Position numbers and translations under genes: made by a program. A stretch of DNA of 64,000 bases, taken from positions 5,146,001 through 5,210,000 of the forward strand of contig NZ_CP121682.1 in NCBI RefSeq assembly GCF_029760955.1. The letters are read 5' to 3'. This DNA is from Streptomyces cathayae. Lineage in GTDB: Bacteria > Actinomycetota > Actinomycetes > Streptomycetales > Streptomycetaceae. The notes under the pieces were generated by a model, which was given only the letters and a program-made list of their open reading frames with translations, was not told where the DNA came from and did no database searches. Positions 1 through 64,000 of the stretch are shown one piece after another; position 1 is the stretch's first letter; each line of letters starts with the position of its first letter.

Positions 1-1452
1 GTTGGCTTTCCCCGGAGCCGAGTCTCCCGCCGCCCCGGCAACGTTGGCGTCGCCGGTATGAGCACCGACGGGGGCAGGATCACGACGGGCGAGACTTTCC
101 AGCAGCTCCCGGTCCGCCGCCGACAGTTCCACCTTCGCCGGCGCCGCCGTCCCGTCCGCGCGGACGACCGAGCCGTCGTCCAGGTTCAGGCGGGTGCCGT
201 CGGGCCACTCCACGACGTTGTCGCGGATGACCGGCGTGTCGTCGGCGACCCGGACCACGCTGCCGTCGGGCTGGACGCGCCCCGCACCGGCGAGGACGTC
301 GTCGTAGGCGCCCGCGTGCACGCCCCGCAGGCCGGCGAACAGGTCGGCGACCTTGACCGTGCCGAACGTCGCGGCCTTGCCCAGGTACGTCATGGGATCG
401 ACCAGCCGGGCCGTCCTGCCGAGCGCGCCGACCGTGCGGGCCACCGCGCCGCTCTTCGCGGCTGCTCCGGCGCCTCCGGTGAACACAGTGGTCAGGACGT
501 TGAAGGTGACCGCGCCGCCCGCCCGTGCGGGGTTCTCGCCCCACTGGTCCCAGGCGACCAGCGCCTTGCCCGTCTCCTTGACCGCGTTGCGGGAGTCGCG
601 CAGGTAGGAGGGCAGTTTGTCCTCGGGCATCGCCCAGTAGGCGGCGCCGACGACGGGCACCGCGGTGATGAGCACGCCGGTCGCGAGCTTGCCGAGCCCT
701 TTCCATGCCTCGCCCGCCGCGTCCCAGCCGTCGAAGCCGACGAGGGTGCCCAGGCCCTGGATCGTGCCCCACACCCCGTCGACGACGAATCCCTTGCCGA
801 ACTCCCACACCTGGTGGCCCAGCCAGTCGAGCCCGTGCCGCTCCTTCTCCACGATGTTGCCCCAGGGCAGTTCCTCGGACTGGTTCAGCAGCTCGGCGGT
901 GAAGCCGTAGGTGCGGGTGCCGCGCTCCACCAGGCGCTTGTCCGCGCCGTCCTCGAGGATCAGCTTCGAGCCGCCCACCAGCGCGGTGATCGTGTCGTGG
1001 CAGGTGATCTCCGCCAGCCAGAAGGCCTCCGTGGTGGCGTTGACGTCGTACACCAGGTCGTTGTTGAGCTGGACGTTGTCGTCGTCCTCGCGCCAGTCGT
1101 CGTCTCCCGCTATCTGCTGCCGGAAGGTTTCCGCACGCCGCTTGAGGCTCTTCAGCCTGGCCACCAGCGGCTGGATCTCCGTCTCGTACGCGCTGAGGGC
1201 CGCCGCGACCTTCTCCAGATCGTCGGCGAACTCGTCCGCCTTGGCCGCCACCGGCGCGGTCGTGGCGAACAACTGCTCCGCCTCCGGTGCCGTGTAGCAC
1301 GCCGACAGCCCCTGGAAGCGGGTGTGCACGTCGGATCCCGACTGGCGGAAGGCGAGGGCCTCCCCCGTCAGCAGCATGTGATCCGTGCCCAGTTGCTCCA
1401 GGTCGCCGGTGAACTGCGGGATCTTCTGCGGGTCGATCAGGTCCGTGCTCAC
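1..1452 (-). CDS. Large WXG100-like T7SS substrate / polymorphic toxin N-terminal part (3' end outside window)
   Basis: The frame is open from a GTG at 1452 to the window edge, giving 484 residues without a stop. Residues 1-110 form a helical ESAT-6-like region (LAFRQSGSDVHTRFQGLSA, then a predicted coiled coil around residues 60-115). A hydrophobic, glycine-rich segment near residues 215-300 (VLITAVPVVGAAYWAMP, FTGGAGAAAKSGAV) resembles the pre-toxin linker of type VII secretion effectors. Any C-terminal effector domain lies beyond the edge. The start overlaps the stop of the upstream DUF6507 gene by 4 nt (GTGA), so translation is probably coupled. The family assignment rests on architecture and neighbours; no toxin motif is visible. 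An internal leftward frame at 80-1300 is a shadow of this one. Confidence 0.7.
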   Translation of the reverse strand, partial: MSTDLIDPQKIPQFTGDLEQLGTDHMLLTGEALAFRQSGSDVHTRFQGLSACYTAPEAEQLFATTAPVAAKADEFADDLEKVAAALSAYETEIQPLVARLKSLKRRAETFRQQIAGDDDWREDDDNVQLNNDLVYDVNATTEAFWLAEITCHDTITALVGGSKLILEDGADKRLVERGTRTYGFTAELLNQSEELPWGNIVEKERHGLDWLGHQVWEFGKGFVVDGVWGTIQGLGTLVGFDGWDAAGEAWKGLGKLATGVLITAVPVVGAAYWAMPEDKLPSYLRDSRNAVKETGKALVAWDQWGENPARAGGAVTFNVLTTVFTGGAGAAAKSGAVARTVGALGRTARLVDPMTYLGKAATFGTVKVADLFAGLRGVHAGAYDDVLAGAGRVQPDGSVVRVADDTPVIRDNVVEWPDGTRLNLDDGSVVRADGTAAPAKVELSAADRELLESLARRDPAPVGAHTGDANVAGAAGDSAPGKAN

Positions 1453-1838
1453 GTGCCCCCCTGCGCCCCGCCCGCCCCCGGCAGGTCGATCTTCGGCTCC
1501 TTCAGCGCGTTCGCCTGGGCCTGCGCGGCCATCTTCAGATCGCCCTTGACGTACTCGTTGGTCGCGGTGGCCGCCCCGTTGAGGGAGTTCGACGTGCGCA
1601 CCGCGACGTACATCAGCTTCTCCTGGTAGGCGGTGAAGAACTCGCCCAGCGCCGCCGCGACCGGCCCCTGGACCCCGCTCTTCTCCACGCCGCCCTGCTG
1701 GACCGTGCCGGCGGACTTCGCCGCACTCGGCAGCGTCTCCTGCAGGGCCTTCCCGGTGTCCGAGAGGCCCTCGGCCGCCTCCGCCGTCTTCGTGAGAACG
1801 CGCTGTACGCCGGACGGCGAGATGTCCCACCCCGTCAT
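1449..1838 (-). CDS. DUF6507 family protein, ESAT-6-cluster component
   Basis: This is a 129-residue, alanine-rich, mostly helical protein beginning MTGWDISPSGV. I recognise that opening as the DUF6507 family found beside Streptomyces WXG100 genes. It has no signal peptide or membrane segment and no known enzymatic motif. The middle (GEFFTAYQEKLMYVAVRTSN) has the length and helical look of one WXG100 hairpin arm. It sits between the ESAT-6-like gene and the large substrate gene, and its stop overlaps the next start, so it is probably a chaperone or co-secreted partner of the large protein. That role is inferred from position only. Confidence 0.7.
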   Translation of the reverse strand: MTGWDISPSGVQRVLTKTAEAAEGLSDTGKALQETLPSAAKSAGTVQQGGVEKSGVQGPVAAALGEFFTAYQEKLMYVAVRTSNSLNGAATATNEYVKGDLKMAAQAQANALKEPKIDLPGAGGAQGGT

Positions 1839-1896
1839 GTGGATTCCCCGTAACTCCCGTGCGCCGTCATTCCAGCCGTGCGCCGACGCGACCGCG

Positions 1897-2208
1897 TCAG
1901 CCGATGTTGTCGACCGCCGCCCGCGCCTTCGCCATCGTCGCCTGGGCCGTCCCGTCGTTGTCCTCGAGGGTGGTGCGCACCAGTTGGATGATGCTGCGTA
2001 CCTCGTTGGCCGCGCGGTTCCAGCGCACTTCCTTGCCGTGGTACTCCTCGGAGACCCCGTCGGCCTGGAAGTCGGCCATGGCGGCCTTCACGGCCTTGTC
2101 GCGGTCGGCCAGTACGCGCTCCAACTGGCCGACGATGCCCTGCAGGCCGCCCTGCACCTCGCTCGACGCGCCGGTGTCGTAGGAGCGGCGGTCCAGATTC
2201 TGGCCCAT
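1897..2208 (-). CDS. ESAT-6 family small protein
   Basis: The product is 103 residues from ATG 2208, which has a run of five G about 11 nt upstream. An in-frame TTG at 2214 is less likely as start. The sequence is two amphipathic helices separated by a turn, with EYHGKEVRWNRAANEVRSII in the second half, in the size class of WXG100/ESAT-6 proteins. A clear WXG tripeptide is not present. Such proteins normally dimerise and are exported by the ESX/type VII machinery. None of the Ecc core genes lies in this window, so the secretion apparatus must be elsewhere or to the left. Confidence 0.7.
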   Translation of the reverse strand: MGQNLDRRSYDTGASSEVQGGLQGIVGQLERVLADRDKAVKAAMADFQADGVSEEYHGKEVRWNRAANEVRSIIQLVRTTLEDNDGTAQATMAKARAAVDNIG

Positions 2209-2253
2209 CGTCAAAACCCCCTGTGGTTGTCGGTCTCTGTCCCGGCTACGGGT

Positions 2254-2586
2254 CTAGCGCGCGCCGAAGCGGGCCGCGTCGAAGTTCGCCGCACCCATGT
2301 TCTTGTGGGCGTTGTCCTGCTGTTCCACGTCACCGGTGCCGAACGCGGTGTCCATACCGCCCTGGCCTTCGAGGATCGCGCCCAGCGACTGGTTCAGCGC
2401 GGCGGTGATCTCGTCCGCCCGCGTCTTGAACGAGTCGAAGGCGACCTTTCCGGATCCGTTGAACTTGCCCTCCAGCGGCTCGGCCGCCTGGATGAGCATG
2501 CGGATCAGCGTGCCCAGGTCGGTGCTCGAACCGACCGTGTTCTTGCCCAGATCCGACAGGGTCGTGGACCCCATGTCGAACTTCAT
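2254..2586 (-). CDS. WXG100/ESAT-6-like protein, first gene of the cluster
   Basis: This 110-residue protein begins MKFDMGSTTLSDLGKNT. It has a long helix, a turn at FNGSGKVAFDSFKTRADEIT (the FNGSG position corresponds to the WXG turn), and a second helix. The C-terminal tail (DNAHKNMGAANFDAARFGAR) is polar. It lacks the canonical tryptophan but has the length and repeat pattern of the family. It heads a leftward set of four genes (2586 to the edge) with gaps of 45 and 58 nt and then a 4-nt overlap. The promoter should lie in 2590-2700, but I see no clear -10/-35. Confidence 0.68.
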   Translation of the reverse strand: MKFDMGSTTLSDLGKNTVGSSTDLGTLIRMLIQAAEPLEGKFNGSGKVAFDSFKTRADEITAALNQSLGAILEGQGGMDTAFGTGDVEQQDNAHKNMGAANFDAARFGAR

Positions 2587-2854
2587 GTGTCACCCCCGTG
2601 CGTCACGTACACATCACAAACTCGTTCGAACATGCTGTCGCACAACCCGTCGCGGATGCAACGCCGTTGAGCATGATGTGACGTGATCCGGACATGTCGG
2701 GGACGACGTCCCACGGCTCGCCGGGAAAGTTTTTCCGCGAAGGCGTACAACCCTCCCCACACCCCGCGGGTCGTACGTGCTGTCAGGACTTCTGTGGGGG
2801 GACCCGGGGGGGATCCGAGAGGTTCTGACGGGGGAGGGAACAGGGGGAGGGAGC

Positions 2855-2888
2855 CGAGGGGGCCCGGTCGACGGACCGGGCCCCCTCG
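2855..2888. terminator. Strong hairpin downstream of rbsD
   Basis: The arms CGAGGGGGCCCGGTC (2855-2869) and GACCGGGCCCCCTCG (2874-2888) pair perfectly over 15 bp around a 4-nt loop. It lies 15 nt beyond the rbsD stop and would end the leftward ribose operon. The rest of 2587-2903 holds no gene, only the presumed promoter of the WXG100 cluster. Confidence 0.8.
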
Positions 2889-2903
2889 AAGCGTGCGGGA
2901 CGT

Positions 2904-3293
2904 TCAGAAGAACACCCCGCACCGCAGCAGCACGTTCGCGTACGGTCGGGCCTCGCCGGTGCGGACGACGAGGCGGGCGCCGGCGGTCAGTTCCTTGAGG
3001 TGTTCGTGGGGGACCAGGTCGAGGGCGGGGAAGTGGCCCGCCAGCAGCTCCGCGGCGGCCGGGTTGGCCTGCCGGATCTCGGTGGCGGCCGTCGCGCCCT
3101 CGATGACCAGCTCGGCCAGCAGTCCCTCCAGCACCTCCGCGAAGGACGGCACCCCGGCCCGGAAGGCCAGGTCCACCACGCGCGGCCCGTCCGGGATCGG
3201 CATGCCCGCGTCGCACACCAGCACCCGGTCGGTGTGGCCCAGTTCGGCCAGCGCGCCGCACAGGTGCCGGTTCAGGATCCCGCCTTTCCTCAC
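2904..3293 (-). CDS. rbsD: D-ribose pyranase
   Basis: RbsD interconverts the pyranose and furanose forms of ribose so that ribokinase receives its furanose substrate. The 129 residues match the family's usual 130. They begin MRKGGILNRHLCGALAELGH and contain the conserved VCDAGMPIPDG, with the catalytic His near residue 20, and the C-terminal motif RTGEARPYANVLL. ATG 3293 overlaps the rbsK stop by 4 nt (ATGA), so it is translationally coupled and last in the operon. Confidence 0.95.
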   Translation of the reverse strand: MRKGGILNRHLCGALAELGHTDRVLVCDAGMPIPDGPRVVDLAFRAGVPSFAEVLEGLLAELVIEGATAATEIRQANPAAAELLAGHFPALDLVPHEHLKELTAGARLVVRTGEARPYANVLLRCGVFF

Positions 3294-4195
3294 AGCGCCG
3301 CGACCTCCTCGGCCGTCGGGAAGGACACCTGCGCGCCCTCCCGGGTGACCGTCACCGCGCCCACCCGGGCCGCGTACGCCGCCGCGTCGGCCAGGGACTC
3401 GCCCAGACCCAGCCGCCAGGCCAGCGCGGCGGTGAAGGAGTCGCCCGCACCCGTGGTGTCCACGGCCCGCACCTTCACCGGGGGGATGCGGGAAACCCCG
3501 TCGGACGAGGCCACCAGCGAGCCCTCGCCGCCCAGCGTCACCACCACCGAGCGGGGGCCCTTCGCGAGCAGCAGCCGCGCCCAGTCCTCGGGCTCCTCGC
3601 CGGGACGTGCTCCCTCGCCGAGGATCACCTTCGCCTCGTGCTCGTTGACGATCAGCGGGTCGCAGACCGACAGCACCTCGTCCGGCAGGGGCTGCGGCGG
3701 CGACGGGTTCAGCACGAACCTGCTGTCCGGCGCCAGCGAACGCGCCACCTCCACCACCGTCTCCAGCGGGATCTCCAGCTGGGTGGAGACCACCCTGGCG
3801 GCGCGGAGGAGGTCCCCGGCGGCCCGTACGTCACCGGGGGTGAGCCGGCCGTTGGCGCCCGGGGAGACGACGATGCTGTTGTCCCCGGACGGGTCCACCG
3901 TGATCAGCGCGACGCCGGTCGGCGCCCCGCCCACCAGCACGCCCGCCGTGTCCACCCCGGCCTCCCGCTGCGAGTCCAGCAGCAGCCGTCCGTGCGCGTC
4001 GTCGCCGACCCGGGCCAGCAGGGCCGTCCGGGCGCCGAGCCGGGCGGCGGCGACCGCCTGGTTGGCGCCCTTGCCGCCCGGGTGGACGACCAGGTCGGAG
4101 CCGAGCACCGTCTCCCCGGCGTCCGGCCGGCGCTCGACGCCGATCACCAGGTCGGCGTTGGCCGACCCCACGACCAGCAGGTCGTAGTCGTACAT
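3290..4195 (-). CDS. rbsK: Ribokinase (PfkB family)
   Basis: Ribokinase phosphorylates D-ribose at O5 with ATP. The 301-residue product has the N-terminal PfkB signature (GGKGANQAVAAARLGA, about residues 40-55) and the C-terminal anion-hole/base motif DTTGAGDSFTAAL (about 245-258). I chose ATG 4195 because GGGGAGCC lies 5-12 nt upstream; an in-frame ATG at 4210 would put that site inside the gene. It is separated from the transporter gene by about 115 nt containing a strong hairpin. Confidence 0.95.
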   Translation of the reverse strand: MYDYDLLVVGSANADLVIGVERRPDAGETVLGSDLVVHPGGKGANQAVAAARLGARTALLARVGDDAHGRLLLDSQREAGVDTAGVLVGGAPTGVALITVDPSGDNSIVVSPGANGRLTPGDVRAAGDLLRAARVVSTQLEIPLETVVEVARSLAPDSRFVLNPSPPQPLPDEVLSVCDPLIVNEHEAKVILGEGARPGEEPEDWARLLLAKGPRSVVVTLGGEGSLVASSDGVSRIPPVKVRAVDTTGAGDSFTAALAWRLGLGESLADAAAYAARVGAVTVTREGAQVSFPTAEEVAAL

Positions 4196-4255
4196 GGAAT
4201 GGCTCCCCACATGGTCGTCGTACGGTCGTCACACGGTTGTCTGCGGCACGGTCGT

Positions 4256-4292
4256 CCGGGGGCGGCCGGTCGTGATGACCGACCGCCCCCGG
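4256..4292 (-). terminator. Intra-operon hairpin between transporter and kinase genes
   Basis: The 16-nt arms 4256-4271 and 4277-4292 pair at 15 of 16 positions around a 5-nt loop. The hairpin sits between the rbsCB stop (4312) and the rbsK start (4195). It has no U-run, so it may be a partial terminator or an mRNA-stabilising element that lowers kinase expression relative to the transporter. Confidence 0.6.
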
Positions 4293-4311
4293 TCCTGATC
4301 GCTCGTCGGTG

Positions 4312-6273
4312 TCAGCCGCTGAACTCGGCCACGTTCTCCTTCGTGACCACCTTCACCGGAACCATCACCGTCTCGTCGATCTTCTTGCCCTCGGCGGCGC
4401 GCAGCGCGTTGTCCACCGCGATCCTGCCCAGTTCGCGCGGCTGCTGCGCGACGGACGCGTACAGCGTGCCCTGCTCGACCGCCTTGAGGCCGTCCGGCGT
4501 GCCGTCGAAGCCGACGACCTGGACGGACTTTCCGGCCTTGGAGCCGAGTGCCTTGATCGCGCCGAGCGCCATCTCGTCGTTCTCGGCGAACACGCCGTCG
4601 ATGTCGGGGTGGGCCTGGAGCAGGTTCGTCATCACGTCGAGGCCCTTGGTGCGGTCGAAGTCCGCGGGCTGCTTGGCGACGACCTTGATGCCCGGGTACT
4701 CCTTCAGCCCCTCGGCGAAGCCGGAGCCGCGCTCGCGGCTGGCGGAGGTGCCCGCCTGGCCCTGGAGGATCACGATGGTGCCCTCGCCGCCCAGCTTCTC
4801 GGCGAGCGCCTCGGCGCCCTGCCGGCCGCCGGCCACGTTGTCGGAGGCGACCAGCGCGGACGTCTCGGCCTTGTTGACGCCGCGGTCCACGGCGATGACG
4901 GGGATGTCCGACTTGTTGGCGGAGCGCACCGCGGGTCCCGCAGCGTCCGAGTCCACCGGGTTGACGATGATCGCGTCGAGGCTGCCGCTGGTGAAGTTCT
5001 GCAGCTGGTTGGCCTGCTGCGAGGCGTCGTTCTGCGCGTCGGTGACGGTCAGGTCCAGGCCCTGCTTCCTCGCCTCCGCCTGCGCGCCCTCACGGATCTG
5101 CACGAAGAACGGGTTGTTGAGGGTCGACACGGACAGGCCGACCTTCTGCGCCTTCGCCTCCGAGGAGCCGTTGTGCAGGAAGGACAGCGCGCCGACGATC
5201 GCCGCCGCGACCACCGCGGCGAGCAGATAGGTCGCCGCCTGCTTCTTCCGGTCGCCTCCGCCCCCGCCCGGCGCACCGGACGCGGTCGGGGTCGCCCCCG
5301 CCTTGCGGCGCAGCGTGTCCAGGAGCACGGCCAGCGCGATGACCACGCCGATCACGACCTGCTGCCAGAACGCCGACACCGACAGGAGGTTGAGGCCGTT
5401 GCGCAGCACCGCCAGGATCAGCGCGCCGATCAGGGTTCCGGACGCCTTGCCGGTGCCGCCCGCGAGGGAGGCGCCGCCGATGACGACGGCGGCGATCGCG
5501 TCGAGTTCGTAGCCCTGCGCGGCCTGCGGCTGCGCGGAGGACAGCCGGGCGGCGAGCACGATGCCCGCGGCGGCGGCGAACAGGCCGGACAGCGCGTAGA
5601 TGGCGAGCTTCTGCCGCTTCACCCGCAGCCCGGACAGCCGGGCCGCCTCCTCGTTGCCGCCGATGGCGTACATGGAGCGGCCGATGTACGTGCGGCCGAG
5701 GACGAACGCCGTGATCAGGCCCATGACGATCATCACGAGCACCGGCACCGGCAGCCAGCCGCCGAGGGTGTCACCGAGGTGCGAGACGGAGTCGGGGAAC
5801 GGGATCGGGGAGCCCTGGGAGATCACCAGGGACAGACCGCGGGCCACCGACAGCATGGCGAGCGTCGCGATGAACGACGGCAGCCTGCCGTACGACACGA
5901 GGATGCCGTTGACCAGACCGCACGCGATGCCGGTGGCGATCGCCAGGAGCACCGCCAGCACCACGGGAACGCCCGCGGAGGTGGCGCTCCAGGCGAGGAC
6001 GGTGGCCGACAGTGCGGCGACCGAACCGACCGACAGGTCGATGCCCGCGGAGACGATCACGAAGGTGACGCCGAAGGCGAGGATCGCGACGACCGCCGCC
6101 TGGACGCCGATGTTGAGCAGGTTGTCGGCCGTCAGGAAGTCGCCGGACAGCGCCGACATGGCGATGACGAGGACGATGAGCGCGGTGAGCGCCCCGTTGT
6201 CGAGCAGGAGGCGGCGCAGGCCGCCCGAGGCGGAGCCCCTGCCCCCCGTGCTCTTGAGTGTGTCAGTGGCCAC
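4312..6273 (-). CDS. rbsC: Ribose ABC transporter: permease fused to substrate-binding protein
   Basis: One 653-residue chain carries two normally separate subunits. Residues 1-325 are an RbsC-type permease: multiple membrane helices, GIDLSVGSVAALSA, and the cytoplasmic EAA-like loop with GLRVKRQKLAIYALSG. A Gly-rich linker (ASGAPGGGGGDRKKQ) is followed by one more membrane segment (TYLLAAVVAAAIVGALSFL). Residues 370-653 are an RbsB-type periplasmic-binding fold (VGLSVSTLNNPFFVQIREGA; AVDRGVN; VVGFDGTPDGL). The binding domain would therefore be tethered outside the membrane rather than a free lipoprotein. GTG 6273 overlaps rbsA by 11 nt. The ribose specificity is inferred from rbsK/rbsD in the same operon. 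Confidence 0.93.
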   Translation of the reverse strand: MATDTLKSTGGRGSASGGLRRLLLDNGALTALIVLVIAMSALSGDFLTADNLLNIGVQAAVVAILAFGVTFVIVSAGIDLSVGSVAALSATVLAWSATSAGVPVVLAVLLAIATGIACGLVNGILVSYGRLPSFIATLAMLSVARGLSLVISQGSPIPFPDSVSHLGDTLGGWLPVPVLVMIVMGLITAFVLGRTYIGRSMYAIGGNEEAARLSGLRVKRQKLAIYALSGLFAAAAGIVLAARLSSAQPQAAQGYELDAIAAVVIGGASLAGGTGKASGTLIGALILAVLRNGLNLLSVSAFWQQVVIGVVIALAVLLDTLRRKAGATPTASGAPGGGGGDRKKQAATYLLAAVVAAAIVGALSFLHNGSSEAKAQKVGLSVSTLNNPFFVQIREGAQAEARKQGLDLTVTDAQNDASQQANQLQNFTSGSLDAIIVNPVDSDAAGPAVRSANKSDIPVIAVDRGVNKAETSALVASDNVAGGRQGAEALAEKLGGEGTIVILQGQAGTSASRERGSGFAEGLKEYPGIKVVAKQPADFDRTKGLDVMTNLLQAHPDIDGVFAENDEMALGAIKALGSKAGKSVQVVGFDGTPDGLKAVEQGTLYASVAQQPRELGRIAVDNALRAAEGKKIDETVMVPVKVVTKENVAEFSG

Positions 6274-7855
6274 GGGGGCCCTCCTTGCCGTTCTGGTCGG
6301 TGGTGCCGTCGTTCTTGCCGCCGGTGCCGGTGCCGGTGCCGGTGTTTGTGCCCGCGCCGGTGTCCGTGCCGGCGCCGACCGCGAGGGCCATCACGGCGTC
6401 CTGCGTGGCGCCCTCGGCCGGCAGTTCGCCCGCGATGCGGCCCTGGGCCATCACCAGCACCCGGTCGCTCATGCCGAGCACCTCGGGCAGGTCGCTGGAG
6501 ATCATCAGGACGGCGGCGCCGGCCGCGGTGAGTTCGTTGATCAGCTGGTAGATCTCGACCTTGGCGCCGACGTCGATCCCGCGCGTCGGCTCGTCGAGGA
6601 TCAGCACCCTGGTGTCGGCGAGCAGCCACTTGCCGATGACGACCTTCTGTTGGTTGCCGCCGGAGAGGGTGCGCACGTGCTGGCCGAGGCCCGCCATCCG
6701 CACCCCGAGCTGCTCGGCGATCCGGGCCGCCGCGGTGTGCTGGCCCTTGAGGTCGACGAGGCCCGCGCGGGTGGCCGAACGCAGCGTCACCAGACCCAGG
6801 TTCTCCTCGACCGAGGCGTCCAGGACGAGACCCTGGCCCTTGCGGTCCTCGGGGACGAGCCCCACCCCGGCCGTCATCGCCGCGTTGACGTCGTGCGCGC
6901 GCAGCGTACTGCCCGAGACCGTCACGGTCCCGCTGTCGTACGGGTCGGCGCCGAACACCGCGCGGACCACCTCGGTCCGCCCGGCGCCCACGAGACCCGC
7001 GATGCCGACGACCTCACCGGCGTGCACCTCGAAGCTCACGTCGTGGAAGACGCCGTCGCGGGTGAGGCCCTCGACCCGGAGCAGGGTGTCCCCGGCGTCG
7101 GGCCGACGGCGCGGGTACTGCTGCTCGATGGACCGGCCCACCATGAGGCGGACCAGTTCGTCCTCGGGCGTGGCGGCCGGGACCTGGCCGACGCTGCGGC
7201 CGTCCCGCAGGACGGTGACCCGGTCGCCCAGGGCGGCGATCTCCTCCAGGTGGTGCGTGATGAACACGATGCCCACGCCGTCCTCGCGCAGCCTGCGCAC
7301 GATGGAGAAGAGCCGGTCGACCTCCTCGGAGGTCAGCACCGCGGTCGGCTCGTCCATGATCAGCACGCGCGTGTCCAGGCTCAGCGCCTTCGCGATCTCG
7401 ACCATCTGCAGCCGTGCGATGCCGAGTTCGCGGACCCGCGCGGTGGGCGACACGCGGACGCCGACCCGCTCCAGGAGGACGGCGGCGTCGGCCTCCATCC
7501 GCTTGCGGTCGATCATCCCGAAGCGGCGCGGCTGCCGCCCCAGGAAGATGTTCTCGGCGACCGTCAGATCGGGTACGAGGTTGAACTCCTGGTAGATGGT
7601 GGCGATCCCGAGGCGCTCGGAGTCCTGCGCACCGTGGATGCGCACCTCCTCGCCGCCGACCAGGATGCGGCCCTCGTCGGGGGTGTAGGCGCCGGACAGC
7701 ATCTTGATGAGGGTGCTCTTGCCCGCGCCGTTCTCACCGAGCAGCACGTGCACCTCGCCGCGGCGCAGGTCGAAGTCGACGCTGTCGAGGGCGACCACGC
7801 CCGGGAAGGTCTTGCGGATGCCCTCGATGCGCAGCAACTCGTCCGGGTTGCTCAC
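6263..7855 (-). CDS. rbsA: Ribose ABC transporter ATPase (two ABC domains)
   Basis: The 530-residue chain has tandem ABC cassettes, as expected for CUT2 sugar importers. The first has Walker A GENGAGKST, and its LSG-like signature is degenerate (VRELGIARLQMVEIAKAL), followed by LIMDEPTAVL. The second lacks a full Walker A (GLVGAGRTE) but has LSGGNQQKV and LILDEPTRGID. The last 35 residues are a Gly/Thr tract (GAGTDTGAGTNTGTGTGT), probably disordered. GTG 7855 is preceded by AAAGGAGT at the right distance and overlaps the regulator's stop (GTGA). Earlier in-frame starts up to 7978 have no such site. Confidence 0.95.
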   Translation of the reverse strand: MSNPDELLRIEGIRKTFPGVVALDSVDFDLRRGEVHVLLGENGAGKSTLIKMLSGAYTPDEGRILVGGEEVRIHGAQDSERLGIATIYQEFNLVPDLTVAENIFLGRQPRRFGMIDRKRMEADAAVLLERVGVRVSPTARVRELGIARLQMVEIAKALSLDTRVLIMDEPTAVLTSEEVDRLFSIVRRLREDGVGIVFITHHLEEIAALGDRVTVLRDGRSVGQVPAATPEDELVRLMVGRSIEQQYPRRRPDAGDTLLRVEGLTRDGVFHDVSFEVHAGEVVGIAGLVGAGRTEVVRAVFGADPYDSGTVTVSGSTLRAHDVNAAMTAGVGLVPEDRKGQGLVLDASVEENLGLVTLRSATRAGLVDLKGQHTAAARIAEQLGVRMAGLGQHVRTLSGGNQQKVVIGKWLLADTRVLILDEPTRGIDVGAKVEIYQLINELTAAGAAVLMISSDLPEVLGMSDRVLVMAQGRIAGELPAEGATQDAVMALAVGAGTDTGAGTNTGTGTGTGGKNDGTTDQNGKEGPRGH

Positions 7856-8955
7856 GACGTACTCCTTTGTACGGGGGACGGGTGTACGGGGGACTGGATG
7901 GGTGCCGGAGGTTCGGACAGCGGCGGTTCGGACGCCGAGGGCCGGGGGGCCGGGGGGCGTGGGGCCGGTTCGCCGCACGAGCGGCGTACGACGAGCCGGG
8001 CGGGGAGGGTGACGGACTCACCGGGCCGCCCCTCGATCCGGTCGACCAGCGCGCGCACGGCGGCCCGCCCGAGGTCGCCCGTGGGCTGGGCGATCGCGGT
8101 GACCGGAGGATCGGTGTGCACGAACCAGGGGATGTCGTCGAACGCGGCGAGCCCGACGTCCTCGGGAACCCGCAGCCCGCGCGCCCGGACGGCGTCCAGC
8201 GCGCCGAGCGCCATCAGGTTGTCGGCCGCGAACACGACCTCGGGCGGCTCGGGCAGGGCGAGGAACCCCTCGGTGACCCGGCGGCCGCTGTCGGCCTGGA
8301 AGTCGCCCTGGCCGATGTAGGCGGCGGGCAGGGGGAGCCCGTACGCGCCGAGCGCCTCGCGGAAGGCGTCGACGCGCTCGCGTCCGGTCGTGGTGGCGGC
8401 CGGCCCCGCGATGATCGCGAGCCGCCGGTGCCCGAGCCCGTACAGGTGCGCCACGAGGTCCCGCACGGCCGTCCGCCCGTCCGACCGCACCACGGGCACG
8501 TCCACGCCCGGGATCCAGCGGTCGACGAACACCATGGGCGTCCCCGCACGGGCGGCCTCCAGCATCCGCGGCGAGCCGCCGTCGGTGGGGGAGACCAGCA
8601 GGCCGTCGATCCGGCGGTCCAGCAGGGTCGTGACGTGGTGGTCCTGGAGGTCGGGCCGCTCGTCGGCGTTGCCGATGATCACGCTGTAGCCCAGCGCGCG
8701 GGCCTCCTCCTCGACGGAGCGGGCCAGCTCGGTGAAGTACGGGTTCATGACGTCGCTGATCACCAGGCCGAGGGTGCGCGTCTGGTGGGTGCGCAGCGAC
8801 CGGGCGACGGCGTTAGGGCGGTAGCCCAGCGACCGGACGGCGGCCAGCACGCGGGTACGGGCGTGTGCGCTGACCGACGGGTGATCGTTCAGGACACGCG
8901 ACACCGTGGCGACCGAAACGCCCGCCTCGGCGGCGACGTCCTTGATGCTCGCCAT
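7852..8955 (-). CDS. rbsR: LacI-family ribose operon regulator
   Basis: This is a 367-residue LacI/GalR regulator. Residues 1-50 are the helix-turn-helix and hinge (MASIKDVAAEAGVSVATVSR, then GYRPNAVARSLR). Residues 60-335 are the sugar-sensing periplasmic-binding fold. The last 30 residues are a Pro/Ser-rich tail. ATG 8955 has AAGGAGGTGGAGGCG directly upstream; the ORF extends to 9114 but only this start fits. It is the first gene of the operon, so it autoregulates. Two operator-like palindromes lie 17 and 50 bp upstream. Ribose as the effector is inferred from the operon. Confidence 0.92.
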   Translation of the reverse strand: MASIKDVAAEAGVSVATVSRVLNDHPSVSAHARTRVLAAVRSLGYRPNAVARSLRTHQTRTLGLVISDVMNPYFTELARSVEEEARALGYSVIIGNADERPDLQDHHVTTLLDRRIDGLLVSPTDGGSPRMLEAARAGTPMVFVDRWIPGVDVPVVRSDGRTAVRDLVAHLYGLGHRRLAIIAGPAATTTGRERVDAFREALGAYGLPLPAAYIGQGDFQADSGRRVTEGFLALPEPPEVVFAADNLMALGALDAVRARGLRVPEDVGLAAFDDIPWFVHTDPPVTAIAQPTGDLGRAAVRALVDRIEGRPGESVTLPARLVVRRSCGEPAPRPPAPRPSASEPPLSEPPAPIQSPVHPSPVQRSTS

Positions 8956-8971
8956 CGCCTCCACCTCCTTG

Positions 8972-9020
8972 TGGAATCGATTACACGCACTGTGTACCGA
9001 GGATTGGAATCGATTACATG
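8972..9020. promoter_or_regulatory. Two RbsR (LacI-type) operators
   Basis: The 14-bp element TGGAATCGATTACA occurs at 8972-8985 and again at 9005-9018. Each has an AATCGATT core and outer arms that are palindromic except for one pair. The spacing of 33 bp is close to three helical turns, so two dimers would bind the same DNA face. They overlap the expected rbs promoter region, consistent with repression. Confidence 0.8.
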
Positions 9021-9167
9021 GGGGGAAGCAAGGGGGCGAAGGCGGCCGAAACCAAATCGTGACCGGAGCGTGGAGTGCCGCGTGCAGCCGACGCGTGCAT
9101 AGGGAACTGATCACCGACTGCCACCGTCATGGTGTTCATGGTGTTCATGGCGCAGGGCGGGAGCACG

Positions 9168-9362
9168 ATGGGCGAGGAGCCGGCGGGAGCGGAGCTGCTG
9201 CTGACGCTCCTCCTCATGGCAGCGGTCCCCACCCTCGTCGGAGGGGCGCTGCTCCTGTCCCTCTTCGGGCTGACGATGTGGGCGACGGCACCGCTACGAC
9301 GACGCAGACGGGCCCGCGCCGAAGACGGCCGGACTCCGTCCGGCCGCTCACGCGACCACTAG
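9168..9362 (+). CDS. Small single-pass membrane protein, unknown
   Basis: The product is 64 residues from ATG 9168, with GGGCGGGAGC about 5 nt upstream. Two in-frame ATGs further up (9129, 9138) are less well placed. The sequence has one long hydrophobic stretch (LLLTLLLMAAVPTLVGGALL and onward, about residues 8-45) followed by a very basic tail (PLRRRRRARAEDGR). It is divergent from rbsR. I do not recognise a family, and a chance ORF cannot be excluded. Confidence 0.45.
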   Translation: MGEEPAGAELLLTLLLMAAVPTLVGGALLLSLFGLTMWATAPLRRRRRARAEDGRTPSGRSRDH

Positions 9363-9374
9363 GCGCGGCGACGA

Positions 9375-9413
9375 AAGCCCCGACCGGCGCGGGCCGTGAA
9401 CCGGTCGGGGCTT
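9375..9413. terminator. Hairpin after the small membrane gene
   Basis: The arms AAGCCCCGACCGG (9375-9387) and CCGGTCGGGGCTT (9401-9413) form 13 perfect pairs around a 13-nt loop, 13 nt after the stop at 9362. I see nothing else in 9414-9644. Confidence 0.75.
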
Positions 9414-9644
9414 CCGGAGTGCGGTTCACCGCGCCGGAGGCGTCGGCCGTCACGCCGACGGCGGAGACGAACTGTCGGTCAGGCCGGCGGCGAACCGGGC
9501 CGGGTGGACCTCAGTCAGTCGGCCGTCCGGTGAGGGGCAGCGGCTGACCCGGTACGGGTCGGATGCCCGGAACCGCTCGTCCACCGCCGCCGCGCGTACC
9601 GGAATCCCTGCGTGAACGATCGCGAGGACGGGTGGGCGGTGGCC

Positions 9645-9992
9645 CTACGCGTCTGCCGGGCGGGCAAACCCGTAGGCGCGCTCGACCTTGGCCACGTGGA
9701 GCGAGAACGAGGCGTACCAGTGCTCGTGTCCGTGTGCACGAACCGGGGCGTGCTCCGCGTGATCCCGCCAGGCGGCGATCGATTCCTCGTTCTTCCAGTA
9801 CGACACCGTGATCCCCAGGCCGTCCGCACCGCGAGCGGAGTCGACACCGAGGAACCCCGGCTGCTCGGCGGCCAGTTCCAGCAGCCGCTCGGCCGTCTCC
9901 CCGTAGCCGTTGTCGCCGGCGGTCCGCACGGAGGTGAACACCACGGCGTAGTAGGGCGGGGCGGGCAGCAACGCGGGCGTGGGATCGGTCAC
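9645..9992 (-). CDS. Antibiotic biosynthesis monooxygenase (ABM) family protein
   Basis: This 115-residue protein has a single ferredoxin-like ABM fold: PPYYAVVFTSVR (strand 1), a central helix (GYGETAERLLELAAEQPGFL), then GITVSYWKNEESIAAWRDHA, the hallmark Y-W-(K/R)-(N/S)-xExIxxWRxHxEH pattern. Members are small oxygenases, heme-degrading enzymes or orphan stress proteins; the substrate cannot be told here. GTG 9992 is preceded by GGAAGGATCTCC. Upstream in-frame codons to 10061 have no ribosome site. Confidence 0.85.
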   Translation of the reverse strand: MTDPTPALLPAPPYYAVVFTSVRTAGDNGYGETAERLLELAAEQPGFLGVDSARGADGLGITVSYWKNEESIAAWRDHAEHAPVRAHGHEHWYASFSLHVAKVERAYGFARPADA

Positions 9993-10421
9993 GGAGATCC
10001 TTCCGACGGGCGACAGCGACAGTACCGCCTCAGAGGGTCTCGCACACCCGTCTGAACGCACAGCCTCACCGATCCGGTTGTCGGCCCACGCTTCTGGAGG
10101 GCCTGCCTGCGGGGAGCACGCACCGTCCCGAAGTCGTGAGTACTTCGGCCCCTCCTGTCCTGATACCGCTCACCTGAGCGTTCAAGTGACACATTCCCGC
10201 CGACTGCTCACGGTTTCCGGCAGGGCAGTCGTCCCCGGCCCGCGGCGCCGGGGCCACGCGGAATCCCTGCACCACCCGAGGGGGCACCATCCGGAGCTCA
10301 GGTCGCCTTCGAGCTCCGGACCGGGACACAGCGGGTCCACTCGCCGGAGGAGCACGGTGACGGGTCCACCGGCACGCGGCCGGAGCCCGTAAAGAGGGGG
10401 CCCGGCCGGCGCACCGGCCGG
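9993..10421. other. Intergenic region with an AKR-gene terminator
   Basis: No supportable gene is seen. Directly after the aldo/keto reductase stop are two CCGGCCGG blocks (10402-10409 and 10414-10421) around CGCA, an 8-bp terminator-like hairpin for the leftward gene. The promoter of the ABM gene must also lie here. Confidence 0.5.
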
Positions 10422-11300
10422 TCACGCGCGGCCGACGCCGTCCAGTTCGGCCATGTCCTCGTCGGAGAGGCAGAGCCCGGCGCCCGCGATGTTCTCGCGC
10501 AGGTGGGCGGTGGACGAGGTGCCGGGGATGAGCAGGATGTTCGGCGAGCGTCGCATCAGCCAGGCCAGCGCGACCGACATCGGCGTCGCCTCCAGCCGGC
10601 TCGCGACCCGCAGGAGGGCCTCGGACTGGAGCGGCGTGAAGCCGCCCAGTGGGAAGAACGGCACGTAGGCGATGCCGTCGGCGGCGAGGTGGTCGACGAG
10701 GTCGTCGTCGTGGCGGTGGGCGAGGTTGTACATGTTCTGCACACACACGATCGGGGCGATGCCGCGCGCCTCGGCGACCTGTTCCGCGGTGACGTTGCTG
10801 ACGCCGAGGTGTCGGACCAGACCCTCCTGCTGGAGGGCGACCAGTGTTTCGAACGCCTCGGAGATCGAGTCCGGCCGGGGGCCCTGAGCGTCGCCCATGC
10901 GCATGTTGACCAGGTCGAGGGCCTCGACACCGAGGGAGCCGAGGTTCTCGTGGACCTGCCTGCGCAGGTCTTCGGGGCGCCGGGCCGTGGGCCAGCCGCC
11001 CTGCGCGTCGCGGGTCGCGCCCACCTTGGTGGCGATGAACAGCGACTCCGGGTAGGGGTACAGCGCTTCGCGGATCAGCTCGTTCGTGATGCGCGGTCCG
11101 TAGGCGTCACTGGTGTCGATGTGGGTGATCCCGAGGCCGACCGCCTCGCGCAGGACGGCCAGGGCGCCGTCGTGGTCGGCGGGCGGCCCCATGACCCACG
11201 GGCCGGCGAGCTGCATCGCGCCGTAGCCGAACCGGGTGACGGTCGAGTCACCCAGCTTCCAGGTTCCGCCGGGAAGAGGAGGAGTGAGGGCGGTCTCCAT
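10422..11300 (-). CDS. Aldo/keto reductase
   Basis: This 292-residue NADPH-dependent oxidoreductase has a (beta/alpha)8 fold. The active-site segment is GITHIDTSDAYGP (Asp and Tyr of the catalytic tetrad) and the conserved Lys is in LFIATKVGATR. The tetrad His position reads VNMRMGD, where many relatives have H, so catalysis may differ. The NADP-binding end is LIPGTSSTAHLRENI. ATG 11300 has AAAGG about 10 nt upstream. It is divergent from an HxlR regulator, which probably controls it in response to an electrophile or redox signal. Confidence 0.9.
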   Translation of the reverse strand: METALTPPLPGGTWKLGDSTVTRFGYGAMQLAGPWVMGPPADHDGALAVLREAVGLGITHIDTSDAYGPRITNELIREALYPYPESLFIATKVGATRDAQGGWPTARRPEDLRRQVHENLGSLGVEALDLVNMRMGDAQGPRPDSISEAFETLVALQQEGLVRHLGVSNVTAEQVAEARGIAPIVCVQNMYNLAHRHDDDLVDHLAADGIAYVPFFPLGGFTPLQSEALLRVASRLEATPMSVALAWLMRRSPNILLIPGTSSTAHLRENIAGAGLCLSDEDMAELDGVGRA

Positions 11301-11366
11301 CGCAGTGCCTTTCGCTTGTGCCGGGGGTGGTGTCTCCGTCCCCCTTGCACCAGCATTGGAGACCTG

Positions 11367-11398
11367 CTTCCCCTCGGGAAGTAGGCACTCGGAAGTGC
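11367..11398. promoter_or_regulatory. Candidate HxlR operator between divergent genes
   Basis: Two adjacent palindromes, CTTCCCCTCGGGAAG (11367-11381) and GCACTCGGAAGTGC (11385-11398), lie in the 120-bp gap between the aldo/keto reductase and the HxlR gene. GGAAGT occurs twice as a direct repeat. The position suits a shared operator. Confidence 0.5.
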
Positions 11399-11420
11399 GT
11401 AACCACCCCAGAGGTTGGCA

Positions 11421-11864
11421 GTGAGATCGGTGACAACGACGAAGGCCGAGAAAAGGGCGCAGGCCAAGGCGGAGTACAACGCGTTCCTGGCGGTGTGCCC
11501 AAGCCGTCAGCTCCTCGACCGGATCTCGGACAAGTGGGTCGTCCTGATCCTGTGCGCACTGGGCGGTGACGCGTCCGAACGATCCGGCGCGTCGCACGCC
11601 CCGGAAGCGATGCGCTACTCCGAAATCGCCCGGCTGCTGGCGGGCGCCAGCCAGAAGATGCTGACCCAGACCCTACGGGCCCTCGAACGCGACGGCCTGC
11701 TCACCCGCACCGTGACACCCACGGTCCCCGTCACCGTCACCTACGAGCTGACCGACCTCGGCCTCTCGCTCCACCACCTGACCCGCGGGCTCAGGCAGTG
11801 GGCGCAGACTCACATGGACCAGGTCCTCACCAGCCGTGAGAAGCACGACGCGGGAGCTTCCTAG
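11421..11864 (+). CDS. HxlR-family winged-helix regulator
   Basis: The 147-residue HxlR/DUF24 protein has the sensor-type Cys in FLAVCPSRQLLDRISDKWVV, a winged helix with the recognition region ISQKMLTQTLRALE-like (here GASQKMLTQTLRALERDGLL), and the wing VTYELTDLGLSLH. GTG 11421 has GAGG 8 nt upstream; TTG 11415 is also in frame. The N-terminal Cys is typical of members that sense reactive aldehydes or quinones. Its divergent neighbour, the aldo/keto reductase, would be the natural target. Confidence 0.9.
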   Translation: MRSVTTTKAEKRAQAKAEYNAFLAVCPSRQLLDRISDKWVVLILCALGGDASERSGASHAPEAMRYSEIARLLAGASQKMLTQTLRALERDGLLTRTVTPTVPVTVTYELTDLGLSLHHLTRGLRQWAQTHMDQVLTSREKHDAGAS

Positions 11865-11973
11865 CGAGGACGGTGTTCTCCGTCTTGGCCGAGGGCCGGT
11901 CTGTGTCCGACCGTGAGGGACGCGCGGCGGGCGGATCGAGCCGCTGCTTCCGGACCGGTTGTCGGCGCGGGGC

Positions 11974-12303
11974 TCAGGAGGGCGTCGGCAGTGTCCGCGG
12001 ACGCGCTTCGTGGCCGGCGAGGTGGAGTCTCAGGCGGGTGAGGTCCTCGGCCTCGACGAACACCTGCTGTCCCCAGTACGCGGTGAGGCGCTGGGCGACG
12101 TCGACCAGCCGACGGCGGTCCTCGGGCGTGTGCGCCGGGAAACGCGCATAACCGTGGTCGGCGATCTCGTTGCCCAGCTCGCTGAAGAGCACGGCCCGGA
12201 AGCGCTGCTCCTCCTCGTCGGTCAGCGGTGCGACGGCGGCCTCGGCCTCGGTGGGCCGCAACCGGACGTTGTAGAGGTCTCGCATCGCGTACGGCTCCGC
12301 CAT
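11974..12303 (-). CDS. Hypothetical protein, about 109 residues
   Basis: The product begins MAEPYAMRDLYNVRLRPTEA and is acidic and helical, with no signal peptide, membrane helix or known motif. A second ATG at 12285 is a possible start. A 10-bp hairpin (12341-12350 with 12354-12363) lies upstream. Base composition is normal for the region and the reading frame has typical GC-rich third positions, which supports it being real. Function is unknown. Confidence 0.6.
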   Translation of the reverse strand: MAEPYAMRDLYNVRLRPTEAEAAVAPLTDEEEQRFRAVLFSELGNEIADHGYARFPAHTPEDRRRLVDVAQRLTAYWGQQVFVEAEDLTRLRLHLAGHEARPRTLPTPS

Positions 12304-12340
12304 CTGCTCGAGTTCGTCCGCGAGAGCCTACCGACCCCGG

Positions 12341-12363
12341 CCTCCCGGGCAGGGCCCGGGAGG
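12341..12363. terminator. Short hairpin upstream of the hypothetical gene
   Basis: CCTCCCGGGC (12341-12350) and GCCCGGGAGG (12354-12363) pair perfectly with a 3-nt loop. It lies in the gap 12304-12519 between two leftward genes, so it may end transcription from the questin-oxidase-like gene. Confidence 0.5.
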
Positions 12364-12519
12364 TCCGACCCCACCCGTACCGTGGAACCGCGTCCCACCG
12401 GTCCGCAGCGACCGCCCGGTGAGCGGGGTGGGCCGGGTGCCGGAGTGCACGATGACTGAGGAGTTCGCCGTGCGCGAGTCGGAGAAACCTGCCTGGGGCC
12501 GAAGCCGAAAGGCGTGGCG

Positions 12520-13557
12520 TCAGTGCTCGTCGATCAGCTCGGTCGCGCGGATCACTGCGGTGAGGGCGTCGGGGTGGCCTGTGCGCCGGTGAACGTCAAG
12601 GCAGGTGTCGGCGAGCTTGATGACGTGTTCGTCCTGGTGGCGGACGGCAAGGGCGAAGGTCTCTTCCGCTGACCGGTGGGCGGTGGGGAGGGCGTGCCGA
12701 GGTGCGGGTGCGGTGGGGGTGTAGGCCGCGGCCACGGCCGCGCCGGCCGCCCAGGCCGCGTGCAGGCTCATGACCCACTGGGTGCTGGGGAGTGCGGGCA
12801 AGGTACGCAGGACGGCCATGGGCGCGGTGGCGGCGTGAACCAGCATGACGGGCGAGCCGTGCGCGTTCGGGAGGTAGTGCACGGCGGCAGCCGTCGTCAG
12901 ATCGGCCAGCAGGTCCCGGGCCTGCCCGGCGTCCGCGGCGGGTCTCAGCGCGGCCAGCGCGATCGGCCAGCCGGTCAGGTCGGTGAGCTGGTCGAGCCGG
13001 TGGTTGATGCCCGCGGTCTGGTCGGGAACGCGCGGAACGCCTGCGAGAGCGGACGCCGGGTCGGCGGTTCCGGAAGGGGTGGCGGAGGGCACCCGCTGCC
13101 AGCGCGCCGCCCAGTAGCCGAGGGCTTGGCCGAGCTCGGCCAGGCGCGGTCCGTCCTCGTGGTCCAGCAGGGCGTGGACGGCGTGGCCGGTACGGATCAC
13201 CCCGTGGGTGGCGCCGGCCGCGATGCCGGGCAGAAGCCGTGGCCACCACGTCTCCAGTACCGCGCGCCAGGGCTGTTCGGCCACCTCGCGTTCGAAGAAC
13301 GCAAGCCAGTCACCGAGACGGCGGGGGTCCCCGAGCGCCGTGCGCCATTCGGCGGCGGTGATGGGCGAGACGCCGCGGGGCCGATCGTCCAGCCGGCTCA
13401 TGTAGAGGTCCAACCAGCGGTGGACCTGTCGCGCGTGTCCGCGCCGGACCATGGACTCCACCGCCATGGGGCCGTGATTGGTCAGCCAGCCCTCGAATTC
13501 CGGTCCGGTCCGATGCAGCCGTTCGTAGGCCTCGTCGAGCGTGCCGTCGATTTTCAT
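12520..13557 (-). CDS. Questin oxidase family protein (DUF4243-like)
   Basis: The protein has 345 residues. The family core GATHGVIRTGHAVHALLDHED (about residues 114-134) and the following GYWAARWQRVP match the questin-oxidase-like proteins, named after the fungal Baeyer-Villiger enzyme of anthraquinone cleavage. Bacterial members are of unknown substrate. The C-terminal histidines (FALAVRHQDEHVIKLADTCL) are also typical. ATG 13557 is the natural start. There is no operon partner; the RecD2 gene on the other strand starts 250 bp away. Confidence 0.82.
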   Translation of the reverse strand: MKIDGTLDEAYERLHRTGPEFEGWLTNHGPMAVESMVRRGHARQVHRWLDLYMSRLDDRPRGVSPITAAEWRTALGDPRRLGDWLAFFEREVAEQPWRAVLETWWPRLLPGIAAGATHGVIRTGHAVHALLDHEDGPRLAELGQALGYWAARWQRVPSATPSGTADPASALAGVPRVPDQTAGINHRLDQLTDLTGWPIALAALRPAADAGQARDLLADLTTAAAVHYLPNAHGSPVMLVHAATAPMAVLRTLPALPSTQWVMSLHAAWAAGAAVAAAYTPTAPAPRHALPTAHRSAEETFALAVRHQDEHVIKLADTCLDVHRRTGHPDALTAVIRATELIDEH

Positions 13558-13809
13558 GTGATCTGACTCTAGCCACGCGATGGTGCGCCACCATCGGTCC
13601 AGGGATCCAGAAGCACCCCTACACCGGACCTAGGACCTTCGGACGGGCCCCCACATCCGGATCGGCCCGACCGGAAGGGAGCGAGCACGGTGGCTCGGAC
13701 GCCGGCCGAGCAAGCGCTCGCCCCTTCGTCCACGCGCTCACAGCGGCTTCCCGGCGCTGAAGCCCGGACGGCCCGGCACTCTGTCACACCCCACCGGTAC
13801 GGTCGGAGC

Positions 13810-16062
13810 ATGTCCAACCAGTCCGCGGCGACCCCCGGTGAGCGGCGGCTCGCCACTCTCGAAGGTGTCCTCGAGCGCATCACGTACGCCAATGAGGACA
13901 ACGGCTACACGGTCGCCCGGGTCGACACCGGCCGGGGCGCCGGCGACCTGCTCACCGTCGTCGGGGCGCTGCTCGGCGCCCAGGTGGGCGAGTCGCTGCG
14001 GATGGAGGGGCGGTGGGGGTCGCACCCGCAGTACGGCAAGCAGTTCCACGTGGAGAACTACACGACGCTGCTCCCGGCCACCGTCCAGGGCATCCGCCGC
14101 TACCTCGGCTCGGGGCTGGTCAAGGGCATCGGGCCGGTGTTCGCCGACCGCATCACCCAGCACTTCGGGCTGGACACCCTGACCGTCATCGAGGAGGAGC
14201 CCAAGCGGCTCGTCGAGGTGCCCGGTCTCGGTCCCAAGCGGACCAAGAAGATCGCCGACGCCTGGGAGGAGCAGAAGGCGATCAAGGAGGTCATGCTCTT
14301 CCTCCAGACCGTCGAGGTGTCGACGTCGATCGCCGTGCGGATCTACAAGAAGTACGGGGACGCCTCGATCTCCGTCGTGAAGAACCAGCCCTACCGGCTG
14401 GCGTCCGACGTGTGGGGCATCGGCTTCCTCACCGCCGACAGGATCGCCCAGTCCGTCGGCATTCCGCACGACAGCCCGGACCGGGTCAAGGCGGGCCTGC
14501 AGTACGCCCTGTCGCAGGCCACCGACCAGGGGCACTGCTACCTCCCCGAGGAGAAGCTGATCGCCGACGCGGTGAAGCTGCTCCAGGTGGACACCGGGCT
14601 CGTCATCGAGTGCCTCGCCGAGCTGGCCGCGGAGCCGGAGGAGGGCGAGGACCCCGGGGTCGTCCGGGAGAAGGTGCCCGACCCGCAGGGCGGCGACCCG
14701 GTCACCGCGGTCTACCTCGTCCCCTTCCACCGCGCCGAGCTGTCCCTCTCCGCCCAGCTGCTGCGGCTGCTGCGCACCGGCGAGGACCGGATGCCGGGCT
14801 TCAGGGACGTGGACTGGGCGAAGGCCCTCGGCTGGCTCAAGGGGCGTACCGGAACCGACCTGGCCCCCGAGCAGGAGGCCGCCGTGAAGCTGGCGCTCAC
14901 CGAGAAGGTCGCGGTCCTCACCGGCGGACCGGGCTGCGGCAAGTCGTTCACCGTCCGCTCCATCGTGGAGCTGGCCCGCGCCAGGAAGGCCAAGGTGGTG
15001 CTCGCGGCGCCGACCGGCCGCGCCGCCAAGCGCCTGGCCGAGCTGACCGGCGCCGAGGCCTCCACCGTCCACCGCCTGCTGGAGCTCAAGCCCGGCGGCG
15101 ACGCGGCCTATGACCGGGACCGGCCGCTGGACGCCGACCTGGTGGTGGTCGACGAGGCGTCCATGCTCGACCTGTTGCTGGCCAACAAGCTGGTCAAGGC
15201 AGTGGCCCCCGGCGCCCACCTGCTCTTCGTCGGCGACGTGGACCAGCTCCCCAGCGTCGGCGCGGGCGAGGTGCTCCGTGACCTGCTGGCGGACGGCGGT
15301 CCGGTGCCCGCCGTCCGCCTCACGCGCGTGTTCCGGCAGGCCCAGCAGTCGGGCGTGGTGACCAACGCGCACCGGATCAACGCCGGGCGGCACCCGCTCA
15401 CCGACGGCATGAAGGACTTCTTCCTCTTCGTCGAGGACGACACCGAGGAGGCCGGCCGGCTCACCGTGGACGTGGCGGCGCGCCGCATCCCGGCGAGGTT
15501 CGGCCTCGACCCGCGCCGGGACGTGCAGGTGCTGGCCCCCATGCACCGCGGCCCGGCCGGCGCCGGCACGCTGAACGGGCTGCTCCAGCAGGCCGTCACC
15601 CCGGGCCGGCCGGACCTGCCCGAGAAGCGGTTCGGCGGCCGGGTCTTCCGCGTCGGCGACAAGGTCACCCAGATCCGCAACAATTACGAGAAGGGTGAGA
15701 ACGGGGTCTTCAACGGAACCGTCGGCGTGGTCACCTCGCTCGACCCGGTCGACCAGCGGCTGACGGTGCTGACGGACGAGGACGAGGAGGTGCCGTACGA
15801 GTTCGACGAACTGGACGAACTGGCGCACGCCTACGCGGTGACCATCCACCGCTCCCAGGGCAGCGAGTACCCGGCCGTCGTCATCCCGGTGACCACGGGG
15901 GCCTGGATGATGCTCCAGCGCAACCTGCTCTACACGGCGGTCACCCGGGCCAAGCGGCTGGTCGTCCTGGTCGGCTCCCGCAGGGCGATCGGACAGGCGG
16001 TCCGCACGGTGTCGGCGGGCAGGCGCTGCACGGCGCTCGACTTCCGGCTCGCGGGCGTCTGA
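13810..16062 (+). CDS. recD2: RecD2-type ATP-dependent DNA helicase
   Basis: This 750-residue SF1B 5'-3' helicase is not part of a RecBCD complex. The N-terminal OB-like and helix-hairpin-helix region (YLGSGLVKGIGPVFADRI, EVPGLGPKRTKKIADAW) is diagnostic of RecD2. The motor has Walker A TGGPGCGKSFT, motif II VVDEASMLD, motif III FVGDVDQLPSVG and the C-terminal UvrD-like motif AVTIHRSQGSEYPAV. ATG 13810 has GGAG only 1 nt upstream, too close for normal initiation, and a -10-like TACGGT lies at 13798-13803, so the message may be leaderless. The frame is open up to 13690, but that part has no helicase homology. Confidence 0.93.
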   Translation: MSNQSAATPGERRLATLEGVLERITYANEDNGYTVARVDTGRGAGDLLTVVGALLGAQVGESLRMEGRWGSHPQYGKQFHVENYTTLLPATVQGIRRYLGSGLVKGIGPVFADRITQHFGLDTLTVIEEEPKRLVEVPGLGPKRTKKIADAWEEQKAIKEVMLFLQTVEVSTSIAVRIYKKYGDASISVVKNQPYRLASDVWGIGFLTADRIAQSVGIPHDSPDRVKAGLQYALSQATDQGHCYLPEEKLIADAVKLLQVDTGLVIECLAELAAEPEEGEDPGVVREKVPDPQGGDPVTAVYLVPFHRAELSLSAQLLRLLRTGEDRMPGFRDVDWAKALGWLKGRTGTDLAPEQEAAVKLALTEKVAVLTGGPGCGKSFTVRSIVELARARKAKVVLAAPTGRAAKRLAELTGAEASTVHRLLELKPGGDAAYDRDRPLDADLVVVDEASMLDLLLANKLVKAVAPGAHLLFVGDVDQLPSVGAGEVLRDLLADGGPVPAVRLTRVFRQAQQSGVVTNAHRINAGRHPLTDGMKDFFLFVEDDTEEAGRLTVDVAARRIPARFGLDPRRDVQVLAPMHRGPAGAGTLNGLLQQAVTPGRPDLPEKRFGGRVFRVGDKVTQIRNNYEKGENGVFNGTVGVVTSLDPVDQRLTVLTDEDEEVPYEFDELDELAHAYAVTIHRSQGSEYPAVVIPVTTGAWMMLQRNLLYTAVTRAKRLVVLVGSRRAIGQAVRTVSAGRRCTALDFRLAGV

Positions 16063-16304
16063 TCCGCCGTTGTTGCGGTCCTTCGCCCCGGTCCCGAAAG
16101 AAAAATGATCGATCAAATGAGTCGCAAAGGTCACAGGGGCTTCCGGAAGCGCAACACAGCGGGCAGGATGAGAAAGTTGGCGGCACTCAGTGCCGCCGAT
16201 AGGCCCGATGGTCGACCCCGAGTGCACTCTCCTGAGCCAAGTGGGGGATGGTAGAGACAGTCAGGGCACCTCGAAGATGAGGCACTACGTCGGTGAGGGA
16301 AGAC

Positions 16305-17594
16305 GTGAGCGACAACTCTGTAGTACTGCGGTACGGCGACGGCGAGTACACCTACCCGGTGGTCGACAGCAGCGTCGGCGACAAGGGCTTCGACATCGGG
16401 AAGCTCCGCGCCCAGACCGGACTGGTGACGCTGGACAGCGGTTACGGCAACACCGCCGCATACAAATCCGCGATCACGTACCTGGACGGCGAGGGAGGCA
16501 TCCTCCGTTACCGCGGGTATCCGATCGAGCAGCTGGCCGAGCGCTCCTCCTTCCTGGAGGTCGCCTACCTGCTGATCAACGGTGAGCTGCCGACCGTCGA
16601 CGAACTCAGCGTGTTCAAGAACAACATCACGCAGCACACCCTGCTGCACGAGGATGTCAAGAACTTTTACAAGGGCTTCCCGCGCGACGCCCATCCGATG
16701 GCCATGCTGTCCTCGGTCGTCTCGGCGCTGTCCACGTTCTACCAGGACAGCCACAACCCGTTCGACGAGCGCCAGCGCAACCTCTCCACCACCCGGCTGC
16801 TGGCCAAGCTCCCGACCATCGCGGCCTACGCGTACAAGAAGTCGATCGGTCACCCGTTCGTCTTCCCGCGCAACGACCTCAGTTACGTCGAGAACTTCCT
16901 GCGCATGACCTTCTCGGTCCCGGCCCAGGAGTACGAGCTCGACCCGGTGGTGGTCTCCGCCCTGGACAAGCTGCTCATCCTGCACGCGGACCACGAGCAG
17001 AACTGCTCGACCTCCACGGTGCGCCTGGTCGGTTCCTCGCAGGCGAACATGTTCGCCTCGATCTCCGCCGGAATCTCCGCCCTGTGGGGCCCGCTGCACG
17101 GTGGCGCCAACCAGTCGGTCCTGGAGATGCTCGAGGGCATCCAGGCCGACGGCGGCGACGTCGACTCCTTCATCCGCAAGGTGAAGAACAAGGAGGACGG
17201 CGTCCGCCTGATGGGCTTCGGCCACCGGGTCTACAAGAACTTCGACCCCCGCGCCAAGATCATCAAGGCTGCCGCGCACGAGGTGCTGTCCGCCCTCGGC
17301 AAGTCCGACGAGCTGCTGGACATCGCGCTGAAGCTGGAGGAGCACGCGCTCTCCGACGACTACTTCGTCTCGCGCAGCCTCTACCCGAACGTCGACTTCT
17401 ACACCGGTCTGATCTACCGGGCCATGGGCTTCCCGAGCGAGATGTTCACGGTCCTGTTCGCCCTCGGCCGCCTTCCGGGCTGGATCGCCCAGTGGCACGA
17501 GATGATCAAGGAGCCGGGCTCCCGCATCGGCCGCCCGCGCCAGATCTACACGGGCGTGGTGGAACGGGACTTCGTCCCGGTCGAGCAGCGCTGA
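16305..17594 (+). CDS. gltA: Citrate synthase (type II, hexameric)
   Basis: The enzyme condenses oxaloacetate and acetyl-CoA, the entry step of the TCA cycle. It has 429 residues, the usual length. Active-site motifs are GPLHGGANQSVLEML (catalytic His) and MGFGHRVYKNFDPRA (second His), with the Asp in PNVDFYTGLIYRAMGF. GTG 16305 has GAGGGAAG just upstream. The gap 16063-16304 should hold its promoter. A terminator follows at 17621. Monocistronic. Confidence 0.96.
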   Translation: MSDNSVVLRYGDGEYTYPVVDSSVGDKGFDIGKLRAQTGLVTLDSGYGNTAAYKSAITYLDGEGGILRYRGYPIEQLAERSSFLEVAYLLINGELPTVDELSVFKNNITQHTLLHEDVKNFYKGFPRDAHPMAMLSSVVSALSTFYQDSHNPFDERQRNLSTTRLLAKLPTIAAYAYKKSIGHPFVFPRNDLSYVENFLRMTFSVPAQEYELDPVVVSALDKLLILHADHEQNCSTSTVRLVGSSQANMFASISAGISALWGPLHGGANQSVLEMLEGIQADGGDVDSFIRKVKNKEDGVRLMGFGHRVYKNFDPRAKIIKAAAHEVLSALGKSDELLDIALKLEEHALSDDYFVSRSLYPNVDFYTGLIYRAMGFPSEMFTVLFALGRLPGWIAQWHEMIKEPGSRIGRPRQIYTGVVERDFVPVEQR

Positions 17595-17620
17595 CCGACA
17601 CCGGTCACCGGTACTACGGA

Positions 17621-17658
17621 CGCCGGACGGCATGCCCTCGGGGGTGTGCCGTCCGGTG
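17621..17658 (+). terminator. Citrate synthase terminator
   Basis: CGCCGGACGGCA (17621-17632) pairs with TGCCGTCCGGTG (17647-17658), one G-U pair, and is followed by TTTTCG. It lies 27 nt after the stop. Confidence 0.85.
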
Positions 17659-18271
17659 TTTTCGTCGGCGGGCCGGGCCGCTCCCCGGCCGCTCGGGCCG
17701 GAACCCGGGTCCCGGAAAAGCGAGAAGGCGCCCCACGCCGGTCCCCCCACGGGCCGACGTCAGGGCGCCTTCCCATGTCCCGGTGCGGATTCCCCCCACG
17801 GGATCCGGCCGGGCGTCTGTGAAGAACAGCGCCTGAATCGCTGTGCGAGCACAATGAGCAGAACGGAGCCCACGGTCCTCATGCGGTCTGCCGGGACAGC
17901 GCACGGTCGGGAGGGCCGCTCAAAGCTCTCCGATGTACGTGCCCCGGCAACGCAGTCTGGGAAAGTCCCCCAAAGACATCCCCAGATGCCAGGTCGCGCC
18001 CCCCAAGACGCTTCCCGACATCGCCAACTTAGACCTTCGAACCCCTTCGATGGTTACGTTCACTTCACTGTGATCTGCGTCTCCTGCGTATGTCCGTTAC
18101 CTGCACAAGGGTCCCGTTATCGCCAATGGGACCCGAGCGTAAGGACGGTGCGTACGCCTTGTGAAGAGCTTATGTGAAAGGTCGTACCGGACTCCAGGGG
18201 TTCTCGGCTGCTGTTCCATAAAGCCGAGTGAGTGAGCGTAACCCTGCACGGGTGAGTGTCGTTGTCCGGTT
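17659..18271. other. Gene-free region with a second hairpin
   Basis: A perfect 10-bp inverted repeat (GAAGGCGCCC 17724-17733, GGGCGCCTTC 17763-17772) is the only clear structure and may be another terminator. The rest, up to the transposase start, has no supportable gene. The left end of the IS607-type element must be somewhere in its last 100 bp. Confidence 0.5.
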
Positions 18272-18847
18272 GTGAATCTGACGGAGTGGGCCAGGGCGCA
18301 GGGTGTGCACCCGCAGACGGCGTACCGGTGGTTCCGTGAGGGGACGTTGCCGGTGCCTGCCCGGCGGGTGGGTCCGCGCACGATCCTGGTGAACATCGAC
18401 GCTGTTGCCGTGCCCGCGGCGGTGGGCGGGCTGGGTCTGTATGCCCGGGTGTCGTCGCATGAGCAGAAGGCGGATCTGGAGCGTCAGGTGGCTCGCCTGT
18501 CACGGTGGGCGGCGCAGGCCGGTCAGCGTGTGGTGCGGGTCGAGCCGGAGGTCGGTTCGGGGTTGACTGGCCGTCGGCCGGGGGCCGGGCGGCTGCTCGC
18601 CGACCCCGAGGTGGCCACGGTGGTGGTCGAGCACCGGGACCGGCTGGGCCGGATGAACACCGAACTCGTCGAGGCCGCCCTGTCCGCGACGGGCCGCCGT
18701 CTGGTCGTCCTGGACGACGGCGGGGCCGAGGACGACCTGGTGCGGGACATGACCGAGGCGCTGACGTGGTTCTGTGCCCGCCGGTACGGGCGCAGGTCGG
18801 CGAAGAGCCGTGCCCGCAAGGCGCTGGAGGCCGCCGGGCATGGCTGA
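18272..18847 (+). CDS. tnpA: IS607-family serine recombinase (transposase)
   Basis: This 191-residue protein has a MerR-like helix-turn-helix at residues 2-25 (LTEWARAQGVHPQTAYRWF), then a small serine-recombinase catalytic domain: YARVSSHEQKADLERQ with the nucleophilic Ser near residue 61, and VVEHRDRLGRMNTE carrying the conserved Arg residues. This DNA-binding-first order is specific to IS607 transposases. It starts at GTG 18272. Its last 8 nt overlap tnpB, so the two are co-translated. All catalytic motifs appear intact, so it may be active. Confidence 0.92.
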   Translation: MNLTEWARAQGVHPQTAYRWFREGTLPVPARRVGPRTILVNIDAVAVPAAVGGLGLYARVSSHEQKADLERQVARLSRWAAQAGQRVVRVEPEVGSGLTGRRPGAGRLLADPEVATVVVEHRDRLGRMNTELVEAALSATGRRLVVLDDGGAEDDLVRDMTEALTWFCARRYGRRSAKSRARKALEAAGHG

Positions 18848-20480
18848 GCCGAAGAAGAAGCCGCTCAGGGCCATCAAGGCGCCGTTCGTCGCCGACGGAC
18901 CCACCGGCGTCAGCATCCGCACCCGTCTCAAGGGCCTCACGCCCGGGGACGACAAGGTGTTGCGCCTGGTCGGCGCGCACCTGGGCTCGCTGGCCTCCGC
19001 TGATCTCAAGCGCAGGTGTGCTGACAGCCTGGAGCACTCCGCCGACACGTGGGTCGAGCGCAAGCGTGCCCTGACCGCCGATTCCTCGTCCCGTTGGGCC
19101 GGTTCGATCACCAAGGCGTCGCACGATCAGTGGGCGCTGTCCCGTCGTGCTCAGCTCGCGCACATCCAGGGGCTGGAAGCGGGCGTCGAGACGATTGCTC
19201 ACCGGCTGTCCCTGCCCGTGGGTGAGAGGGGATCCAAGCGGGCGCCGGGCGGCTACCGCACCCGGCGGGAGTGGTTCGCCAAGACCCGGCGCCTGCATGT
19301 GCTGGAGGACCGGCTGGAACGCGAGCGGTCCGATCGTGCGGCCGGTGTCGTGCACGTGGTGCGGGGCGGGAAGCGGCTGGCCCGCAACCGGCACCATCTG
19401 GAAGCCGCCCGGCTCACCGCCGGGCAGTGGCGGCAGCGCTGGGAGGCCGAACGCTGGTTCCTGCAGGCAGACGGGGAGTCGGGCAAGCCCTGCGGGAACG
19501 AGACCATCCGCGTCAGCCCCGACGGCGGGGCCGGCATCAAGCTCCCGGCCCCGCTGGCGCACCTGGCCAACGCGCCGCACGGCCGGTACGTCCTCACCGG
19601 CCGGATCGACTTCCGGCACCGGGGCCAGGAGTGGGCCGACCGCGTGTCCGCGAACCGGGCGGTGGCCTACCGCATCCACTACGACGTGGACCGTGACCGC
19701 TGGTGCCTCACGGCCTCCTGGACGATCCCCCCGGTCCAGACCGTTCCCCTGGTGCAGGCCCGCTCGGGTGGTCTGATCGGCGTGGACACCAACGCCGACC
19801 ACCTCGCCGCCTGGCGGCTGGACGAGCACGGCAACCCGATGGGTGAGCCCCGCCGCTTCCGCTACGACCTCGACGGCACCGCCCAGCACCGGGACGCCCA
19901 GGTGCGGCACGCCCTCACCCGACTGCTGCACTGGGCTCGACGCGAAGGCGTCGCCATCGCGGTCGAGGACCTGGACTTCGGCGCGGAGAAGACGCGAGAG
20001 AAGCACGGCCGCAAAAAGCGGTTCCGCAGGCTCATCAGCGGCATGCCCGTCGCCAGGCTGCGGGCACGGCTGGTGTCGATGGCGGCCGAACTCGGCATCG
20101 CCGTCGTCGTCGTCGACCCCGCCTACACCTCTCGCTGGGGAGCCGAGCACTGGCAGAAGCCCCTCACCTCGAAGAACCGCAGGACCACCCGTCACGACGC
20201 CGCCGGCGTCGCGATCGGAAGGCGCGCCCTCGGGCACCGTGTCCGGCGACGGACGGCACCGCCCCCACACGACCGGAGTGATCGTGTGGGGCATCGGACC
20301 GCCCAGGCCGGACACCGTGCCCGGGGGCGTGAGGGACCCCGCCCCCGCGTTCCCGGACCACGGACACGATCCGTGTCGCCGGACGCGGAGCGAACGCGGG
20401 CGACCAGGACACCCAACACCGTTCGGGAGGTCCGCAGTGAGCAGGAATGGGTCCAGGACTCACTCCTGCTCACTGACTAG
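18840..20480 (+). CDS. tnpB: TnpB-related RNA-guided nuclease of the IS607 element
   Basis: The product is 546 residues from ATG 18840 (MAEPKKKPLRAIKA). The split RuvC nuclease shows all three acidic positions: D in IGVDTNADHLAAW (about residue 319), E in AIAVEDLDFGAEK (about 380), and D in TRHDAAGVAIGRRA (about 456). The usual four-cysteine zinc ribbon between the second and third motifs is absent; the segment reads DPAYTSRWGAEHWQKPLTS. About 85 residues follow the last motif and are very basic and Arg/Pro-rich, coded by DNA full of hairpins. This tail may be translated omega-RNA sequence, although its last residues (WVQDSLLLTD) look protein-like. TnpB normally cuts donor sites to preserve the element. 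Confidence 0.88.
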   Translation: MAEPKKKPLRAIKAPFVADGPTGVSIRTRLKGLTPGDDKVLRLVGAHLGSLASADLKRRCADSLEHSADTWVERKRALTADSSSRWAGSITKASHDQWALSRRAQLAHIQGLEAGVETIAHRLSLPVGERGSKRAPGGYRTRREWFAKTRRLHVLEDRLERERSDRAAGVVHVVRGGKRLARNRHHLEAARLTAGQWRQRWEAERWFLQADGESGKPCGNETIRVSPDGGAGIKLPAPLAHLANAPHGRYVLTGRIDFRHRGQEWADRVSANRAVAYRIHYDVDRDRWCLTASWTIPPVQTVPLVQARSGGLIGVDTNADHLAAWRLDEHGNPMGEPRRFRYDLDGTAQHRDAQVRHALTRLLHWARREGVAIAVEDLDFGAEKTREKHGRKKRFRRLISGMPVARLRARLVSMAAELGIAVVVVDPAYTSRWGAEHWQKPLTSKNRRTTRHDAAGVAIGRRALGHRVRRRTAPPPHDRSDRVGHRTAQAGHRARGREGPRPRVPGPRTRSVSPDAERTRATRTPNTVREVRSEQEWVQDSLLLTD

Positions 20481-20510
20481 GAACGGTTCATCAGGTCGAG
20501 ATCTCAATGA
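20260..20510 (+). ncRNA. Candidate omega-RNA (reRNA) of TnpB
   Basis: TnpB guide RNAs come from the 3' end of tnpB and the right element end. Here CCCCACACGA/TCGTGTGGGG (20263-20272/20282-20291) and GTGAGCAGGA/TCCTGCTCAC (20437-20446/20464-20473) are perfect 10-bp hairpins, with GC-rich foldbacks between. The 3' limit, where the guide would start, cannot be fixed from one copy. Confidence 0.4.
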
Positions 20511-20568
20511 AACGCCCTTCGGCGGCGGGTCGGCCGGTGCGGCGGAGGCCGGCCGGGGCACCGTGTCC

Positions 20569-20808
20569 TCAGGCCTTGCCCGCCAGTTCGAAACCGGCCT
20601 CGTCGACGGCGGCGCGGACGGCCTCCTCGTCGAGCGGGGCCGCGGAGACGACGGTGACCACGCCGGTGGCGGCGACGGCCTTCACCGAGGAGACCCCGGG
20701 GATCCCGGAGAGCTCGCCGGAGACGGCGCCCTCGCAGTGGCCGCAGCTCATGCCGCTCACCTTGTAGACGGTGGTGACGGAACCCTGGGTGTCGGTCTGG
20801 GCGGTCAT
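20569..20808 (-). CDS. copZ: Copper chaperone, heavy-metal-associated domain
   Basis: This 79-residue protein is a single HMA (ferredoxin-like) domain with the metal site GMSCGHCEGAV near residue 20, a variant of GMTCxHC. It binds Cu(I) and normally hands it to a CopA P-type ATPase. The N-terminal MTAQTDTQGSVTT is unstructured. A CsoR operator lies 63 bp upstream of the start. No copA is adjacent; the downstream side is occupied by the IS607-type element. The assignment to copper rests on the CsoR box. Confidence 0.88.
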   Translation of the reverse strand: MTAQTDTQGSVTTVYKVSGMSCGHCEGAVSGELSGIPGVSSVKAVAATGVVTVVSAAPLDEEAVRAAVDEAGFELAGKA

Positions 20809-20870
20809 TGGTTACTCCCTCGTCGAGACGTACGGGGTTGAGGGGGCCCGCGGGGGCCACGCGTTCCAGA

Positions 20871-20890
20871 CTATACCCCTAGGGGGTATG
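20871..20890. promoter_or_regulatory. CsoR copper-repressor operator
   Basis: The sequence ATACCCCTAGGGGGTAT within 20871-20890 is a near-perfect palindrome and matches the known G-tract CsoR box. It lies in the promoter of the leftward copper chaperone gene, so that gene should be derepressed by Cu(I). Confidence 0.85.
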
Positions 20891-21069
20891 AATCCAGGAT
20901 CGTCGGGACTCTCCCGGATCAAGGAGCCGACCGCGACAGGACGGGGGTCCGCGGATAGCGTTCCGCCGCAAACGGTGATCGCCGGGAAGGGGCGGGGAGG
21001 CACCGGGGTGCGCGTACGGCACTCCGCGCCGGCCCCGCGCCACCGGCGCGGACGGAAGGCGGGCCGGTC

Positions 21070-22113
21070 ATGCGCGCGGTGGTGTTCGAGCGGTACGGGG
21101 AACCGGCCGAGGTGCGGGAGGTCGCGGACCCGGAACCCGCGGAGCACGGGGTCGTGGTGCGGGTCGAGGCCACCGGCCTGTGCCGCAGCGACTGGCACGG
21201 CTGGCAGGGCCACGACCCGGACATCACGCTGCCGCACGTGCCCGGCCACGAACTGGCCGGCGTCGTCGAGGCGGTCGGCGCGCGGGTCACCGGCCGGAGG
21301 GTCGGCGACCGGGTCACCGTCCCCTTCGTCTGCGCCTGCGGCAGCTGCCCGGCCTGCGCGGCCGGGGACCAGCAGGTGTGCGAGCGGCAGACCCAGCCCG
21401 GCTTCACCCACTGGGGCTCGTTCGCCCAGTACGTGGCCCTGGACCACGCCGACGTGAACCTGGTCGACGTCCCCGAGGGCATGTCCTTCGCGACGGCCGC
21501 CTCCCTGGGCTGCCGTTTCGCCACGGCCTACCGGGCGGTGGTGCAGCAGGGCCGGGTGGCGGCGGGGGAGTCCGTCGCGGTGCACGGCTGCGGCGGGGTG
21601 GGCCTGTCCGCCGTGATGATCGCGGCGGCCGCGGGCGCCCGGGTCGTCGCCGTCGACGTGTCCCCCCGGGCCCTGGACCTGGCCCGGAGGTTCGGCGCGG
21701 CCCAGTGCGTGGACGGATCCGGGACGCAGGACACCGCGGCCGCGGTCCGCGACCTCACCGGCGGGGGCGCCCACCTCTCCCTGGACGCCCTGGGCTCACC
21801 CGCCACCTGCGCCGCCTCCGTGAACGGCCTGCGCCGCCGGGGCCGACACGTCCAGGTCGGCCTGCTGCCCTCACCGACGGGCACGACCCCGGTGCCGATG
21901 GCCCGGGCCGTCGCCCTGGAGCTGGAACTCCTCGGCAGCCACGGCATGGCCGCACACGCCTACCCCCCGATGCTGGAGCTGGTCCGGGCGGGCGTCCTGC
22001 GCCCCGACCTGCTGGTGACACGCACCATCGGCCTGGACGCCGTCCCGTCGGCCCTGGCGGCGATGGGCACGGCACCGGGCGCGGGCGCGACGGTCATCGA
22101 GCCCTGGAGGTGA
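21070..22113 (+). CDS. Zinc-dependent alcohol dehydrogenase (MDR family)
   Basis: This 347-residue medium-chain dehydrogenase has catalytic zinc ligands in GLCRSDWHG (Cys) and PGHELAGVV (His-Glu), and a structural-zinc-type cluster CACGSCPACAAGDQQVC. The Rossmann motif is VHGCGGVGLSAVMIAAAAGA. The substrate is likely a small alcohol or aldehyde; nothing in the flanks narrows it. ATG 21070 follows GGAAGGCGGG. Monocistronic; the next gene is convergent. Confidence 0.9.
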   Translation: MRAVVFERYGEPAEVREVADPEPAEHGVVVRVEATGLCRSDWHGWQGHDPDITLPHVPGHELAGVVEAVGARVTGRRVGDRVTVPFVCACGSCPACAAGDQQVCERQTQPGFTHWGSFAQYVALDHADVNLVDVPEGMSFATAASLGCRFATAYRAVVQQGRVAAGESVAVHGCGGVGLSAVMIAAAAGARVVAVDVSPRALDLARRFGAAQCVDGSGTQDTAAAVRDLTGGGAHLSLDALGSPATCAASVNGLRRRGRHVQVGLLPSPTGTTPVPMARAVALELELLGSHGMAAHAYPPMLELVRAGVLRPDLLVTRTIGLDAVPSALAAMGTAPGAGATVIEPWR

Positions 22114-22165
22114 GCACCGCCCGCGTCCGCCCGGGGCCGGACGCGGGCGGTGCCGTACGGATCGG

Positions 22166-22363
22166 CTAGTCCCGGCGGCCCCGGTTGCCGGGCCGGGCCG
22201 CCACCCAGCGGCGCACCGTGTCCGCGTACCAGTACGGTTTGCCGCTCTCCACGTGGTCGGGCGGGGGCAGCAGACCGTGCTTGCGGTAGGAGCGTACGGT
22301 GTCCGGCTGCACCTTGATGTGCGCCGCGATGTCCTTGTACGACCACAGACGTCGGTCGGTCAT
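22166..22363 (-). CDS. Small MerR-like helix-turn-helix DNA-binding protein
   Basis: This 65-residue protein is a single winged helix: WSYKDIAAHIKVQPDTVRSY, then KHGLLPPPDHVESGKPYWYA. It resembles excisionase/AlpA-type and MerR N-terminal domains. It has no effector domain. Streptomyces carry several such BldC-like small proteins. There is no integrase nearby, so an excisionase role is unsupported. Confidence 0.7.
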   Translation of the reverse strand: MTDRRLWSYKDIAAHIKVQPDTVRSYRKHGLLPPPDHVESGKPYWYADTVRRWVAARPGNRGRRD

Positions 22364-22533
22364 GCGTCGTTCCTCCCCGCGAGCACCACGGAGGCGGCCA
22401 GGGGGCGGCCGTCAGGGGGAGCCGGGTGCTGCGCTGGCGATCACCCAGCGTTCTGCCCGGTCAACGACGCGTTACGGGACGGGTGGGCGGCTGTGTGCGG
22501 GACGTGACGGAAGAACCGCCTGTGCGGGACATC

Positions 22534-22715
22534 TGTGACAGGGGCGGGGTGTTTGTGACACAAGTGGCACAAAGGCCCTCGCCGGTCCGTCGGCGGGGCG
22601 GGTTGATCCGTCCGGGGTGTTCCGGACGAACCGGACGGGTCCGTGGAGGCCCCGTCGAGATCTGGTCCGTATGTCTGGACAAAACATTGACAGGGCTTCG
22701 CCGCACGACTAGAAA
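22534..22715 (+). promoter_or_regulatory. iolC promoter and upstream palindromes
   Basis: TTGACA (22687-22692), a 17-bp spacer and TAGAAA (22710-22715) form a near-consensus promoter for iolC, with a 5' leader of about 75 nt. Upstream are palindromes CTGTGACAG (22533-22541) and TTGTGACACAA (22553-22563), possible regulator sites. The rest of 22364-22797 shows no gene. Confidence 0.7.
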
Positions 22716-22797
22716 CCGGGGGAGAGCCGTACCAGGACGCCCCGGGAGCACCGGACACCGCGACACGGCGACACGGCACGAAGGGAACGCGATCGCG

Positions 22798-23748
22798 ATG
22801 GCGTACGACCTGATCACCATGGGCCGCATCGGAGTGGACCTCTACCCGCTCCAGACCGGTGTCCCGCTTCCGCAGGTCACCTCCTTCGGCAAGTTCCTCG
22901 GCGGCTCGGCGACGAACGTCGCGGTCGCCGCCGCCCGCCTCGGACGGCACACGGCGGTGATCAGCCGCACCGGCGACGACCCCTTCGGCACCTACCTCCA
23001 CCAGGAGCTGCGCGGCTTCGGCGTGGACGACCGCTGGGTCACCGCGGTCCCCGGGCTGCCCACCCCGGTCACCTTCTGCGAGGTGTTCCCGCCGGACGAC
23101 TTCCCGCTGTACTTCTACCGCCTGCCCAAGGCCCCCGACCTGGAGATCGACGCCCACGAACTCGACCTGGACGCCATCCGTGACGCGCGCGTCTTCTGGG
23201 TCACCGGCACCGGACTGAGCGAGGAGCCCAGCCGCACCGCGACCCTCGGCGCGCTCGCCCACCGGGCCAAGGCCGGCACCACCGTCTTCGACCTGGACTG
23301 GCGCCCGATGTTCTGGCCCGACCCCGACCAGGCCCGCCCCTTCTACCAGGAGGCCCTGCGCCACACCACCGTCGCCGTGGGCAACCTGGACGAGGTGGAG
23401 GTCGCCACCGGCGTCCGCGAACCCCACGCCGCCGCCCGCGCACTGCTGGCCGCCGGCGTCGAACTCGCCGTGGTCAAGCAGGGACCGAAGGGCGTCCTCG
23501 CGGTCAGCGCCACGGGCGAGAGCGCCGAGGTCCCGCCGCTCCCGGTGAACGTCCTCAACGGCCTCGGCGCCGGCGACGCCTTCGGCGGCTCCCTCTGCCA
23601 CGGCCTGCTCGCCGGCTGGAGCCTGGAGCGGACCATGAGATACGCCAACGCCGCCGGAGCCATCGTCGCCTCCCGGCTCGAGTGCTCCTCCGCGATGCCC
23701 ACCGAGGACGAGATCGAGGCGGCGGTCACCGCGGGGGCCGTGCGATGA
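22798..23748 (+). CDS. iolC: 5-dehydro-2-deoxygluconokinase (PfkB family)
   Basis: IolC phosphorylates 5-dehydro-2-deoxygluconate in myo-inositol breakdown. The 316-residue chain opens MAYDLITMGRIGVDLYPLQT, typical of IolC. It has the sugar-binding region FGKFLGGSATNVAVAAARLG and the catalytic LNGLGAGDAFGGSLCHGL. ATG 22798 follows AAGGGAACGCGATCGCG. Its TGA overlaps a following ATG (ATGA) that opens only an 18-codon frame. Next to mmsA, it supports an inositol/propionyl-CoA catabolic role. Confidence 0.9.
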   Translation: MAYDLITMGRIGVDLYPLQTGVPLPQVTSFGKFLGGSATNVAVAAARLGRHTAVISRTGDDPFGTYLHQELRGFGVDDRWVTAVPGLPTPVTFCEVFPPDDFPLYFYRLPKAPDLEIDAHELDLDAIRDARVFWVTGTGLSEEPSRTATLGALAHRAKAGTTVFDLDWRPMFWPDPDQARPFYQEALRHTTVAVGNLDEVEVATGVREPHAAARALLAAGVELAVVKQGPKGVLAVSATGESAEVPPLPVNVLNGLGAGDAFGGSLCHGLLAGWSLERTMRYANAAGAIVASRLECSSAMPTEDEIEAAVTAGAVR

Positions 23749-23801
23749 CCTACGTGCACTTCGGCCGGGCGCGTTCCGGCCGCACCCCGGGGCACCGCTG
23801 A
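23745..23801 (+). pseudogene. 18-codon coupled ORF, possible remnant of an iol gene
   Basis: ATG 23745 overlaps the iolC stop exactly as a coupled downstream gene would, but the frame stops after MTYVHFGRARSGRTPGHR. In other Streptomyces, as I recall, iolC is followed by a longer aldolase-like gene with a similar opening. This may be its truncated beginning; it could equally be chance. Confidence 0.3.
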
Positions 23802-24015
23802 CGGCCGGCCCCGGCACCGATCGCCTCCGGCGCGGGAGGCCGCTTTGCTTTGGCAGGAGCGAAGTGCGTGCGATGACTCCCCGCCCGCTACGGCCCCGCG
23901 CCGGAGGTCCCCGGCCCCGAACCCACCGGGGCTCACCCGTCCCCACCCACCCGGATTTCCCCCGCCCCACCCACCCCGATCTCCCCCGGCCCGAGTGTCC
24001 ACGGGGAGACCGGAA

Positions 24016-24036
24016 CGCCCGACAGTGTGTCGGGCG
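24016..24036. promoter_or_regulatory. Palindrome upstream of mmsA
   Basis: CGCCCGACA (24016-24024) and TGTCGGGCG (24028-24036) pair perfectly around GTG, 90 bp before mmsA. It may be an operator. The gap 23802-24125 also has a 23-bp imperfect direct repeat of a CCCACCC...CTCCCCCGGC type at 23943-23990 and no gene. Confidence 0.5.
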
Positions 24037-24125
24037 CGCCACGCGCCCGATGCTGATGGGATGAACCTGATGAATCCATGGCACGTGAAGAACCGACGCC
24101 GCCCTCTGTGAAGGAGTACTGGGTC

Positions 24126-25628
24126 ATGACGAAGATCGTCAACCACTGGATCGGCGGCAAGACCGCCGAAGGCACGTCGGGCACGTACGGGCCGGTGACC
24201 GACCCGGCGACCGGCGAGATCACCACGAAGGTCGCGTTCGCCTCCGTGGAGGAGGTGGACGCCGCGGTCGCCGCCGCCCAGGAGGCGTACCTGACCTGGG
24301 GGCGGTCCTCCCTGGCCAAGCGGACCTCCGTCCTCTTCGCCTTCCGGGCGCTGCTGGACGCGCACCGCGACGAGATCGCCGAACTGATCACCGCCGAGCA
24401 CGGCAAGGTGCACTCCGACGCGCTCGGCGAGGTCGCGCGCGGACTGGAGATCGTCGACCTGGCCTGCGGGATCAGCGTGCAGCTCAAGGGAGAGCTGTCC
24501 ACGGAGGTCGCCACCCGGGTCGACGTCGCCTCGATCCGCCAGCCGCTGGGCGTCGTGGCGGGCATCACCCCGTTCAACTTCCCGGCGATGGTGCCGCTGT
24601 GGATGTTCCCGCTGGCCATCGCCTGCGGCAACACCTTCGTGCTGAAGCCGTCCGAGAAGGACCCGTCGGCCGCCGTCCGCCTCGCCGAACTGCTCTCGGA
24701 GGCCGGGCTGCCGGACGGCGTCTTCAACGTCGTCCACGGCGACAAGCTCGCCGTCGACCGCCTCCTCGCCCACCCCGACGTCAAGGCCGTCTCCTTCGTC
24801 GGCTCCACCCCCATCGCCCGTTACATCCACACCACCGCCTCGGCGAACGGCAAGCGCGTCCAGGCCCTGGGCGGCGCCAAGAACCACATGCTGGTGCTGC
24901 CCGACGCCGACCTGGACGCGGCGGCCGACGCCGCCGTCTCCGCCGCCTACGGCTCGGCGGGGGAGCGCTGTATGGCGATCTCCGCGGTCGTCGCCGTCGG
25001 CGCGATCGGCGACACCCTGGTGGAGAAGATCCGCGAGCGCGCCGAGAAGATCAGGATCGGTCCCGGCAACGACCCGGCCTCCGAGATGGGCCCGCTGATC
25101 ACCAGGGCCCACCGCGACAAGGTCGCCTCCTACGTGGCGGACGCGGCGGGCGAGGGCGCCGAGGTCGTCCTGGACGGCACCGGCCACACCGTCGAGGGCC
25201 ACGAGGGCGGCCACTGGATCGGCATCTCCCTGCTGGACAAGGTGCCCACGTCCGCGAAGGCCTACCAGGACGAGATCTTCGGCCCGGTGCTGTGCGTGCT
25301 GCGCACCGAGACGTACGAGGAGGCCCTGGACCTCATCAACTCCTCGCCGTACGGCAACGGGACCGCGATCTTCACCCGGGACGGCGGCGCCGCCCGCCGC
25401 TTCCAGCTGGAGGTCGAGGCCGGCATGGTCGGCGTGAACGTCCCGATCCCGGTCCCCGTCGGCTACCACTCCTTCGGCGGCTGGAAGGACTCCCTCTTCG
25501 GCGACCACCACATCTACGGCAACGACGGCACGCACTTCTACACCCGCGGCAAGGTCGTCACCACCCGCTGGCCCGACCCCTCCGACGCCCCCACCGGCAT
25601 CGACCTGGGCTTCCCCCGCAACCACTGA
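24126..25628 (+). CDS. mmsA: CoA-acylating methylmalonate-semialdehyde dehydrogenase
   Basis: The enzyme converts malonate or methylmalonate semialdehyde to acetyl- or propionyl-CoA with NAD, ending the inositol and valine pathways. It has 500 residues. Motifs are GITPFNFPAMVPLWMFP (family-specific), the glycine loop FVGSTPIARYI, and the nucleophile Cys in SAGERCMAISAVV. GTPxPVG is conserved as PVPVGYHSFGGWKDSLFGD. ATG 24126 has AGGAG 9-13 nt upstream; an in-frame start at 24078 is not supported. Confidence 0.94.
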   Translation: MTKIVNHWIGGKTAEGTSGTYGPVTDPATGEITTKVAFASVEEVDAAVAAAQEAYLTWGRSSLAKRTSVLFAFRALLDAHRDEIAELITAEHGKVHSDALGEVARGLEIVDLACGISVQLKGELSTEVATRVDVASIRQPLGVVAGITPFNFPAMVPLWMFPLAIACGNTFVLKPSEKDPSAAVRLAELLSEAGLPDGVFNVVHGDKLAVDRLLAHPDVKAVSFVGSTPIARYIHTTASANGKRVQALGGAKNHMLVLPDADLDAAADAAVSAAYGSAGERCMAISAVVAVGAIGDTLVEKIRERAEKIRIGPGNDPASEMGPLITRAHRDKVASYVADAAGEGAEVVLDGTGHTVEGHEGGHWIGISLLDKVPTSAKAYQDEIFGPVLCVLRTETYEEALDLINSSPYGNGTAIFTRDGGAARRFQLEVEAGMVGVNVPIPVPVGYHSFGGWKDSLFGDHHIYGNDGTHFYTRGKVVTTRWPDPSDAPTGIDLGFPRNH

Positions 25629-25640
25629 CGGCGCGGACCG

Positions 25641-25919
25641 TCATCCCGGCCGGCCGGGACCGTGCTCACCCCCACGGTCCCGGCCGACCGGGCGCAGCCG
25701 CTCCGGGGGCACGGTCCACTCCCGGCCCCCGCCGACGGGACGCACGAACGCGGTCGGTCGCGGGCGCTGATCCCCTCGCCAGGGAGGCACGTACGCGGTG
25801 ACGTCCTGGAGGATCCCCACGCGCCCGGATTCCGGGTCCTCCACCAGGCTGCCGCGCGGGAGGCTTTCCGTTCCCCGAGGCGGTGCGAGCCAGTCCACGT
25901 CCGACTGCCGTCCGGTCAC
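25641..25919 (-). CDS. Small hypothetical protein in a three-gene unit
   Basis: This 92-residue product from GTG 25919 overlaps the upstream gene by 4 nt (GTGA). It contains RGSLVEDPESGRVGILQDV and TAFVRPVGGGREWTVPPERL, a beta-rich layout seen in small Streptomyces proteins encoded beside XRE/DUF397 pairs. No catalytic motif is evident. Confidence 0.6.
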   Translation of the reverse strand: MTGRQSDVDWLAPPRGTESLPRGSLVEDPESGRVGILQDVTAYVPPWRGDQRPRPTAFVRPVGGGREWTVPPERLRPVGRDRGGEHGPGRPG

Positions 25920-26125
25920 CGCAGGCCGTCCCGGTGGCTGCTCCAGTGGTTGAGCTCCCGGAGCCGCTCGCTCAGCGTTCGCCCGCCTCCCCGCGGCGCG
26001 GACTCCGGCGGCGGCTCGTCCCGGCCTTCCTCGGCCGCGCACACCAGGCCGTTCCTCAGGCAGACCAGTAACCGCAGCATCAGGCTCCGCTCGTCAGCCG
26101 TGAGCGGCTCCGTCCCCCCGCTCAC
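25916..26125 (-). CDS. Small hypothetical protein, middle gene of the unit
   Basis: The 69 residues begin MSGGTEPLTADERSLMLRLL and contain two cysteines (VCLRNGLVCAAEEG). It is helical and acidic with no recognised domain. It overlaps both neighbours by 4 nt (GTGA at each side), which is good evidence for a real, coupled gene. Confidence 0.6.
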   Translation of the reverse strand: MSGGTEPLTADERSLMLRLLVCLRNGLVCAAEEGRDEPPPESAPRGGGRTLSERLRELNHWSSHRDGLR

Positions 26126-26355
26126 AGTGCCGTTCCGGCTGCCCGTAGAACGGCCGCGAGCCTACGAGCGGTCTCCAGGTTGCAGCGCCCGAGGTCAATG
26201 AGCGGGACGGCATGGCATGCCGCGACCGTGGGAACGTCCAGTGCCAGTGAGGGCAGTGTGACCCCGACACCGGCCAGCGCCACCCCCAACTCCTCCCGCA
26301 CGGCCTCCGCCTGCTGAATTCCGTCCATCACCGCTTCGAGTTCCTTGTCCGTCAT
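26122..26355 (-). CDS. Small hypothetical protein, first gene of the unit
   Basis: The 77-residue product begins MTDKELEAVMDGIQQAEAVR. It is helical throughout, ending DLGRCNLETARRLAAVLRAA. It starts divergently from the XRE regulator 130 bp away, so that regulator may control it. No family is recognised. Confidence 0.6.
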   Translation of the reverse strand: MTDKELEAVMDGIQQAEAVREELGVALAGVGVTLPSLALDVPTVAACHAVPLIDLGRCNLETARRLAAVLRAAGTAL

Positions 26356-26484
26356 TTACCTGCTCCGGTCGTTCGTCACGTGTTGCACTCGAAGCATCAC
26401 GCTGAGCAGGTGACGCGGCCAGGGCCGACGCGTTGCCGCTCCGCGAGGCAGCGGACGCGGTACGAGGGGCAGGGGAGTTGGCCG

Positions 26485-27315
26485 ATGAACGTACGGCCGG
26501 AGCGGCAGGACAGCAACGAGGACTCCGCGCGGGGCGCGCTCGGCAGCACCCTGCGCTACCTCCGCGAGAAGGCGGGCAAGTCGCTGAGCCAGCTCGCCGA
26601 GGACACCAACTACGACAAGAGCTACCTGTACCGGCTGGAAGCCGCCGAACGCATCTCCAAGCGACCGGTGATGGAGGACCTGGACACGTACTACGAGACC
26701 GGGGACCTGCTGGTTCGGCTGTGGAAGCTGGCGCGGATGGAGGTGTTCAAGGACCAGTACAAGGCGTTCATGCGGCTGGAGGCCACGGCCAACGTGATGC
26801 ACATGTACACCCCTGGCGTTCCTGGTCTGCTTCAGACGGAGGCGTACGCCAGGGTTGTGCTGTCGCTATGGCAGGTGCAGCCAGATGAAGAGGCATTGGA
26901 GGAACAGGTTGTCGCGCGTATCGGGCGTCAGGAGTTGCTTCACCGAAAGCCCAAACCTGTCATCCGAGTGATCATCGATGAAGCGGCACTGCGGCGCACT
27001 GTGGCCGACCCCAAGATTTGGGACGACCAGTTGCTCCACCTCGTCTACTCGGCAGCCCAGCCCACGATCACCATCCAGGTACTGCCGTTCAGCGCAGGGG
27101 TTCACCCGCTCAACAGGGGCTCACTCCACCTGTTGTGGCAACCTGACGGAACCTCTGTTGCCTACTTGGAAGGCAACACGTCCGGTGAACTGCTCGAAGA
27201 ATCTGACGATATCCATAAGTTCCGTTTGGCCTACGATCGGGTGCGAGATGTGGCGTTGACGCCACAGGACTCGGTGATGTTCATCGAGCGCGTCCTGGAG
27301 GAGCTCCGATCATGA
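26485..27315 (+). CDS. XRE regulator with DUF5753 domain (WhiJ-type)
   Basis: The 276-residue protein has an N-terminal helix-turn-helix (LREKAGKSLSQLAEDTNYDK, SYLYRLEAAER) and a C-terminal DUF5753 domain (TPGVPGLLQTEAYARVVL; ITIQVLPFSAGVHPLNRGS; VAYLEGNTSG). This is the WhiJ-like class that works with a small DUF397 partner in Streptomyces development and defence-like loci. ATG 26485 has AGGGGAG upstream. Its stop overlaps the DUF397 start (ATGA). GC content falls in its second half, suggesting acquisition. Confidence 0.9.
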   Translation: MNVRPERQDSNEDSARGALGSTLRYLREKAGKSLSQLAEDTNYDKSYLYRLEAAERISKRPVMEDLDTYYETGDLLVRLWKLARMEVFKDQYKAFMRLEATANVMHMYTPGVPGLLQTEAYARVVLSLWQVQPDEEALEEQVVARIGRQELLHRKPKPVIRVIIDEAALRRTVADPKIWDDQLLHLVYSAAQPTITIQVLPFSAGVHPLNRGSLHLLWQPDGTSVAYLEGNTSGELLEESDDIHKFRLAYDRVRDVALTPQDSVMFIERVLEELRS

Positions 27316-27527
27316 GCCGTACAACCGATCTTGGTGCCGTTAACTGGCGCAAGTCGAGCTACAGCGACGGAGGAGCAGACAACTGCGTCGAGGTTGCCCA
27401 TGGCCTCCCCGCCGTTGTCCCCGTCCGAGACAGCAAGACCCCGCACGGCCCGGTCCTCAGCTTCCCCACCACCGCCTGGACCGCCTTCCTCAGCACCCTC
27501 AAGGGGCCCGGTCACCCGACTGCCTGA
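27312..27527 (+). CDS. DUF397 small protein (BldB-like)
   Basis: The 71 residues show the DUF397 pattern: WRKSSYSDGGADNCVEVA, then VPVRDSKTPHGPVLSF and a Trp-containing end (AWTAFLSTL). It is the partner of the upstream XRE regulator, coupled by an ATGA overlap. BldB is the studied member, needed for aerial growth. It borders the CRISPR array. Confidence 0.9.
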   Translation: MSRTTDLGAVNWRKSSYSDGGADNCVEVAHGLPAVVPVRDSKTPHGPVLSFPTTAWTAFLSTLKGPGHPTA

Positions 27528-27572
27528 TGCGTAGCCACTGACTTATGGAACAGTCCTGCGTCGGCGGGGAAG

Positions 27573-28262
27573 ACGCGCCCCTCAGCCAACCACGGAGAGT
27601 GACCGCCACTGCAGACCAGGGCGGACGGTGAGTTGGGTCTGGAGTTGCGTTCCTCGGCCTCCCGGAGGGTGATCGCCACCGCATGATCGAGTGGGAGGCG
27701 GATCGGCCCCGGTGGGTTGCGATCCTCGGCCACCCCGGAGGGTGACCGCCACTCTGGATGTCGACGCAGGGGGTGTCGTCATACGGTCCGTTGCGATCCT
27801 CGGCCACCCCGGAGGGTGACCGCCACAGGATCACTGCCGCGAGTCCGCCGCCCATCCACTTGTTGCGATCCTCGGCCACCCCGGAGGGTGACCGCCACAC
27901 CCGTGAGGCAGTCCGGGGTAGACCGGCTCCTGGTTGCGATCCTCGGCCACCCCGGAGGGTGACCGCCACGGCCAACGGCGCGATCATCTACAACGTCGGC
28001 AAGGAGTTGCGATCCTCGGCCACCCCGGAGGGTGACCGCCACGTCGACGCCCTTGGACGCGGCACCCTTCACCCAGTCGTTGCGATCCTCGGCCACCCCG
28101 GAGGGTGACCGCCACTGGCGGGGCTGTCCACGAGCGTGCTGGCCCTCGCCGGGTTGCGATCCTCGGCCACCCCGGAGGGTGACCGCCACGTCGACCTCGT
28201 TGCCTGTGCCCTCAAGGGTGAAGTAGTTGCGATCCTCGGCCACCCCGGAGGGTGACCGCCAC
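27573..28262 (-). CRISPR. CRISPR array 1, type I-C, 8 intact + 2 decayed repeats
   Basis: Transcribed leftward, repeats of 37 bp read GTGGCGGTCA...GAGGATCGCAAC. Intact copies lie at 28226, 28153, 28079, 28006, 27933, 27862, 27790 and 27716 (left coordinates). Two degenerate copies at 27644-27679 and about 27573-27609 mark the distal end. There are nine spacers of 34-37 bp, all different. The repeat's inner part can fold as an 8-bp stem (GGTCACCC with GGGTGGCC, one G-U pair), leaving a 12-nt 3' handle. Confidence 0.97.
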
Positions 28263-28393
28263 GCTGCCTGAGCAGCGGAAACAGCGTACTGCTCGCTGCG
28301 GTGCGGGTGAGTAGCGGGTGACAGAGCTGCCCAATGCGGACATTCGGCTTCGGTGCGATCCGCGTGTCGTGTGTGCGCTTCCGGTTCCGAAGC
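28263..28393 (-). promoter_or_regulatory. CRISPR leader 1
   Basis: This 131-bp segment adjoins the first repeat of array 1 and is 125/131 identical to the leader of array 2 in the opposite orientation (37096-37226). It should contain the array promoter and the integration-host signals for spacer acquisition. The 58 bp beyond it, up to cas2, are unique. Confidence 0.9.
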
Positions 28394-28451
28394 GGGCGTG
28401 CGGGAGGAAAACGCATCCGTCTGTCGGCCGGGCAGCGGACAACATGGTTCG

Positions 28452-28742
28452 TCAGAGTACGAGGTCTTCACGGTGGGGCTGGATCTGGGCGATGCCGAGG
28501 GTCTGGACGTGGTTGAAGCCGTCGGTGGGAAGCCGGTACAGCCGGATGCTGTCGGTGTCGGAGTCGATGATCTGGTCGAGGTCGTGGAGCAGTTTGAGGA
28601 GCGTCTTCTCGTCGGCGACGATCTCGAAGACGGATTTCTGGACTCGCAGGCCGTGGCCTTCGCAGTGTTTCGCGACGCGGCGAAGGCGGCGTCGGCCGGC
28701 TGGGCTGGTGGTGTCGACGTCGTAGGTGAGCAGCAGGTCCAT
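28452..28742 (-). CDS. cas2: CRISPR-associated endonuclease Cas2
   Basis: The 96-residue ferredoxin-fold subunit of the Cas1-Cas2 integrase begins MDLLLTYDVDTTSPAGRRRL, with the conserved Asp in YDVDT, and has KSVFEIVADEKTLLKLLHDL. ATG 28742 shares its A with the cas1 stop (TGATG), so it is coupled. An upstream extension to 28880 lies inside cas1 and is not used. Confidence 0.95.
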   Translation of the reverse strand: MDLLLTYDVDTTSPAGRRRLRRVAKHCEGHGLRVQKSVFEIVADEKTLLKLLHDLDQIIDSDTDSIRLYRLPTDGFNHVQTLGIAQIQPHREDLVL

Positions 28743-29776
28743 CAGGAGGCCGTCCAGGGGAGGTAGCCGGGGAGTTCGCCTCTCAGGTGGCGGGCGAGGA
28801 TGCGAGCCTGGACGACCGGGAGGAGGCCAGCGGGTACCTCCCGGCCGGCGATGGGATGCTCCCAGGTCTGGGTCTTCCATTCCTGCCAGGCTCCGATCAG
28901 TTCTTTGCGGCCGTCCTCGGTGAGGCTCACGGCGCCGCCGCTGAGATGGTCGAAGTGGCTGGCCCGCAGTTGCCGGCGGTTGAACTGGGTGAGGACGAAG
29001 CGGTCGGCGAGAACGGGGCGGAATTCCTCCATCAGGTCCAGCGCGAGGGCCGGTTTGCCGGGACGGAGGCCGTGGAGGAACCCGAGGTACGGGTCGAGGC
29101 CGACCTGTTCGAGGGCTCCGTGGACAAGGCTGCGGAGGAGGCCGTAGGTGAAGGAGAGCGCCGCGTTGACGGGGTCGGTGGGCGGACGCCGGTTGCGGTG
29201 GGTGAAGGGCGGTAGGTCGGTGGCGGTACTCAGGATGTGAGGGAGGGCAGCGAAGTAGTTGCGGGCTGCCTGGCCTTCTATGCCCATGACGACATCGATG
29301 GACTCCGCAGCGCTGAGCTTGTCGATAGCCGCGGCGAGATCTTCTGCGGCCTTGCGGGCGTGTTCGCGGCGTGCGGGTGCGGCGTCACGGGCGGCTCGTA
29401 GCAGGATCCACCGACTGTTGCGGATCTTGCCGGCCACGAGGTTCCGGGCGATGCCGAGGCGTGCGCCGGTGTCGTCATGGCGTTGGTGCTGCGCGTGCCG
29501 GAGAAGGACGTTGCTGCGGGCGGCGCCGTCGAGGCGGGCCAGGTAGCGGCCGCCTCTGCTCATCCAGGTGACGGGCCGCTTGTCCTGCGCGCAGCGGGTG
29601 ATGAGTTCTGTGGAGAGATTGATGTGGCCGTAGACGACGATGCCGTCGAGCCGTCGCAGGGGCAGTGTGCGGCGTCCGGGGGTGTCGGGGAGGTGGATGC
29701 GGAGGGTGTCCTGTTCCAGCCGCAGGTCGGTGCCCTGGGTCTGGACGTAGAGGGTGTTGAGGAGTTCGGTGGTCAC
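28742..29776 (-). CDS. cas1: CRISPR-associated integrase Cas1 (type I-C)
   Basis: The 344-residue integrase begins VTTELLNTLYVQTQG, a type I-C hallmark. Catalytic residues are Glu in VMGIEGQAARNYF, His in YLGFLHGLRPGKP, and the acidic pair in ALDLMEEFRPVL. The N-terminal beta domain ends at LDGIVVYGHINLSTELI. GTG 29776 overlaps cas4 by 4 nt. It works with Cas2 and Cas4 to insert TTC-PAM-selected spacers. Confidence 0.96.
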   Translation of the reverse strand: MTTELLNTLYVQTQGTDLRLEQDTLRIHLPDTPGRRTLPLRRLDGIVVYGHINLSTELITRCAQDKRPVTWMSRGGRYLARLDGAARSNVLLRHAQHQRHDDTGARLGIARNLVAGKIRNSRWILLRAARDAAPARREHARKAAEDLAAAIDKLSAAESIDVVMGIEGQAARNYFAALPHILSTATDLPPFTHRNRRPPTDPVNAALSFTYGLLRSLVHGALEQVGLDPYLGFLHGLRPGKPALALDLMEEFRPVLADRFVLTQFNRRQLRASHFDHLSGGAVSLTEDGRKELIGAWQEWKTQTWEHPIAGREVPAGLLPVVQARILARHLRGELPGYLPWTAS

Positions 29777-30441
29777 TCGTCGATGTCCTGGGTGTCGTCG
29801 AGGAGGTACAGGTCGTGCAGGGCCTGCTGGTAGCGGTGGGTGCCTGCGAGGAGTTTGGGCATGCAGTCGGTGGCCATGGAGCAGCGGCGGCAGCGGCTGT
29901 CGGCGACGGGGGGCGGGAGTGTGTGGTTGTGGCTCAGGAGGTTGCGGACGGCGTTCGTCGCATCGAGGACGCGGGTGCGGAGGGCTTCGTTGACGGTGAC
30001 GATGTGGCGTCGCCGGTCGGTGCCGGAGTAGATGGCCGCTGTGGTGACCGGTTGCTTGAACATGTACTCGAGGCACATGGCTTGGGCGGCGACCTGGACG
30101 TCAGCGGGGCCGCCGGGGTGGTAGCGGCCCGATTTGTGCTCGACGGGGAGGACGGTGCCGTCCGCATGCAGTTCGACGGTGTCGCAGATTCCGGTCAGTC
30201 CATGGCCGTCGTGCCAGACGGGCAGGGCATGGAGAGTACGCACGGTGCCGCGGCCGCGGTTGCCGGGGGTGTCGACGCGCTGGTGGAGGAGGGTGCCGCG
30301 CACGGTGGCCGCATCGTCGGCGAAAGAGTCCTCGAGGAGGATCAGACCGCACTGGCGCGGACAGTAGGTGTAGTGCTCCAGGGCGGAGAGGGGGACTTGG
30401 GCCTGCTCTGCCTCTCCGCCCTGACGGGATGCGACGGTCAT
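29773..30441 (-). CDS. cas4: CRISPR-associated exonuclease Cas4
   Basis: The 222-residue RecB-like nuclease has an iron-sulphur site formed by YCPRQCGL near residue 27 and CRRCSMATDC near residue 185. Nuclease motifs include RGTLLHQRVD, GICDTVEL and VEHKSGRYHPGG (the ExK signature). It trims prespacers and selects the PAM. ATGA overlap with cas7. Confidence 0.95.
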   Translation of the reverse strand: MTVASRQGGEAEQAQVPLSALEHYTYCPRQCGLILLEDSFADDAATVRGTLLHQRVDTPGNRGRGTVRTLHALPVWHDGHGLTGICDTVELHADGTVLPVEHKSGRYHPGGPADVQVAAQAMCLEYMFKQPVTTAAIYSGTDRRRHIVTVNEALRTRVLDATNAVRNLLSHNHTLPPPVADSRCRRCSMATDCMPKLLAGTHRYQQALHDLYLLDDTQDIDE

Positions 30442-31307
30442 CCGATCAGAGTGGTGAGAGAAACGCCCTCGGGCAGGTCGGCCTCGTGGACGTCCACCTG
30501 GTAGTCGCTGAAGGCGCGGGCGGTGGCGTCGCCGGGCCCCTTGACGGTGACGCGGTCGAGGAGCTGGCGGGCGGGTGCCCTGCCGAACTTGTCGTCGTGG
30601 GTGAAGACATACAGGCCTCGAAGGTTCAACTCGCCGCGGGCCGCGGCACGGTCATGGTCGAACATGAGAGTGAAGGCGCGCCAGAACATGGCGAGGTCGT
30701 CGCAGGTGACGCCGGTGCGGCCGGCAAGGGGGGCGCTGAAGTGGCCTTCGCCGCGGTAGAGGCCGTAGGGGACGATGTGCTTGGAGCCCATCTCGGTGGT
30801 CTTCTTCTCGAGGTCCTCGCTCTTGGTGGGGGTGACGCGGGTGATGCCGAACTCGAAGGGGGTGATCGGGTCCACCGAGCGGGAGAAGGTGAGCTGGATC
30901 GGGCCGCGGACGCGGCCGGCCTGGCGGTTCTTCTGCCCGGTCGTCATGACGGCGCCGAACATGCGTACGTCGAAGAAGGTCCGGCACATCCACTGCTGCG
31001 CGTCGAGCTGGCTGGCCTCGGAGCCGACGGCGTCGGCCGCGTAGGCGCGTTCGTGCTGGCTGTTGAGGGCGACGCCGGCCTCGACGTAGATGTCGTAGCC
31101 GGGCTTGTTCTCCTCCTCGTTGAGGAGGGCTACGGTGTTGCGGATCTTCCTCTTGAGGGCGACGTCGGTGATCAGGCCCTGTCCGGAGACGGGGTCGGTG
31201 CGGGGCATTCCGCCGGCGTCCGGGTCACCGTTGGGGTTGCTGTCGCGGGCTTCGAGAAGGAAGACGAAGTCCATCTTGCGGTTCGGGTCGAGGTGCGGGT
31301 TGGTCAT
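30438..31307 (-). CDS. cas7: Cas7 (Csd2), type I-C Cascade backbone
   Basis: The 289-residue backbone subunit binds the crRNA spacer in 6-nt steps, flipping every sixth base. It has the RAMP-type start MDFVFLLEARDSNPNGDPDA and the Csd2 features GLITDVALKRKIRN, MTTGQKNRQAGRVRGPIQL and SKHIVPYGLYRGEGHFSAPL. The N-terminal start MTNPHLDPNRK fits. It is separated from cas8c by 116 nt, the only sizeable gap in the operon. Confidence 0.95.
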   Translation of the reverse strand: MTNPHLDPNRKMDFVFLLEARDSNPNGDPDAGGMPRTDPVSGQGLITDVALKRKIRNTVALLNEEENKPGYDIYVEAGVALNSQHERAYAADAVGSEASQLDAQQWMCRTFFDVRMFGAVMTTGQKNRQAGRVRGPIQLTFSRSVDPITPFEFGITRVTPTKSEDLEKKTTEMGSKHIVPYGLYRGEGHFSAPLAGRTGVTCDDLAMFWRAFTLMFDHDRAAARGELNLRGLYVFTHDDKFGRAPARQLLDRVTVKGPGDATARAFSDYQVDVHEADLPEGVSLTTLIG

Positions 31308-31423
31308 GGCGTTCTCCTGGGTACGAGCTGAGGTTTTCCGGACCGCGGCCGGTCGCTGGTGCGGTAGGGGCCAGGGCGGAGAGGAGTGGGGGCGCGTGAG
31401 GCGCAGTGCCTTGGGCGGGACTG

Positions 31424-33211
31424 CTACGCGGGCTCGCTAGCAGCCCCGTTGGTGGCCTGGTCCTTGTTCTTCTTGTGCGCGGCCTTGGCTGCGAAGTCCG
31501 CGGCGCGCTGCTGCTCGTAGCCGAGGACGAACTTGGCCTGCTGCTCGGTGGTGAGGAGCAGGGGAATACCGTCGTGGGGGTCGAAGGCGGCGAACGCCTC
31601 GGCCAGCCTCCTGCTGAGCGCGGTGTAGGCGGCCCCGTTGTCGCGGCGCAGCCGCTTGAGGTGGGCGTTGGCGCCCAGACGCAGGTTCTTGAACACGGCG
31701 GCCGGCGCGGTCATGGCGGTGCCGAAGAACTTGTCGCCGATGGTGGCCTTCACGTCCGGCAGCGCCGCGTACTGGATGGCTTCGAGGATGGCGAAGACGC
31801 GCCCGCACAGGTAGCCGGGGTCGAGCTGGGTGGAATCGAGGCGGTCGGCGGGGGCGGTCACCTGGTGGTCCTTCCGGTTCGGGTGGAGCGCGAGCCGTAG
31901 CAGGGCGATGCGCGGGGGGTCGACGCGCCGGTCCGCGCGGATGCGCTGCAGGAGGTGGGGCAGGAGGCGTGCGGGTACCGGCCCGCGGGTCAGGGCAGCG
32001 TGGAGAAGTTCTTGCTCCAGGCCCTTGGGGGCACTGCCGGAGACGTACTTGTTCGCCTTGGCGTCCCAGCGGCCTGCGGCGAGGGCGAGGCGCCACAGCG
32101 GGAAGTAGCGGTAGCTCTGGTTCCAGCCGTCGTAGACACGGTGATGTTCGAACCAGGCGCCGAGGTGGTTGCGGAGCCGTCCGACCGGAATGTCCAGCCA
32201 GTCGAGGACGACGGCCCGGGCGTTGTTAAGGCCCAGGGTCAGCGAGTAGTAGGCGTTGGGGTCGATCCGCTCGGCGGTGGCCGGGTCGGGGTGCTCGTGC
32301 AGCGAGGTAAGGAGCCGGGCCACCGCGGCGTCGGTGGCGGTGTCCAGCGTGCCGAAGAGGTCGTCGACCGGTTCTCGCGTCCACCACACGGTGACCGAGT
32401 CGGTGGCGCGTCGGCGGTTCGTGTCGCTGGCGAGCAGCAGGTTCAAAGCGGCCATGGCCCGTCCGCCGCACCGCTCGCACACGGGCGTGTTGACCAGCTG
32501 CAGGGCGCCGCCCCGTCCCTGTGCGGAGGCGTTGATGCTGACGAGCTGGGCGTCGCGGCCCCGGCCTCCCGTAGGAATGGCACCCGACTTGATGCTCTCG
32601 GGGATGGTGCTGAGCAGTTCGCCGTCCTTGCCGCAGACCAGGCACAGACCGGCGGCGTTCTTTCCGGACTTCCGGGACCGCACGCCGGCCGCCCACGCCT
32701 GACGCACGCTGGGCAGCAGGTGCAGCCAGGTGTTGTCGTGCGCCATCAGAGCGATGTTGTCGGCGGCCGTCATCTCCTCCGGCACCTCGAGCCCGTGCAG
32801 GACACCCGTGGTGACGAACGTCCGCACCGCCTCGGCGTAGGGGTCGTCCGGTGCCGCGTTTGCCCAGGCCAGCAGGAAATCCGCGTACGCATCGCGGCGG
32901 CGCCGGCCCTCCGCGACGGCACGCTCGGTCACCGGCTTGCCCGGGGCCTGCTTGGGCAGGGCGAGGACGTACTGGGCCGTGTCCACCATCAGATACGGCG
33001 GCGGCATCGTCCCGGACCGGTAGGCGTACGGGGCGGTCGTCTCCAGCGGCTTCTCGCCCTTGGCCGAACGCCGGTCCACGAAGCCGGCCGCGGTTCCGTC
33101 CGCGTTGAGCTGCAGGATCCACTGGATCCGCTTGGGCCGGTAGTACGGCGGCGGCAGCTCGTCGTCCGCCTCGGCTCGCGCCGCGTACTCGGTCAGACGG
33201 TGCAGGAGCAT
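31424..33211 (-). CDS. cas8c: Cas8c (Csd1), large subunit of type I-C Cascade
   Basis: The 595-residue product starts MLLHRLTEYAARAEADDELP at ATG 33211. A zinc ribbon CLVCGKDGELL...CERCGG sits near residues 190-260. The middle region RIALLRLALHPNRKDHQV and the C-terminal helical bundle (small-subunit equivalent) are as in Csd1. It recognises the PAM. The last 25 residues are Lys-rich (KAAHKKNKDQATNGA). It starts 7 nt after cas5. Confidence 0.94.
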   Translation of the reverse strand: MLLHRLTEYAARAEADDELPPPYYRPKRIQWILQLNADGTAAGFVDRRSAKGEKPLETTAPYAYRSGTMPPPYLMVDTAQYVLALPKQAPGKPVTERAVAEGRRRRDAYADFLLAWANAAPDDPYAEAVRTFVTTGVLHGLEVPEEMTAADNIALMAHDNTWLHLLPSVRQAWAAGVRSRKSGKNAAGLCLVCGKDGELLSTIPESIKSGAIPTGGRGRDAQLVSINASAQGRGGALQLVNTPVCERCGGRAMAALNLLLASDTNRRRATDSVTVWWTREPVDDLFGTLDTATDAAVARLLTSLHEHPDPATAERIDPNAYYSLTLGLNNARAVVLDWLDIPVGRLRNHLGAWFEHHRVYDGWNQSYRYFPLWRLALAAGRWDAKANKYVSGSAPKGLEQELLHAALTRGPVPARLLPHLLQRIRADRRVDPPRIALLRLALHPNRKDHQVTAPADRLDSTQLDPGYLCGRVFAILEAIQYAALPDVKATIGDKFFGTAMTAPAAVFKNLRLGANAHLKRLRRDNGAAYTALSRRLAEAFAAFDPHDGIPLLLTTEQQAKFVLGYEQQRAADFAAKAAHKKNKDQATNGAASEPA

Positions 33212-33218
33212 CCCGTAC

Positions 33219-33971
33219 TCACCGCCCCATACCGGAGCCGTCGGCACGCCACGCGGACGAGACCGGCATCGCAACCGCGTCCGCCCCCAGCGGGGCGACC
33301 GGCACCGACATCACCCCCTGGTGCAGCTGCGCATGGAACCAGCGGTACTGCTCCCCACCGGAGGCGGGATAGACGATGGAGTGCAGCATGACACCGAGAT
33401 CCTCGTCCCGGCCGATCGGCTGGGCGTCCGTCTGCGGCCCGAAGAAGGCGCTGAACTCCCGACAGCCGAGATAGGGCTCGGCGAAGCAGGCGCCCTTGTC
33501 GACGCGCCGGCGGAGCTGATCGCGGTACTTCTGCTCGGGCACATCCGCGGCGTGCGGAGCACGCAGGATCTGCGCGCGGATCCGGTAGTGCACATCGCGC
33601 AGCAGCATGCTGTTGCGCTGATCGCGGTCGGTCTCGACGTCGTAGCGGCGCCCGGGGTCCTTGCGCAGCGCGGCGACCTCCGTGGCGCTGACCACGGACT
33701 TCACCTCATTACGCCGGACCTGCGTCCACTCGATCGGCTTCAGCACCTCGATCGCCGTGATGACGTACGCCATCTCCGGCTTCCAGAAGATCGCCTCCAG
33801 CACCCCCACCGCGGCCGACGGCGTCATCACCGGGTACGAGACCCGCTCCACCTTCAGCTCGGGCCGGGTGAAGCAGGCTAGTGGCCCGGACACCTCCACC
33901 ACCAGATCGGGAAACGTCCATCCCCCATTGCCTCGGCGGCCGGCCGAGGCAGGGGCCGCGCGTACGGCCAT
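33219..33971 (-). CDS. cas5: Cas5c (Cas5d), crRNA-processing subunit of type I-C
   Basis: The 250-residue RAMP protein replaces Cas6 in type I-C. It cuts each repeat 3' of the stem to leave an 11-nt 5' handle. FPDLVVEVSGPLACFTRPEL and SYPVMTPSAAVGVLEAIFWKP are typical; candidate catalytic residues are the Tyr and Lys in YDVETDRDQRNSM and the first helix. ATG 33971 has GGGGGG 6 nt upstream. It begins the cas5-8-7-4-1-2 operon, 690 nt after cas3. Confidence 0.93.
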   Translation of the reverse strand: MAVRAAPASAGRRGNGGWTFPDLVVEVSGPLACFTRPELKVERVSYPVMTPSAAVGVLEAIFWKPEMAYVITAIEVLKPIEWTQVRRNEVKSVVSATEVAALRKDPGRRYDVETDRDQRNSMLLRDVHYRIRAQILRAPHAADVPEQKYRDQLRRRVDKGACFAEPYLGCREFSAFFGPQTDAQPIGRDEDLGVMLHSIVYPASGGEQYRWFHAQLHQGVMSVPVAPLGADAVAMPVSSAWRADGSGMGR

Positions 33972-34077
33972 GCAGAAACCCCCCAAGTTGCTCACTCGAC
34001 CCCCGAGTCGGTGGAGGAGTCGTAGTGACGGCGAAGAATAAGGACTCACACTGACAACGGCCCCTCACCAGCGGCTT

Positions 34078-34106
34078 TATCAGCGTCTTTCAACGGAACG
34101 CTGATA
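34078..34106. promoter_or_regulatory. 9-bp inverted repeat before cas5
   Basis: TATCAGCGT (34078-34086) and ACGCTGATA (34098-34106) are perfectly inverted around 11 nt, some 110 bp upstream of cas5 in DNA of lower GC than the genes around. It is a candidate operator of the cas5-cas2 operon. A clear -10/-35 for cas5 is not visible. Confidence 0.5.
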
Positions 34107-34152
34107 CCGGCCGGCGCACTGAAGGCAGAGGAGCGCGAGGACCTCCCCGGGA

Positions 34153-34200
34153 GGGAGGCCTTCCCGCCGGCGCCGCATGCGCCTTCTGGGAGGGCCTCCC
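34153..34200 (-). terminator. Terminator-like hairpin after the small peptide ORF
   Basis: GGGAGGCCTTCCC (34153-34165) and GGGAGGGCCTCCC (34188-34200) pair at 12 of 13 positions. In the leftward direction it follows the peptide stop by 12 nt and would insulate that transcript from cas5. Confidence 0.75.
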
Positions 34201-34212
34201 GCAGAGGCTGCG

Positions 34213-34329
34213 TCAGTCGATCACGAGCCAGAGCCTGAGCCTGGGCCTCGTAATCAAAACCAAAACGACGACGAGAATGAAAATCCCAACGGTCAAAGGA
34301 GCCGCATCTTTTACTGAATCAATCTGCAC
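34213..34329 (-). CDS. Small one-helix membrane peptide, candidate CreT-like toxin
   Basis: This is a 38-codon ORF. GTG 34329 has GAGGGG 8 nt upstream; the same frame is open to ATG 34362 (49 residues), but that start has no ribosome site. The peptide has a short charged start (MQIDSVKDAA), one hydrophobic segment (PLTVGIFILVVVLVLIT, residues 11-27) and a basic end (RPRLRLWLVID), the design of type I toxins. Third-position GC is about 63% (24/38), well below its neighbours. Three AGG Arg codons fall within five codons, rare in Streptomyces. A protospacer for the crRNA-like RNA below covers its promoter. Toxicity is inferred, not shown. Confidence 0.6.
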   Translation of the reverse strand: MQIDSVKDAAPLTVGIFILVVVLVLITRPRLRLWLVID

Positions 34330-34348
34330 TGTTCTAACCCCTCGCCCC

Positions 34349-34394
34349 TTCATTGACTTCATGTGGTCTAGCTAAGACCTGTTGAAGTGTGACC
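34349..34394 (-). promoter_or_regulatory. Peptide promoter overlapped by a TTC-PAM protospacer
   Basis: On the minus strand, GGTCAC (34394-34389), an 18-bp spacer and TAGACC (34370-34365) form a plausible promoter for the small peptide. On the plus strand, TTC (34349-34351) is followed by ATTGA-c-TTCAT-GTGGT-c-TAGCT (34352-34373), matching the start of the pseudo-spacer at 34550. A Cascade bound here would cover the -10 and start point. Confidence 0.65.
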
Positions 34395-34473
34395 GTAGGG
34401 GACACGGGTGGAGCAGGTGGGCGGTTTCACCGCAGATACCGCCGGGATACGACGAGAGACGTACCTGAAGTAG

Positions 34474-34587
34474 ACGTGGCCCAGAGGCTGATGCCTCTGG
34501 GCCACGTGCTCGCTGTTCGGTCAGACCAGCTACACCACTATGAACTCAATGTTGCGATCCTCAGCCCCACCACCGGTCAGGGGACGG
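34474..34587 (-). ncRNA. crRNA-like RNA between cas3 and cas5, candidate CreA/CreR
   Basis: Read leftward, 34587-34551 aligns without gaps to the 37-nt CRISPR repeat. The last 12 nt (GAGGATCGCAAC) are identical and 15 of the last 17 match, while the first half has diverged. Next comes a 43-nt spacer-like segment (34550-34508), then a perfect 14-bp hairpin (ACGTGGCCCAGAGG with its complement, 34494-34507 and 34474-34487, loop of 6). The intact handle means Cas5c could still process it. Its first 23 nt match the peptide promoter in 5-nt blocks. It has no second repeat; the hairpin would form the 3' end. Confidence 0.65.
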
Positions 34588-34658
34588 GGAGGCTGCCACA
34601 GGCCCGTATCGGGCCGCCCGCCTATCGTGGCACTCCGGCAGCCGTCTTCAGGAGAGAG

Positions 34659-36962
34659 TCACACCATGCCGTACGCGTCGAGGTCCTCTGGCTCGTCGGG
34701 GTCGAGACCGCGCCGCTCGTGGTAGGCGCCGTGCCAGAGCAGCAGGTCGCCCGTCACCGGGACTGCCAGCCCGGAGCACAGCGCGGCGTCGGCTTCCCTC
34801 TTCGGCAGGGAGGCCGTGTGCTGTTGGAGACTGCGCAGCACCTCCGGGCCGCATGGCCGGAACGGATCCGTCAGCTGTGCGACGGCCCCCTCGATCTGCT
34901 CCCGGTCACTCTCGTTGCGGATGACGATCACCGGGACACTGTGCTGGTCTTCGATCATCTGGAACTCCCGGTCCACCTGCGGGAAGTCAAGGGCGCTCCG
35001 CAGTTTCTGGATCTCCGCTCCCAAGCCGGACTCCGGATGCCCGCCCTGCTGGTAGGCGTAGCGTCGCTGGTAGTAGCTGTGTAGCGCGTCCAGATCGTCT
35101 GGCTCGGCAAGCGGCTGCGGTCCGAAGAACTGTTTCCCGGCCTGCACCGCGGCCTGGTACTCGGCACTGCGCGGCCGGCCGCCGTCTGCGGGGTCGAAGA
35201 CGATCACGGTGCCGAAGGCCAGGCGTCCGTCACGGTTGCAGCGGCCGGCCGCCTGCTGCAGGGACTCCGCAGGCGCCCACGCCCGGTACACCCGCGGGAA
35301 GTCGACATCGACACCCGCCTCGATCAGACTGGTCGACACCACTTGAACCGGCTCGCCCCGGCGGAGCAGTGCGCGGATCTCTGCGATCACCTCCCTGCGG
35401 TGGGCACCGGTCATCCGCGTCGACAGATGCAGCACCAGACCCTCGGCGGATGCGGCTTCCAGGTGTCGGTGAAAACGTGCCGCATCCCTGGTGGTCCCGA
35501 CCACCGTCAGCACCTGCGGGTGCTCCGCCGCCTCCCGCGCGATGCTCTCCAGCGTCACGTCCTGCCCCGTGCGCCACTCGTACTGCACCCGCCGCAAAGA
35601 CTCGAACAGCGCCGCCGGATCGTCGACGACCGCCTTCCGCTCCAGCCCCTTCCACGCCGACAGCTCCCAGAACGACGGCTGGGTCGCCGAGACCAGCAAC
35701 ACCGTGACCCCGAAGTGATCCACCAGCCCCCGCAAGCCGCTCAGGATCGGTGCGAGAAGACGATCCGGCAGAGCCTGCACCTCATCCAGGACGATCACCG
35801 AGCCGGCTAGGTTGTGCAAGCGCCGCATCTGCGACGGCCGGTGAGAGAACAAGGACTCGAACAGCCTGACCGTGGTGGTCACCACGAACGGCGCGTCCCA
35901 GTTCTCCGCGGCCAGCTTCGCCGTCCGGGCACGCTGCCGCAGAACGTCACGCTGCTCCTCGGTCAGTTCACCGAGCGCAGCCCCCTCCGGGTCGAGGTCC
36001 ACCGCACTGTGATGTTCCAGCACCACCGTCGGCTCGCCGCCCACGTCATCGGGGTCGAGCAGGTCCCGGTACACGGCCACGTTCTGTTCCGTGATCGAGA
36101 TGAACGGCACCGCCAGGACGACCCGCCGCATGCCGTGCTCCGCCGCATGCCGCAGCGCGAAGCCGCCCGCGGCCATGGTCTTCGCCCCACCGGTCGGGAC
36201 CTGGAGCACATACATCCCTGGCTCATCCGTCGCCGCCGCACACGCCTGCTCGTACACGGAATGCCTCAGGGCATCCACCGGGGAAGACTCCCGCCCCGCC
36301 AGGTACCGCTTCCTCCGGGCCTCGTAGCGCTCCACCAGAGCCGCCATGTCCACCGGCTCTCCCACCCGCGTCGGCGTACCGCCGAAGTGGGCGGACGTGT
36401 CGAGGTAATCCGCGTCCACGACGCAGGAGAACAGCATCCTCACCAGAAGGTCGAGCCCCAGCCGCTGATCCCGCTTCGGCAGGCCGAGCAACCAGCCGGG
36501 CGGGGCAATCCGCGACGGGCGGTGGATCTCCGGAACGATCCGCTCGACAGCGCGGATCGCCTCCTCCACCCGTGCGGCCTCCGAGCCACCGGGGCGGCCC
36601 TTGTGCAACTCGTCCCGGAGCCGCTCCATGTCCGGAAGCCCGCCATGATGCCCGAACACCACTGCCGCACATGCCAACTGCGTGTACCGCTCCGCCAGCA
36701 CTGTGCCGGCATGCTTGTGCGGGATCCCCACCTTCCCTTTACCCCCGCGCGCCTCGACAGCCTTGAGCTTGTCCTGCCAAGCGCACGCCCCCTTGCCCAC
36801 GTCGTGTACCAAGGCCAGATACTCCGCCAACTCGCCGGCCCCGAACACCTCTCCGAAGCGCCGCGCCAGCGCAGCCGAGCCACGCAAGTGGTCCTCCAAC
36901 GTGTGCCGCGCCCCTGAGACAGCACTCAGACTGTGCGCATACAACGCACCCCCTACAGCCAC
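34659..36962 (-). CDS. cas3: Cas3 helicase-nuclease, type I-C
   Basis: The 767-residue effector has an HD nuclease domain (His near residue 10 in LYAHSLSAVSG; YLALVHDVGKGACAW; VVFGHHGGLPD) and an SF2 helicase: Walker A LQVPTGGAKTMAAGGF, motif II SVIVLDEVQALPDRL, motif III LLVSATQPSFW, motif VI LQQAAGRCNRDGRL. GTG 36962 has GGGAG 5-9 nt upstream. The ORF runs open to 37136 but that part lies in the array-2 leader and repeats the same nonsense peptide as leader 1, so it is not coding. The stop is at 34659. Confidence 0.95.
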   Translation of the reverse strand: MAVGGALYAHSLSAVSGARHTLEDHLRGSAALARRFGEVFGAGELAEYLALVHDVGKGACAWQDKLKAVEARGGKGKVGIPHKHAGTVLAERYTQLACAAVVFGHHGGLPDMERLRDELHKGRPGGSEAARVEEAIRAVERIVPEIHRPSRIAPPGWLLGLPKRDQRLGLDLLVRMLFSCVVDADYLDTSAHFGGTPTRVGEPVDMAALVERYEARRKRYLAGRESSPVDALRHSVYEQACAAATDEPGMYVLQVPTGGAKTMAAGGFALRHAAEHGMRRVVLAVPFISITEQNVAVYRDLLDPDDVGGEPTVVLEHHSAVDLDPEGAALGELTEEQRDVLRQRARTAKLAAENWDAPFVVTTTVRLFESLFSHRPSQMRRLHNLAGSVIVLDEVQALPDRLLAPILSGLRGLVDHFGVTVLLVSATQPSFWELSAWKGLERKAVVDDPAALFESLRRVQYEWRTGQDVTLESIAREAAEHPQVLTVVGTTRDAARFHRHLEAASAEGLVLHLSTRMTGAHRREVIAEIRALLRRGEPVQVVSTSLIEAGVDVDFPRVYRAWAPAESLQQAAGRCNRDGRLAFGTVIVFDPADGGRPRSAEYQAAVQAGKQFFGPQPLAEPDDLDALHSYYQRRYAYQQGGHPESGLGAEIQKLRSALDFPQVDREFQMIEDQHSVPVIVIRNESDREQIEGAVAQLTDPFRPCGPEVLRSLQQHTASLPKREADAALCSGLAVPVTGDLLLWHGAYHERRGLDPDEPEDLDAYGMV

Positions 36963-37095
36963 ACTGCTCCCTCTCCGCTCCGGACAGTGCCTCCACGCCC
37001 CACCGAGGCCAAGACCGTAGCCGCCATGTCTGACACTGGCCGGACAGAGCACCAAATCGGTAACCTCCAAGTCCTTCCCCCGTTGGCAGCACCCT

Positions 37096-37226
37096 GCTTC
37101 GGAACCGGAAGCACACACACGACACGCGGATCGCACCGAAGTCGAATGTCCGCATTGGGCAGCTCTGTCACCCGTTGCTTACCCGCACCGCAGCGAGCAG
37201 TACGCTGTTTTCGCTGCTCAGGCAGC
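37096..37226 (+). promoter_or_regulatory. CRISPR leader 2
   Basis: This 131-bp segment adjoins the first repeat of array 2 and matches leader 1 at 125 of 131 positions as an inverted copy. It is divergent from cas3; the cas3 promoter must lie in or near 36963-37095. Confidence 0.9.
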
Positions 37227-38069
37227 GTGGCGGTCACCCTCCGGGGTGGCCGAGGATCGCAACTCGTCGTGGAGTTCGAAGCGGGCGGAGCCGAGGTTGG
37301 TGGCGGTCACCCTCCGGGGTGGCCGAGGATCGCAACCCCATCGCCACCATCTCCGCCAAGGAGGACGCGTGAGTGGCGGTCACCCTCCGGGGTGGCCGAG
37401 GATCGCAACGCCGGGGTCCTGGACATTCAGGACCGGATCAATCTGTGGCGGTCACCCTCCGGGGTGGCCGAGGATCGCAACACCATCATCGGCTCCTGGG
37501 GCCCCCACCACTCCCGGGTGGCGGTCACCCTCCGGGGTGGCCGAGGATCGCAACTTCCACTGGTCCTTGCCGAGGAGCCCCATCAGCCGGGGTGGCGGTC
37601 ACCCTCCGGGGTGGCCGAGGATCGCAACGCCGTCGCGGTGCGCCAGCTGCTGCGGGAGGGGCGAGTGGCGGTCACCCTCCGGGGTGGCCGAGGATCGCAA
37701 CAGTTTGGCCCGCCGGTCCATGAGGCGCAGCACGGTGGTGGCGGTCACCCTCCGGGGTGGCCGAGGATCGCAACACGGCCTCCTCGGTCAGCTCACCGTT
37801 GTCCGTCAGGAGTGGCGGTCACCCTCCGGGGTGGCCGAGGATCGCAACGAAGATCCATGCGTCAACCGTACGGGGTCGTCCCGTCGTGGCGGTCACCCTT
37901 CGGGGTGGCCGAGGATCGCAACAAGGTGGTCAAGTCGTGGCGCGTGCCCACCGACAAGGGTGGCGGTTACCCCCCGGGGTGGCCGAGGATCGCAACAACG
38001 GCCGTATCCGGTGGGGTGGCCTGGTCACGAACGTGGCGGTCACGCTCCGGGGTGGCCGAGGATCGCAAC
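37227..38069 (+). CRISPR. CRISPR array 2, type I-C, 12 repeats
   Basis: Transcribed rightward. Repeats of 37 bp start at 37227, 37300, 37373, 37445, 37518, 37592, 37665, 37738, 37812, 37886, 37960 and 38033. The first nine are identical; the last three carry point changes (CCCTTCGG, GGTTACCCCC, CACGCTCC), typical of the old distal end. The 11 spacers are 35-37 bp, different from each other and from array 1. Confidence 0.97.
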
Positions 38070-38263
38070 ACCATCCACGCACGATGACTCCGGTGCCCTG
38101 GAGACGTAACGGTACCTCCGGGGCGGTCAGCAGTATGGCTTTTGCCTGGTCGCTGTGAGGGGCGTACGAGAGCAAGGGCATCTTCTTGCCGACGCTGCCC
38201 TTCTGGTTGCCAACGACCTTTCGCTCGGGCTCGGTTGCCTGGATGTCGGCCTGCGGGGACGGG

Positions 38264-38302
38264 GTCCTCCCCGCTGACGCGGGGGTGTGCGGGGGTGTTC
38301 CG
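38264..38302 (+). repeat. Relic of a type I-E-like CRISPR repeat
   Basis: GTCCTCCCCGCTGACGCGGG continues GGTGT, resembling the 29-bp type I-E repeats common in Streptomyces (GTCCTCCCCGC...GTGTTCC), but GCGGGGGTGT is duplicated before TTCCG. It stands alone with no second copy nearby. The rest of 38070-38443 shows no gene, only the promoter region of the following fusion gene. Confidence 0.45.
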
Positions 38303-38443
38303 CACCCCGATAGCTCCGGTACGCAGCCCAGGCCGGTGTACCGCGTCCGGTGTATGTGGGGGATCCGCGTACGACCGGGGGAGGGGATCGGTATCCCCCT
38401 GGGGGCAGCCGGAGGGCGCGGCGAGCCCCTTTAGGGTTCAGGC

Positions 38444-41122
38444 ATGGACTTCCGAATGACCCAGCTGCGGGCCCGTCTGCGAGGGGGCGGGCGTGGCGGT
38501 GGACGGCGGCCGCGACGGATCGCAGCCGCCGCGGCCGCCGTCGTCGTGCTCGCCGGGGCCGGTACGTGGACCGCCGTCGCCGCCGAGGACGCGGCGCCCG
38601 CGGTCAGCCGGACCGACCGGATTGCGAGTACGGCCGACGGGGTGCGCATCGACACCTCGTACTTCACCGCCGGCCCGGCCGGCCGCCGCCCCGCCGTGCT
38701 GCTCGGGCACGGCTTCGGCGGCAGCAAGGACGACGTACGGCAGCAGGCCGAGGAGCTCGCGCGCGAGGGGTACGCGGTGCTGACCTGGTCCGCGCGCAGC
38801 TTCGGCGAGTCCACCGGGAAGATCGGGCTGAACGACCCGAAGGGCGAGGTCGCCGACGTCTCCCGGCTCATCGACTGGCTGGCCGAGCAGCCCGAGGTGC
38901 AGCTGGACGAGGAGGGCGACCCGCGCCTCGGCATGGCCGGTGCCTCCTACGGCGGGGCCATCGCGCTGCTCACCGCCGGGCACGACGACCGGGTGGACGC
39001 CCTCGCCCCCGCGATCACCTACTTCGACCTCGCCGAGGCGCTGTTCCCGAACGGCGTGTTCAAGAAGCTGTGGGCGGGCATCTTCGTCAACTCCGGTGGC
39101 GGCTGCGAGAAGTTCGAACCCGCGCTGTGCCGGATGTACGAGCGGGTCGCCGAGTCCGGCACCCCGGACGCCGAGGCCGTCAAGCTGCTCGAAGAGCGGT
39201 CCCCGTCCGCCGTCGCCGACCGCATCGACGTACCGACGCTGCTGATGCAGGGGCAGAACGACTCCCTGTTCCCGCTCGGCCACGCCGACGCCGCCGCGAA
39301 GGCGATCCGCGCCAACGGCGCCCCGGTCGACGTCGACTGGATCGCCGGCGGGCACGACGGCGGTGAACCGGAGGCGGACCGCGTCCGCGACCGGACCCGG
39401 GCCTGGTTCGACCGGTACCTGAAGGAGGACAAGGGGGCCGACACCGGCCCCGCCTTCCGCGTCACCCGCACCGGCGGCGTCGACTCCACCGACGGGCGGG
39501 CCGTGCTGAGCGGCGCGAGCGCGGACCGCTACCCGGGCCTGACCGGCGGCGGCAAGGACGTCCCGCTCACCGGACGCGAGCAGAGCTTCGCCAATCCGGC
39601 CGGCGCCAGCCCGCCCGCCGTCTCCGCCCTGCCCGGCCTCGGCGGTACCGGCGGCCTCTCCCAGCTGTCCTCGCTCGGCGTCGGCGTCTCCCTGGACTTC
39701 CCCGGCCAGCACGCCCGCTTCGAGTCGGCCCCGGTCACCGGCGACCTGCGGATCACCGGATCGCCGACGGCCACCGTGCACGTGAGGTCGACCAGTGACG
39801 ACGCCGTCCTCTTCGGAAAGGTGTACGACGTCGGCCCGGACGGACGACAGCAGGTGCTGCCCTCCCAGCTGGTCACCCCGGTCCGCGTCGAGGACGCCAA
39901 GGCGGGCAAGGACGTGACCGTCACCTTCCCGGCCGTCGACCACGAGGTCCGCCAGGGCCACCGCCTGCGCCTGGTCCTCGCCTCCACCGACCTCGGCTAC
40001 GCCTCACCGGCCGCCCCGGCGACGTACACCGTCTCCCTCAAGGGCGACCTCACCGTCCCCACCGCGCCCGGGGTGACCACCGCGGCGGCCCCGCTGCCCG
40101 CGTGGGTGTGGTGGCTGCCGCTCGCCGGAGCCGTGACCGCCCTCGTCCTGGTGCTCACCGGCCGCCGCCGCACGGCCGCCGCGCCCCCCGATCCCGCACT
40201 CGCGGACGTGCCCCTGCAGATCACGGACCTGAGCAAGCGCTACGCCCGCTCCACCGACCGGTACGCCGTGCGGAACCTGTCCTTCCGGGTGGAGAAGGGC
40301 CAGGTCCTCGGCCTGCTCGGGCCGAACGGCGCGGGCAAGACCACCACCCTGCGCATGCTGATGGGCCTGATCACCCCCGACGGCGGCGAGATCCGCGTCT
40401 TCGGTCACGCGATCCGCCCCGGTGCCCCGGTGCTCTCCCGGGTCGGCGCCTTCGTCGAGGGCGCGGGCTTCCTGCCGCACCTGTCCGGCCGGGAGAACCT
40501 GGAGCTGTACTGGCAGGCCACCGGGCGCCCGGCCGAGGACGCCCACCTGGACGAGGCCCTGGAGATCGCGGGCCTCGGCGACGCCCTCGCCCGCGCGGTG
40601 CGCACCTACTCCCAGGGCATGCGCCAGCGCCTGGCCATCGCCCAGGCCATGCTCGGCCTGCCCGACCTGCTCATCCTGGACGAGCCGACCAACGGACTGG
40701 ACCCGCCGCAGATCCGCGAGATGCGCGAGGTGATGATCCGGTACGCGGCCGCCGGCCGCACGGTGATCGTCTCCAGCCATCTGCTGTCGGAGGTGGAGCA
40801 GTCCTGCACCCACCTCGTCGTCATGGACCGCGGCAGGCTGGTCCAGGCCGGTCCGGTGCGGGAGATCGTCGGCTCCGGCGACACCCTGCTCGTGGGCACC
40901 GCGTCCCCCGTGGACGAGCCGCTCGCCGAGAAGGTGGCCGCCCTGCCGGGCGTCGCCTCGGCGGTCCGCGCCGACGACGGGCTGCTGGTCCGCCTCGACG
41001 CCGACGGCACCGCCGCCCGACTGGTCGCCGAACTGGTCCGGCTGGACGTGCCGGTGGAGTCGGTGGGCCCGCACCGCCGCCTCGAAGACGCCTTCCTCAC
41101 GCTGATCGGAGGTTCCGCATGA
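38444..41122 (+). CDS. Secreted-type alpha/beta hydrolase fused to an ABC ATPase
   Basis: This 892-residue chain has three parts. Residues 1-45 are a basic stretch and membrane anchor (IAAAAAAVVVLAGAGTWTAV). Residues 55-565 are an S15/CocE-type hydrolase with GASYGGAIALL (nucleophile Ser), LMQGQNDSLFP (Asp region) and GGHDGG (His), plus the C-terminal jelly-roll. After a second membrane helix (VWWLPLAGAVTALVLVL) comes an ABC domain: Walker A GPNGAGKTTTL, signature YSQGMRQRLAIAQAM, and LILDEPTNGLD. The hydrolase would be outside the cell and the ATPase inside. It is coupled (ATGA) to a permease gene, so it forms an exporter whose substrate is unknown. Confidence 0.88.
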   Translation: MDFRMTQLRARLRGGGRGGGRRPRRIAAAAAAVVVLAGAGTWTAVAAEDAAPAVSRTDRIASTADGVRIDTSYFTAGPAGRRPAVLLGHGFGGSKDDVRQQAEELAREGYAVLTWSARSFGESTGKIGLNDPKGEVADVSRLIDWLAEQPEVQLDEEGDPRLGMAGASYGGAIALLTAGHDDRVDALAPAITYFDLAEALFPNGVFKKLWAGIFVNSGGGCEKFEPALCRMYERVAESGTPDAEAVKLLEERSPSAVADRIDVPTLLMQGQNDSLFPLGHADAAAKAIRANGAPVDVDWIAGGHDGGEPEADRVRDRTRAWFDRYLKEDKGADTGPAFRVTRTGGVDSTDGRAVLSGASADRYPGLTGGGKDVPLTGREQSFANPAGASPPAVSALPGLGGTGGLSQLSSLGVGVSLDFPGQHARFESAPVTGDLRITGSPTATVHVRSTSDDAVLFGKVYDVGPDGRQQVLPSQLVTPVRVEDAKAGKDVTVTFPAVDHEVRQGHRLRLVLASTDLGYASPAAPATYTVSLKGDLTVPTAPGVTTAAAPLPAWVWWLPLAGAVTALVLVLTGRRRTAAAPPDPALADVPLQITDLSKRYARSTDRYAVRNLSFRVEKGQVLGLLGPNGAGKTTTLRMLMGLITPDGGEIRVFGHAIRPGAPVLSRVGAFVEGAGFLPHLSGRENLELYWQATGRPAEDAHLDEALEIAGLGDALARAVRTYSQGMRQRLAIAQAMLGLPDLLILDEPTNGLDPPQIREMREVMIRYAAAGRTVIVSSHLLSEVEQSCTHLVVMDRGRLVQAGPVREIVGSGDTLLVGTASPVDEPLAEKVAALPGVASAVRADDGLLVRLDADGTAARLVAELVRLDVPVESVGPHRRLEDAFLTLIGGSA

Positions 41123-42036
41123 GCACGCTCACCGAGCGGAACGGGCCCACGGAACCGGCCGGGCCCACCGGACCCGGAGCGCCGGCCGGGCCCGTGGAGG
41201 TGGCCGACGGCTACCGCGCGGGCCGCACCCTGCCGCTGCGGGTCGAACTGGTCCGGCAGCTGAAGCGCCGCCGCACGCTCGTCATGGGCGCGATCCTCGC
41301 CGCCCTGCCGTTCGTCCTGGCCGTCGCCTTCGCCATCGGAGGTGAGCCGGAGGGCCGGGAGGGCCGGATCACCCTGATGGACACGGCCACCGCCTCCGGC
41401 GCCAACTTCGCCGCCGTGAACCTGTTCGTCTCGGCGGGCTTCCTGCTGGTCATCCCGGTCGCCCTGTTCTGCGGGGACACGGTCGCCTCGGAGGCCGGCT
41501 GGTCCTCGCTGCGCTATCTGCTCGCCGCGCCGGTGCCGCGCATGCGGCTGCTGTGGTCCAAGCTCGTCGTCGGGCTGGGGCTCAGCCTCGCCGCGATGGT
41601 GCTGCTGCCGGTCGTCGCGCTCGCCGTCGGCACCGCCGCCTACGGCTGGGGCCCGCTGCGGATCCCCACCGGCGGCTCGCTGGACCCCGCGACGGCGGCG
41701 CAGCGGCTCGTGGTGGTCGTGGCGTACATCTTCGTGTCCCAGCTGGTCACCGCCGGGCTCGCGTTCTGGCTGTCGACGCGCACCGACGCCCCGCTGGGCG
41801 CGGTCGGCGGAGCCGTCGGACTGACCATCGTCGGCAACGTCCTCGACGCGGTGACCGCCCTCGGCGACTGGCGGAACTTCCTGCCCGCGCACTGGCAGTT
41901 CGCCTGGGCGGACGCCGTCCAGCCGGACCCGGAGTGGTCCGGCATGATCCAGGGCACCGCGGTCTCCGTGACGTACGCGTTGGTGCTGTTCGCGCTGGCC
42001 TTCCGCGGTTTCGCCCGCAAGGACGTGGTGTCGTAG
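41119..42036 (+). CDS. ABC-2 type permease partner of the fusion ATPase
   Basis: The 305-residue protein has a Pro/Gly-rich cytoplasmic start, then about six membrane helices (TLVMGAILAALPFVLAVAFA; VNLFVSAGFLLVIPVALFCG; LVVGLGLSLAAMVLLPVVAL; and others), in the ABC-2 pattern (EAGWSSLRYLLAAPVPR loop). It pairs with the ATPase domain encoded just before, overlapping by 4 nt. Confidence 0.88.
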   Translation: MSTLTERNGPTEPAGPTGPGAPAGPVEVADGYRAGRTLPLRVELVRQLKRRRTLVMGAILAALPFVLAVAFAIGGEPEGREGRITLMDTATASGANFAAVNLFVSAGFLLVIPVALFCGDTVASEAGWSSLRYLLAAPVPRMRLLWSKLVVGLGLSLAAMVLLPVVALAVGTAAYGWGPLRIPTGGSLDPATAAQRLVVVVAYIFVSQLVTAGLAFWLSTRTDAPLGAVGGAVGLTIVGNVLDAVTALGDWRNFLPAHWQFAWADAVQPDPEWSGMIQGTAVSVTYALVLFALAFRGFARKDVVS

Positions 42037-42082
42037 CCGCGCATGCCCGAAGTGGGCCGAGTGGGCCAAGCGGGTGAATCTG

Positions 42083-42110
42083 CGCAACCGATTCCCGTGC
42101 GTCGGGTTGA
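42083..42110 (+). promoter_or_regulatory. Sigma-BldN-type promoter of the long chaplin
   Basis: CGCAAC (42083-42088), 16 bp, GGTTGA (42105-42110) closely matches the sigma-BldN consensus CGTAAC-N16-CGTTGA known to drive chaplin genes. The start codon is 214 bp further on. No gene is seen in 42037-42323. Confidence 0.6.
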
Positions 42111-42323
42111 TGAAGCAGAAGGGCTTGCGACGCCACGAGAAAGGAAAGCGCTGTGCTGCTCCGTCCGCGGTACACCGGCATCTTCCGCAGGCGTCCCCGA
42201 CGGTGAGCATGCCGTGGTGTCCAGGTACCGGCCCCCGGCTCCGCCGTGGCCGGCCTCGCGCGTCGATTCTTCGTGCCGAGGCCGCCGGCTTTCCCACTTC
42301 TTCGAGCAGGAAGACGAACGACA

Positions 42324-43238
42324 TTGCGACAGACCCTGAGCAAGGGAGTGTTCGCGGCGGCCGCCGCCACGGGCATTCTCTCTCTGTACGGCGCCCCCGC
42401 CTTCGCCGACGCGCACGCGGAGGGAGCCGCCACGGACTCTCCCGGTGCGCTGTCCGGGAACAGCGTCCAGGCGCCGGTGGAGGTACCGGTGAACGTGTGC
42501 GGCAACACCGTCGGTGTGGTCTCCGCGTTCAATGAGGCGTCCGACAACCTGTGCGCCAACACCTCGCACGCGTCCGAGCCCACGTCCGCGACCAAGGCTG
42601 AGGACAAGTCCGGGAGCCTGTCCTCCGCCGAACGCTCGTACGACGGCCACGGCGGTGGCGCGCACGCGGAGGGGGTCGCCAAGGGCTCCCCGGGTGTGGC
42701 GTCCGGAAACCTCGTCCAGGCGCCGGTGCACGCGCCGGTGAACGTGTGCGGCAACAACGTCGACGTGATCGGCGCGTTCAACGAGGCGTCCGACAACGAC
42801 TGCCGCACCACCTCGCACGGCGGCAGCGGCGGCGGTGGCGCGCAGGCGGAGGGGGTCGCCACGGACTCTCCCGGTGTGGCGTCCGGGAACCTCATCCAGG
42901 TGCCCCTCGGCCTCCCGCTGAACGTGTGCGGCAACAACGTCAACCTGGTCGGGCTGTTCAACGAGGCGTCCGACAACGACTGCCGCACCGAGCAGAGCCA
43001 GGTGCCCGAGACCGAGACGGAGACCGAGACGCCTTCGACGCCGCCCACGAGTACGGACACCCCGCCCCCCGCGCAGGTCGTGGACACGCCGCCGCAGGAC
43101 GTGGAGGAGCCCGGTGCGCCGCCGCACCTGGCCGAGACCGGCAGTGAGGGCATGCTGGCGGCCTCGGCCGCCGGTGCCACCCTGCTCGTGGGCGGGGCGC
43201 TGCTGTACCGCCGCAGCCGCGCCGCCCTGCGCGGATAG
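42324..43238 (+). CDS. Long chaplin with three chaplin domains and sortase signal
   Basis: Chaplins are amyloid-forming surface proteins of aerial hyphae. The 304-residue product starts at TTG 42324 (AGGAAGA 9 nt before), with a signal peptide ending in GAPAFA. It has three chaplin domains, each with SPG-SGN, VNVCGN and FNEASDN-C (about residues 30-80, 115-160 and 175-220). A Thr/Pro-rich wall-spanning region follows, then LAETG, a hydrophobic helix and RRSRAALRG, a sortase E anchor. Known long chaplins have two domains, so three is unusual. The middle linker (ATKAEDKSGSLSSAERSYDG) is polar. Confidence 0.92.
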   Translation: MRQTLSKGVFAAAAATGILSLYGAPAFADAHAEGAATDSPGALSGNSVQAPVEVPVNVCGNTVGVVSAFNEASDNLCANTSHASEPTSATKAEDKSGSLSSAERSYDGHGGGAHAEGVAKGSPGVASGNLVQAPVHAPVNVCGNNVDVIGAFNEASDNDCRTTSHGGSGGGGAQAEGVATDSPGVASGNLIQVPLGLPLNVCGNNVNLVGLFNEASDNDCRTEQSQVPETETETETPSTPPTSTDTPPPAQVVDTPPQDVEEPGAPPHLAETGSEGMLAASAAGATLLVGGALLYRRSRAALRG

Positions 43239-43256
43239 CGGAGAGCGGTTCCCGGG

Positions 43257-43358
43257 TGCCGGGCCCCGTCGGCCCGGCACCGCGGGGCTTTCCGGAGCTC
43301 CGAGCCGGGCACGCCCCCGGACCGGCGCGGGCCACCGCACGAGGTGGCCCGCGCCGGT
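43257..43358. terminator. Two hairpins between convergent genes
   Basis: GTGCCGGGCC/GGCCCGGCAC (43257-43266/43272-43281) and a perfect 15-bp stem (43321-43335/43344-43358) lie between the long chaplin and the leftward FAD gene. They would serve both directions. Confidence 0.8.
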
Positions 43359-43393
43359 CCGGGGGCTCAGTGCAGTACGGGGAGGGTTTCCCG

Positions 43394-44662
43394 TCAGAGG
43401 CTCACCGGTGTCGGCGAGTCGGTCCGGCCGACGGACGAGGGGACCGGGACCCTTCCCCGCGCGGGGGTGGACCTGAGCCGGCGGCGCACCCCCTGGACGA
43501 GTGCCGCCGCGGTGTACGTCGCGCCCTGGACGAAGCGCATGGACGGGCCGAAGCCGGACGCCGTGGTCAGACCCGCGAAGAACAGGCCGGGGTGGGAGGA
43601 CTCGAAGCCCAGTCCGATCGCCGGGGACCCGTCGGGCAGGGCCGCCAGCGTGCCGCGCAGCTCGGCGGAGAGCATGCCGAGCCGGTCGCGGTGCACCCGG
43701 AACCCCGTGGCGGCGATGACGTGTTCGGTGCCGAGGGAGCGGGTCTCACCCGTGTGGTTCACCAGGTCCAGCCGTACGCCACCCGGCACCGCGCAGGCCT
43801 CCGTGACCTCGTGGCCCGGCAGCAGTTCCACCGCGCGCTCCACCCGGTCCCGCACCCACCAGGCGCCCGCCGGACCCAGCGCCGTGGCCGCGATGCGCGA
43901 CCGGGTCTGCTGCGGCAGCCGTCGGAAGAGGCCGGGGCGCTCGGAGTAGAACCAGTTCCGCCAGCCGGGGCCGAGACCGCTGTGCGGGGAGCGGACCGAC
44001 TGCCACCAGGGGCGTTCCCAGGCCGGCGGCACGTCGTTCCACCGCACCCGGTCCGCCCGCGCCAGCACCCGTACGCGGGTGCCCTGTTCGGCGAGCAGGG
44101 CCGCGGTCTCCAGGGCGGCCTGACCGCCGCCGAGCACCGTGACGTCCTTGTCGCGGAAGGGGGCGAGGTCGCTGTGGTGACTGCTGTGCGTCACCAGGGA
44201 GGGGTGCAGTCCGCGCAGGGCCTGCGGCACCTCGATGAACGGCATCACACCGACCGCCAGCGCCACCGTCCGCGCGTGCAGCGCCTCCCCGTCGTCGGTG
44301 ACCACCGTGAAGCCGGCGGGGCCGACCGCCACCCGGGCCACCATGCGCTCGTCGACCTCCGGAACGGCATGGCGGGCGAACCACAGGCCGTACTCCGCGA
44401 ACGCCGTCACCGGGATCGGCTCCGCGTGACGTGCCGTCAGCCCCTGCTCCGCGCAGTAGGCGGCCAGGGTCCACTCCCCGTCCGGATCGGAGAGGTTGGA
44501 CGCCCACGGCTCCGACTTCAGGAACATGCCGCCGGGCATGTTGTCCCGCCAGGACGCCATGGGCCGGCCGAACACGCGCAGGCGCAGCCCGGCGGCCGCG
44601 GCGTGGGACGCGATCGACAGACCGTACGGTCCGGCGCCCACCACCAGAAGGTCGTACATCAT
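43394..44662 (-). CDS. FAD/NAD(P)-dependent oxidoreductase (N-hydroxylase-like)
   Basis: The 422-residue flavoprotein has the FAD motif VVGAGPYGLSIASHAAAAGL at its start, and the second dinucleotide motif VTVLGGGQAALETAALLAEQG about residue 175. The context (SWRDNMPGGMFLKSEPWAS) is like lysine/ornithine N-monooxygenases and related flavin monooxygenases. ATATGFRVHRDRL, near residue 330, is the C-terminal ATG-type signature. Its ATG overlaps the ATP-grasp stop by 1 nt (TGATG). The pair suggests activation and oxidation of an amino-acid-like substrate. Confidence 0.85.
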   Translation of the reverse strand: MMYDLLVVGAGPYGLSIASHAAAAGLRLRVFGRPMASWRDNMPGGMFLKSEPWASNLSDPDGEWTLAAYCAEQGLTARHAEPIPVTAFAEYGLWFARHAVPEVDERMVARVAVGPAGFTVVTDDGEALHARTVALAVGVMPFIEVPQALRGLHPSLVTHSSHHSDLAPFRDKDVTVLGGGQAALETAALLAEQGTRVRVLARADRVRWNDVPPAWERPWWQSVRSPHSGLGPGWRNWFYSERPGLFRRLPQQTRSRIAATALGPAGAWWVRDRVERAVELLPGHEVTEACAVPGGVRLDLVNHTGETRSLGTEHVIAATGFRVHRDRLGMLSAELRGTLAALPDGSPAIGLGFESSHPGLFFAGLTTASGFGPSMRFVQGATYTAAALVQGVRRRLRSTPARGRVPVPSSVGRTDSPTPVSL

Positions 44663-45915
44663 CAACTGCTCGCTTTCTCGTTGTCGGTCGGGGAGGGCGA
44701 GGCCGCCCGGGGGATCAGGGGTGCTGCCGGTGTCGCCGCAGCGGGGCCCAGCCGCTCGCGCAGCCGGCCGGACACATGACGGGCCCACAGGCCCCACATC
44801 GCCCGGCCGGGTCCGCGGTCGTCCCGGGCGTACCAGGCCAGTTCGCGTGTGCTCGGCGCCGTGCGCAGCGCGGCGAGCGGCGCGTAGTTCTCCACCACGA
44901 ACGTCCGCCCGGCCACCGGCTCGCCGACCGGTGGGCGACGTCCCGTCAGGTCCAGGTGGAGGGCGCGTACGACGTCCACTCCGGCGCTGTCCTCGAAGAG
45001 CCGGAACTGGGCGCCGGGGCGCGGGTTGAAGTCGAGCAGGTGGTAGCGGCCCGTCGTGTGGCAGCGGCGGAAGTCGAGGTCGAAGACGCCGCGGTAGCCC
45101 AGTTCGCCGGTGAGCCGCTCGGCCAGGGCCTGCACCTGGGCGTTGGGCGTCCAGCGGCCCACCGCCGTCAGTCCCGCGCCGCGTGGCCAGGACAGCTGCT
45201 TGCGGCCCGGCCCGCCCGTGCGCACGGCGCCCGCGTGGTCGGCGTAGCCGTGGAAGAACCAGTCCCGGTCCGGCCCCGGCGGCAGGTAGGCCTGCAGCAG
45301 GAGCGGGCTGCCCGCCTCGTCGGTGCGCAGATACAGCTCCCGGGCCTGCTCCGCGGACCGCACCAGCCGGGTGCTGCGCAGCCCGCTGCCGGCCGGCAGC
45401 AGCCAGGGCCGGCTCCACTTCGCCACCAGGGGCAGCCCGAGCCGCCGGGCGTCCTCGATGGCCCGCTGCGGGCTGTCCGGGACGAGCGTGACCGGGTGCG
45501 GAACGTCCGCGGACGCGCACACGGCGGCCAGCTGCGCCTTGTCGGCGACGCGTTCGGGCAGCGTGCCGGGCATCTCGGGCAGCAGGTAGGAGGGTGCCAG
45601 GGCGTCCCGCAGGCGCCCGGCGGCGATGGCGCTCGCGTCGTCCATCGGGACCAGGACGGCGGGTCGTGCGATCCGGTCGGCCACGCGGCGCAGCACGGCG
45701 AGGACGTCGTCCGTGGACGCGCCGGGCGCCGGCGGTGGATACAGCCGCCGGACATAACGTGAGCGGCGGACGGGACTTGCGGACTCGTCGGCGACGACAT
45801 GCACCTCCACTCCCGCCCTGCCGAGCGAACGCACGGCTCCGAGCGTTCCGTGGTGGAAGGGATTCCGGTCGATCCGCAGAATGACGGCGGGGACACGGGT
45901 GTCGAGCAGCGGCAC
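44662..45915 (-). CDS. ATP-grasp family ligase
   Basis: The product is 417 residues from GTG 45915, with AAGGAGGAATTC upstream. It has an N-terminal pre-ATP-grasp domain (VILRIDRNPFHHGTLGAVRS), the nucleotide-binding Lys in PLVAKWSRPW, and metal ligands in GVFDLDFRRCHT and LLDFNPRPGAQFRLFED. ATP-grasp enzymes join a carboxylate to an amine or thiol through an acyl phosphate; the substrates are unknown. It is co-transcribed with the FAD oxidoreductase and divergent from the GH26 gene. Confidence 0.85.
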   Translation of the reverse strand: MPLLDTRVPAVILRIDRNPFHHGTLGAVRSLGRAGVEVHVVADESASPVRRSRYVRRLYPPPAPGASTDDVLAVLRRVADRIARPAVLVPMDDASAIAAGRLRDALAPSYLLPEMPGTLPERVADKAQLAAVCASADVPHPVTLVPDSPQRAIEDARRLGLPLVAKWSRPWLLPAGSGLRSTRLVRSAEQARELYLRTDEAGSPLLLQAYLPPGPDRDWFFHGYADHAGAVRTGGPGRKQLSWPRGAGLTAVGRWTPNAQVQALAERLTGELGYRGVFDLDFRRCHTTGRYHLLDFNPRPGAQFRLFEDSAGVDVVRALHLDLTGRRPPVGEPVAGRTFVVENYAPLAALRTAPSTRELAWYARDDRGPGRAMWGLWARHVSGRLRERLGPAAATPAAPLIPRAASPSPTDNEKASS

Positions 45916-46141
45916 GAATTCCTCCTTCTTTCGATTCCTGCGGGACTCTTCAGGGCTATTCAGGGTTATTTGGGGTTTAGGGTTTCTTTTCGATCGACTC
46001 ACCCGCACGGGGGAGCGCGGCACTCGGAAGCCGCATGTCAGTGGCGTCACGGGATGTCCTGTGACTGACTTTCGTATGACTGTTCGTCAATAAAGAGTCC
46101 AGAAGCTGAAGGTCGGACGAGAAGCGAAGAGAGGAGCCGGT

Positions 46142-47422
46142 ATGGCCCCACAACACGAGCGTGTCCGGGTTCGCGGGCAGGTCGTGGGCGCGGTGGCGGT
46201 CGCGGTGTCGGCCGCCCTGGCATCCGGCCTCATGGCGGGCACGGGGGTGGAGGTGGCGGGCGACGACTCCCGCCCTCCGGCACCGGGTCCGGCGGCGTCC
46301 GTCACGGTGCCTCCGGTCGCGGTGCCTCCGGTCGAGGTGCCCCCGGTCGAGGTGCCGTCCCGTCCGGTACCGCGAGGGGCGTTCCCGCCCTTCGGCGCCT
46401 TCCTCGCGTCCGACGCCCGTGGTGTGGCCCGTATGGAGCAGTTCAGCCGCTGGCTGGGCGGTGCCGAGCTCCGCGTCGGCCACACCTATCTGCCCGGCAA
46501 CCACTGGAGCGACATCGAGGGCGACGTCGGCTTCCTCGAGGCGTGGGCGCAGTGGCGCAACAAGAAGGACGACCGGATGCTCGTCCTCAACGTGCCCCTG
46601 CAGGAGCGCAACGAGGAGGGCGTCTCCGACGAGGAGGTCCGGCAGCTGCTGCGGCGGGGCGCGGCCGGAGAGTTCGACCACCACTTCCGTGCCCTGGCCG
46701 AGCGGCTGGTCCGGCTGAAGGTGCCGGACACGATCCTCGTGCTCGGCTGGGAGATGAACGGCGTCACGTACACCCATCGGTGCGGGCCGGATCCGGAGGC
46801 CTGGAAGAAGTACTGGAACAGGATCGTCACCACCATGCGGGCGGTGCCGGGCCAGAAGTTCCGGTTCGACTTCACACCGAGCCGCGGCCGGGACTCCGTT
46901 CCCTGGACGCAGTGCTACCCCGGGGACGACGCGGTCGACATCGTCGGCATGGACTCCTACGACCAGCCGGCCGGAATGCCGTTCGACGAACAGGTGGAGG
47001 AGCCGTACGGGCTCCAGGAGCACGTGGATTTCGCGAAAGCCCACGGCAAGCCCATTTCCTATCCCGAATGGGGGCTTTTCCGCAACGGCGACAATCCCGA
47101 GTACATGCGCCGCATGCTCGCGTGGATGGACGAGCACCGGCCGCTGTACAACACGGTGACCGACTACTGCCCGCACGGGGTGTGGCAGTGCGGCGACAAC
47201 CCGGAATCGTCCCGCGTCTACCGGACGACGCTGTTCGGCCGCACCAGCACGACGACCCCGGTGCCCGTGCCCACACCCACGCTCCCGCCCACGCCCGCAC
47301 TCCCGCCCACCGCACCGGAGCCGCCGAAGAGCTGCACGCCGCTGGGCCTGGGCGACCGGGTGGAGCAGTGGCTCGGCGGGAAGCTCTGCCTCCGCCTCGA
47401 CTGGTGGTCGCGCCTGGGGTAG
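46142..47422 (+). CDS. Secreted GH26-like glycoside hydrolase
   Basis: The 426-residue protein has an N-terminal anchor or signal (VVGAVAVAVSAALASGLMAG), a Val-Pro repeat spacer (PPVEVPPVEVPSRPVPR), a GH26-type (beta/alpha)8 domain and a second Pro-rich spacer near the end. The acid/base Glu is in VLGWEMNGVTY and the nucleophile Glu in ISYPEWGLFRN, the GH26 pattern of beta-mannanases and related enzymes. ATG 46142 has AGAGGAGCC upstream. It probably trims or releases the polysaccharide made by the leftward operon next to it. Confidence 0.85.
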   Translation: MAPQHERVRVRGQVVGAVAVAVSAALASGLMAGTGVEVAGDDSRPPAPGPAASVTVPPVAVPPVEVPPVEVPSRPVPRGAFPPFGAFLASDARGVARMEQFSRWLGGAELRVGHTYLPGNHWSDIEGDVGFLEAWAQWRNKKDDRMLVLNVPLQERNEEGVSDEEVRQLLRRGAAGEFDHHFRALAERLVRLKVPDTILVLGWEMNGVTYTHRCGPDPEAWKKYWNRIVTTMRAVPGQKFRFDFTPSRGRDSVPWTQCYPGDDAVDIVGMDSYDQPAGMPFDEQVEEPYGLQEHVDFAKAHGKPISYPEWGLFRNGDNPEYMRRMLAWMDEHRPLYNTVTDYCPHGVWQCGDNPESSRVYRTTLFGRTSTTTPVPVPTPTLPPTPALPPTAPEPPKSCTPLGLGDRVEQWLGGKLCLRLDWWSRLG

Positions 47423-47454
47423 CGCCACCGCCGACCCGGCCGGGTACACCGTGG

Positions 47455-48195
47455 TCACCGCTGTTCGCGCGCGTCGGCGGCGGTGGCCGGGCCGGGCACC
47501 GCGGCGGCCGGGGTGTGATCAGCGGTCTCGGCGGTCGCGGTGCCCTCAGCGGTCGTGATGGTCGCGGTGCCCTCAGCGGTCGTGATGGTCGCGGAGACCT
47601 CGGTGGTCCGGCCGTTGTGCCGGGGCCGGGCCAGCAGGGCCAGCGAGCCCAGCAGCCCGCCCGCGCTCGCCCCCACCAGGGTGGTCACCGCGGGCGACGC
47701 GGACGTCGGCTCGTCCGGCTTCACCGCACGCGAGAACTGCACGAGCCGGACCTGGGTGCTGCCTTTGGTGTGCTCCGCGTGCCGGGTCAGCGCGCGGGAG
47801 ACCGCGTTGGCCATGTCGACGGCGAGGCCGGGCTGCGCCGAGGTGGCCGAGACGGCGACCATCGGCGCGTCCGGTGAGGTCGCCGTGCTCACGCTGTCCC
47901 GCAGGGTCCGCAGCGGGACGCCCGCCCACACCTGGGCGTCCCCGAGCACCGCGAGCTGCGTGGCCACCCGTCCGTACGCCTGCGCGAAACCGCGGGCGGA
48001 CTCCGGGGTGGACCCCGCGGTCGGTACGGCGACGACGTAGCTGGTGGCCGTGTAGGTCGTGGGGGTGAGGACGCCGTACATGCCGCCGGTCAGGCCGCCG
48101 ACGAGAGTGCCGCCGACCACGAGCGCGGACCAGGTCGGCAGCCTCCTGAGACGGTCCGGGGACAGGCGGTGCCGACGGGCCGGAGTGTCGGTCAT
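47455..48195 (-). CDS. Wzz-type chain-length / tyrosine-kinase adaptor protein
   Basis: The 246-residue protein has two membrane helices (ALVVGGTLVGGLTGGMYGVL near 25 and TTLVGASAGGLLGSLALLA near 185) around an external loop with the Wzz pattern TTYTATSYVVAVP. The C-terminal tail holds an 8-residue duplication (TITTAEGTA twice), coded by a 24-bp direct repeat near 47545-47600. Such proteins set polymer length. Last gene of the operon; it overlaps the glycosyltransferase by 4 nt. Confidence 0.82.
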   Translation of the reverse strand: MTDTPARRHRLSPDRLRRLPTWSALVVGGTLVGGLTGGMYGVLTPTTYTATSYVVAVPTAGSTPESARGFAQAYGRVATQLAVLGDAQVWAGVPLRTLRDSVSTATSPDAPMVAVSATSAQPGLAVDMANAVSRALTRHAEHTKGSTQVRLVQFSRAVKPDEPTSASPAVTTLVGASAGGLLGSLALLARPRHNGRTTEVSATITTAEGTATITTAEGTATAETADHTPAAAVPGPATAADAREQR

Positions 48196-49370
48196 GACGT
48201 GCTGGCTCCGAGAGGTGAGGGGGACGAAGGTGAGGAGGGGGACGAGGGGGACGAGGGGGAACGGGAGACGGCTGCCGCGTACACGTCCATGAGGCGGGCC
48301 GTGCTGCGGGTGATGCTGTAGTGCCGGGCGGCCTCGGGGACCGTGCGTGGCCCGGGGCCCGCCGCGCGGACCTCGGCGATCGCGCGCGCGTACTCCTCGG
48401 GGCCGCCGGGCACCCGCCGGGCGCCGGCGGCCGACGGCGCCGCGTCCTCGATCGCCGGACAGGACGTGTAGAGCACGGGCAGGCCCGACGCCAGCGCCTC
48501 CACGACGGCCAGGCCGAACGCCTCCTCCGAGGACGGGGAGGCGAGCAGGTCCATCGCCGACAGGAGCGAGGGCAGGTCGGGGCCCGGCGAGCCGTCCGGG
48601 CCGTAGGGACGTTCGCCGGTGAACAGGACGCGGCCGGCCACACCGGCCTCGCCGGCCGTGCGGCGCAGGAGGTGCTCCTCGGGGCCGCCGCCCACCAGCA
48701 GCAGCCAGTGGTCGTCCGGGAGCCGGGCGAGGGCGTGGACGAGGACGTCGAACCGCTTCCCCGGGGCGAGCCGGCCGACGCCGCCGACGACGAACGCGCC
48801 CTCCGGCAGACCGAGGCGCCGGCGGGTGTGCGCGCGCCGCTCCGGGTCGAAGCGGAAGCGGTCCAGGTCGATGCCGTTCGGGACGACCTCGATACGGGGA
48901 GCGGGCACGCCCCACCGCCGCAGCCGGTCGGCCACCGCCGGGGAGACGGCGACCGTCGCCGACCCGAGCCGCTCGCTGCCGAGGTACAGCGCGCGCACCC
49001 CCGCCGTCAGCCTGCGGCCCTCCATCTGCGTGTCACCCAGGGAGTGTTCGGTGGCGACGACCGCGCGGACCCCGGCCAGCCGCGCGGCGAGCCGGCCGTA
49101 GACGCAGGCCCGGTACAGGTGGGTGTGGACCAGGTCGTAGCCGCCGGAGCGGATCAGCCGGACCAGCCGGGGGAGCGCGGTCAGGTCACGGTTGCCGCCC
49201 ATGCCCAGGTGCACGACGCGGACCCCGTCGGCGGTGAGCCCCTCGGCGACGGCACCCGGGTTGGTGAGCGTCACGACGTCGCAGCCCACGGGCAGGTGAC
49301 GCAGCAGCAGACGCAGCTGCTGCTCGGCCCCGCCGACCCCGAGACCGGTGATGATGTGCAGAGCCCTCAT
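48192..49370 (-). CDS. GT4-family glycosyltransferase
   Basis: The 392-residue retaining glycosyltransferase has GLGVGGAEQQLRLLLRHLP at its start and the donor-binding region GVGRLAPGKRFDVLVHAL, followed by SPSSEEAFGLAVVEALASGLPV (the EX7E motif). The C-terminus is a serine-proline tract (SPSSPSSPSSPSSPS), coded by short repeats near 48210-48260. It adds a sugar to the lipid-linked repeat unit. ATG 49370. Confidence 0.9.
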   Translation of the reverse strand: MRALHIITGLGVGGAEQQLRLLLRHLPVGCDVVTLTNPGAVAEGLTADGVRVVHLGMGGNRDLTALPRLVRLIRSGGYDLVHTHLYRACVYGRLAARLAGVRAVVATEHSLGDTQMEGRRLTAGVRALYLGSERLGSATVAVSPAVADRLRRWGVPAPRIEVVPNGIDLDRFRFDPERRAHTRRRLGLPEGAFVVGGVGRLAPGKRFDVLVHALARLPDDHWLLLVGGGPEEHLLRRTAGEAGVAGRVLFTGERPYGPDGSPGPDLPSLLSAMDLLASPSSEEAFGLAVVEALASGLPVLYTSCPAIEDAAPSAAGARRVPGGPEEYARAIAEVRAAGPGPRTVPEAARHYSITRSTARLMDVYAAAVSRSPSSPSSPSSPSSPSPLGASTS

Positions 49371-49371
49371 C

Positions 49372-50163
49372 TCACAGCCCCTTCACCGGACGTCGGCGCC
49401 ACCGGTGCAGACGGTGCTTCAGGTGCAGGCGCCAGGCCGTGTCGTTCTGGCCGATGTGCAGGCGCGGCAGGGCGTGCGGGCCGGTCAGCGCGCCGGGGTC
49501 GATGGCGCAGGCGTAGGCGTACCCCGCTTTCCGCACCGCCCGCACGGCGCGGGCGTCGACGGTGCCGTACGGGTAGCAGAAGCCGTCGGGCCGGGTGCCC
49601 GTCAGCTCCGCCAGCCGCGCGCGGCTCTCGGCGACCTCGGCCTCGAGGGTGGGCTGGTCCGCCCGGGTGAGGTCGACGTGGGTCAGCCCGTGCGAGCCGA
49701 TCTCCACGCCCTCGGCCGCCGCGTGCCGGATGCCGTCCGCGGTCAGCAGCGGCTTGCGCGGGCCGAGCGGGTCCCAGGCGTTGTCGCCGCCGAGCCGTCC
49801 GGGCAGCACGAACAGGGTGGCGCCGCAGTCCCAGCGGCGCAGCAGCGGAAGGGCCTCGGTGACGAAGTCGGTGTACCCGTCGTCGAAGGTGAGCCCGACC
49901 AGACGCCGGCTCTCGCCCCGGGCGCGGGCGGCGAGCAGGTCGGCCACGGACACACCGCGCAGCCCGCGCCGGCGCAGCCAGGCCAGCTGCCTCTCGAGCC
50001 GTTCGGGCGTGACCGTGATGCGGTACGGATCGTCCGAGCAGTCACCCACCGAGTGGTACATCGCCACCCACGGGACGGGGCCCGGGGGCGCGGCGGGAAG
50101 CCTGCCGGTGCCGACGGAGTCAACGGACCCGGCAGAACCGGTGGAATCAACGGAAACGGTCAT
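49372..50163 (-). CDS. NodB-type polysaccharide deacetylase
   Basis: The 263-residue carbohydrate esterase (CE4) has motif 1 GLTFDDGYTDF (base and metal Asp pair), motif 2 IGSHGLTHVDL (two His), and motif 3 CYPYGTVD. It has no signal peptide, which suggests cytoplasmic or unusual export. It would remove acetyl groups from the exopolysaccharide. It overlaps the flippase gene by 17 nt. Confidence 0.92.
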   Translation of the reverse strand: MTVSVDSTGSAGSVDSVGTGRLPAAPPGPVPWVAMYHSVGDCSDDPYRITVTPERLERQLAWLRRRGLRGVSVADLLAARARGESRRLVGLTFDDGYTDFVTEALPLLRRWDCGATLFVLPGRLGGDNAWDPLGPRKPLLTADGIRHAAAEGVEIGSHGLTHVDLTRADQPTLEAEVAESRARLAELTGTRPDGFCYPYGTVDARAVRAVRKAGYAYACAIDPGALTGPHALPRLHIGQNDTAWRLHLKHRLHRWRRRPVKGL

Positions 50164-51844
50164 GAGTGAGCTTTCGGGTGATGGTGCGTACGGAGCGCAC
50201 CGCGGATGCGGAGCCCTGGACGCGCAGGGCCAGGGAGAGCGCGACGAAGACGGCGGTCACGGTGAGCGAGCCGGCCGCGAGGCCCGCCAGGGGGGAGTCG
50301 GCCCGGCTCGCGGCGAACGCACCGGCGGCGGTGGCGCCGACCGAGGCGAGCACCGGCCGGCCGAGCGCGGCCAGCACCTGACGGACACGGAGCCGGACAC
50401 CGCCGGCGCCGCCGCGCCGGGACGTCCGCAGACCGGCCAGCAGCAGGGCGGCCGTGACGGTGATGCCGACGGCGTTGGCGGCGGCGATCCCCGCCACCCC
50501 CCAGGGACGCACGGCGACGGCGCCGATCAACGAGGTCGCGACGATGCCCACGCCCATCACCGCGAGGGGGTACCAACTGGGCCGGCCCGCCGAGAAGTAC
50601 GAGCGGATCAGCGTGCCCACCAGGGTCTGCCCCAGCAGTCCGAGGGCGTACACCCGCATGACGTCGGAGGTCGCCGCGGTGTCGCTCGCGGTGAACGCGC
50701 CGCGCTGGAAGAGCAGTTCGATCATCTGCGGGGCACAGGCGAGCACCGCGCACATGCCCAGCAGCACCACACAGGACGACAGCACCAGATCCCGCTCCAC
50801 GCGGTCGCGGGCCCGTTCGGTGTCACCGTCGGCGAGCGCCCGCGCCACCACGGGGAAGGTGACCGTGCACACCATCAGCGACAGGGTCATCGGGATCTGG
50901 GCGACCTTCTGCGCGTAGTTCAGGTGCGAGATGGCCCCGGCCGGCAGGGCGGAGGCGAGGAAGCGTTCGACCAGGACCTGCGACTGGCGGCACAGGGCGA
51001 ACAGGAGGACGGCGGCGATCAGGGCGAGCCGCACCGGCCGTTCCTCGCCGCCGCCCTGCGCCCCGCCGACCGCAGCCGGCGCGCGCGACGCCAGCTGCCG
51101 CCACAGCGACGGCAGTTGCACCGCCACCATCAGACAGCCGCCCACCGCGACCCCGGCCGCCGCGGCCCGCACGCCCCACTCGCCGCCGAGCAGGAACATC
51201 GTGGCGACGATGCCCGTGTTGTACGCGATGTAGATCGCCCCGGGTGCGAAGAACCGGCGGTGGGCCCGCAGGGCGGCACTGCAGTACCCGGCGAGCCCGA
51301 AGGCCAGCAGGCTGATCGCGGTGAGCCGGGTGCAGTCGACGGCGAGCCGGGGGTCGGGCAGGCCGGGCGCCAGCACCTCGACCAGGAAGGGAGCCGTCCC
51401 GGCGACCAGCGCGGCGACCGCGACGAAGGCGAGGCTCAGCCGTGGCAGGGTGGCGGCGACCAGCTCGCGGACGGGATCGCCCGCCACGCCCCGGGCGCGA
51501 CGGGCCAACGCCATGCTGAACGCCGGGATCAGCGCGATCGCCAGCCCGTCCTCGATCAGCAGGGTGGCGGAGATCTCCGGCACGGTCCACGCCACCAGGA
51601 AGGCGTCCGTGTCGCTCCCGGCGCCGAACAGCCGCGCCAGCGACTGGTCGCGCACCAGGCCGAGCAGGGAACCGCCGATGGACAGCGCCGCCGTGACGAG
51701 CGTGGCCCTGGCGAGGAACTTGCGGGAGGCCGAGGGCGAGGACGGGCCGTGGCCGTCCCCGACCGGAGGTGCGGCACGCGCCGCGGGGACGGTCGCGGCC
51801 CGGTCGGTTCCGTGTCCGGGGGTCTGCGAAGGCACCACCGTCAT
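50147..51844 (-). CDS. MurJ/Wzx-like polysaccharide flippase
   Basis: The 565-residue integral membrane protein has about 14 helices (FLARATLVTAALSIGGSLLG; VALSLALRVQGSASAV at the end) and the MVF-family pattern GLVRDQSLARLFGAGSDTDAF and LLFQRGAFTASDT. MOP-superfamily members flip lipid-linked oligosaccharides or lipid II. In this operon it most likely flips the EPS repeat unit. ATGA overlap with the ligase gene. Confidence 0.9.
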   Translation of the reverse strand: MTVVPSQTPGHGTDRAATVPAARAAPPVGDGHGPSSPSASRKFLARATLVTAALSIGGSLLGLVRDQSLARLFGAGSDTDAFLVAWTVPEISATLLIEDGLAIALIPAFSMALARRARGVAGDPVRELVAATLPRLSLAFVAVAALVAGTAPFLVEVLAPGLPDPRLAVDCTRLTAISLLAFGLAGYCSAALRAHRRFFAPGAIYIAYNTGIVATMFLLGGEWGVRAAAAGVAVGGCLMVAVQLPSLWRQLASRAPAAVGGAQGGGEERPVRLALIAAVLLFALCRQSQVLVERFLASALPAGAISHLNYAQKVAQIPMTLSLMVCTVTFPVVARALADGDTERARDRVERDLVLSSCVVLLGMCAVLACAPQMIELLFQRGAFTASDTAATSDVMRVYALGLLGQTLVGTLIRSYFSAGRPSWYPLAVMGVGIVATSLIGAVAVRPWGVAGIAAANAVGITVTAALLLAGLRTSRRGGAGGVRLRVRQVLAALGRPVLASVGATAAGAFAASRADSPLAGLAAGSLTVTAVFVALSLALRVQGSASAVRSVRTITRKLTHDRFR

Positions 51845-53184
51845 CGCGCCGCGGCCTCCTCGAGGCGCCCCCGCGGGCCGCCCCTCGGTACGAGGTGCCC
51901 CCGCTCACCGCCGCCCAGCGCCCACCATGCGGCGAGCCCCAGGGCCAGGGCGGTCAGCACCGTCGAGGGGCCGCCGATGTCCCCGTACACGAAGTCGGTC
52001 AGCAGCCAGACCAGCAGCCCGCAGGCGACGAGCCCGCAGTCCGCTCCCGGTCCGCGGCGGCGGACCCGCAGCAGCCCGCGCAGCCCGAGCACGAGCAGCG
52101 CCAGCCAGCCTCCGGCGAGGGTGAGCAGCCCGATCAGGCCCTGCTCGCTCAGCACCAGCAGGTACATGCTGTGCGGCGAGAGCAGCGCCTGCTTGTGGTA
52201 CTCGGATCCCGCGCCCGCGATGTCGCTGCCCGAGGACAGCGCCAGGGTGGCGTGCCCGTCGCGATGCTCGGGAAAGCCCTTCAGACCGACACCGGTCAGC
52301 GGCTGCTCGCGCCACATGTCGCCGGCGGACGCCCACAGGGCGTACCGGTCCACCACGGACTGGTCGGGGTCGGCGGTGACCTGCGTGATGCTGTCGATCC
52401 GCTCGGTCAGCTGCGCTGTGCCGACGCCGAACCCGCCCATCAGGACCACCCCCGCGGCGGCCACGGCCGCGGCCGTCCTCAGCGCCCGCCGCAGCCCGGC
52501 CAGCGCCAGCTGCACGGCGCAGGTCAGGGCGGTCGCGATCCAGGCGCCCCGGCTGAAGGAGAGTGCCAGCGGCAGCAGCAGCGCGAGCGCGCAGCCGGTG
52601 GCCGCCGCCCGCTGCCGTACCGGCCCCCGGCCCAGCGCGATCCCCACCGCGCACACCAGACCGAGGGCGACCGCCGCCGCCATGCCCATCACGTCCTGGG
52701 CCCCGAAGGTGCCGACCGCGCGGATCGGCTCCCCCTGGTAGGAGGCGCCGGTCCCGGTGGCGTACTGGTGCACGCCGACGGCCCCCTGCCACAGCGCGAG
52801 CCCCACGAACGACCAGGCCAGCACCCGGAAGTCGGCGCGGCCGCGGAGCAGCGTCAGCACGGCCGCCGGGACGAGCACGAAGACCTGCAGATAGCGCCCG
52901 AGGCCGGTGAGCGCCGCCTCGGGCGAGGACGCCCCCATGGCGGCCAGCGCGAGCCCCACGACCGGCAGGCCCAGCACCACCGCCGCGGTGGGCGACAGCG
53001 GGCGCCGCCGCTCGCGCAGCAGACGGATCACGCAGTACACCACCAGCAGCCCCGAGACCACGTCGGCGGGCCCCGCCCCGTCGTAGGTCAGGGGCAGGGC
53101 CAGCAGGGCGAGCACCGCCACCGGGGGCAGGACCGGCGCGAACGCGGCGGCCCGGCGCGGCAGGGGTGCGAGAGCAAGGCTCAC
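51841..53184 (-). CDS. O-antigen ligase/polymerase-type membrane protein
   Basis: The 447-residue protein has about 12 membrane helices and the Wzy_C/ligase loop LTGVGLKGFPEHRD...SPHSMYLLVLSEQG, with the catalytic-type His in PHSMYL. It would polymerise or attach the repeat units. GTG 53184 has GGGAG 10 nt upstream; no ATG is available. It lies 5 nt after the sugar transferase stop. Confidence 0.87.
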   Translation of the reverse strand: MSLALAPLPRRAAAFAPVLPPVAVLALLALPLTYDGAGPADVVSGLLVVYCVIRLLRERRRPLSPTAAVVLGLPVVGLALAAMGASSPEAALTGLGRYLQVFVLVPAAVLTLLRGRADFRVLAWSFVGLALWQGAVGVHQYATGTGASYQGEPIRAVGTFGAQDVMGMAAAVALGLVCAVGIALGRGPVRQRAAATGCALALLLPLALSFSRGAWIATALTCAVQLALAGLRRALRTAAAVAAAGVVLMGGFGVGTAQLTERIDSITQVTADPDQSVVDRYALWASAGDMWREQPLTGVGLKGFPEHRDGHATLALSSGSDIAGAGSEYHKQALLSPHSMYLLVLSEQGLIGLLTLAGGWLALLVLGLRGLLRVRRRGPGADCGLVACGLLVWLLTDFVYGDIGGPSTVLTALALGLAAWWALGGGERGHLVPRGGPRGRLEEAAAR

Positions 53185-53189
53185 GTCGG

Positions 53190-54617
53190 TCAGCTCCCCG
53201 TCGGGCGTACCAGCGACGCCGCGGTGCGCAGCAGGATGCAGACGTCCTGCCACAGCGACCAGTCGTCGATGTAGGCGTTGTCGAACCGGGAGCGGTCCTC
53301 GATGGAGGTGTCGCCGCGCAGCCCGTGGACCTGGGCGAGGCCGGTGATCCCGGTCCGCATGCGGTGGCGGGTCGCGTAACCCTGGTAGGTGTGCGAGAAC
53401 TGCGCGACGAAGTAGGGGCGTTCGGGGCGCGGTCCGACCAGGCTCATGTCGCCCCGGAGCACGTTCCACAGCTGGAGCAGTTCGTCGAGCGAGGTGCGCC
53501 GCAGCATCCGGCAGAACCGGCGCATCTCGTTCTCGTCGGCCACGCTCCACCGGGTCGCCGACTCGTGCTCGTCGGCGGGGCGGTAGGTGCGGAACTTCAG
53601 CAGGGTGAACGGCTTTCCGTTCCGGCCGATGCGCTCCTGCCGGAACACCACGCCCGGCCCGTCGCTGATCCGCAGGACCGCCGCACACGTCAGCAGCATC
53701 GGGCCGACCAGCACCAGCAGCGTCCCCGACACGAGGATGTCGAGCAGCCGCTTGCCCACGCCGGCGCGGCGCACCGGGGACAGGCACAGCCGCCGGCAGG
53801 CGAACCCGGCCAGCCGCTGCCGCGCCGTGTACGCGGGGGAGTCGGCGTCGAGCTCCCAGATCACGCAGCCCGACTCGGCCAGGGTGCGCAGCAGCGGTCC
53901 CTGTTCGGCGCGGACCGAGGGATGGACGGCCAGCACGGCCCGCACCCCGTTCTGGATGACGGCACGCTCGACCTCCTCACCGGTCCGCAGCACCGGGACG
54001 CCCCCGGCGTCGTCCGGCTGCTCGGCGACCACCCCCACCGGCCGTACGCCGCACCGCGGGTGGCGCAGTACGGCGGCGGCCACACGCTGCGCGGTCGCCG
54101 CCGGGCCGATGACGAGTGCGGCGCGCGGGTGGCGCAGCAGCGCTGCGCGGCGCCGTCCGTGCACGGCCGCGCGCAGCGCACAGGCCGCCGCCGTCTGCAC
54201 GGCGAGGCCGGCCAGCACGGTGCCGACGGACAGCGCGTGCTCCGGCCGGTACGCCGCCCACAGCGCGGCGGGCGCCAGCCAGGCCACGGTGATACGGCCG
54301 CACACGGCGGGCAGTTCGTCCAGCAGCCCCGGCACCGGCGGCCGGCCGTCGCGCGGACGCAGCAGCAGCGACGCGGCGACCAGCAGGAGGACGAGCGAGG
54401 GGTGACGCTGGGCGCCGGTGAGGGCCAGGGTGCCCAGCAGGGCGGCGGCACCGTCCGCGAGGAACAGCGGGACCGGGGAGGGGGGCCGGGCCGGTGGCCG
54501 TCTGGCGGGGGACCGCACTCCGGTGGCGGGGCCGCGCGGCGGCACGACGGAGACGGTTACGGGTCCGTGCTCCCGCGGCGGCACACCGGGGGAGGAGACG
54601 GTACGTTCGGCAGTCAC
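53190..54617 (-). CDS. Initiating sugar-phosphate transferase (polyprenyl type)
   Basis: The 475-residue protein has several N-terminal membrane helices and a Rossmann-like middle (LVIGPAATAQRVAAAVLRHP), then the catalytic bacterial-sugar-transferase domain: RRAGVGKRLLDILVSGTLLV, FRQERIGRNGKPFTLLKFRT, SLDELLQLWNVLRGDMSLVG, and PRPERP. It starts repeat-unit synthesis by loading a hexose-1-phosphate on undecaprenyl phosphate. GTG 54617 overlaps the next glycosyltransferase (GTGA). Confidence 0.93.
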   Translation of the reverse strand: MTAERTVSSPGVPPREHGPVTVSVVPPRGPATGVRSPARRPPARPPSPVPLFLADGAAALLGTLALTGAQRHPSLVLLLVAASLLLRPRDGRPPVPGLLDELPAVCGRITVAWLAPAALWAAYRPEHALSVGTVLAGLAVQTAAACALRAAVHGRRRAALLRHPRAALVIGPAATAQRVAAAVLRHPRCGVRPVGVVAEQPDDAGGVPVLRTGEEVERAVIQNGVRAVLAVHPSVRAEQGPLLRTLAESGCVIWELDADSPAYTARQRLAGFACRRLCLSPVRRAGVGKRLLDILVSGTLLVLVGPMLLTCAAVLRISDGPGVVFRQERIGRNGKPFTLLKFRTYRPADEHESATRWSVADENEMRRFCRMLRRTSLDELLQLWNVLRGDMSLVGPRPERPYFVAQFSHTYQGYATRHRMRTGITGLAQVHGLRGDTSIEDRSRFDNAYIDDWSLWQDVCILLRTAASLVRPTGS

Positions 54618-55957
54618 GAGCTGAGGGGCTCCCTGTGCTTGGTGGGCTCGACGCGCTGTGTCGTCCGGTTCGCCCCGGCGCCGCAGCCCGCGCCGAGCGG
54701 CTGTCCGGGCTCGGCGGCACGGGCCTCGCCACGCCCGACGGCCTCGGTGGGACGCGTTCTTTTCCTGGCGGGCCACGCACCGAGCAGGTCGCGGTAGACG
54801 TCCGCGACCTGCTCGGCGGTGTGCCGTACGTCGTGGCGGGTCAGTACGTGCCGACGGCCCCGGTCGCCGAGGGACTCGCGCAGCGGCGGGTCGAGCAGCA
54901 GCTCGGACAGGGCCTCGGCCAGCGCCGCCGGGTTCTCCGGCGGGACCAGACACCGGGCGGCGAAGGAGGGCGGCAGGCTCTCGCGGGCGCCGTCGACGTC
55001 GGTGACCACCACGGGACGCCCGCAGGCCATCGCCTCCAGCGGGGCCAGGGCCATGCCCTCCCAGCGGGACGGCAGGACGACGAGATCGGCGGCCTGGTAC
55101 CAGGGTGAGGCGTCGGGCACGGCTCCCGTGAACAGCACGGACGGCGGGGCGGCCGCGCGCAGCCGGTCGCGGTCCGGGCCGTCGCCGACCAGGACCAGCC
55201 GGGCGTTCGGCACCCTGCGCACGACGGCGTCCCAGGCCCGCAGCAGGACGTCCTGCCCCTTCTGCCGGCACAGCCGCCCCACGCAGACCGCGAGCGGCGC
55301 CGCCGGTGCCAGCCCGGCGAGCGGGGCGAGCCCGGCCCGCACGGTGCCGGTGCCGGCCGGGTGGAAGTGCTCGGGGTCGATGCCGTTGGGGACGACGGTC
55401 CACCGGCCGGCGATCCCGGCGTGCGCCCCGGTCGCCCGTTCCGCCTCGCTCACACACACCACCCGCGCGGCCCAACGCGCTCCCCAGCGCTCCCACTTGA
55501 GGGCGAGGGCGCCGGTCTGCCCGCCCACCGCCTCGAACGACCAGGCGTGCGGCTGGAAGACCGTCGGAATCCGCCCGCGCACCGCGAGCCGCCCGGCGAG
55601 CCCGGCCTTCGCGCTGTGGGCGTGCACCAGATCGGGGCGCACCTCGTCGATGAGCCGCGCGAGGTGCCGCACCTCCCGCACGAGTGACGGACCCGGCGAG
55701 CGCGTCGCCCGCCAGTTCCTTACCTGCGCGCCGAGCAACCGCAGTTGGGTGGTGAGGGTGCTGTCGGGGCAGGCCGCGATGACGTCCAGGCCGTCCGCCA
55801 GCTGGGTGCGGACCAGGTCCGTCACGACGCGCGCGACCCCGCCCTCCACCGGCTGGGTGAGGTGCAGCACCCGTGGCCGACGGCCCGAGGGCGACGGCTC
55901 CATGTACACGGTTTCCTCATCGGCGAAGGCGCCGGGGACCGTGGCCGGCGCGTTCAC
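54614..55957 (-). CDS. GT4-family glycosyltransferase
   Basis: The product is 447 residues. VLHLTQPVEGGVARVVTDLV opens the acceptor domain; VCVGRLCRQKGQDVLLRAW and PSRWEGMALAPLEAMACGRP form the donor site (EX7E type). The C-terminal 50 residues are low-complexity. GTG 55957 overlaps the DUF3344 stop; ATG 55903 is an alternative start with less N-terminal tail. It is the second sugar-adding enzyme of the operon. Confidence 0.9.
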   Translation of the reverse strand: MNAPATVPGAFADEETVYMEPSPSGRRPRVLHLTQPVEGGVARVVTDLVRTQLADGLDVIAACPDSTLTTQLRLLGAQVRNWRATRSPGPSLVREVRHLARLIDEVRPDLVHAHSAKAGLAGRLAVRGRIPTVFQPHAWSFEAVGGQTGALALKWERWGARWAARVVCVSEAERATGAHAGIAGRWTVVPNGIDPEHFHPAGTGTVRAGLAPLAGLAPAAPLAVCVGRLCRQKGQDVLLRAWDAVVRRVPNARLVLVGDGPDRDRLRAAAPPSVLFTGAVPDASPWYQAADLVVLPSRWEGMALAPLEAMACGRPVVVTDVDGARESLPPSFAARCLVPPENPAALAEALSELLLDPPLRESLGDRGRRHVLTRHDVRHTAEQVADVYRDLLGAWPARKRTRPTEAVGRGEARAAEPGQPLGAGCGAGANRTTQRVEPTKHREPLSS

Positions 55958-57048
55958 GGCCGGGCGTCGGCGGCGAGGAAGAACACGCCGGCCCACGCCG
56001 CGTTGCGCTCGGAGCCGAGCCGGAGGGTGGCCCGGTCACCTGCGTGCAGCAGGCCCCTGCCGAGGGTGAACACGTCGGAGTCGTAGCCGAGGGTGTTGGC
56101 GTGCGCCGGCACCCGTGCCGGAACAGCTCGCGCGGGCCCGCTGATGGTGGAGTTCAGGACGTCGTCGGCGGGGTTGGCGGCGTCGGCGAGGACGGCGGTG
56201 GAAGCGGGCGCGCCGGTGGTCAGGGTGAGCGAGTCACCGGTGGTGCCGCGGTCACCGTTGTACGCCACCATCCCCACCTCGCCCTCCGCGTCCGCGGGAA
56301 GGTCCAGTCCGCTCAGCCCGATCTCCACCCCGGCGGTGGACGCCAGCGGTGTGAAGCCGTCCCAGAGCGAGAGGTGCCGCAGCGGCTCCGCCGGGTTCTC
56401 GTACGCCACCACCAGCGTCCAGCCGCCCCACGCGCCGGCCGTCGACCGGCCGGAGGCCACGTTGACCTCCGCCACGGTGTACAGGCCCGGCCCGCTGTCC
56501 CGCACCAGCTGTGTCACGTCCGCCGAGGCCTGGAAGGCGTCCGCACCGTTCGCCACCCGGTGTCCGACCACCGTGTCGGCGAGGAGCTCCTTGTACTCCC
56601 CGCCGGGCTCGGCGATCAGGACCCGCCCGTTGTCCTGTGGCGGCTTCTGCTCGCCCACGAGCAGGTTGCCGCCCCAGTAGAGGCGCGCGTACGACACCCG
56701 GGAGCCCGAGGGCAGCCGGACCTCCGCGCGGGAGGAGTTGTAGGTGTTCGGGTCGCGGTCGACGTCGACGTAGAACATGTCGAAGTCGCCGTTCGCCCCA
56801 CGCGCGCCCGACTGCACGTCCGCACACGCCGAGTGGCTCGCGCGGCAGGTGGCAGAGGAGTTGGCCGCGCGCACGATGCCGCCGTGCTGGAGTGCGCCGT
56901 ACCGCTGCCCGAACGCGAGGCTGCTCGCCTCCGGCGCGGGCGGCGCGGCCGGCGCGGCGACTGAGGGTCCGTAGGGGACCCACGCCGTGATCAGGGTGAG
57001 GACGCCCACCGTTGCATGACGAAGCAACTGGCCCAGGGAATGACGCAT
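55954..57048 (-). CDS. Secreted DUF3344 family protein
   Basis: The 364-residue protein has a signal peptide (HATVGVLTLITAWVPYGPS, then VAAPAAP). The rest is beta-rich with features of DUF3344: FDMFYVDVDRDPNTYNSS, RVSYARLYWGGNLL, GGWTLVVAYENPAEPLRHL. Some relatives occur as adhesin-like repeats. It is first in the operon that continues to 47455, so it may be a polysaccharide-associated surface protein. The start is ATG 57048; ribosome site weak. Confidence 0.8.
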   Translation of the reverse strand: MRHSLGQLLRHATVGVLTLITAWVPYGPSVAAPAAPPAPEASSLAFGQRYGALQHGGIVRAANSSATCRASHSACADVQSGARGANGDFDMFYVDVDRDPNTYNSSRAEVRLPSGSRVSYARLYWGGNLLVGEQKPPQDNGRVLIAEPGGEYKELLADTVVGHRVANGADAFQASADVTQLVRDSGPGLYTVAEVNVASGRSTAGAWGGWTLVVAYENPAEPLRHLSLWDGFTPLASTAGVEIGLSGLDLPADAEGEVGMVAYNGDRGTTGDSLTLTTGAPASTAVLADAANPADDVLNSTISGPARAVPARVPAHANTLGYDSDVFTLGRGLLHAGDRATLRLGSERNAAWAGVFFLAADARP

Positions 57049-57407
57049 GACCGGCGAAGCCTTTCGGGGAGGTGGCGGTGACAGGCAGCGCGAGGAGTGC
57101 GGTGCGTCCGCCCAGGTGAATACGTCCGGAGGTTCGCAACTCTAGCCAGCCAACGGACAAAATCCCCGAAACTCGTTTAAGGCAGACAAGTGTGTTGGAA
57201 ACGTGAAGCCTCTTCTCGGTGGGCGACGACCACGTGATGCCGGTCCGCCGCGGGGCCCGGAGTGCGGACGGCCCGATCCGCGGGCTCATCAGGCAGGACG
57301 GGGCAACGGGGTGAGAGGGGGCACCGAAGGGCCCATGCCCGGTTGCGGGAAGCGGGGTGCGCTTTCACGGTGGGCTCAAGGTCCGAGCTTCGCGGAAAGG
57401 AACTCCC
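57049..57407. other. Divergent promoter region, no gene
   Basis: This region separates the leftward EPS operon from the rightward secreted-protein gene. I see no clean -35/-10 or strong hairpin. An AT-richer patch at 57160-57200 is the likeliest promoter area. Confidence 0.4.
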
Positions 57408-58316
57408 ATGCGCGCTCTGCCTGCGCGGCGCATCGCGTTCGGTGCACTGTGCGCCGTCCTCCTGGTCGGGGTCACCGGCCCCGCCGCCCTGGCCGCCGAC
57501 CCGGCCGGCGAGCACGGCCGGGTGGCCTCGCCCGGCGCACCGCTCGTGCAGGTCAGGAACTCCGACGTGCGTGGGGACGAACTCGCCCCGGTCGCCGACC
57601 TGCTGACCGCCGTGACCCGGGCGGACGACGGCCGGCTGCCCGCGGCCGGGGTGAGGATGCTGGGCGATACCGCGAAGGACGCGCTGAAGAAGGCCGAAGC
57701 GAAGCAACAGGCCACCAGGGCCATGCCGTTCGCCTCGGCCCCCGCGCCGGGCGTACTGCTGCCCGCGGCCGAGCCCGACCCCGTGAGCGACGCGCTGGAC
57801 AACCTGTGGGATGCCGTCGACCGCCTCCTGGACCTGCTCCTCCCCGGGGACGACACGATGAGCGCCGCAACGGCTGACGCGACCAAGGAGGAAACCACCG
57901 ACGCGGCCACCGAAGAGACCGCCGGTGCGACCACCGACGCGACCACCGAAGAGTTCGACGAGATCCTGGACGAGATCCTGGGCGAGATCGCGGACGGGGC
58001 CGATGACACAACCGACGACGCAGCCGACGGCACAACCGACGGCACAACCGACGACGCGGCCGATTCGACGCTCTCATGGCTCGACGACCTGCTGGTCGAG
58101 ATGGAGAAGCTCATCGACGAGCTGTCCGTCGACGACCCGCAGGTGTCGGTGGTGGGCACGCAGACGACGTCCTCCAGCGCGATGACCTCCGGCGTGACGT
58201 CGTCGAGCGGCGCGCCGTCGACACCCGTGTCCTCGGCCCCGGACACCGCATCGCCTGTGGTCACGCTGCCCGCGACCGCCTCGACGGCGCCGGCGGTGGT
58301 GCTGTCGGCCGATTGA
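57408..58316 (+). CDS. Secreted Thr/Asp-rich protein of unknown function
   Basis: The 302-residue protein has a signal peptide (IAFGALCAVLLVGVTGPAALA). An Ala-rich helical part ends near residue 120, followed by a long acidic Thr/Asp/Glu-rich stretch (TTDAATEETAGATTDATTEE, residues 155-215), a hydrophobic helix (WLDDLLVEMEKLIDEL) and a Ser/Thr-rich tail. There is no sortase motif. ATG 57408 has GGAAAGGAACTCCC upstream. It may be a wall-exposed stalk. Confidence 0.7.
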   Translation: MRALPARRIAFGALCAVLLVGVTGPAALAADPAGEHGRVASPGAPLVQVRNSDVRGDELAPVADLLTAVTRADDGRLPAAGVRMLGDTAKDALKKAEAKQQATRAMPFASAPAPGVLLPAAEPDPVSDALDNLWDAVDRLLDLLLPGDDTMSAATADATKEETTDAATEETAGATTDATTEEFDEILDEILGEIADGADDTTDDAADGTTDGTTDDAADSTLSWLDDLLVEMEKLIDELSVDDPQVSVVGTQTTSSSAMTSGVTSSSGAPSTPVSSAPDTASPVVTLPATASTAPAVVLSAD

Positions 58317-58430
58317 TCTCATATGAGAACTCGTCAATCCGTGGTCACCCGGTTTCCGGTCCGGCCAGGGATCGTTAGGCACGGCGACAGAAACCCTCCG
58401 GCGACCCGCGTTGCCGAAGAAAGGAACACG

Positions 58431-58703
58431 ATGAAGTCCCTGAAGGCTGCCGCCGTCCTTGCCGGGTCCTTGATCGCCGCCGCCATGGCCGCGCCTGCGT
58501 CCGCCCAGGAGATCGACCTGGCGTCCACCGGCCTCGACACCGGCCTGAACACGCGCACCGCGGTCCCCTTCGAAATGATGCCGCTGCACGACGAGTCGAA
58601 GAGCGCGGAGCAGAGCAGCTCGGTGTTCGGCACGGCGCACGAGGCCGCGGCCGTGGTGAACGAGGCCAAGCCGGTGCACGGAGATCTGGGGCTCCACGCC
58701 TGA
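58431..58703 (+). CDS. Small secreted protein
   Basis: The 90-residue product has a clear signal peptide (AAVLAGSLIAAAMAAPASAQ, cleavage after about residue 25). The mature part is polar without cysteines (EIDLASTGLDTGLNTRTAVP). ATG 58431 has AAGAAAGGAACACG upstream. It belongs to the run of exported proteins around the chaplins; function unknown. Confidence 0.75.
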   Translation: MKSLKAAAVLAGSLIAAAMAAPASAQEIDLASTGLDTGLNTRTAVPFEMMPLHDESKSAEQSSSVFGTAHEAAAVVNEAKPVHGDLGLHA

Positions 58704-58710
58704 GGCATGC

Positions 58711-58758
58711 CATACGAGAGTCGGCCCCCGGTCTTCACCGGGGGCCGACTCTCGTATG
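58711..58758. terminator. Perfect 21-bp bidirectional terminator
   Basis: The 21-nt arms 58711-58731 and 58738-58758 are perfectly complementary around TCTTCA. It lies between the small secreted gene and the convergent short chaplin and would end both. Confidence 0.9.
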
Positions 58759-58887
58759 TCCACCTTCTTTGTGCGCGGAGGGACGCGGGTTCTCGAGGTG
58801 TGTGCCGAGAGCCCCGGCGCTCGGGGACGCCGGGGCTCTCGGGTCACGACGGCGGATGTCAGCGGCCGTGTCCGTAGTGCTCTGCTT

Positions 58888-59133
58888 CTAGTAGCTGTTG
58901 TTCATGCAGGTGTTGCCGGCGGCCGGGTTGAGGAACCCGATCACGTTGACGGTGTTGCCGCACGCGTTGACCGGTACGTGGACCGGGGCCTGGACCGCAT
59001 TGCCGGACAGGAAGCCGGCCGAGCCGACCGCCGAGCCCTGGGCGCCGGCGTCCGCCGCGGCGATACCGGCCCCGCCGAGCATCACGGCGGACGTGCTGAG
59101 AGCGACGGTGGCAGCCTTCGCGATACGAGACAT
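58888..59133 (-). CDS. Short chaplin
   Basis: The 81-residue protein has a signal peptide ending in GIAAADA, then one chaplin domain: GFLSGNAVQAPVHVPVNACG, NVIGFLNPAAGNTC, and the two cysteines that form the loop disulphide. The usual SPGVLSGN reads SAGFLSGN here. Short chaplins self-assemble at the air-water interface and anchor through long chaplins. ATG 59133 has AAGGAGAACGTG before it. It carries a sigma-BldN-like promoter. Confidence 0.92.
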   Translation of the reverse strand: MSRIAKAATVALSTSAVMLGGAGIAAADAGAQGSAVGSAGFLSGNAVQAPVHVPVNACGNTVNVIGFLNPAAGNTCMNNSY

Positions 59134-59192
59134 CACGTTCTCCTTAACTGATCTGTAAACGCGGCCGCATGACACGCGGTCGCACGTCCCGC

Positions 59193-59221
59193 TCAACGCG
59201 GCGCTCCCGCTCCTGGTCACG
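59193..59221 (-). promoter_or_regulatory. Sigma-BldN-like promoter of the short chaplin
   Basis: On the minus strand, CGTGAC (59221-59216), 17 bp, CGTTGA (59198-59193). The -10 is an exact match to the BldN consensus; the -35 differs at one base. The gap 59134-59507 holds this and the promoter of the next rightward gene, and no other gene. Confidence 0.55.
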
Positions 59222-59507
59222 GAGATCGTCCCGGGATCACCCGTTAGGAAAGGGACTTCACCGGACGAGTGGGGCGTTCTCCTGCGGAAGTGCCTGGTCC
59301 GGCATGCCGGTTGAGTGCGCGAGGCGGGCGGCCGCCCCTTGGATTCGGCCGCCGGGAGCGGGTGGACGGCGACCGCAACAGGAACCTTCACGAGAAACTT
59401 GCGCATTTGGGCGTTTCGACTACCCAAAGCCGCGAACCTCGCCTACGTTAGCCACCGTCAGTGACCAGTCCGACACGGGCTGTGTCCACTCAGGGAACGG
59501 AGAGGTA

Positions 59508-59777
59508 ATGCGCAAGTACCAGAAGGCCGCCGTCGTCATGGCCATGCTCGGCAGTGTCAGCTTCCTCGGCGCCGGCGTCAGCCAGGCCGGTGACAAGCCT
59601 GACTTCGAGGTCAACAACAAGCAGGCCACGACCTGCATCCAGGACAACTCGGTCCAGGGCCTCGTCAACATCGACGACGTCAACGCGGGCGTCGGCGCCC
59701 TGCTGGGTCTCGGTAACGCGGAGAACAAGGAGACCAACGCGGTGTCCTGCTCCTCGAACTTCGCCCTTGGTGGCTGA
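59508..59777 (+). CDS. Small secreted two-cysteine protein, copy A
   Basis: The 89-residue protein has a signal peptide (AAVVMAMLGSVSFLGAGVSQ). The mature part is QATTCIQDNSVQGLVNIDDV, GLGNAENKETNAVSCSSNF, with two cysteines likely in one disulphide. ATG 59508 has GGAGAGGTA upstream. It is nearly identical to the gene at 60177, so it comes from a tandem duplication. It has a chaplin-like size but no chaplin motif. Confidence 0.8.
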   Translation: MRKYQKAAVVMAMLGSVSFLGAGVSQAGDKPDFEVNNKQATTCIQDNSVQGLVNIDDVNAGVGALLGLGNAENKETNAVSCSSNFALGG

Positions 59778-59803
59778 TCACCCTCAGGTGATCTGGGGTG
59801 GGT

Positions 59804-59837
59804 CCCGGGGCTCGAACCCAAGTGTTCGAGCCCCGGG
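59804..59837 (+). terminator. Hairpin in duplicated unit A
   Basis: CCCGGGGCTCGAAC (59804-59817) and GTTCGAGCCCCGGG (59824-59837) form 14 perfect pairs. The same hairpin recurs at 60474-60503 in unit B. It lies between the two genes of each unit. Confidence 0.85.
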
Positions 59838-59919
59838 CCTGCCCGGCTCGTGAGCCGGACCAGATGCTCGGAGCGACTCCGCGGTGTCATCGCGGGGTCG
59901 ACCGTCAAGGAGAAGGCGG

Positions 59920-60027
59920 ATGTTCAAGAAGGTTCGCCTCGTCGGTGAGTCGGAGCAGAACTGCTCCGGCGCGGGCGTCGGCGTCTCCTGCGGGAACCGC
60001 GTCATCGCCGGCGGCGAGAAGTCCTGA
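59920..60027 (+). pseudogene. Internally deleted copy of the four-cysteine secreted protein
   Basis: This is a 35-codon ORF with a good ribosome site (AAGGAGAAGGCGG). It begins MFKK and then reads VRLVGESEQNCSGAGVGVSC, matching the start and the last third of the intact protein at 60591. The signal peptide and the middle, about 57 codons, are missing in frame. It probably makes no exported product. Confidence 0.7.
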
Positions 60028-60176
60028 CCCTCGTCGGTCGGGCGCGATGGCGCCTCTTTTTCGCAAAAGAGCGCGTTGCGGGCGTTTCATCTACCAACTG
60101 CCGCAAACGTCGCATAGATTGGCGACTGTCCGTGACCGGCCCAGTACGGGTCGTGTCGGAAGAGAATGGAGAGGTA

Positions 60177-60446
60177 ATGCGCAAGTACCAGAAGGCCGCG
60201 GTCGTGATGGCCATGCTCGGCAGTGTCGGCTTCCTCGGTGCCGGTGTCAGCCACGCCGGTGGCGAGCCGGAGGTCGAGCTGAACAACTCGCAGACCACGA
60301 CCTGTGTCCAGGACAACTCCGTCCAGGGGCTCATCAACATCGATGACATCAACCTGGCGGTCGGCCTGCTGGGTCTCGGTAACGCGGAGAACAAGGAGAC
60401 CAACACGGTCTCCTGCGACTCCAACTTCGTCGTCGGCGGCAAGTGA
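60177..60446 (+). CDS. Small secreted two-cysteine protein, copy B
   Basis: The 89-residue paralogue of copy A has the same signal peptide apart from one residue (SVGFLGAGVSH) and the same cysteines (TTTCVQDNSVQGLINIDDIN; NTVSCDSNFVVGGK). The upstream 80 bp also resemble copy A (GGGCGTTTC, CTACC, GTGACC blocks), so the promoter was duplicated too. Confidence 0.8.
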   Translation: MRKYQKAAVVMAMLGSVGFLGAGVSHAGGEPEVELNNSQTTTCVQDNSVQGLINIDDINLAVGLLGLGNAENKETNTVSCDSNFVVGGK

Positions 60447-60473
60447 TCACAGCCGGCTGATCCGGGCAGGTCT

Positions 60474-60503
60474 CGGGGCTCGAACCCAGGTGTTCGAGCC
60501 CCG
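60474..60503 (+). terminator. Hairpin in duplicated unit B
   Basis: CGGGGCTCGAAC (60474-60485) and GTTCGAGCCCCG (60492-60503) pair over 12 bp around CCAGGT. It is the counterpart of the hairpin at 59804 and may reduce readthrough to the second gene of the unit. Confidence 0.85.
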
Positions 60504-60590
60504 GGCCTGCCCGGTTTGTCGACCGGTCCAGGCGTGTGGAGCGGCCCCGTGGTTCAGCCGCGGTGGGTCGACCGTCAAGGAAGAAGGCAG

Positions 60591-60869
60591 ATGTTCAAGT
60601 CGAAGAAGATCGCAGCGGCGGCGGGAGTCCTGGGGGGCTTCGTCCTGATCGGCGCCGGTGCCGTCCAGGCCTTCGGTGCCGAGGGCCCGGACAGCTGCAC
60701 CAAGGACAGCGAGGGCGTCGTTCGCTGCGTGCAGGCGAACAATCAGAAGATCACGACCGACGAGTCCGGGAAGGTCCACTTCGTCAACGAGTCGAAGCAG
60801 AGCTGCTCCGGTGAGGGTGCCGAGGTCTCCTGCGTCAGCAGTGCCTCCTTCCCGGGTAAGAAGTCCTGA
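60591..60869 (+). CDS. Secreted four-cysteine protein
   Basis: The 92-residue protein has a signal peptide (IAAAAGVLGGFVLIGAGAVQ). The mature part is SCTKDSEGVVRCVQANNQKI and ESKQSCSGEGAEVSCVSSAS, two C-x9-C type pairs. ATG 60591 has AAGGAAGAAGGCAG upstream. It is the intact form of the deleted gene at 59920. Function unknown. Confidence 0.78.
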   Translation: MFKSKKIAAAAGVLGGFVLIGAGAVQAFGAEGPDSCTKDSEGVVRCVQANNQKITTDESGKVHFVNESKQSCSGEGAEVSCVSSASFPGKKS

Positions 60870-60938
60870 CGTCTTCGTCGGCCGCAGGGTCGTTGTTCGC
60901 GTCGGCATCCCTCGCGACGGACCATCCGTGCAGTGGAG

Positions 60939-60972
60939 AGTGGCCGGAACCCGATACCGGGTCCCGGCCACT
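60939..60972 (+). terminator. Terminator after the secreted gene
   Basis: AGTGGCCGGAACCC (60939-60952) pairs with GGGTCCCGGCCACT (60959-60972) except at one position and is followed by a TTTT run. Confidence 0.8.
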
Positions 60973-61100
60973 TTTCGCATGTCCGTCATCGGCGCGGCGT
61001 GGCGCCGATGGGCTGTGGCGCTGTGCGTTCGATGAGGACTGGAGGCGGTGAGGGCGGCGCGCATGGACGGCTCCGGGGCGGGGGTGAGGGCGAACCAATC

Positions 61101-61120
61101 CATGATTACCAGTAATCATG
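61101..61120. promoter_or_regulatory. Perfect palindrome in a gene-free gap
   Basis: CATGATTAC-CA-GTAATCATG has 9-bp arms and an AT-rich core unlike the surroundings. The gap 60973-61337 has no supportable gene; the nearest open frame downstream runs into the tRNA and is not real. Confidence 0.45.
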
Positions 61121-61337
61121 ACTTTTGTCCGGAATTGCCGATGTGTGGGCGATTCCGGCCGTGAGGCGTGTGTGAGCGGGTTTCTGTGTGGCTGCGAGGC
61201 CGTTCCGGCCTCGGTCTCACGGGCTGCCGCGGGGCCGGAAAGCCACCGTGGACGGTCGAGGCGCTCGGCCCGGTGGCGGTACGCGTCGCGCCGGAACGAG
61301 GGAGGGCCAGCGTTCTTGCTGGCCAGAAGGTACTTGC

Positions 61338-61409
61338 GCCCCCGGCAGGACTCGAACCTGCGGCCAAGCGCTTAGAAGGCGCCTGCTCTATCCACTGAGC
61401 TACGGGGGC
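61338..61409 (-). tRNA. tRNA-Arg (anticodon UCU)
   Basis: The 72-nt cloverleaf on the minus strand has acceptor GCCCCCG/CGGGGGC, D-arm GCTC/GAGC, anticodon loop CTTCTAA (anticodon TCT, reading AGA), and T-arm GCAGG-TTCGAGT-CCTGC. CCA is not encoded. No integrase or attachment duplication is seen next to it. The 321 bp from here to the GTPase gene hold no other gene. Confidence 0.95.
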
Positions 61410-61730
61410 CCGGGTGTGGTGGCCACTGTCGCGGTGCCCGGGTGTGGCCGGTTCCTGACGTTGCCGGGGACAAGGATAGGGCTCCCGAGCCCCTGCCCCT
61501 GACGCTTCGCCTCCGTGGCTCGATGTGGAGGTCCGGTGAAGCGGTCCCGATAATCGCAGGCGGGTACGAATCGTGCACTGCTTTCGGCCCCTGGCGCATC
61601 GGGTGTTGTGCACTCGTTATGCCTCGCCCGCGCCCGCGCCCCAGTCGTCCCTTCCGTCCCTTGTATCCGATCGGCGCGCAGACATGCTCATATGCTTCAG
61701 AATTCCCCTGAAATTGGGCATTCTTCGCAT

Positions 61731-63335
61731 GTGGTGACCTTGGACGTACGGCCTCAGCTGCTCGACGCACTCTCCGCCCTGCGCGACCGTGTCGCCGCCG
61801 CACGCTTCCCGCTGCCCCTGGCGGGGGCTCCCCGCGCGCGTGCCAACCGCGACGAACTGCTCGCGCAGCTCGACGACTACCTGGTACCCCGCCTGAGAGA
61901 GCCCCGAGCGCCGTTGCTGGCCGTCGTCGGGGGATCCACCGGGGCCGGCAAGTCCACCCTGGTGAACTCTCTGGTGGGGCGGCGGGTCAGTGAGGCGGGG
62001 GTGCTGCGGCCGACGACACGCACACCGGTGCTCGTCTGCCACCCGGAGGACCACCACTGGTTCAGCGGGATGCGGGTGCTGCCCGACCTCACCCGCGTGT
62101 GGGTGCCCCAGCAGGAGACCGAGGACCACCTGCTCCCCGGCGAGAACCCCGCGCGCGTGCTGCGCGTCGAGACCGTCGACAGCCTTCCGCCCGGCCTCGC
62201 CCTGCTCGACGCCCCCGACATCGACTCCCTCGTCTCCGACAACCGCGTCCTCGCCGCCGAACTCATCTGCGCGGCGGACATCTGGGTCATGGTCACCACC
62301 GCCGCCCGCTACGCCGACGCCGTCCCCTGGCGCATGCTGCGCGCCGCCAAGGAGTACGACGTCAGCCTCGTGACCGTCCTGGACCGGGTGCCCCATCAGG
62401 TGGTGTCCGAGGTGTCGCGGCAGTACGGTGCCCTGCTCACCAAGGCCGGACTCGGCCACGTACCGCGCTTCACCGTGCCGGAGCTGCCCGAGTCGGCCTG
62501 GGGCGGCGGGCTGCTGCCGGCCTCCGCCGTGGCGGCGCTGCGGACCTGGCTCGTCCACCAGACGCAGGACCCCGCCGCCCGCGAGCACGTCATGGCGCGG
62601 ACCGCCCAGGGCGTCCTCGACTCCCTCAACTCCCGCATGCCGGAACTCGCCGGTGCCGCCGCCGCGCAGCACGCCGCCGCGCTGCGGCTCACCTCCGCCG
62701 TCGACGGGGCGTACGACAGCGAGCACTCGCGGCTGCGCGGTCGGCTGCAGGCCGGGGCCGTGCTCGCCGGCGACGCGCTCAAGCGGTGGCGCGCCTTTCC
62801 GCTCGACTGCACTCCCGTCGAACTCCTCGACACCCTCGTGGAGAGCCTGGGCGCCCTGCTGCTGTGCGCCGTCACCGCCGCCGACGAGCGGGTCGACGCC
62901 GCCTGGCGACGCGAACCGGCCGCGAACGCACCCGAGTTCACCGACCGTGACGGGGCGGTGGAAGGCGCCGAGCACCGGATCGGGCTGGCCGTACGGCGCT
63001 GGCGGCGCGAACTGGAGGAGTACGCCGAGGAAGAGGTACGCGAACTCGACCACGCCCCGGCGCCGGACCCCGAGACGGTCACCGCCCTGGCCGCCACCGC
63101 GTTGCTGAGCGGGCGCCGGGAGTGGACCGCGGGGGAGAAGCTCGCCGAACGGATCGGCGCGCACGGGGCGTTGCGGCTGCGCGACCGGGGCGGGCGGCTG
63201 CTTCTCCAGCACGTGAACCGGATCATGCACACCGAACGCGAGCGACGGCTCGCGCCGCTCGACGCGCTCGAGGTGCATCCCGAACCCCAGGCCGAACTCA
63301 TCGCCGCGTTGTCCGTACTGCAGAAGGAGAGGTGA
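61731..63335 (+). CDS. Dynamin-like / YfjP-type GTPase, first of a pair
   Basis: The 534-residue protein has P-loop [17 protein letters not shown] near residue 62, switch [12 protein letters not shown]3 [10 protein letters not shown], and a non-standard G4 ([10 protein letters not shown]). A long helical C-terminal region with a hydrophobic stretch ([20 protein letters not shown]) follows. Such pairs act at the membrane in Streptomyces, probably in sporulation septation (DynA/DynB-like role is only a guess). GTG 61731 or 61734 is the likely start; ATG 61692 is in frame but has no ribosome site. Confidence 0.75.
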
Positions 63336-63338
63336 GCG

Positions 63339-64000
63339 GTGACCGCCGTCACTGACCAGGACCGCACCGAGCACCCTGAGCGTTCCGACCGCCCGGACGC
63401 GGAGGGCGGATCCCCCGAGGCCCAGGACGCGAAGGGCGGGTACGCGTACCGGGACGACGGGCACGAGGGGCACGAGGGGCACGAGGGGCGCGAGGGGCGC
63501 GAGGGGCACGAGGGGCGCGAGGGGTACGACGGGTACGGGGACGACACGGGCGACAGGGAGGGCGACGGGAGGCCCTCGAAGGGGCCGGCCTCGCAGGCTC
63601 CCTGGGACGACGGGCTGATCGCGCGGCGGGGGAGCAGGGCCGCCGGGACCGGGGCCGCCGGGACCGAGCGGTCCGCCGTGCTGGAGGCCCGTAAGCCCGC
63701 ACCGCAGACCGTGACCCCCCTGGTGTACGACCCGCCGCTGCTCTCGCGGCTGGACGCGTTGCACGAGCTGGTGGGGCTGTCCCGGGCCCGGCTCGACAGC
63801 CGGACGCTGGCCGGGGCGGGCCGGGTCCTCGACGAGGCCACCGTGCGACGCCGGCTCTCCGGACAGCACACCGTGGTCGCCATCGCGGGCGCGACCGGCA
63901 GCGGCAAGTCACAGCTGTTCAACACGCTGGCCGGGGTCGCCATCTCGGAGACCGGCGTACGGCGGCCGACCACCGCCGCACCCATCGCGTGCAGTTGGAG
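63339..64000 (+). CDS. Second GTPase of the pair (3' end outside window)
   Basis: The frame is open from GTG 63339 to the edge, 220 residues. A disordered N-terminus of 130 residues includes seven HEG/REG units; then come VYDPPLLSRLDALHELVGLS and the P-loop AIAGATGSGKSQLFNTLAG, with the switch VRRPTTAAPIA, the same order as the gene before. GAAGGAGAGGTGAGC gives the ribosome site. It starts 3 nt after its partner's stop, so the two are co-translated. Confidence 0.8.
   Translation, partial: MTAVTDQDRTEHPERSDRPDAEGGSPEAQDAKGGYAYRDDGHEGHEGHEGREGREGHEGREGYDGYGDDTGDREGDGRPSKGPASQAPWDDGLIARRGSRAAGTGAAGTERSAVLEARKPAPQTVTPLVYDPPLLSRLDALHELVGLSRARLDSRTLAGAGRVLDEATVRRRLSGQHTVVAIAGATGSGKSQLFNTLAGVAISETGVRRPTTAAPIACSW
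63462..63524 (+). repeat. Seven 9-bp tandem repeats in the second GTPase gene
   Basis: Units CACGAGGGG or CGCGAGGGG occur seven times in a row and encode (H/R)EG. The repeat keeps the frame, so slippage would change the linker by three residues at a time. Confidence 0.9.

Follow-up and report, generated by a model that had tools for sequence, protein, structure and literature searches.

A candidate CreTA-type module within the type I-C cas locus of Streptomyces cathayae

What is a short hydrophobic open reading frame, preceded by the relic of a single CRISPR repeat, doing between cas3 and cas5 of a Streptomyces CRISPR system? The question is raised by the DNA referred to here as the window, a stretch of 64,000 nucleotides from the 7.6-Mb genome of Streptomyces cathayae (contig NZ_CP121682.1, positions 5,146,001 to 5,210,000), which contains a complete type I-C cas locus. 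An initial annotation of the letters alone had proposed a CreTA-type module, in which Cascade, guided by a crRNA-like antitoxin, keeps a toxin gene silent. According to excerpts of the relevant papers, CreTA is experimentally supported in types I-B, I-F and I-E (PMC8501985, PMC10097628, PMC12055562), and a 2025 review asks whether similar mechanisms occur in other CRISPR types (PMC12737573). Type I-C is among the commonest subtypes, and its Cascade is described as having no Cas6 subunit (PMC7684278). The window element is, in our judgement, probably a CreTA-type, Cascade-repressed module of type I-C; we infer the silencing and the toxicity, and the proposal draws its support from the covariation of guides with targets and from the CreTA layout.

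The cas locus and the interval between cas3 and cas5

All the cas gene models lie on the minus strand and comprise cas3, cas5c, cas8c, cas7c, cas4, cas1c and cas2 (Table 1). The NCBIfam type I-C models for cas5, cas8, cas7 and cas1 all pass their cut-offs. Two CRISPR arrays, with repeats of 37 nt and spacers of 34-37 nt, border the genes, and the repeats at the far end of the second array (27589-27690, minus strand) are decayed. Two array spacers, at about 37410-37444 and 37996-38031, have matches to the Streptomyces phages VWB and Gilgamesh. The VWB match falls in the portal gene (86%) with TTC in the place of the PAM, and the Gilgamesh match in a minor tail gene (91%) with ATC in that place. 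The spacers of the second array gave six phage records at E 0.7, which is the chance level, and a search of viral contigs for a related cas5 found none.

Table 1. Features of the candidate module and of the neighboring cas genes, in the order of the cas strand
Feature	Position	Strand	Remarks
cas3	34659..37136	-	longest ORF; TIGR01596 above cut-off, TIGR01587 slightly below cut-off
GTGCCACGATAGG, candidate promoter element of guide RNA gene	34621..34633	-	by eye
Degenerate CRISPR repeat (psi-R)	34551..34587	-	intact 5' handle GAGGATCGCAAC at 34551-34562
Spacer-like guide segment (psi-S), target-matching part	34528..34550	-	23 nt
Strong hairpin at the close of the guide RNA, either terminator or 3' end	34474..34507	-	-33.3 kcal/mol, z -8.7; no T run
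Protospacer-like target	34352..34373	+	22 nt; lacks one base opposite guide position 12
PAM TTC	34349..34351	+	complement GAA sits in the purine-rich Shine-Dalgarno region of the ORF
Shine-Dalgarno region	34338..34351	-	GAAGGGGCGAGGGG
Small hydrophobic ORF, candidate toxin	34213..34329	-	38 codons from GTG
GC-rich hairpin 3' of the ORF, possible terminator	34141..34200	-	-38.3 kcal/mol, z -1.8
Inverted repeat TATCAGCGT...ACGCTGATA, possible operator	34078-34106	-	upstream of the cas5 promoter motif
TTGTCAGTG-N8-TATTCT, promoter motif of the DNA-damage (PafBC / RecA-NDp) type, before cas5	34035..34057	-	consensus from excerpts of PMC5656591
cas5c	33219..33971	-	TIGR01876; start assumed to be ATG 33971
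cas8c	31424..33274	-	TIGR01863; longest ORF, real start may be further in
cas7c	30438..31307	-	TIGR02589

The candidate module occupies the cas3-cas5 interval of about 690 nt, with type I-C cas genes on either side, and it has the same placement in relatives. In the direction of the cas genes a repeat relic is followed by the guide-like segment, then by a strong hairpin, by the target and its adjoining Shine-Dalgarno region, and last by an ORF of 38 codons and a second, unremarkable hairpin; the pieces that the initial annotation had described are there, on the stated strand and in the stated order. The decayed repeat is confirmed: the relic is identical to the array repeat at 22 of 37 positions without gaps, including the last 12 of 12, and its local alignment score is reached by none of 500 shuffles. 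Its exact handle is one of 21 copies of GAGGATCGCAAC in the window and the sole copy outside the arrays, which hold the other 20; shuffles give none.

The strong hairpin after the guide is likewise present with the stability given in Table 1, and in relatives too inverted repeats come after the guide, T-tailed, by eye, in L045 and L047. By eye, 8 of 11 loci carry a sequence like the candidate promoter element about 50-75 nt 5' of the handle (the window, L003, L004, L006, L013, L041, L045 and, in a weaker form, L047); in L005, L014 and L025 none was seen by eye within the 125 nt displayed. In a comparison with Rfam, nothing reached the gathering scores.

With one target base taken to be missing at position 12, 20 of the 23 guide positions match the target, the exceptions being positions 6, 12 (the missing base) and 18. 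TTC directly precedes the target, which adjoins the Shine-Dalgarno region on its upstream side. The combination of PAM and seed, with position 6 left free, has one zero-mismatch site in the genome, and two others have one mismatch. The initial annotation had described a promoter overlapped by this matching protospacer. The protospacer is there, adjoining the Shine-Dalgarno region; a scan for consensus (sigma-70-type) promoters over 33900-34720 found none, so that the overlap is a positional inference. A scan of the same range for T-tailed terminators also found none. The hairpin claimed after the ORF does exist, but it is unremarkable, with 9 of 200 shuffles as stable.

Guides and targets in related loci

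Related loci were gathered by their Cas5. Eleven came from named genomes; the rest came from 12 Streptomyces genomes out of 392, from 15 genomes out of 394 in the family, from 10 out of 392 in a second draw of the genus, and from 10 of 48 plasmid records (H1-H9 and H12). The draws overlap, with L006/L016, L007/L029/L064, L013/L057, L014/L058 and L041/L050 as duplicate loci; the plasmid matches H9-H12 have identical scores, and a genus search around another centre gave no additional matching genome. With duplicates left out, a solitary handle lies 5' of cas5 in 13 loci (12 if L045 and L046 are one): the window, L003, L004, L005, L006, L007, L013, L014, L025, L041, L045, L046 and L047. It was not found in L008-L010 or in the cas5 clade of L011, L017-L022, L031-L036 and L040, where a handle of different sequence would escape because the search pattern was built on that of the window's family. 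Among the 12 distinct loci with a solitary repeat, seven have clear guide-target pairs of their own, with differing guides, two have weaker pairs and three have none.

This count comes from a swap test of 13 guides against 13 intervals, scored at 15 positions (1-17 minus 6 and 12) beside TTC or TTT, with a missing base allowed at 12; the scoring was fixed after the window's match was known. Against its own interval the window's guide scored 15, those of L003, L004, L006, L045, L046 and L047 scored 14, and that of L005 scored 13, followed by L014 (11), L025 (10), L041 (9), L013 (8) and L007 (6). The nine independent own pairs thus span 10-15, swapped guides and intervals reach at most 10 of 15 (the near-identical L045 and L046 excepted), and the maximum over 780 shuffled intervals is 11. 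The L014 and L025 pairs are rated weaker because 0.26% and 2.9% of shuffles, respectively, reach their scores.

Because the swap score had been designed after the first match, a neutral scan was made without PAM, gap or favored positions in 12 loci, L046 being left out. Over 11 nt, the same target was best or tied-best in 9 of the 12, always on the same strand, with TTC at the flank in seven and TTT in two; in L014 it belonged to a three-way tie. The best score was reached by 0-5 of 200 shuffles in seven of these loci, by 20 of 200 in L025 and by 37 of 200 in L014. An ungapped scan over 17 nt placed the target best or tied-best in 8 of 12 loci, where the shuffles matching the score numbered 56 of 200 for the window, 100 for L003, 27 for L004 and 159 for L014. 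The poor figures for the window, L003 and L004 arise because their targets miss one base. That base is missing at position 12 in all three, their guides being different, and as the three share one clade a single origin of the one-base-short target is possible.

Covariation between pseudo-spacer and promoter region, which the initial annotation had proposed as a check, is therefore found: the guides are different, and in most loci the guide fits the target in its own interval, with strand and PAM the same from locus to locus. The contrary case that it had named, a relic with no promoter match, occurs in three of the 13 loci. Of these three, L041 has a solitary handle but no target, in a truncated interval; L007 also has a handle but no target, and its cas3 is divergent; L013 has no convincing target, its assembly is 78% complete, and a start codon is absent near its Shine-Dalgarno region. 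The module is missing from many tree loci, as would be expected of something dispensable, such as a decayed array with a self-matching spacer and no present function. A decayed self-match would not covary, however, whereas the differing guides still match their own targets. The swap test leads us to reject the decayed array, which we hold to be very improbable indeed.

The mismatches also have a pattern. In the nine independent pairs, positions 6 and 12 account for 14 of the 19 mismatches within positions 1-12 (P 6e-8 if the spread were uniform), and position 6 accounts for 6 of the 11 in the neutral scan (P 2e-4), giving a periodicity of six bases across the pairs. Positions 6, 12 and 18 correspond to those that Cascade leaves unpaired, and on this analysis the pattern reads as a Cascade signature. 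In two haloarchaea, passages of PMC8501985 give the seed of CreA as exactly 1-5 and 7-11; in H. hubeiense, changes at 6 and 12 are tolerated by CreA, whose TTC PAM lies in the complement of a purine-rich promoter element. The window has the same combination of a partly complementary guide, a PAM-flanked target at an ORF and a seed of 1-5 and 7-11, together with a place inside a type I cas locus and a degenerate, ectopic repeat that keeps the crRNA handle.

Complementarity between guide and mRNA also invites an explanation that dispenses with Cascade, namely a type I toxin-antitoxin pair in which an antisense RNA blocks translation of the toxin mRNA and the repeat relic is merely its evolutionary source. 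The guide could pair with the ORF-sense strand immediately 5' of the Shine-Dalgarno region, and type I toxins are short hydrophobic peptides, as stated in excerpts of PMC12737573. The Shine-Dalgarno region of the window, L004, L006, L045 and L047 includes the complement of the PAM (GAA or AAA), so that conservation of the PAM there could have another cause. An antisense RNA would have no need, however, for mismatches placed mostly at 6, 12 and 18. The repeat handle is conserved, and L003, L005, L014 and L025 keep TTC/GAA though, by eye, no Shine-Dalgarno sequence directly follows. Among the genomes searched (best candidates per genome), strong ORF-family matches lie only beside cas5, and L041 has retained the guide and not the ORF start after its Cascade was broken. 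Mismatch periodicity and PAM favor Cascade, and an antisense pair appears improbable.

The small open reading frame and its natural losses

The small hydrophobic ORF that had been annotated stands up as a strongly hydrophobic frame, and it is so in its own frame only, with 11 of 3000 shuffles both open and hydrophobic at the same cut. The frame is also open further back, to an ATG inside the target. An ORF with a start occurs in seven loci (the window, L003, L006, L014, L045, L046 and L047), where it has 38-45 codons, a best 17-residue mean hydropathy of 2.4-3.0 and a basic tail. Strong hydrophobicity is confined to the ORF frame in all six loci tested, with 1-17 of 3000 shuffles per locus as good. 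Pairwise alignments of the peptides score 0.8-10 standard deviations above shuffles, the lowest being L014-L045. The closest pair, L045/L046, has eight replacement changes and one silent change, so purifying selection at the codon level is not shown; the hydrophobic character of the family is kept while the sequence drifts.

A six-member profile of the family, compared with 5.8 billion proteins in a word-based look-up, retrieved five proteins, all of 41-43 residues, three of which sit on the contigs of L006, L045 and L047. Strong family matches occur in at least 3 of the 392 Streptomyces genomes, all beside cas5, among the best 18 candidates per genome (that of L014 was missed); the same search gave six marginal matches with E 0.004-0.009. 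For the seven family members, Pfam gave a weak match to DUF3309 (E 0.005) and one to Flp1_like (0.055), in one member each, with no KilA-N-type match at E 0.1, and PADLOC gave nothing. The candidate toxin is probably a membrane peptide.

Not every guide is followed by such a peptide. L004, L005 and L025 keep guide and target with no hydrophobic ORF recognizable by eye, and L013 has the hydrophobic body, for which the sole preceding in-frame start is a TTG 35 codons upstream. Just 3' of the target region, L004, L005 and L013 have, by eye, short frames with early AGA codons. AGA codons are rare in Streptomyces, and these frames possibly represent a different, RNA-type toxin.

Such frames in the place of the ORF, together with the mostly replacement changes between L045 and L046, would suit a toxic transcript of the classic CreT kind, with the ORF simply carried along. 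The archaeal and Acinetobacter CreT are likewise reported, in passages of PMC10097628, to act as RNAs despite conserved mini-ORFs. Set against this are a length of 38-45 codons, hydrophobicity in the ORF frame only in six of six loci, relatedness at the level of the profile, and the requirement of Citrobacter rodentium CreT for translation (PMC12055562, in part). We consider a toxic RNA rather unlikely, and the peptide remains our preferred candidate.

The position of the target upstream of the Cascade operon admits one more interpretation, autoregulation of the CreR type, in which the guide tunes transcription running into cas5-cas8-cas7 and the ORF is a leader peptide or incidental. Guides and targets with no hydrophobic ORF, as in L004, L005 and L025, fit this, as does L003, where the ORF ends close to the cas5 promoter motif with no terminator evident by eye. 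In the window, however, the ORF and a hairpin separate the target from cas5, which has its own damage-type promoter motif directly before it (Table 1), although read-through is possible; and the in-frame hydrophobicity of the ORF (seven loci, six of them tested) also counts against the idea. Autoregulation seems to us a poor prospect as the explanation of the module, which we continue to treat as a CreTA-type one.

The motif before cas5 agrees with TTGTCAGTG-N8-TANNNT, given in excerpts of PMC5656591 and PMC5087735 as the consensus of actinobacterial LexA-independent (PafBC / RecA-NDp) damage promoters. Of 44 type I-C loci scanned with a slightly relaxed pattern, some of them duplicates or short stretches, 39 have it ahead of cas5 and/or cas3, against 0.005 occurrences per 10 kb in simple shuffles. 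On this sequence evidence, damage may induce the type I-C systems of Streptomyces.

Losses of the module bear indirectly on its possible dependence on Cascade genes. In all seven loci with an intact ORF, cas5, cas8 and cas7 are free of stops. In L041/L050, which are plasmids of S. californicus, an IS5 element splits cas8c; handle and guide are retained, the target was not found, and the ORF is reduced to a C-terminal piece. Its alignments with the peptides of the window and L003 are equalled by 16 and 7 of 1000 shuffles, respectively, and it has no such advantage over shuffles with the L006 and L047 peptides. In the plasmid locus L044 (S. globisporus C-1027), the fetched stretch yielded no cas7, cas4 or cas1; its homology with L047, a close relative, starts seven codons inside the ORF, guide and start being gone. 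L047 keeps cas3-5-8-7, guide, target and ORF; cas4-1-2 were not found in its fetched stretch. The ORF is thus broken in both of the independent loci that have broken Cascade genes and keep traces of it, and it is also broken in L042, which has lost the guide and the first 21 ORF codons despite cas3-5-8-7-4-1 looking whole. Two broken cases are too small a number for statistics.

The module can also be absent beside present Cascade genes, as in the nearest relatives, L001 and L002, which have cas5, cas8 and cas7. No solitary handle was found in L001, L002, L015, L028, L030, L039, L043, L048 or L049, and no family ORF is visible by eye in the printed intervals of these nine, L030 having almost no interval. 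L026 and L027 have an array 5' of cas5 in the module's place. The Streptomyces plasmid loci L048 and L049 keep cas5-8-7, with cas3 not found in the fetched stretch, and in L048 an IS5-family transposase is annotated next to cas5.

A separate observation concerns phages. An intergenic phage stem-loop resembles the first 26 nt of the CRISPR repeat, with about 92-96% identity over 23-26 nt of them, the handle being absent. The carriers are L051, L054, L055 and L056, at 1501-1527, with the Streptomyces phages Celia, Itza and Zeigle; in Kumquat and Abafar an antirestriction gene is annotated about 1.3 kb downstream of it. The stem-loop is either a phage terminator or a mimic of the repeat, that is an RNA anti-CRISPR, for type I-C.

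Proposed mechanism and comparison with known systems

Cas5c is the repeat-processing subunit of type I-C. In the mechanism that we propose, a short RNA would comprise the degenerate repeat, the guide segment and the closing hairpin; Cas5c would trim it at the kept handle, and the trimmed RNA would load into Cascade (Cas5-8-7). Cascade would then bind the TTC-flanked target at the start of the ORF through seed positions 1-5 and 7-11 and block transcription of the ORF, and Cas3 would not be licensed because the pairing between guide and target is only partial. If Cascade were lost, diluted or inhibited by an anti-CRISPR, the ORF would be expressed and its single-span membrane peptide would harm the cell. 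The expression of both RNAs, processing, binding, silencing, toxicity and membrane action are thus all predictions from the letters of these loci.

A broader picture, which taken as a whole falls a little short of being probable, is an actinobacterial family of type I-C CreTA modules. In it, a single-repeat guide processed by Cas5c would park Cascade at the start of a membrane-peptide toxin gene, in about half of the loci the Shine-Dalgarno region of that gene would itself supply the PAM, the one-base-short target would perhaps be selected, and a link to DNA damage would be possible. Selection may have favored the short target as a means for Cascade to occupy the DNA without calling Cas3. The damage-type promoter motif could tie the dose of Cascade, and hence the toxin, to DNA damage.

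If the proposal is true, such Streptomyces may be poisoned when Cascade is deleted or blocked, and a response to anti-CRISPRs of type I-C is predicted. The differing natural guide-target pairs also provide a ready data set on the minimal pairing with which Cascade silences and does not cut.

A search of open-licence papers found none that links CreTA to type I-C, and among those on crRNA-like RNAs, Streptomyces and toxins none that describes such a module; in passages of PMC11941474, which deals with type I-C tools in Streptomyces, the word 'toxin' is absent. The comparisons that follow draw on excerpts of the papers cited. CreR shares with the window element a crRNA-like RNA with a partial match near cas genes (PMC12737573, PMC13131331), but its target is a cas promoter and there is generally no toxin, whereas here the target adjoins a small ORF. 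CrePA resembles it in having a protein toxin restrained by a Cascade-bound crRNA-like RNA; that toxin is typically a KilA-N protein acting on FtsZ (PMC12737573), whereas here there is a peptide of about 40 residues with no such domain match.

In the type I-F CreTA of Acinetobacter, which lies in the cas3-csy1 interval (PMC10097628), there is likewise a guide-target match on the PAM side and a mini-ORF with a Shine-Dalgarno sequence; it differs in its two repeats, its divergent orientation and an RNA toxin that is independent of the peptide. The type I-B modules of Haloarcula hispanica and Halobacterium hubeiense (PMC8501985) have the same seed of 1-5 and 7-11 with 6 and 12 free, and a TTC PAM within the complement of a purine-rich element; that of H. 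hispanica also has a single repeat-like part and a terminator. These modules are archaeal, processed by Cas6 and equipped with an RNA toxin that sequesters tRNA, whereas the present locus has no cas6, and pairing in the window, unlike theirs, reaches position 23.

The nearest published case is the type I-E CreTA of C. rodentium (PMC12055562). It too sits between cas3 and the first Cascade gene, with a repeat-like and spacer-like guide and a PAM-flanked partial target, which in C. rodentium lies at the toxin promoter, and its toxin is encoded by a short ORF, of 96 bp, whose translation is needed for toxicity. Fitness there needs the Cascade genes and not cas3 or cas1-2. The differences are that the C. 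rodentium guide lies opposite the toxin strand, whereas guide and ORF share a strand in the type I-C locus, and that the C. rodentium toxin has, according to its authors, no homologous annotated sequence, whereas the ORF described here belongs to a family with a hydrophobic core found in several Streptomyces. The CreTA kind of module is thus already known; what would be new here is its type I-C, Streptomyces, hydrophobic-peptide form.
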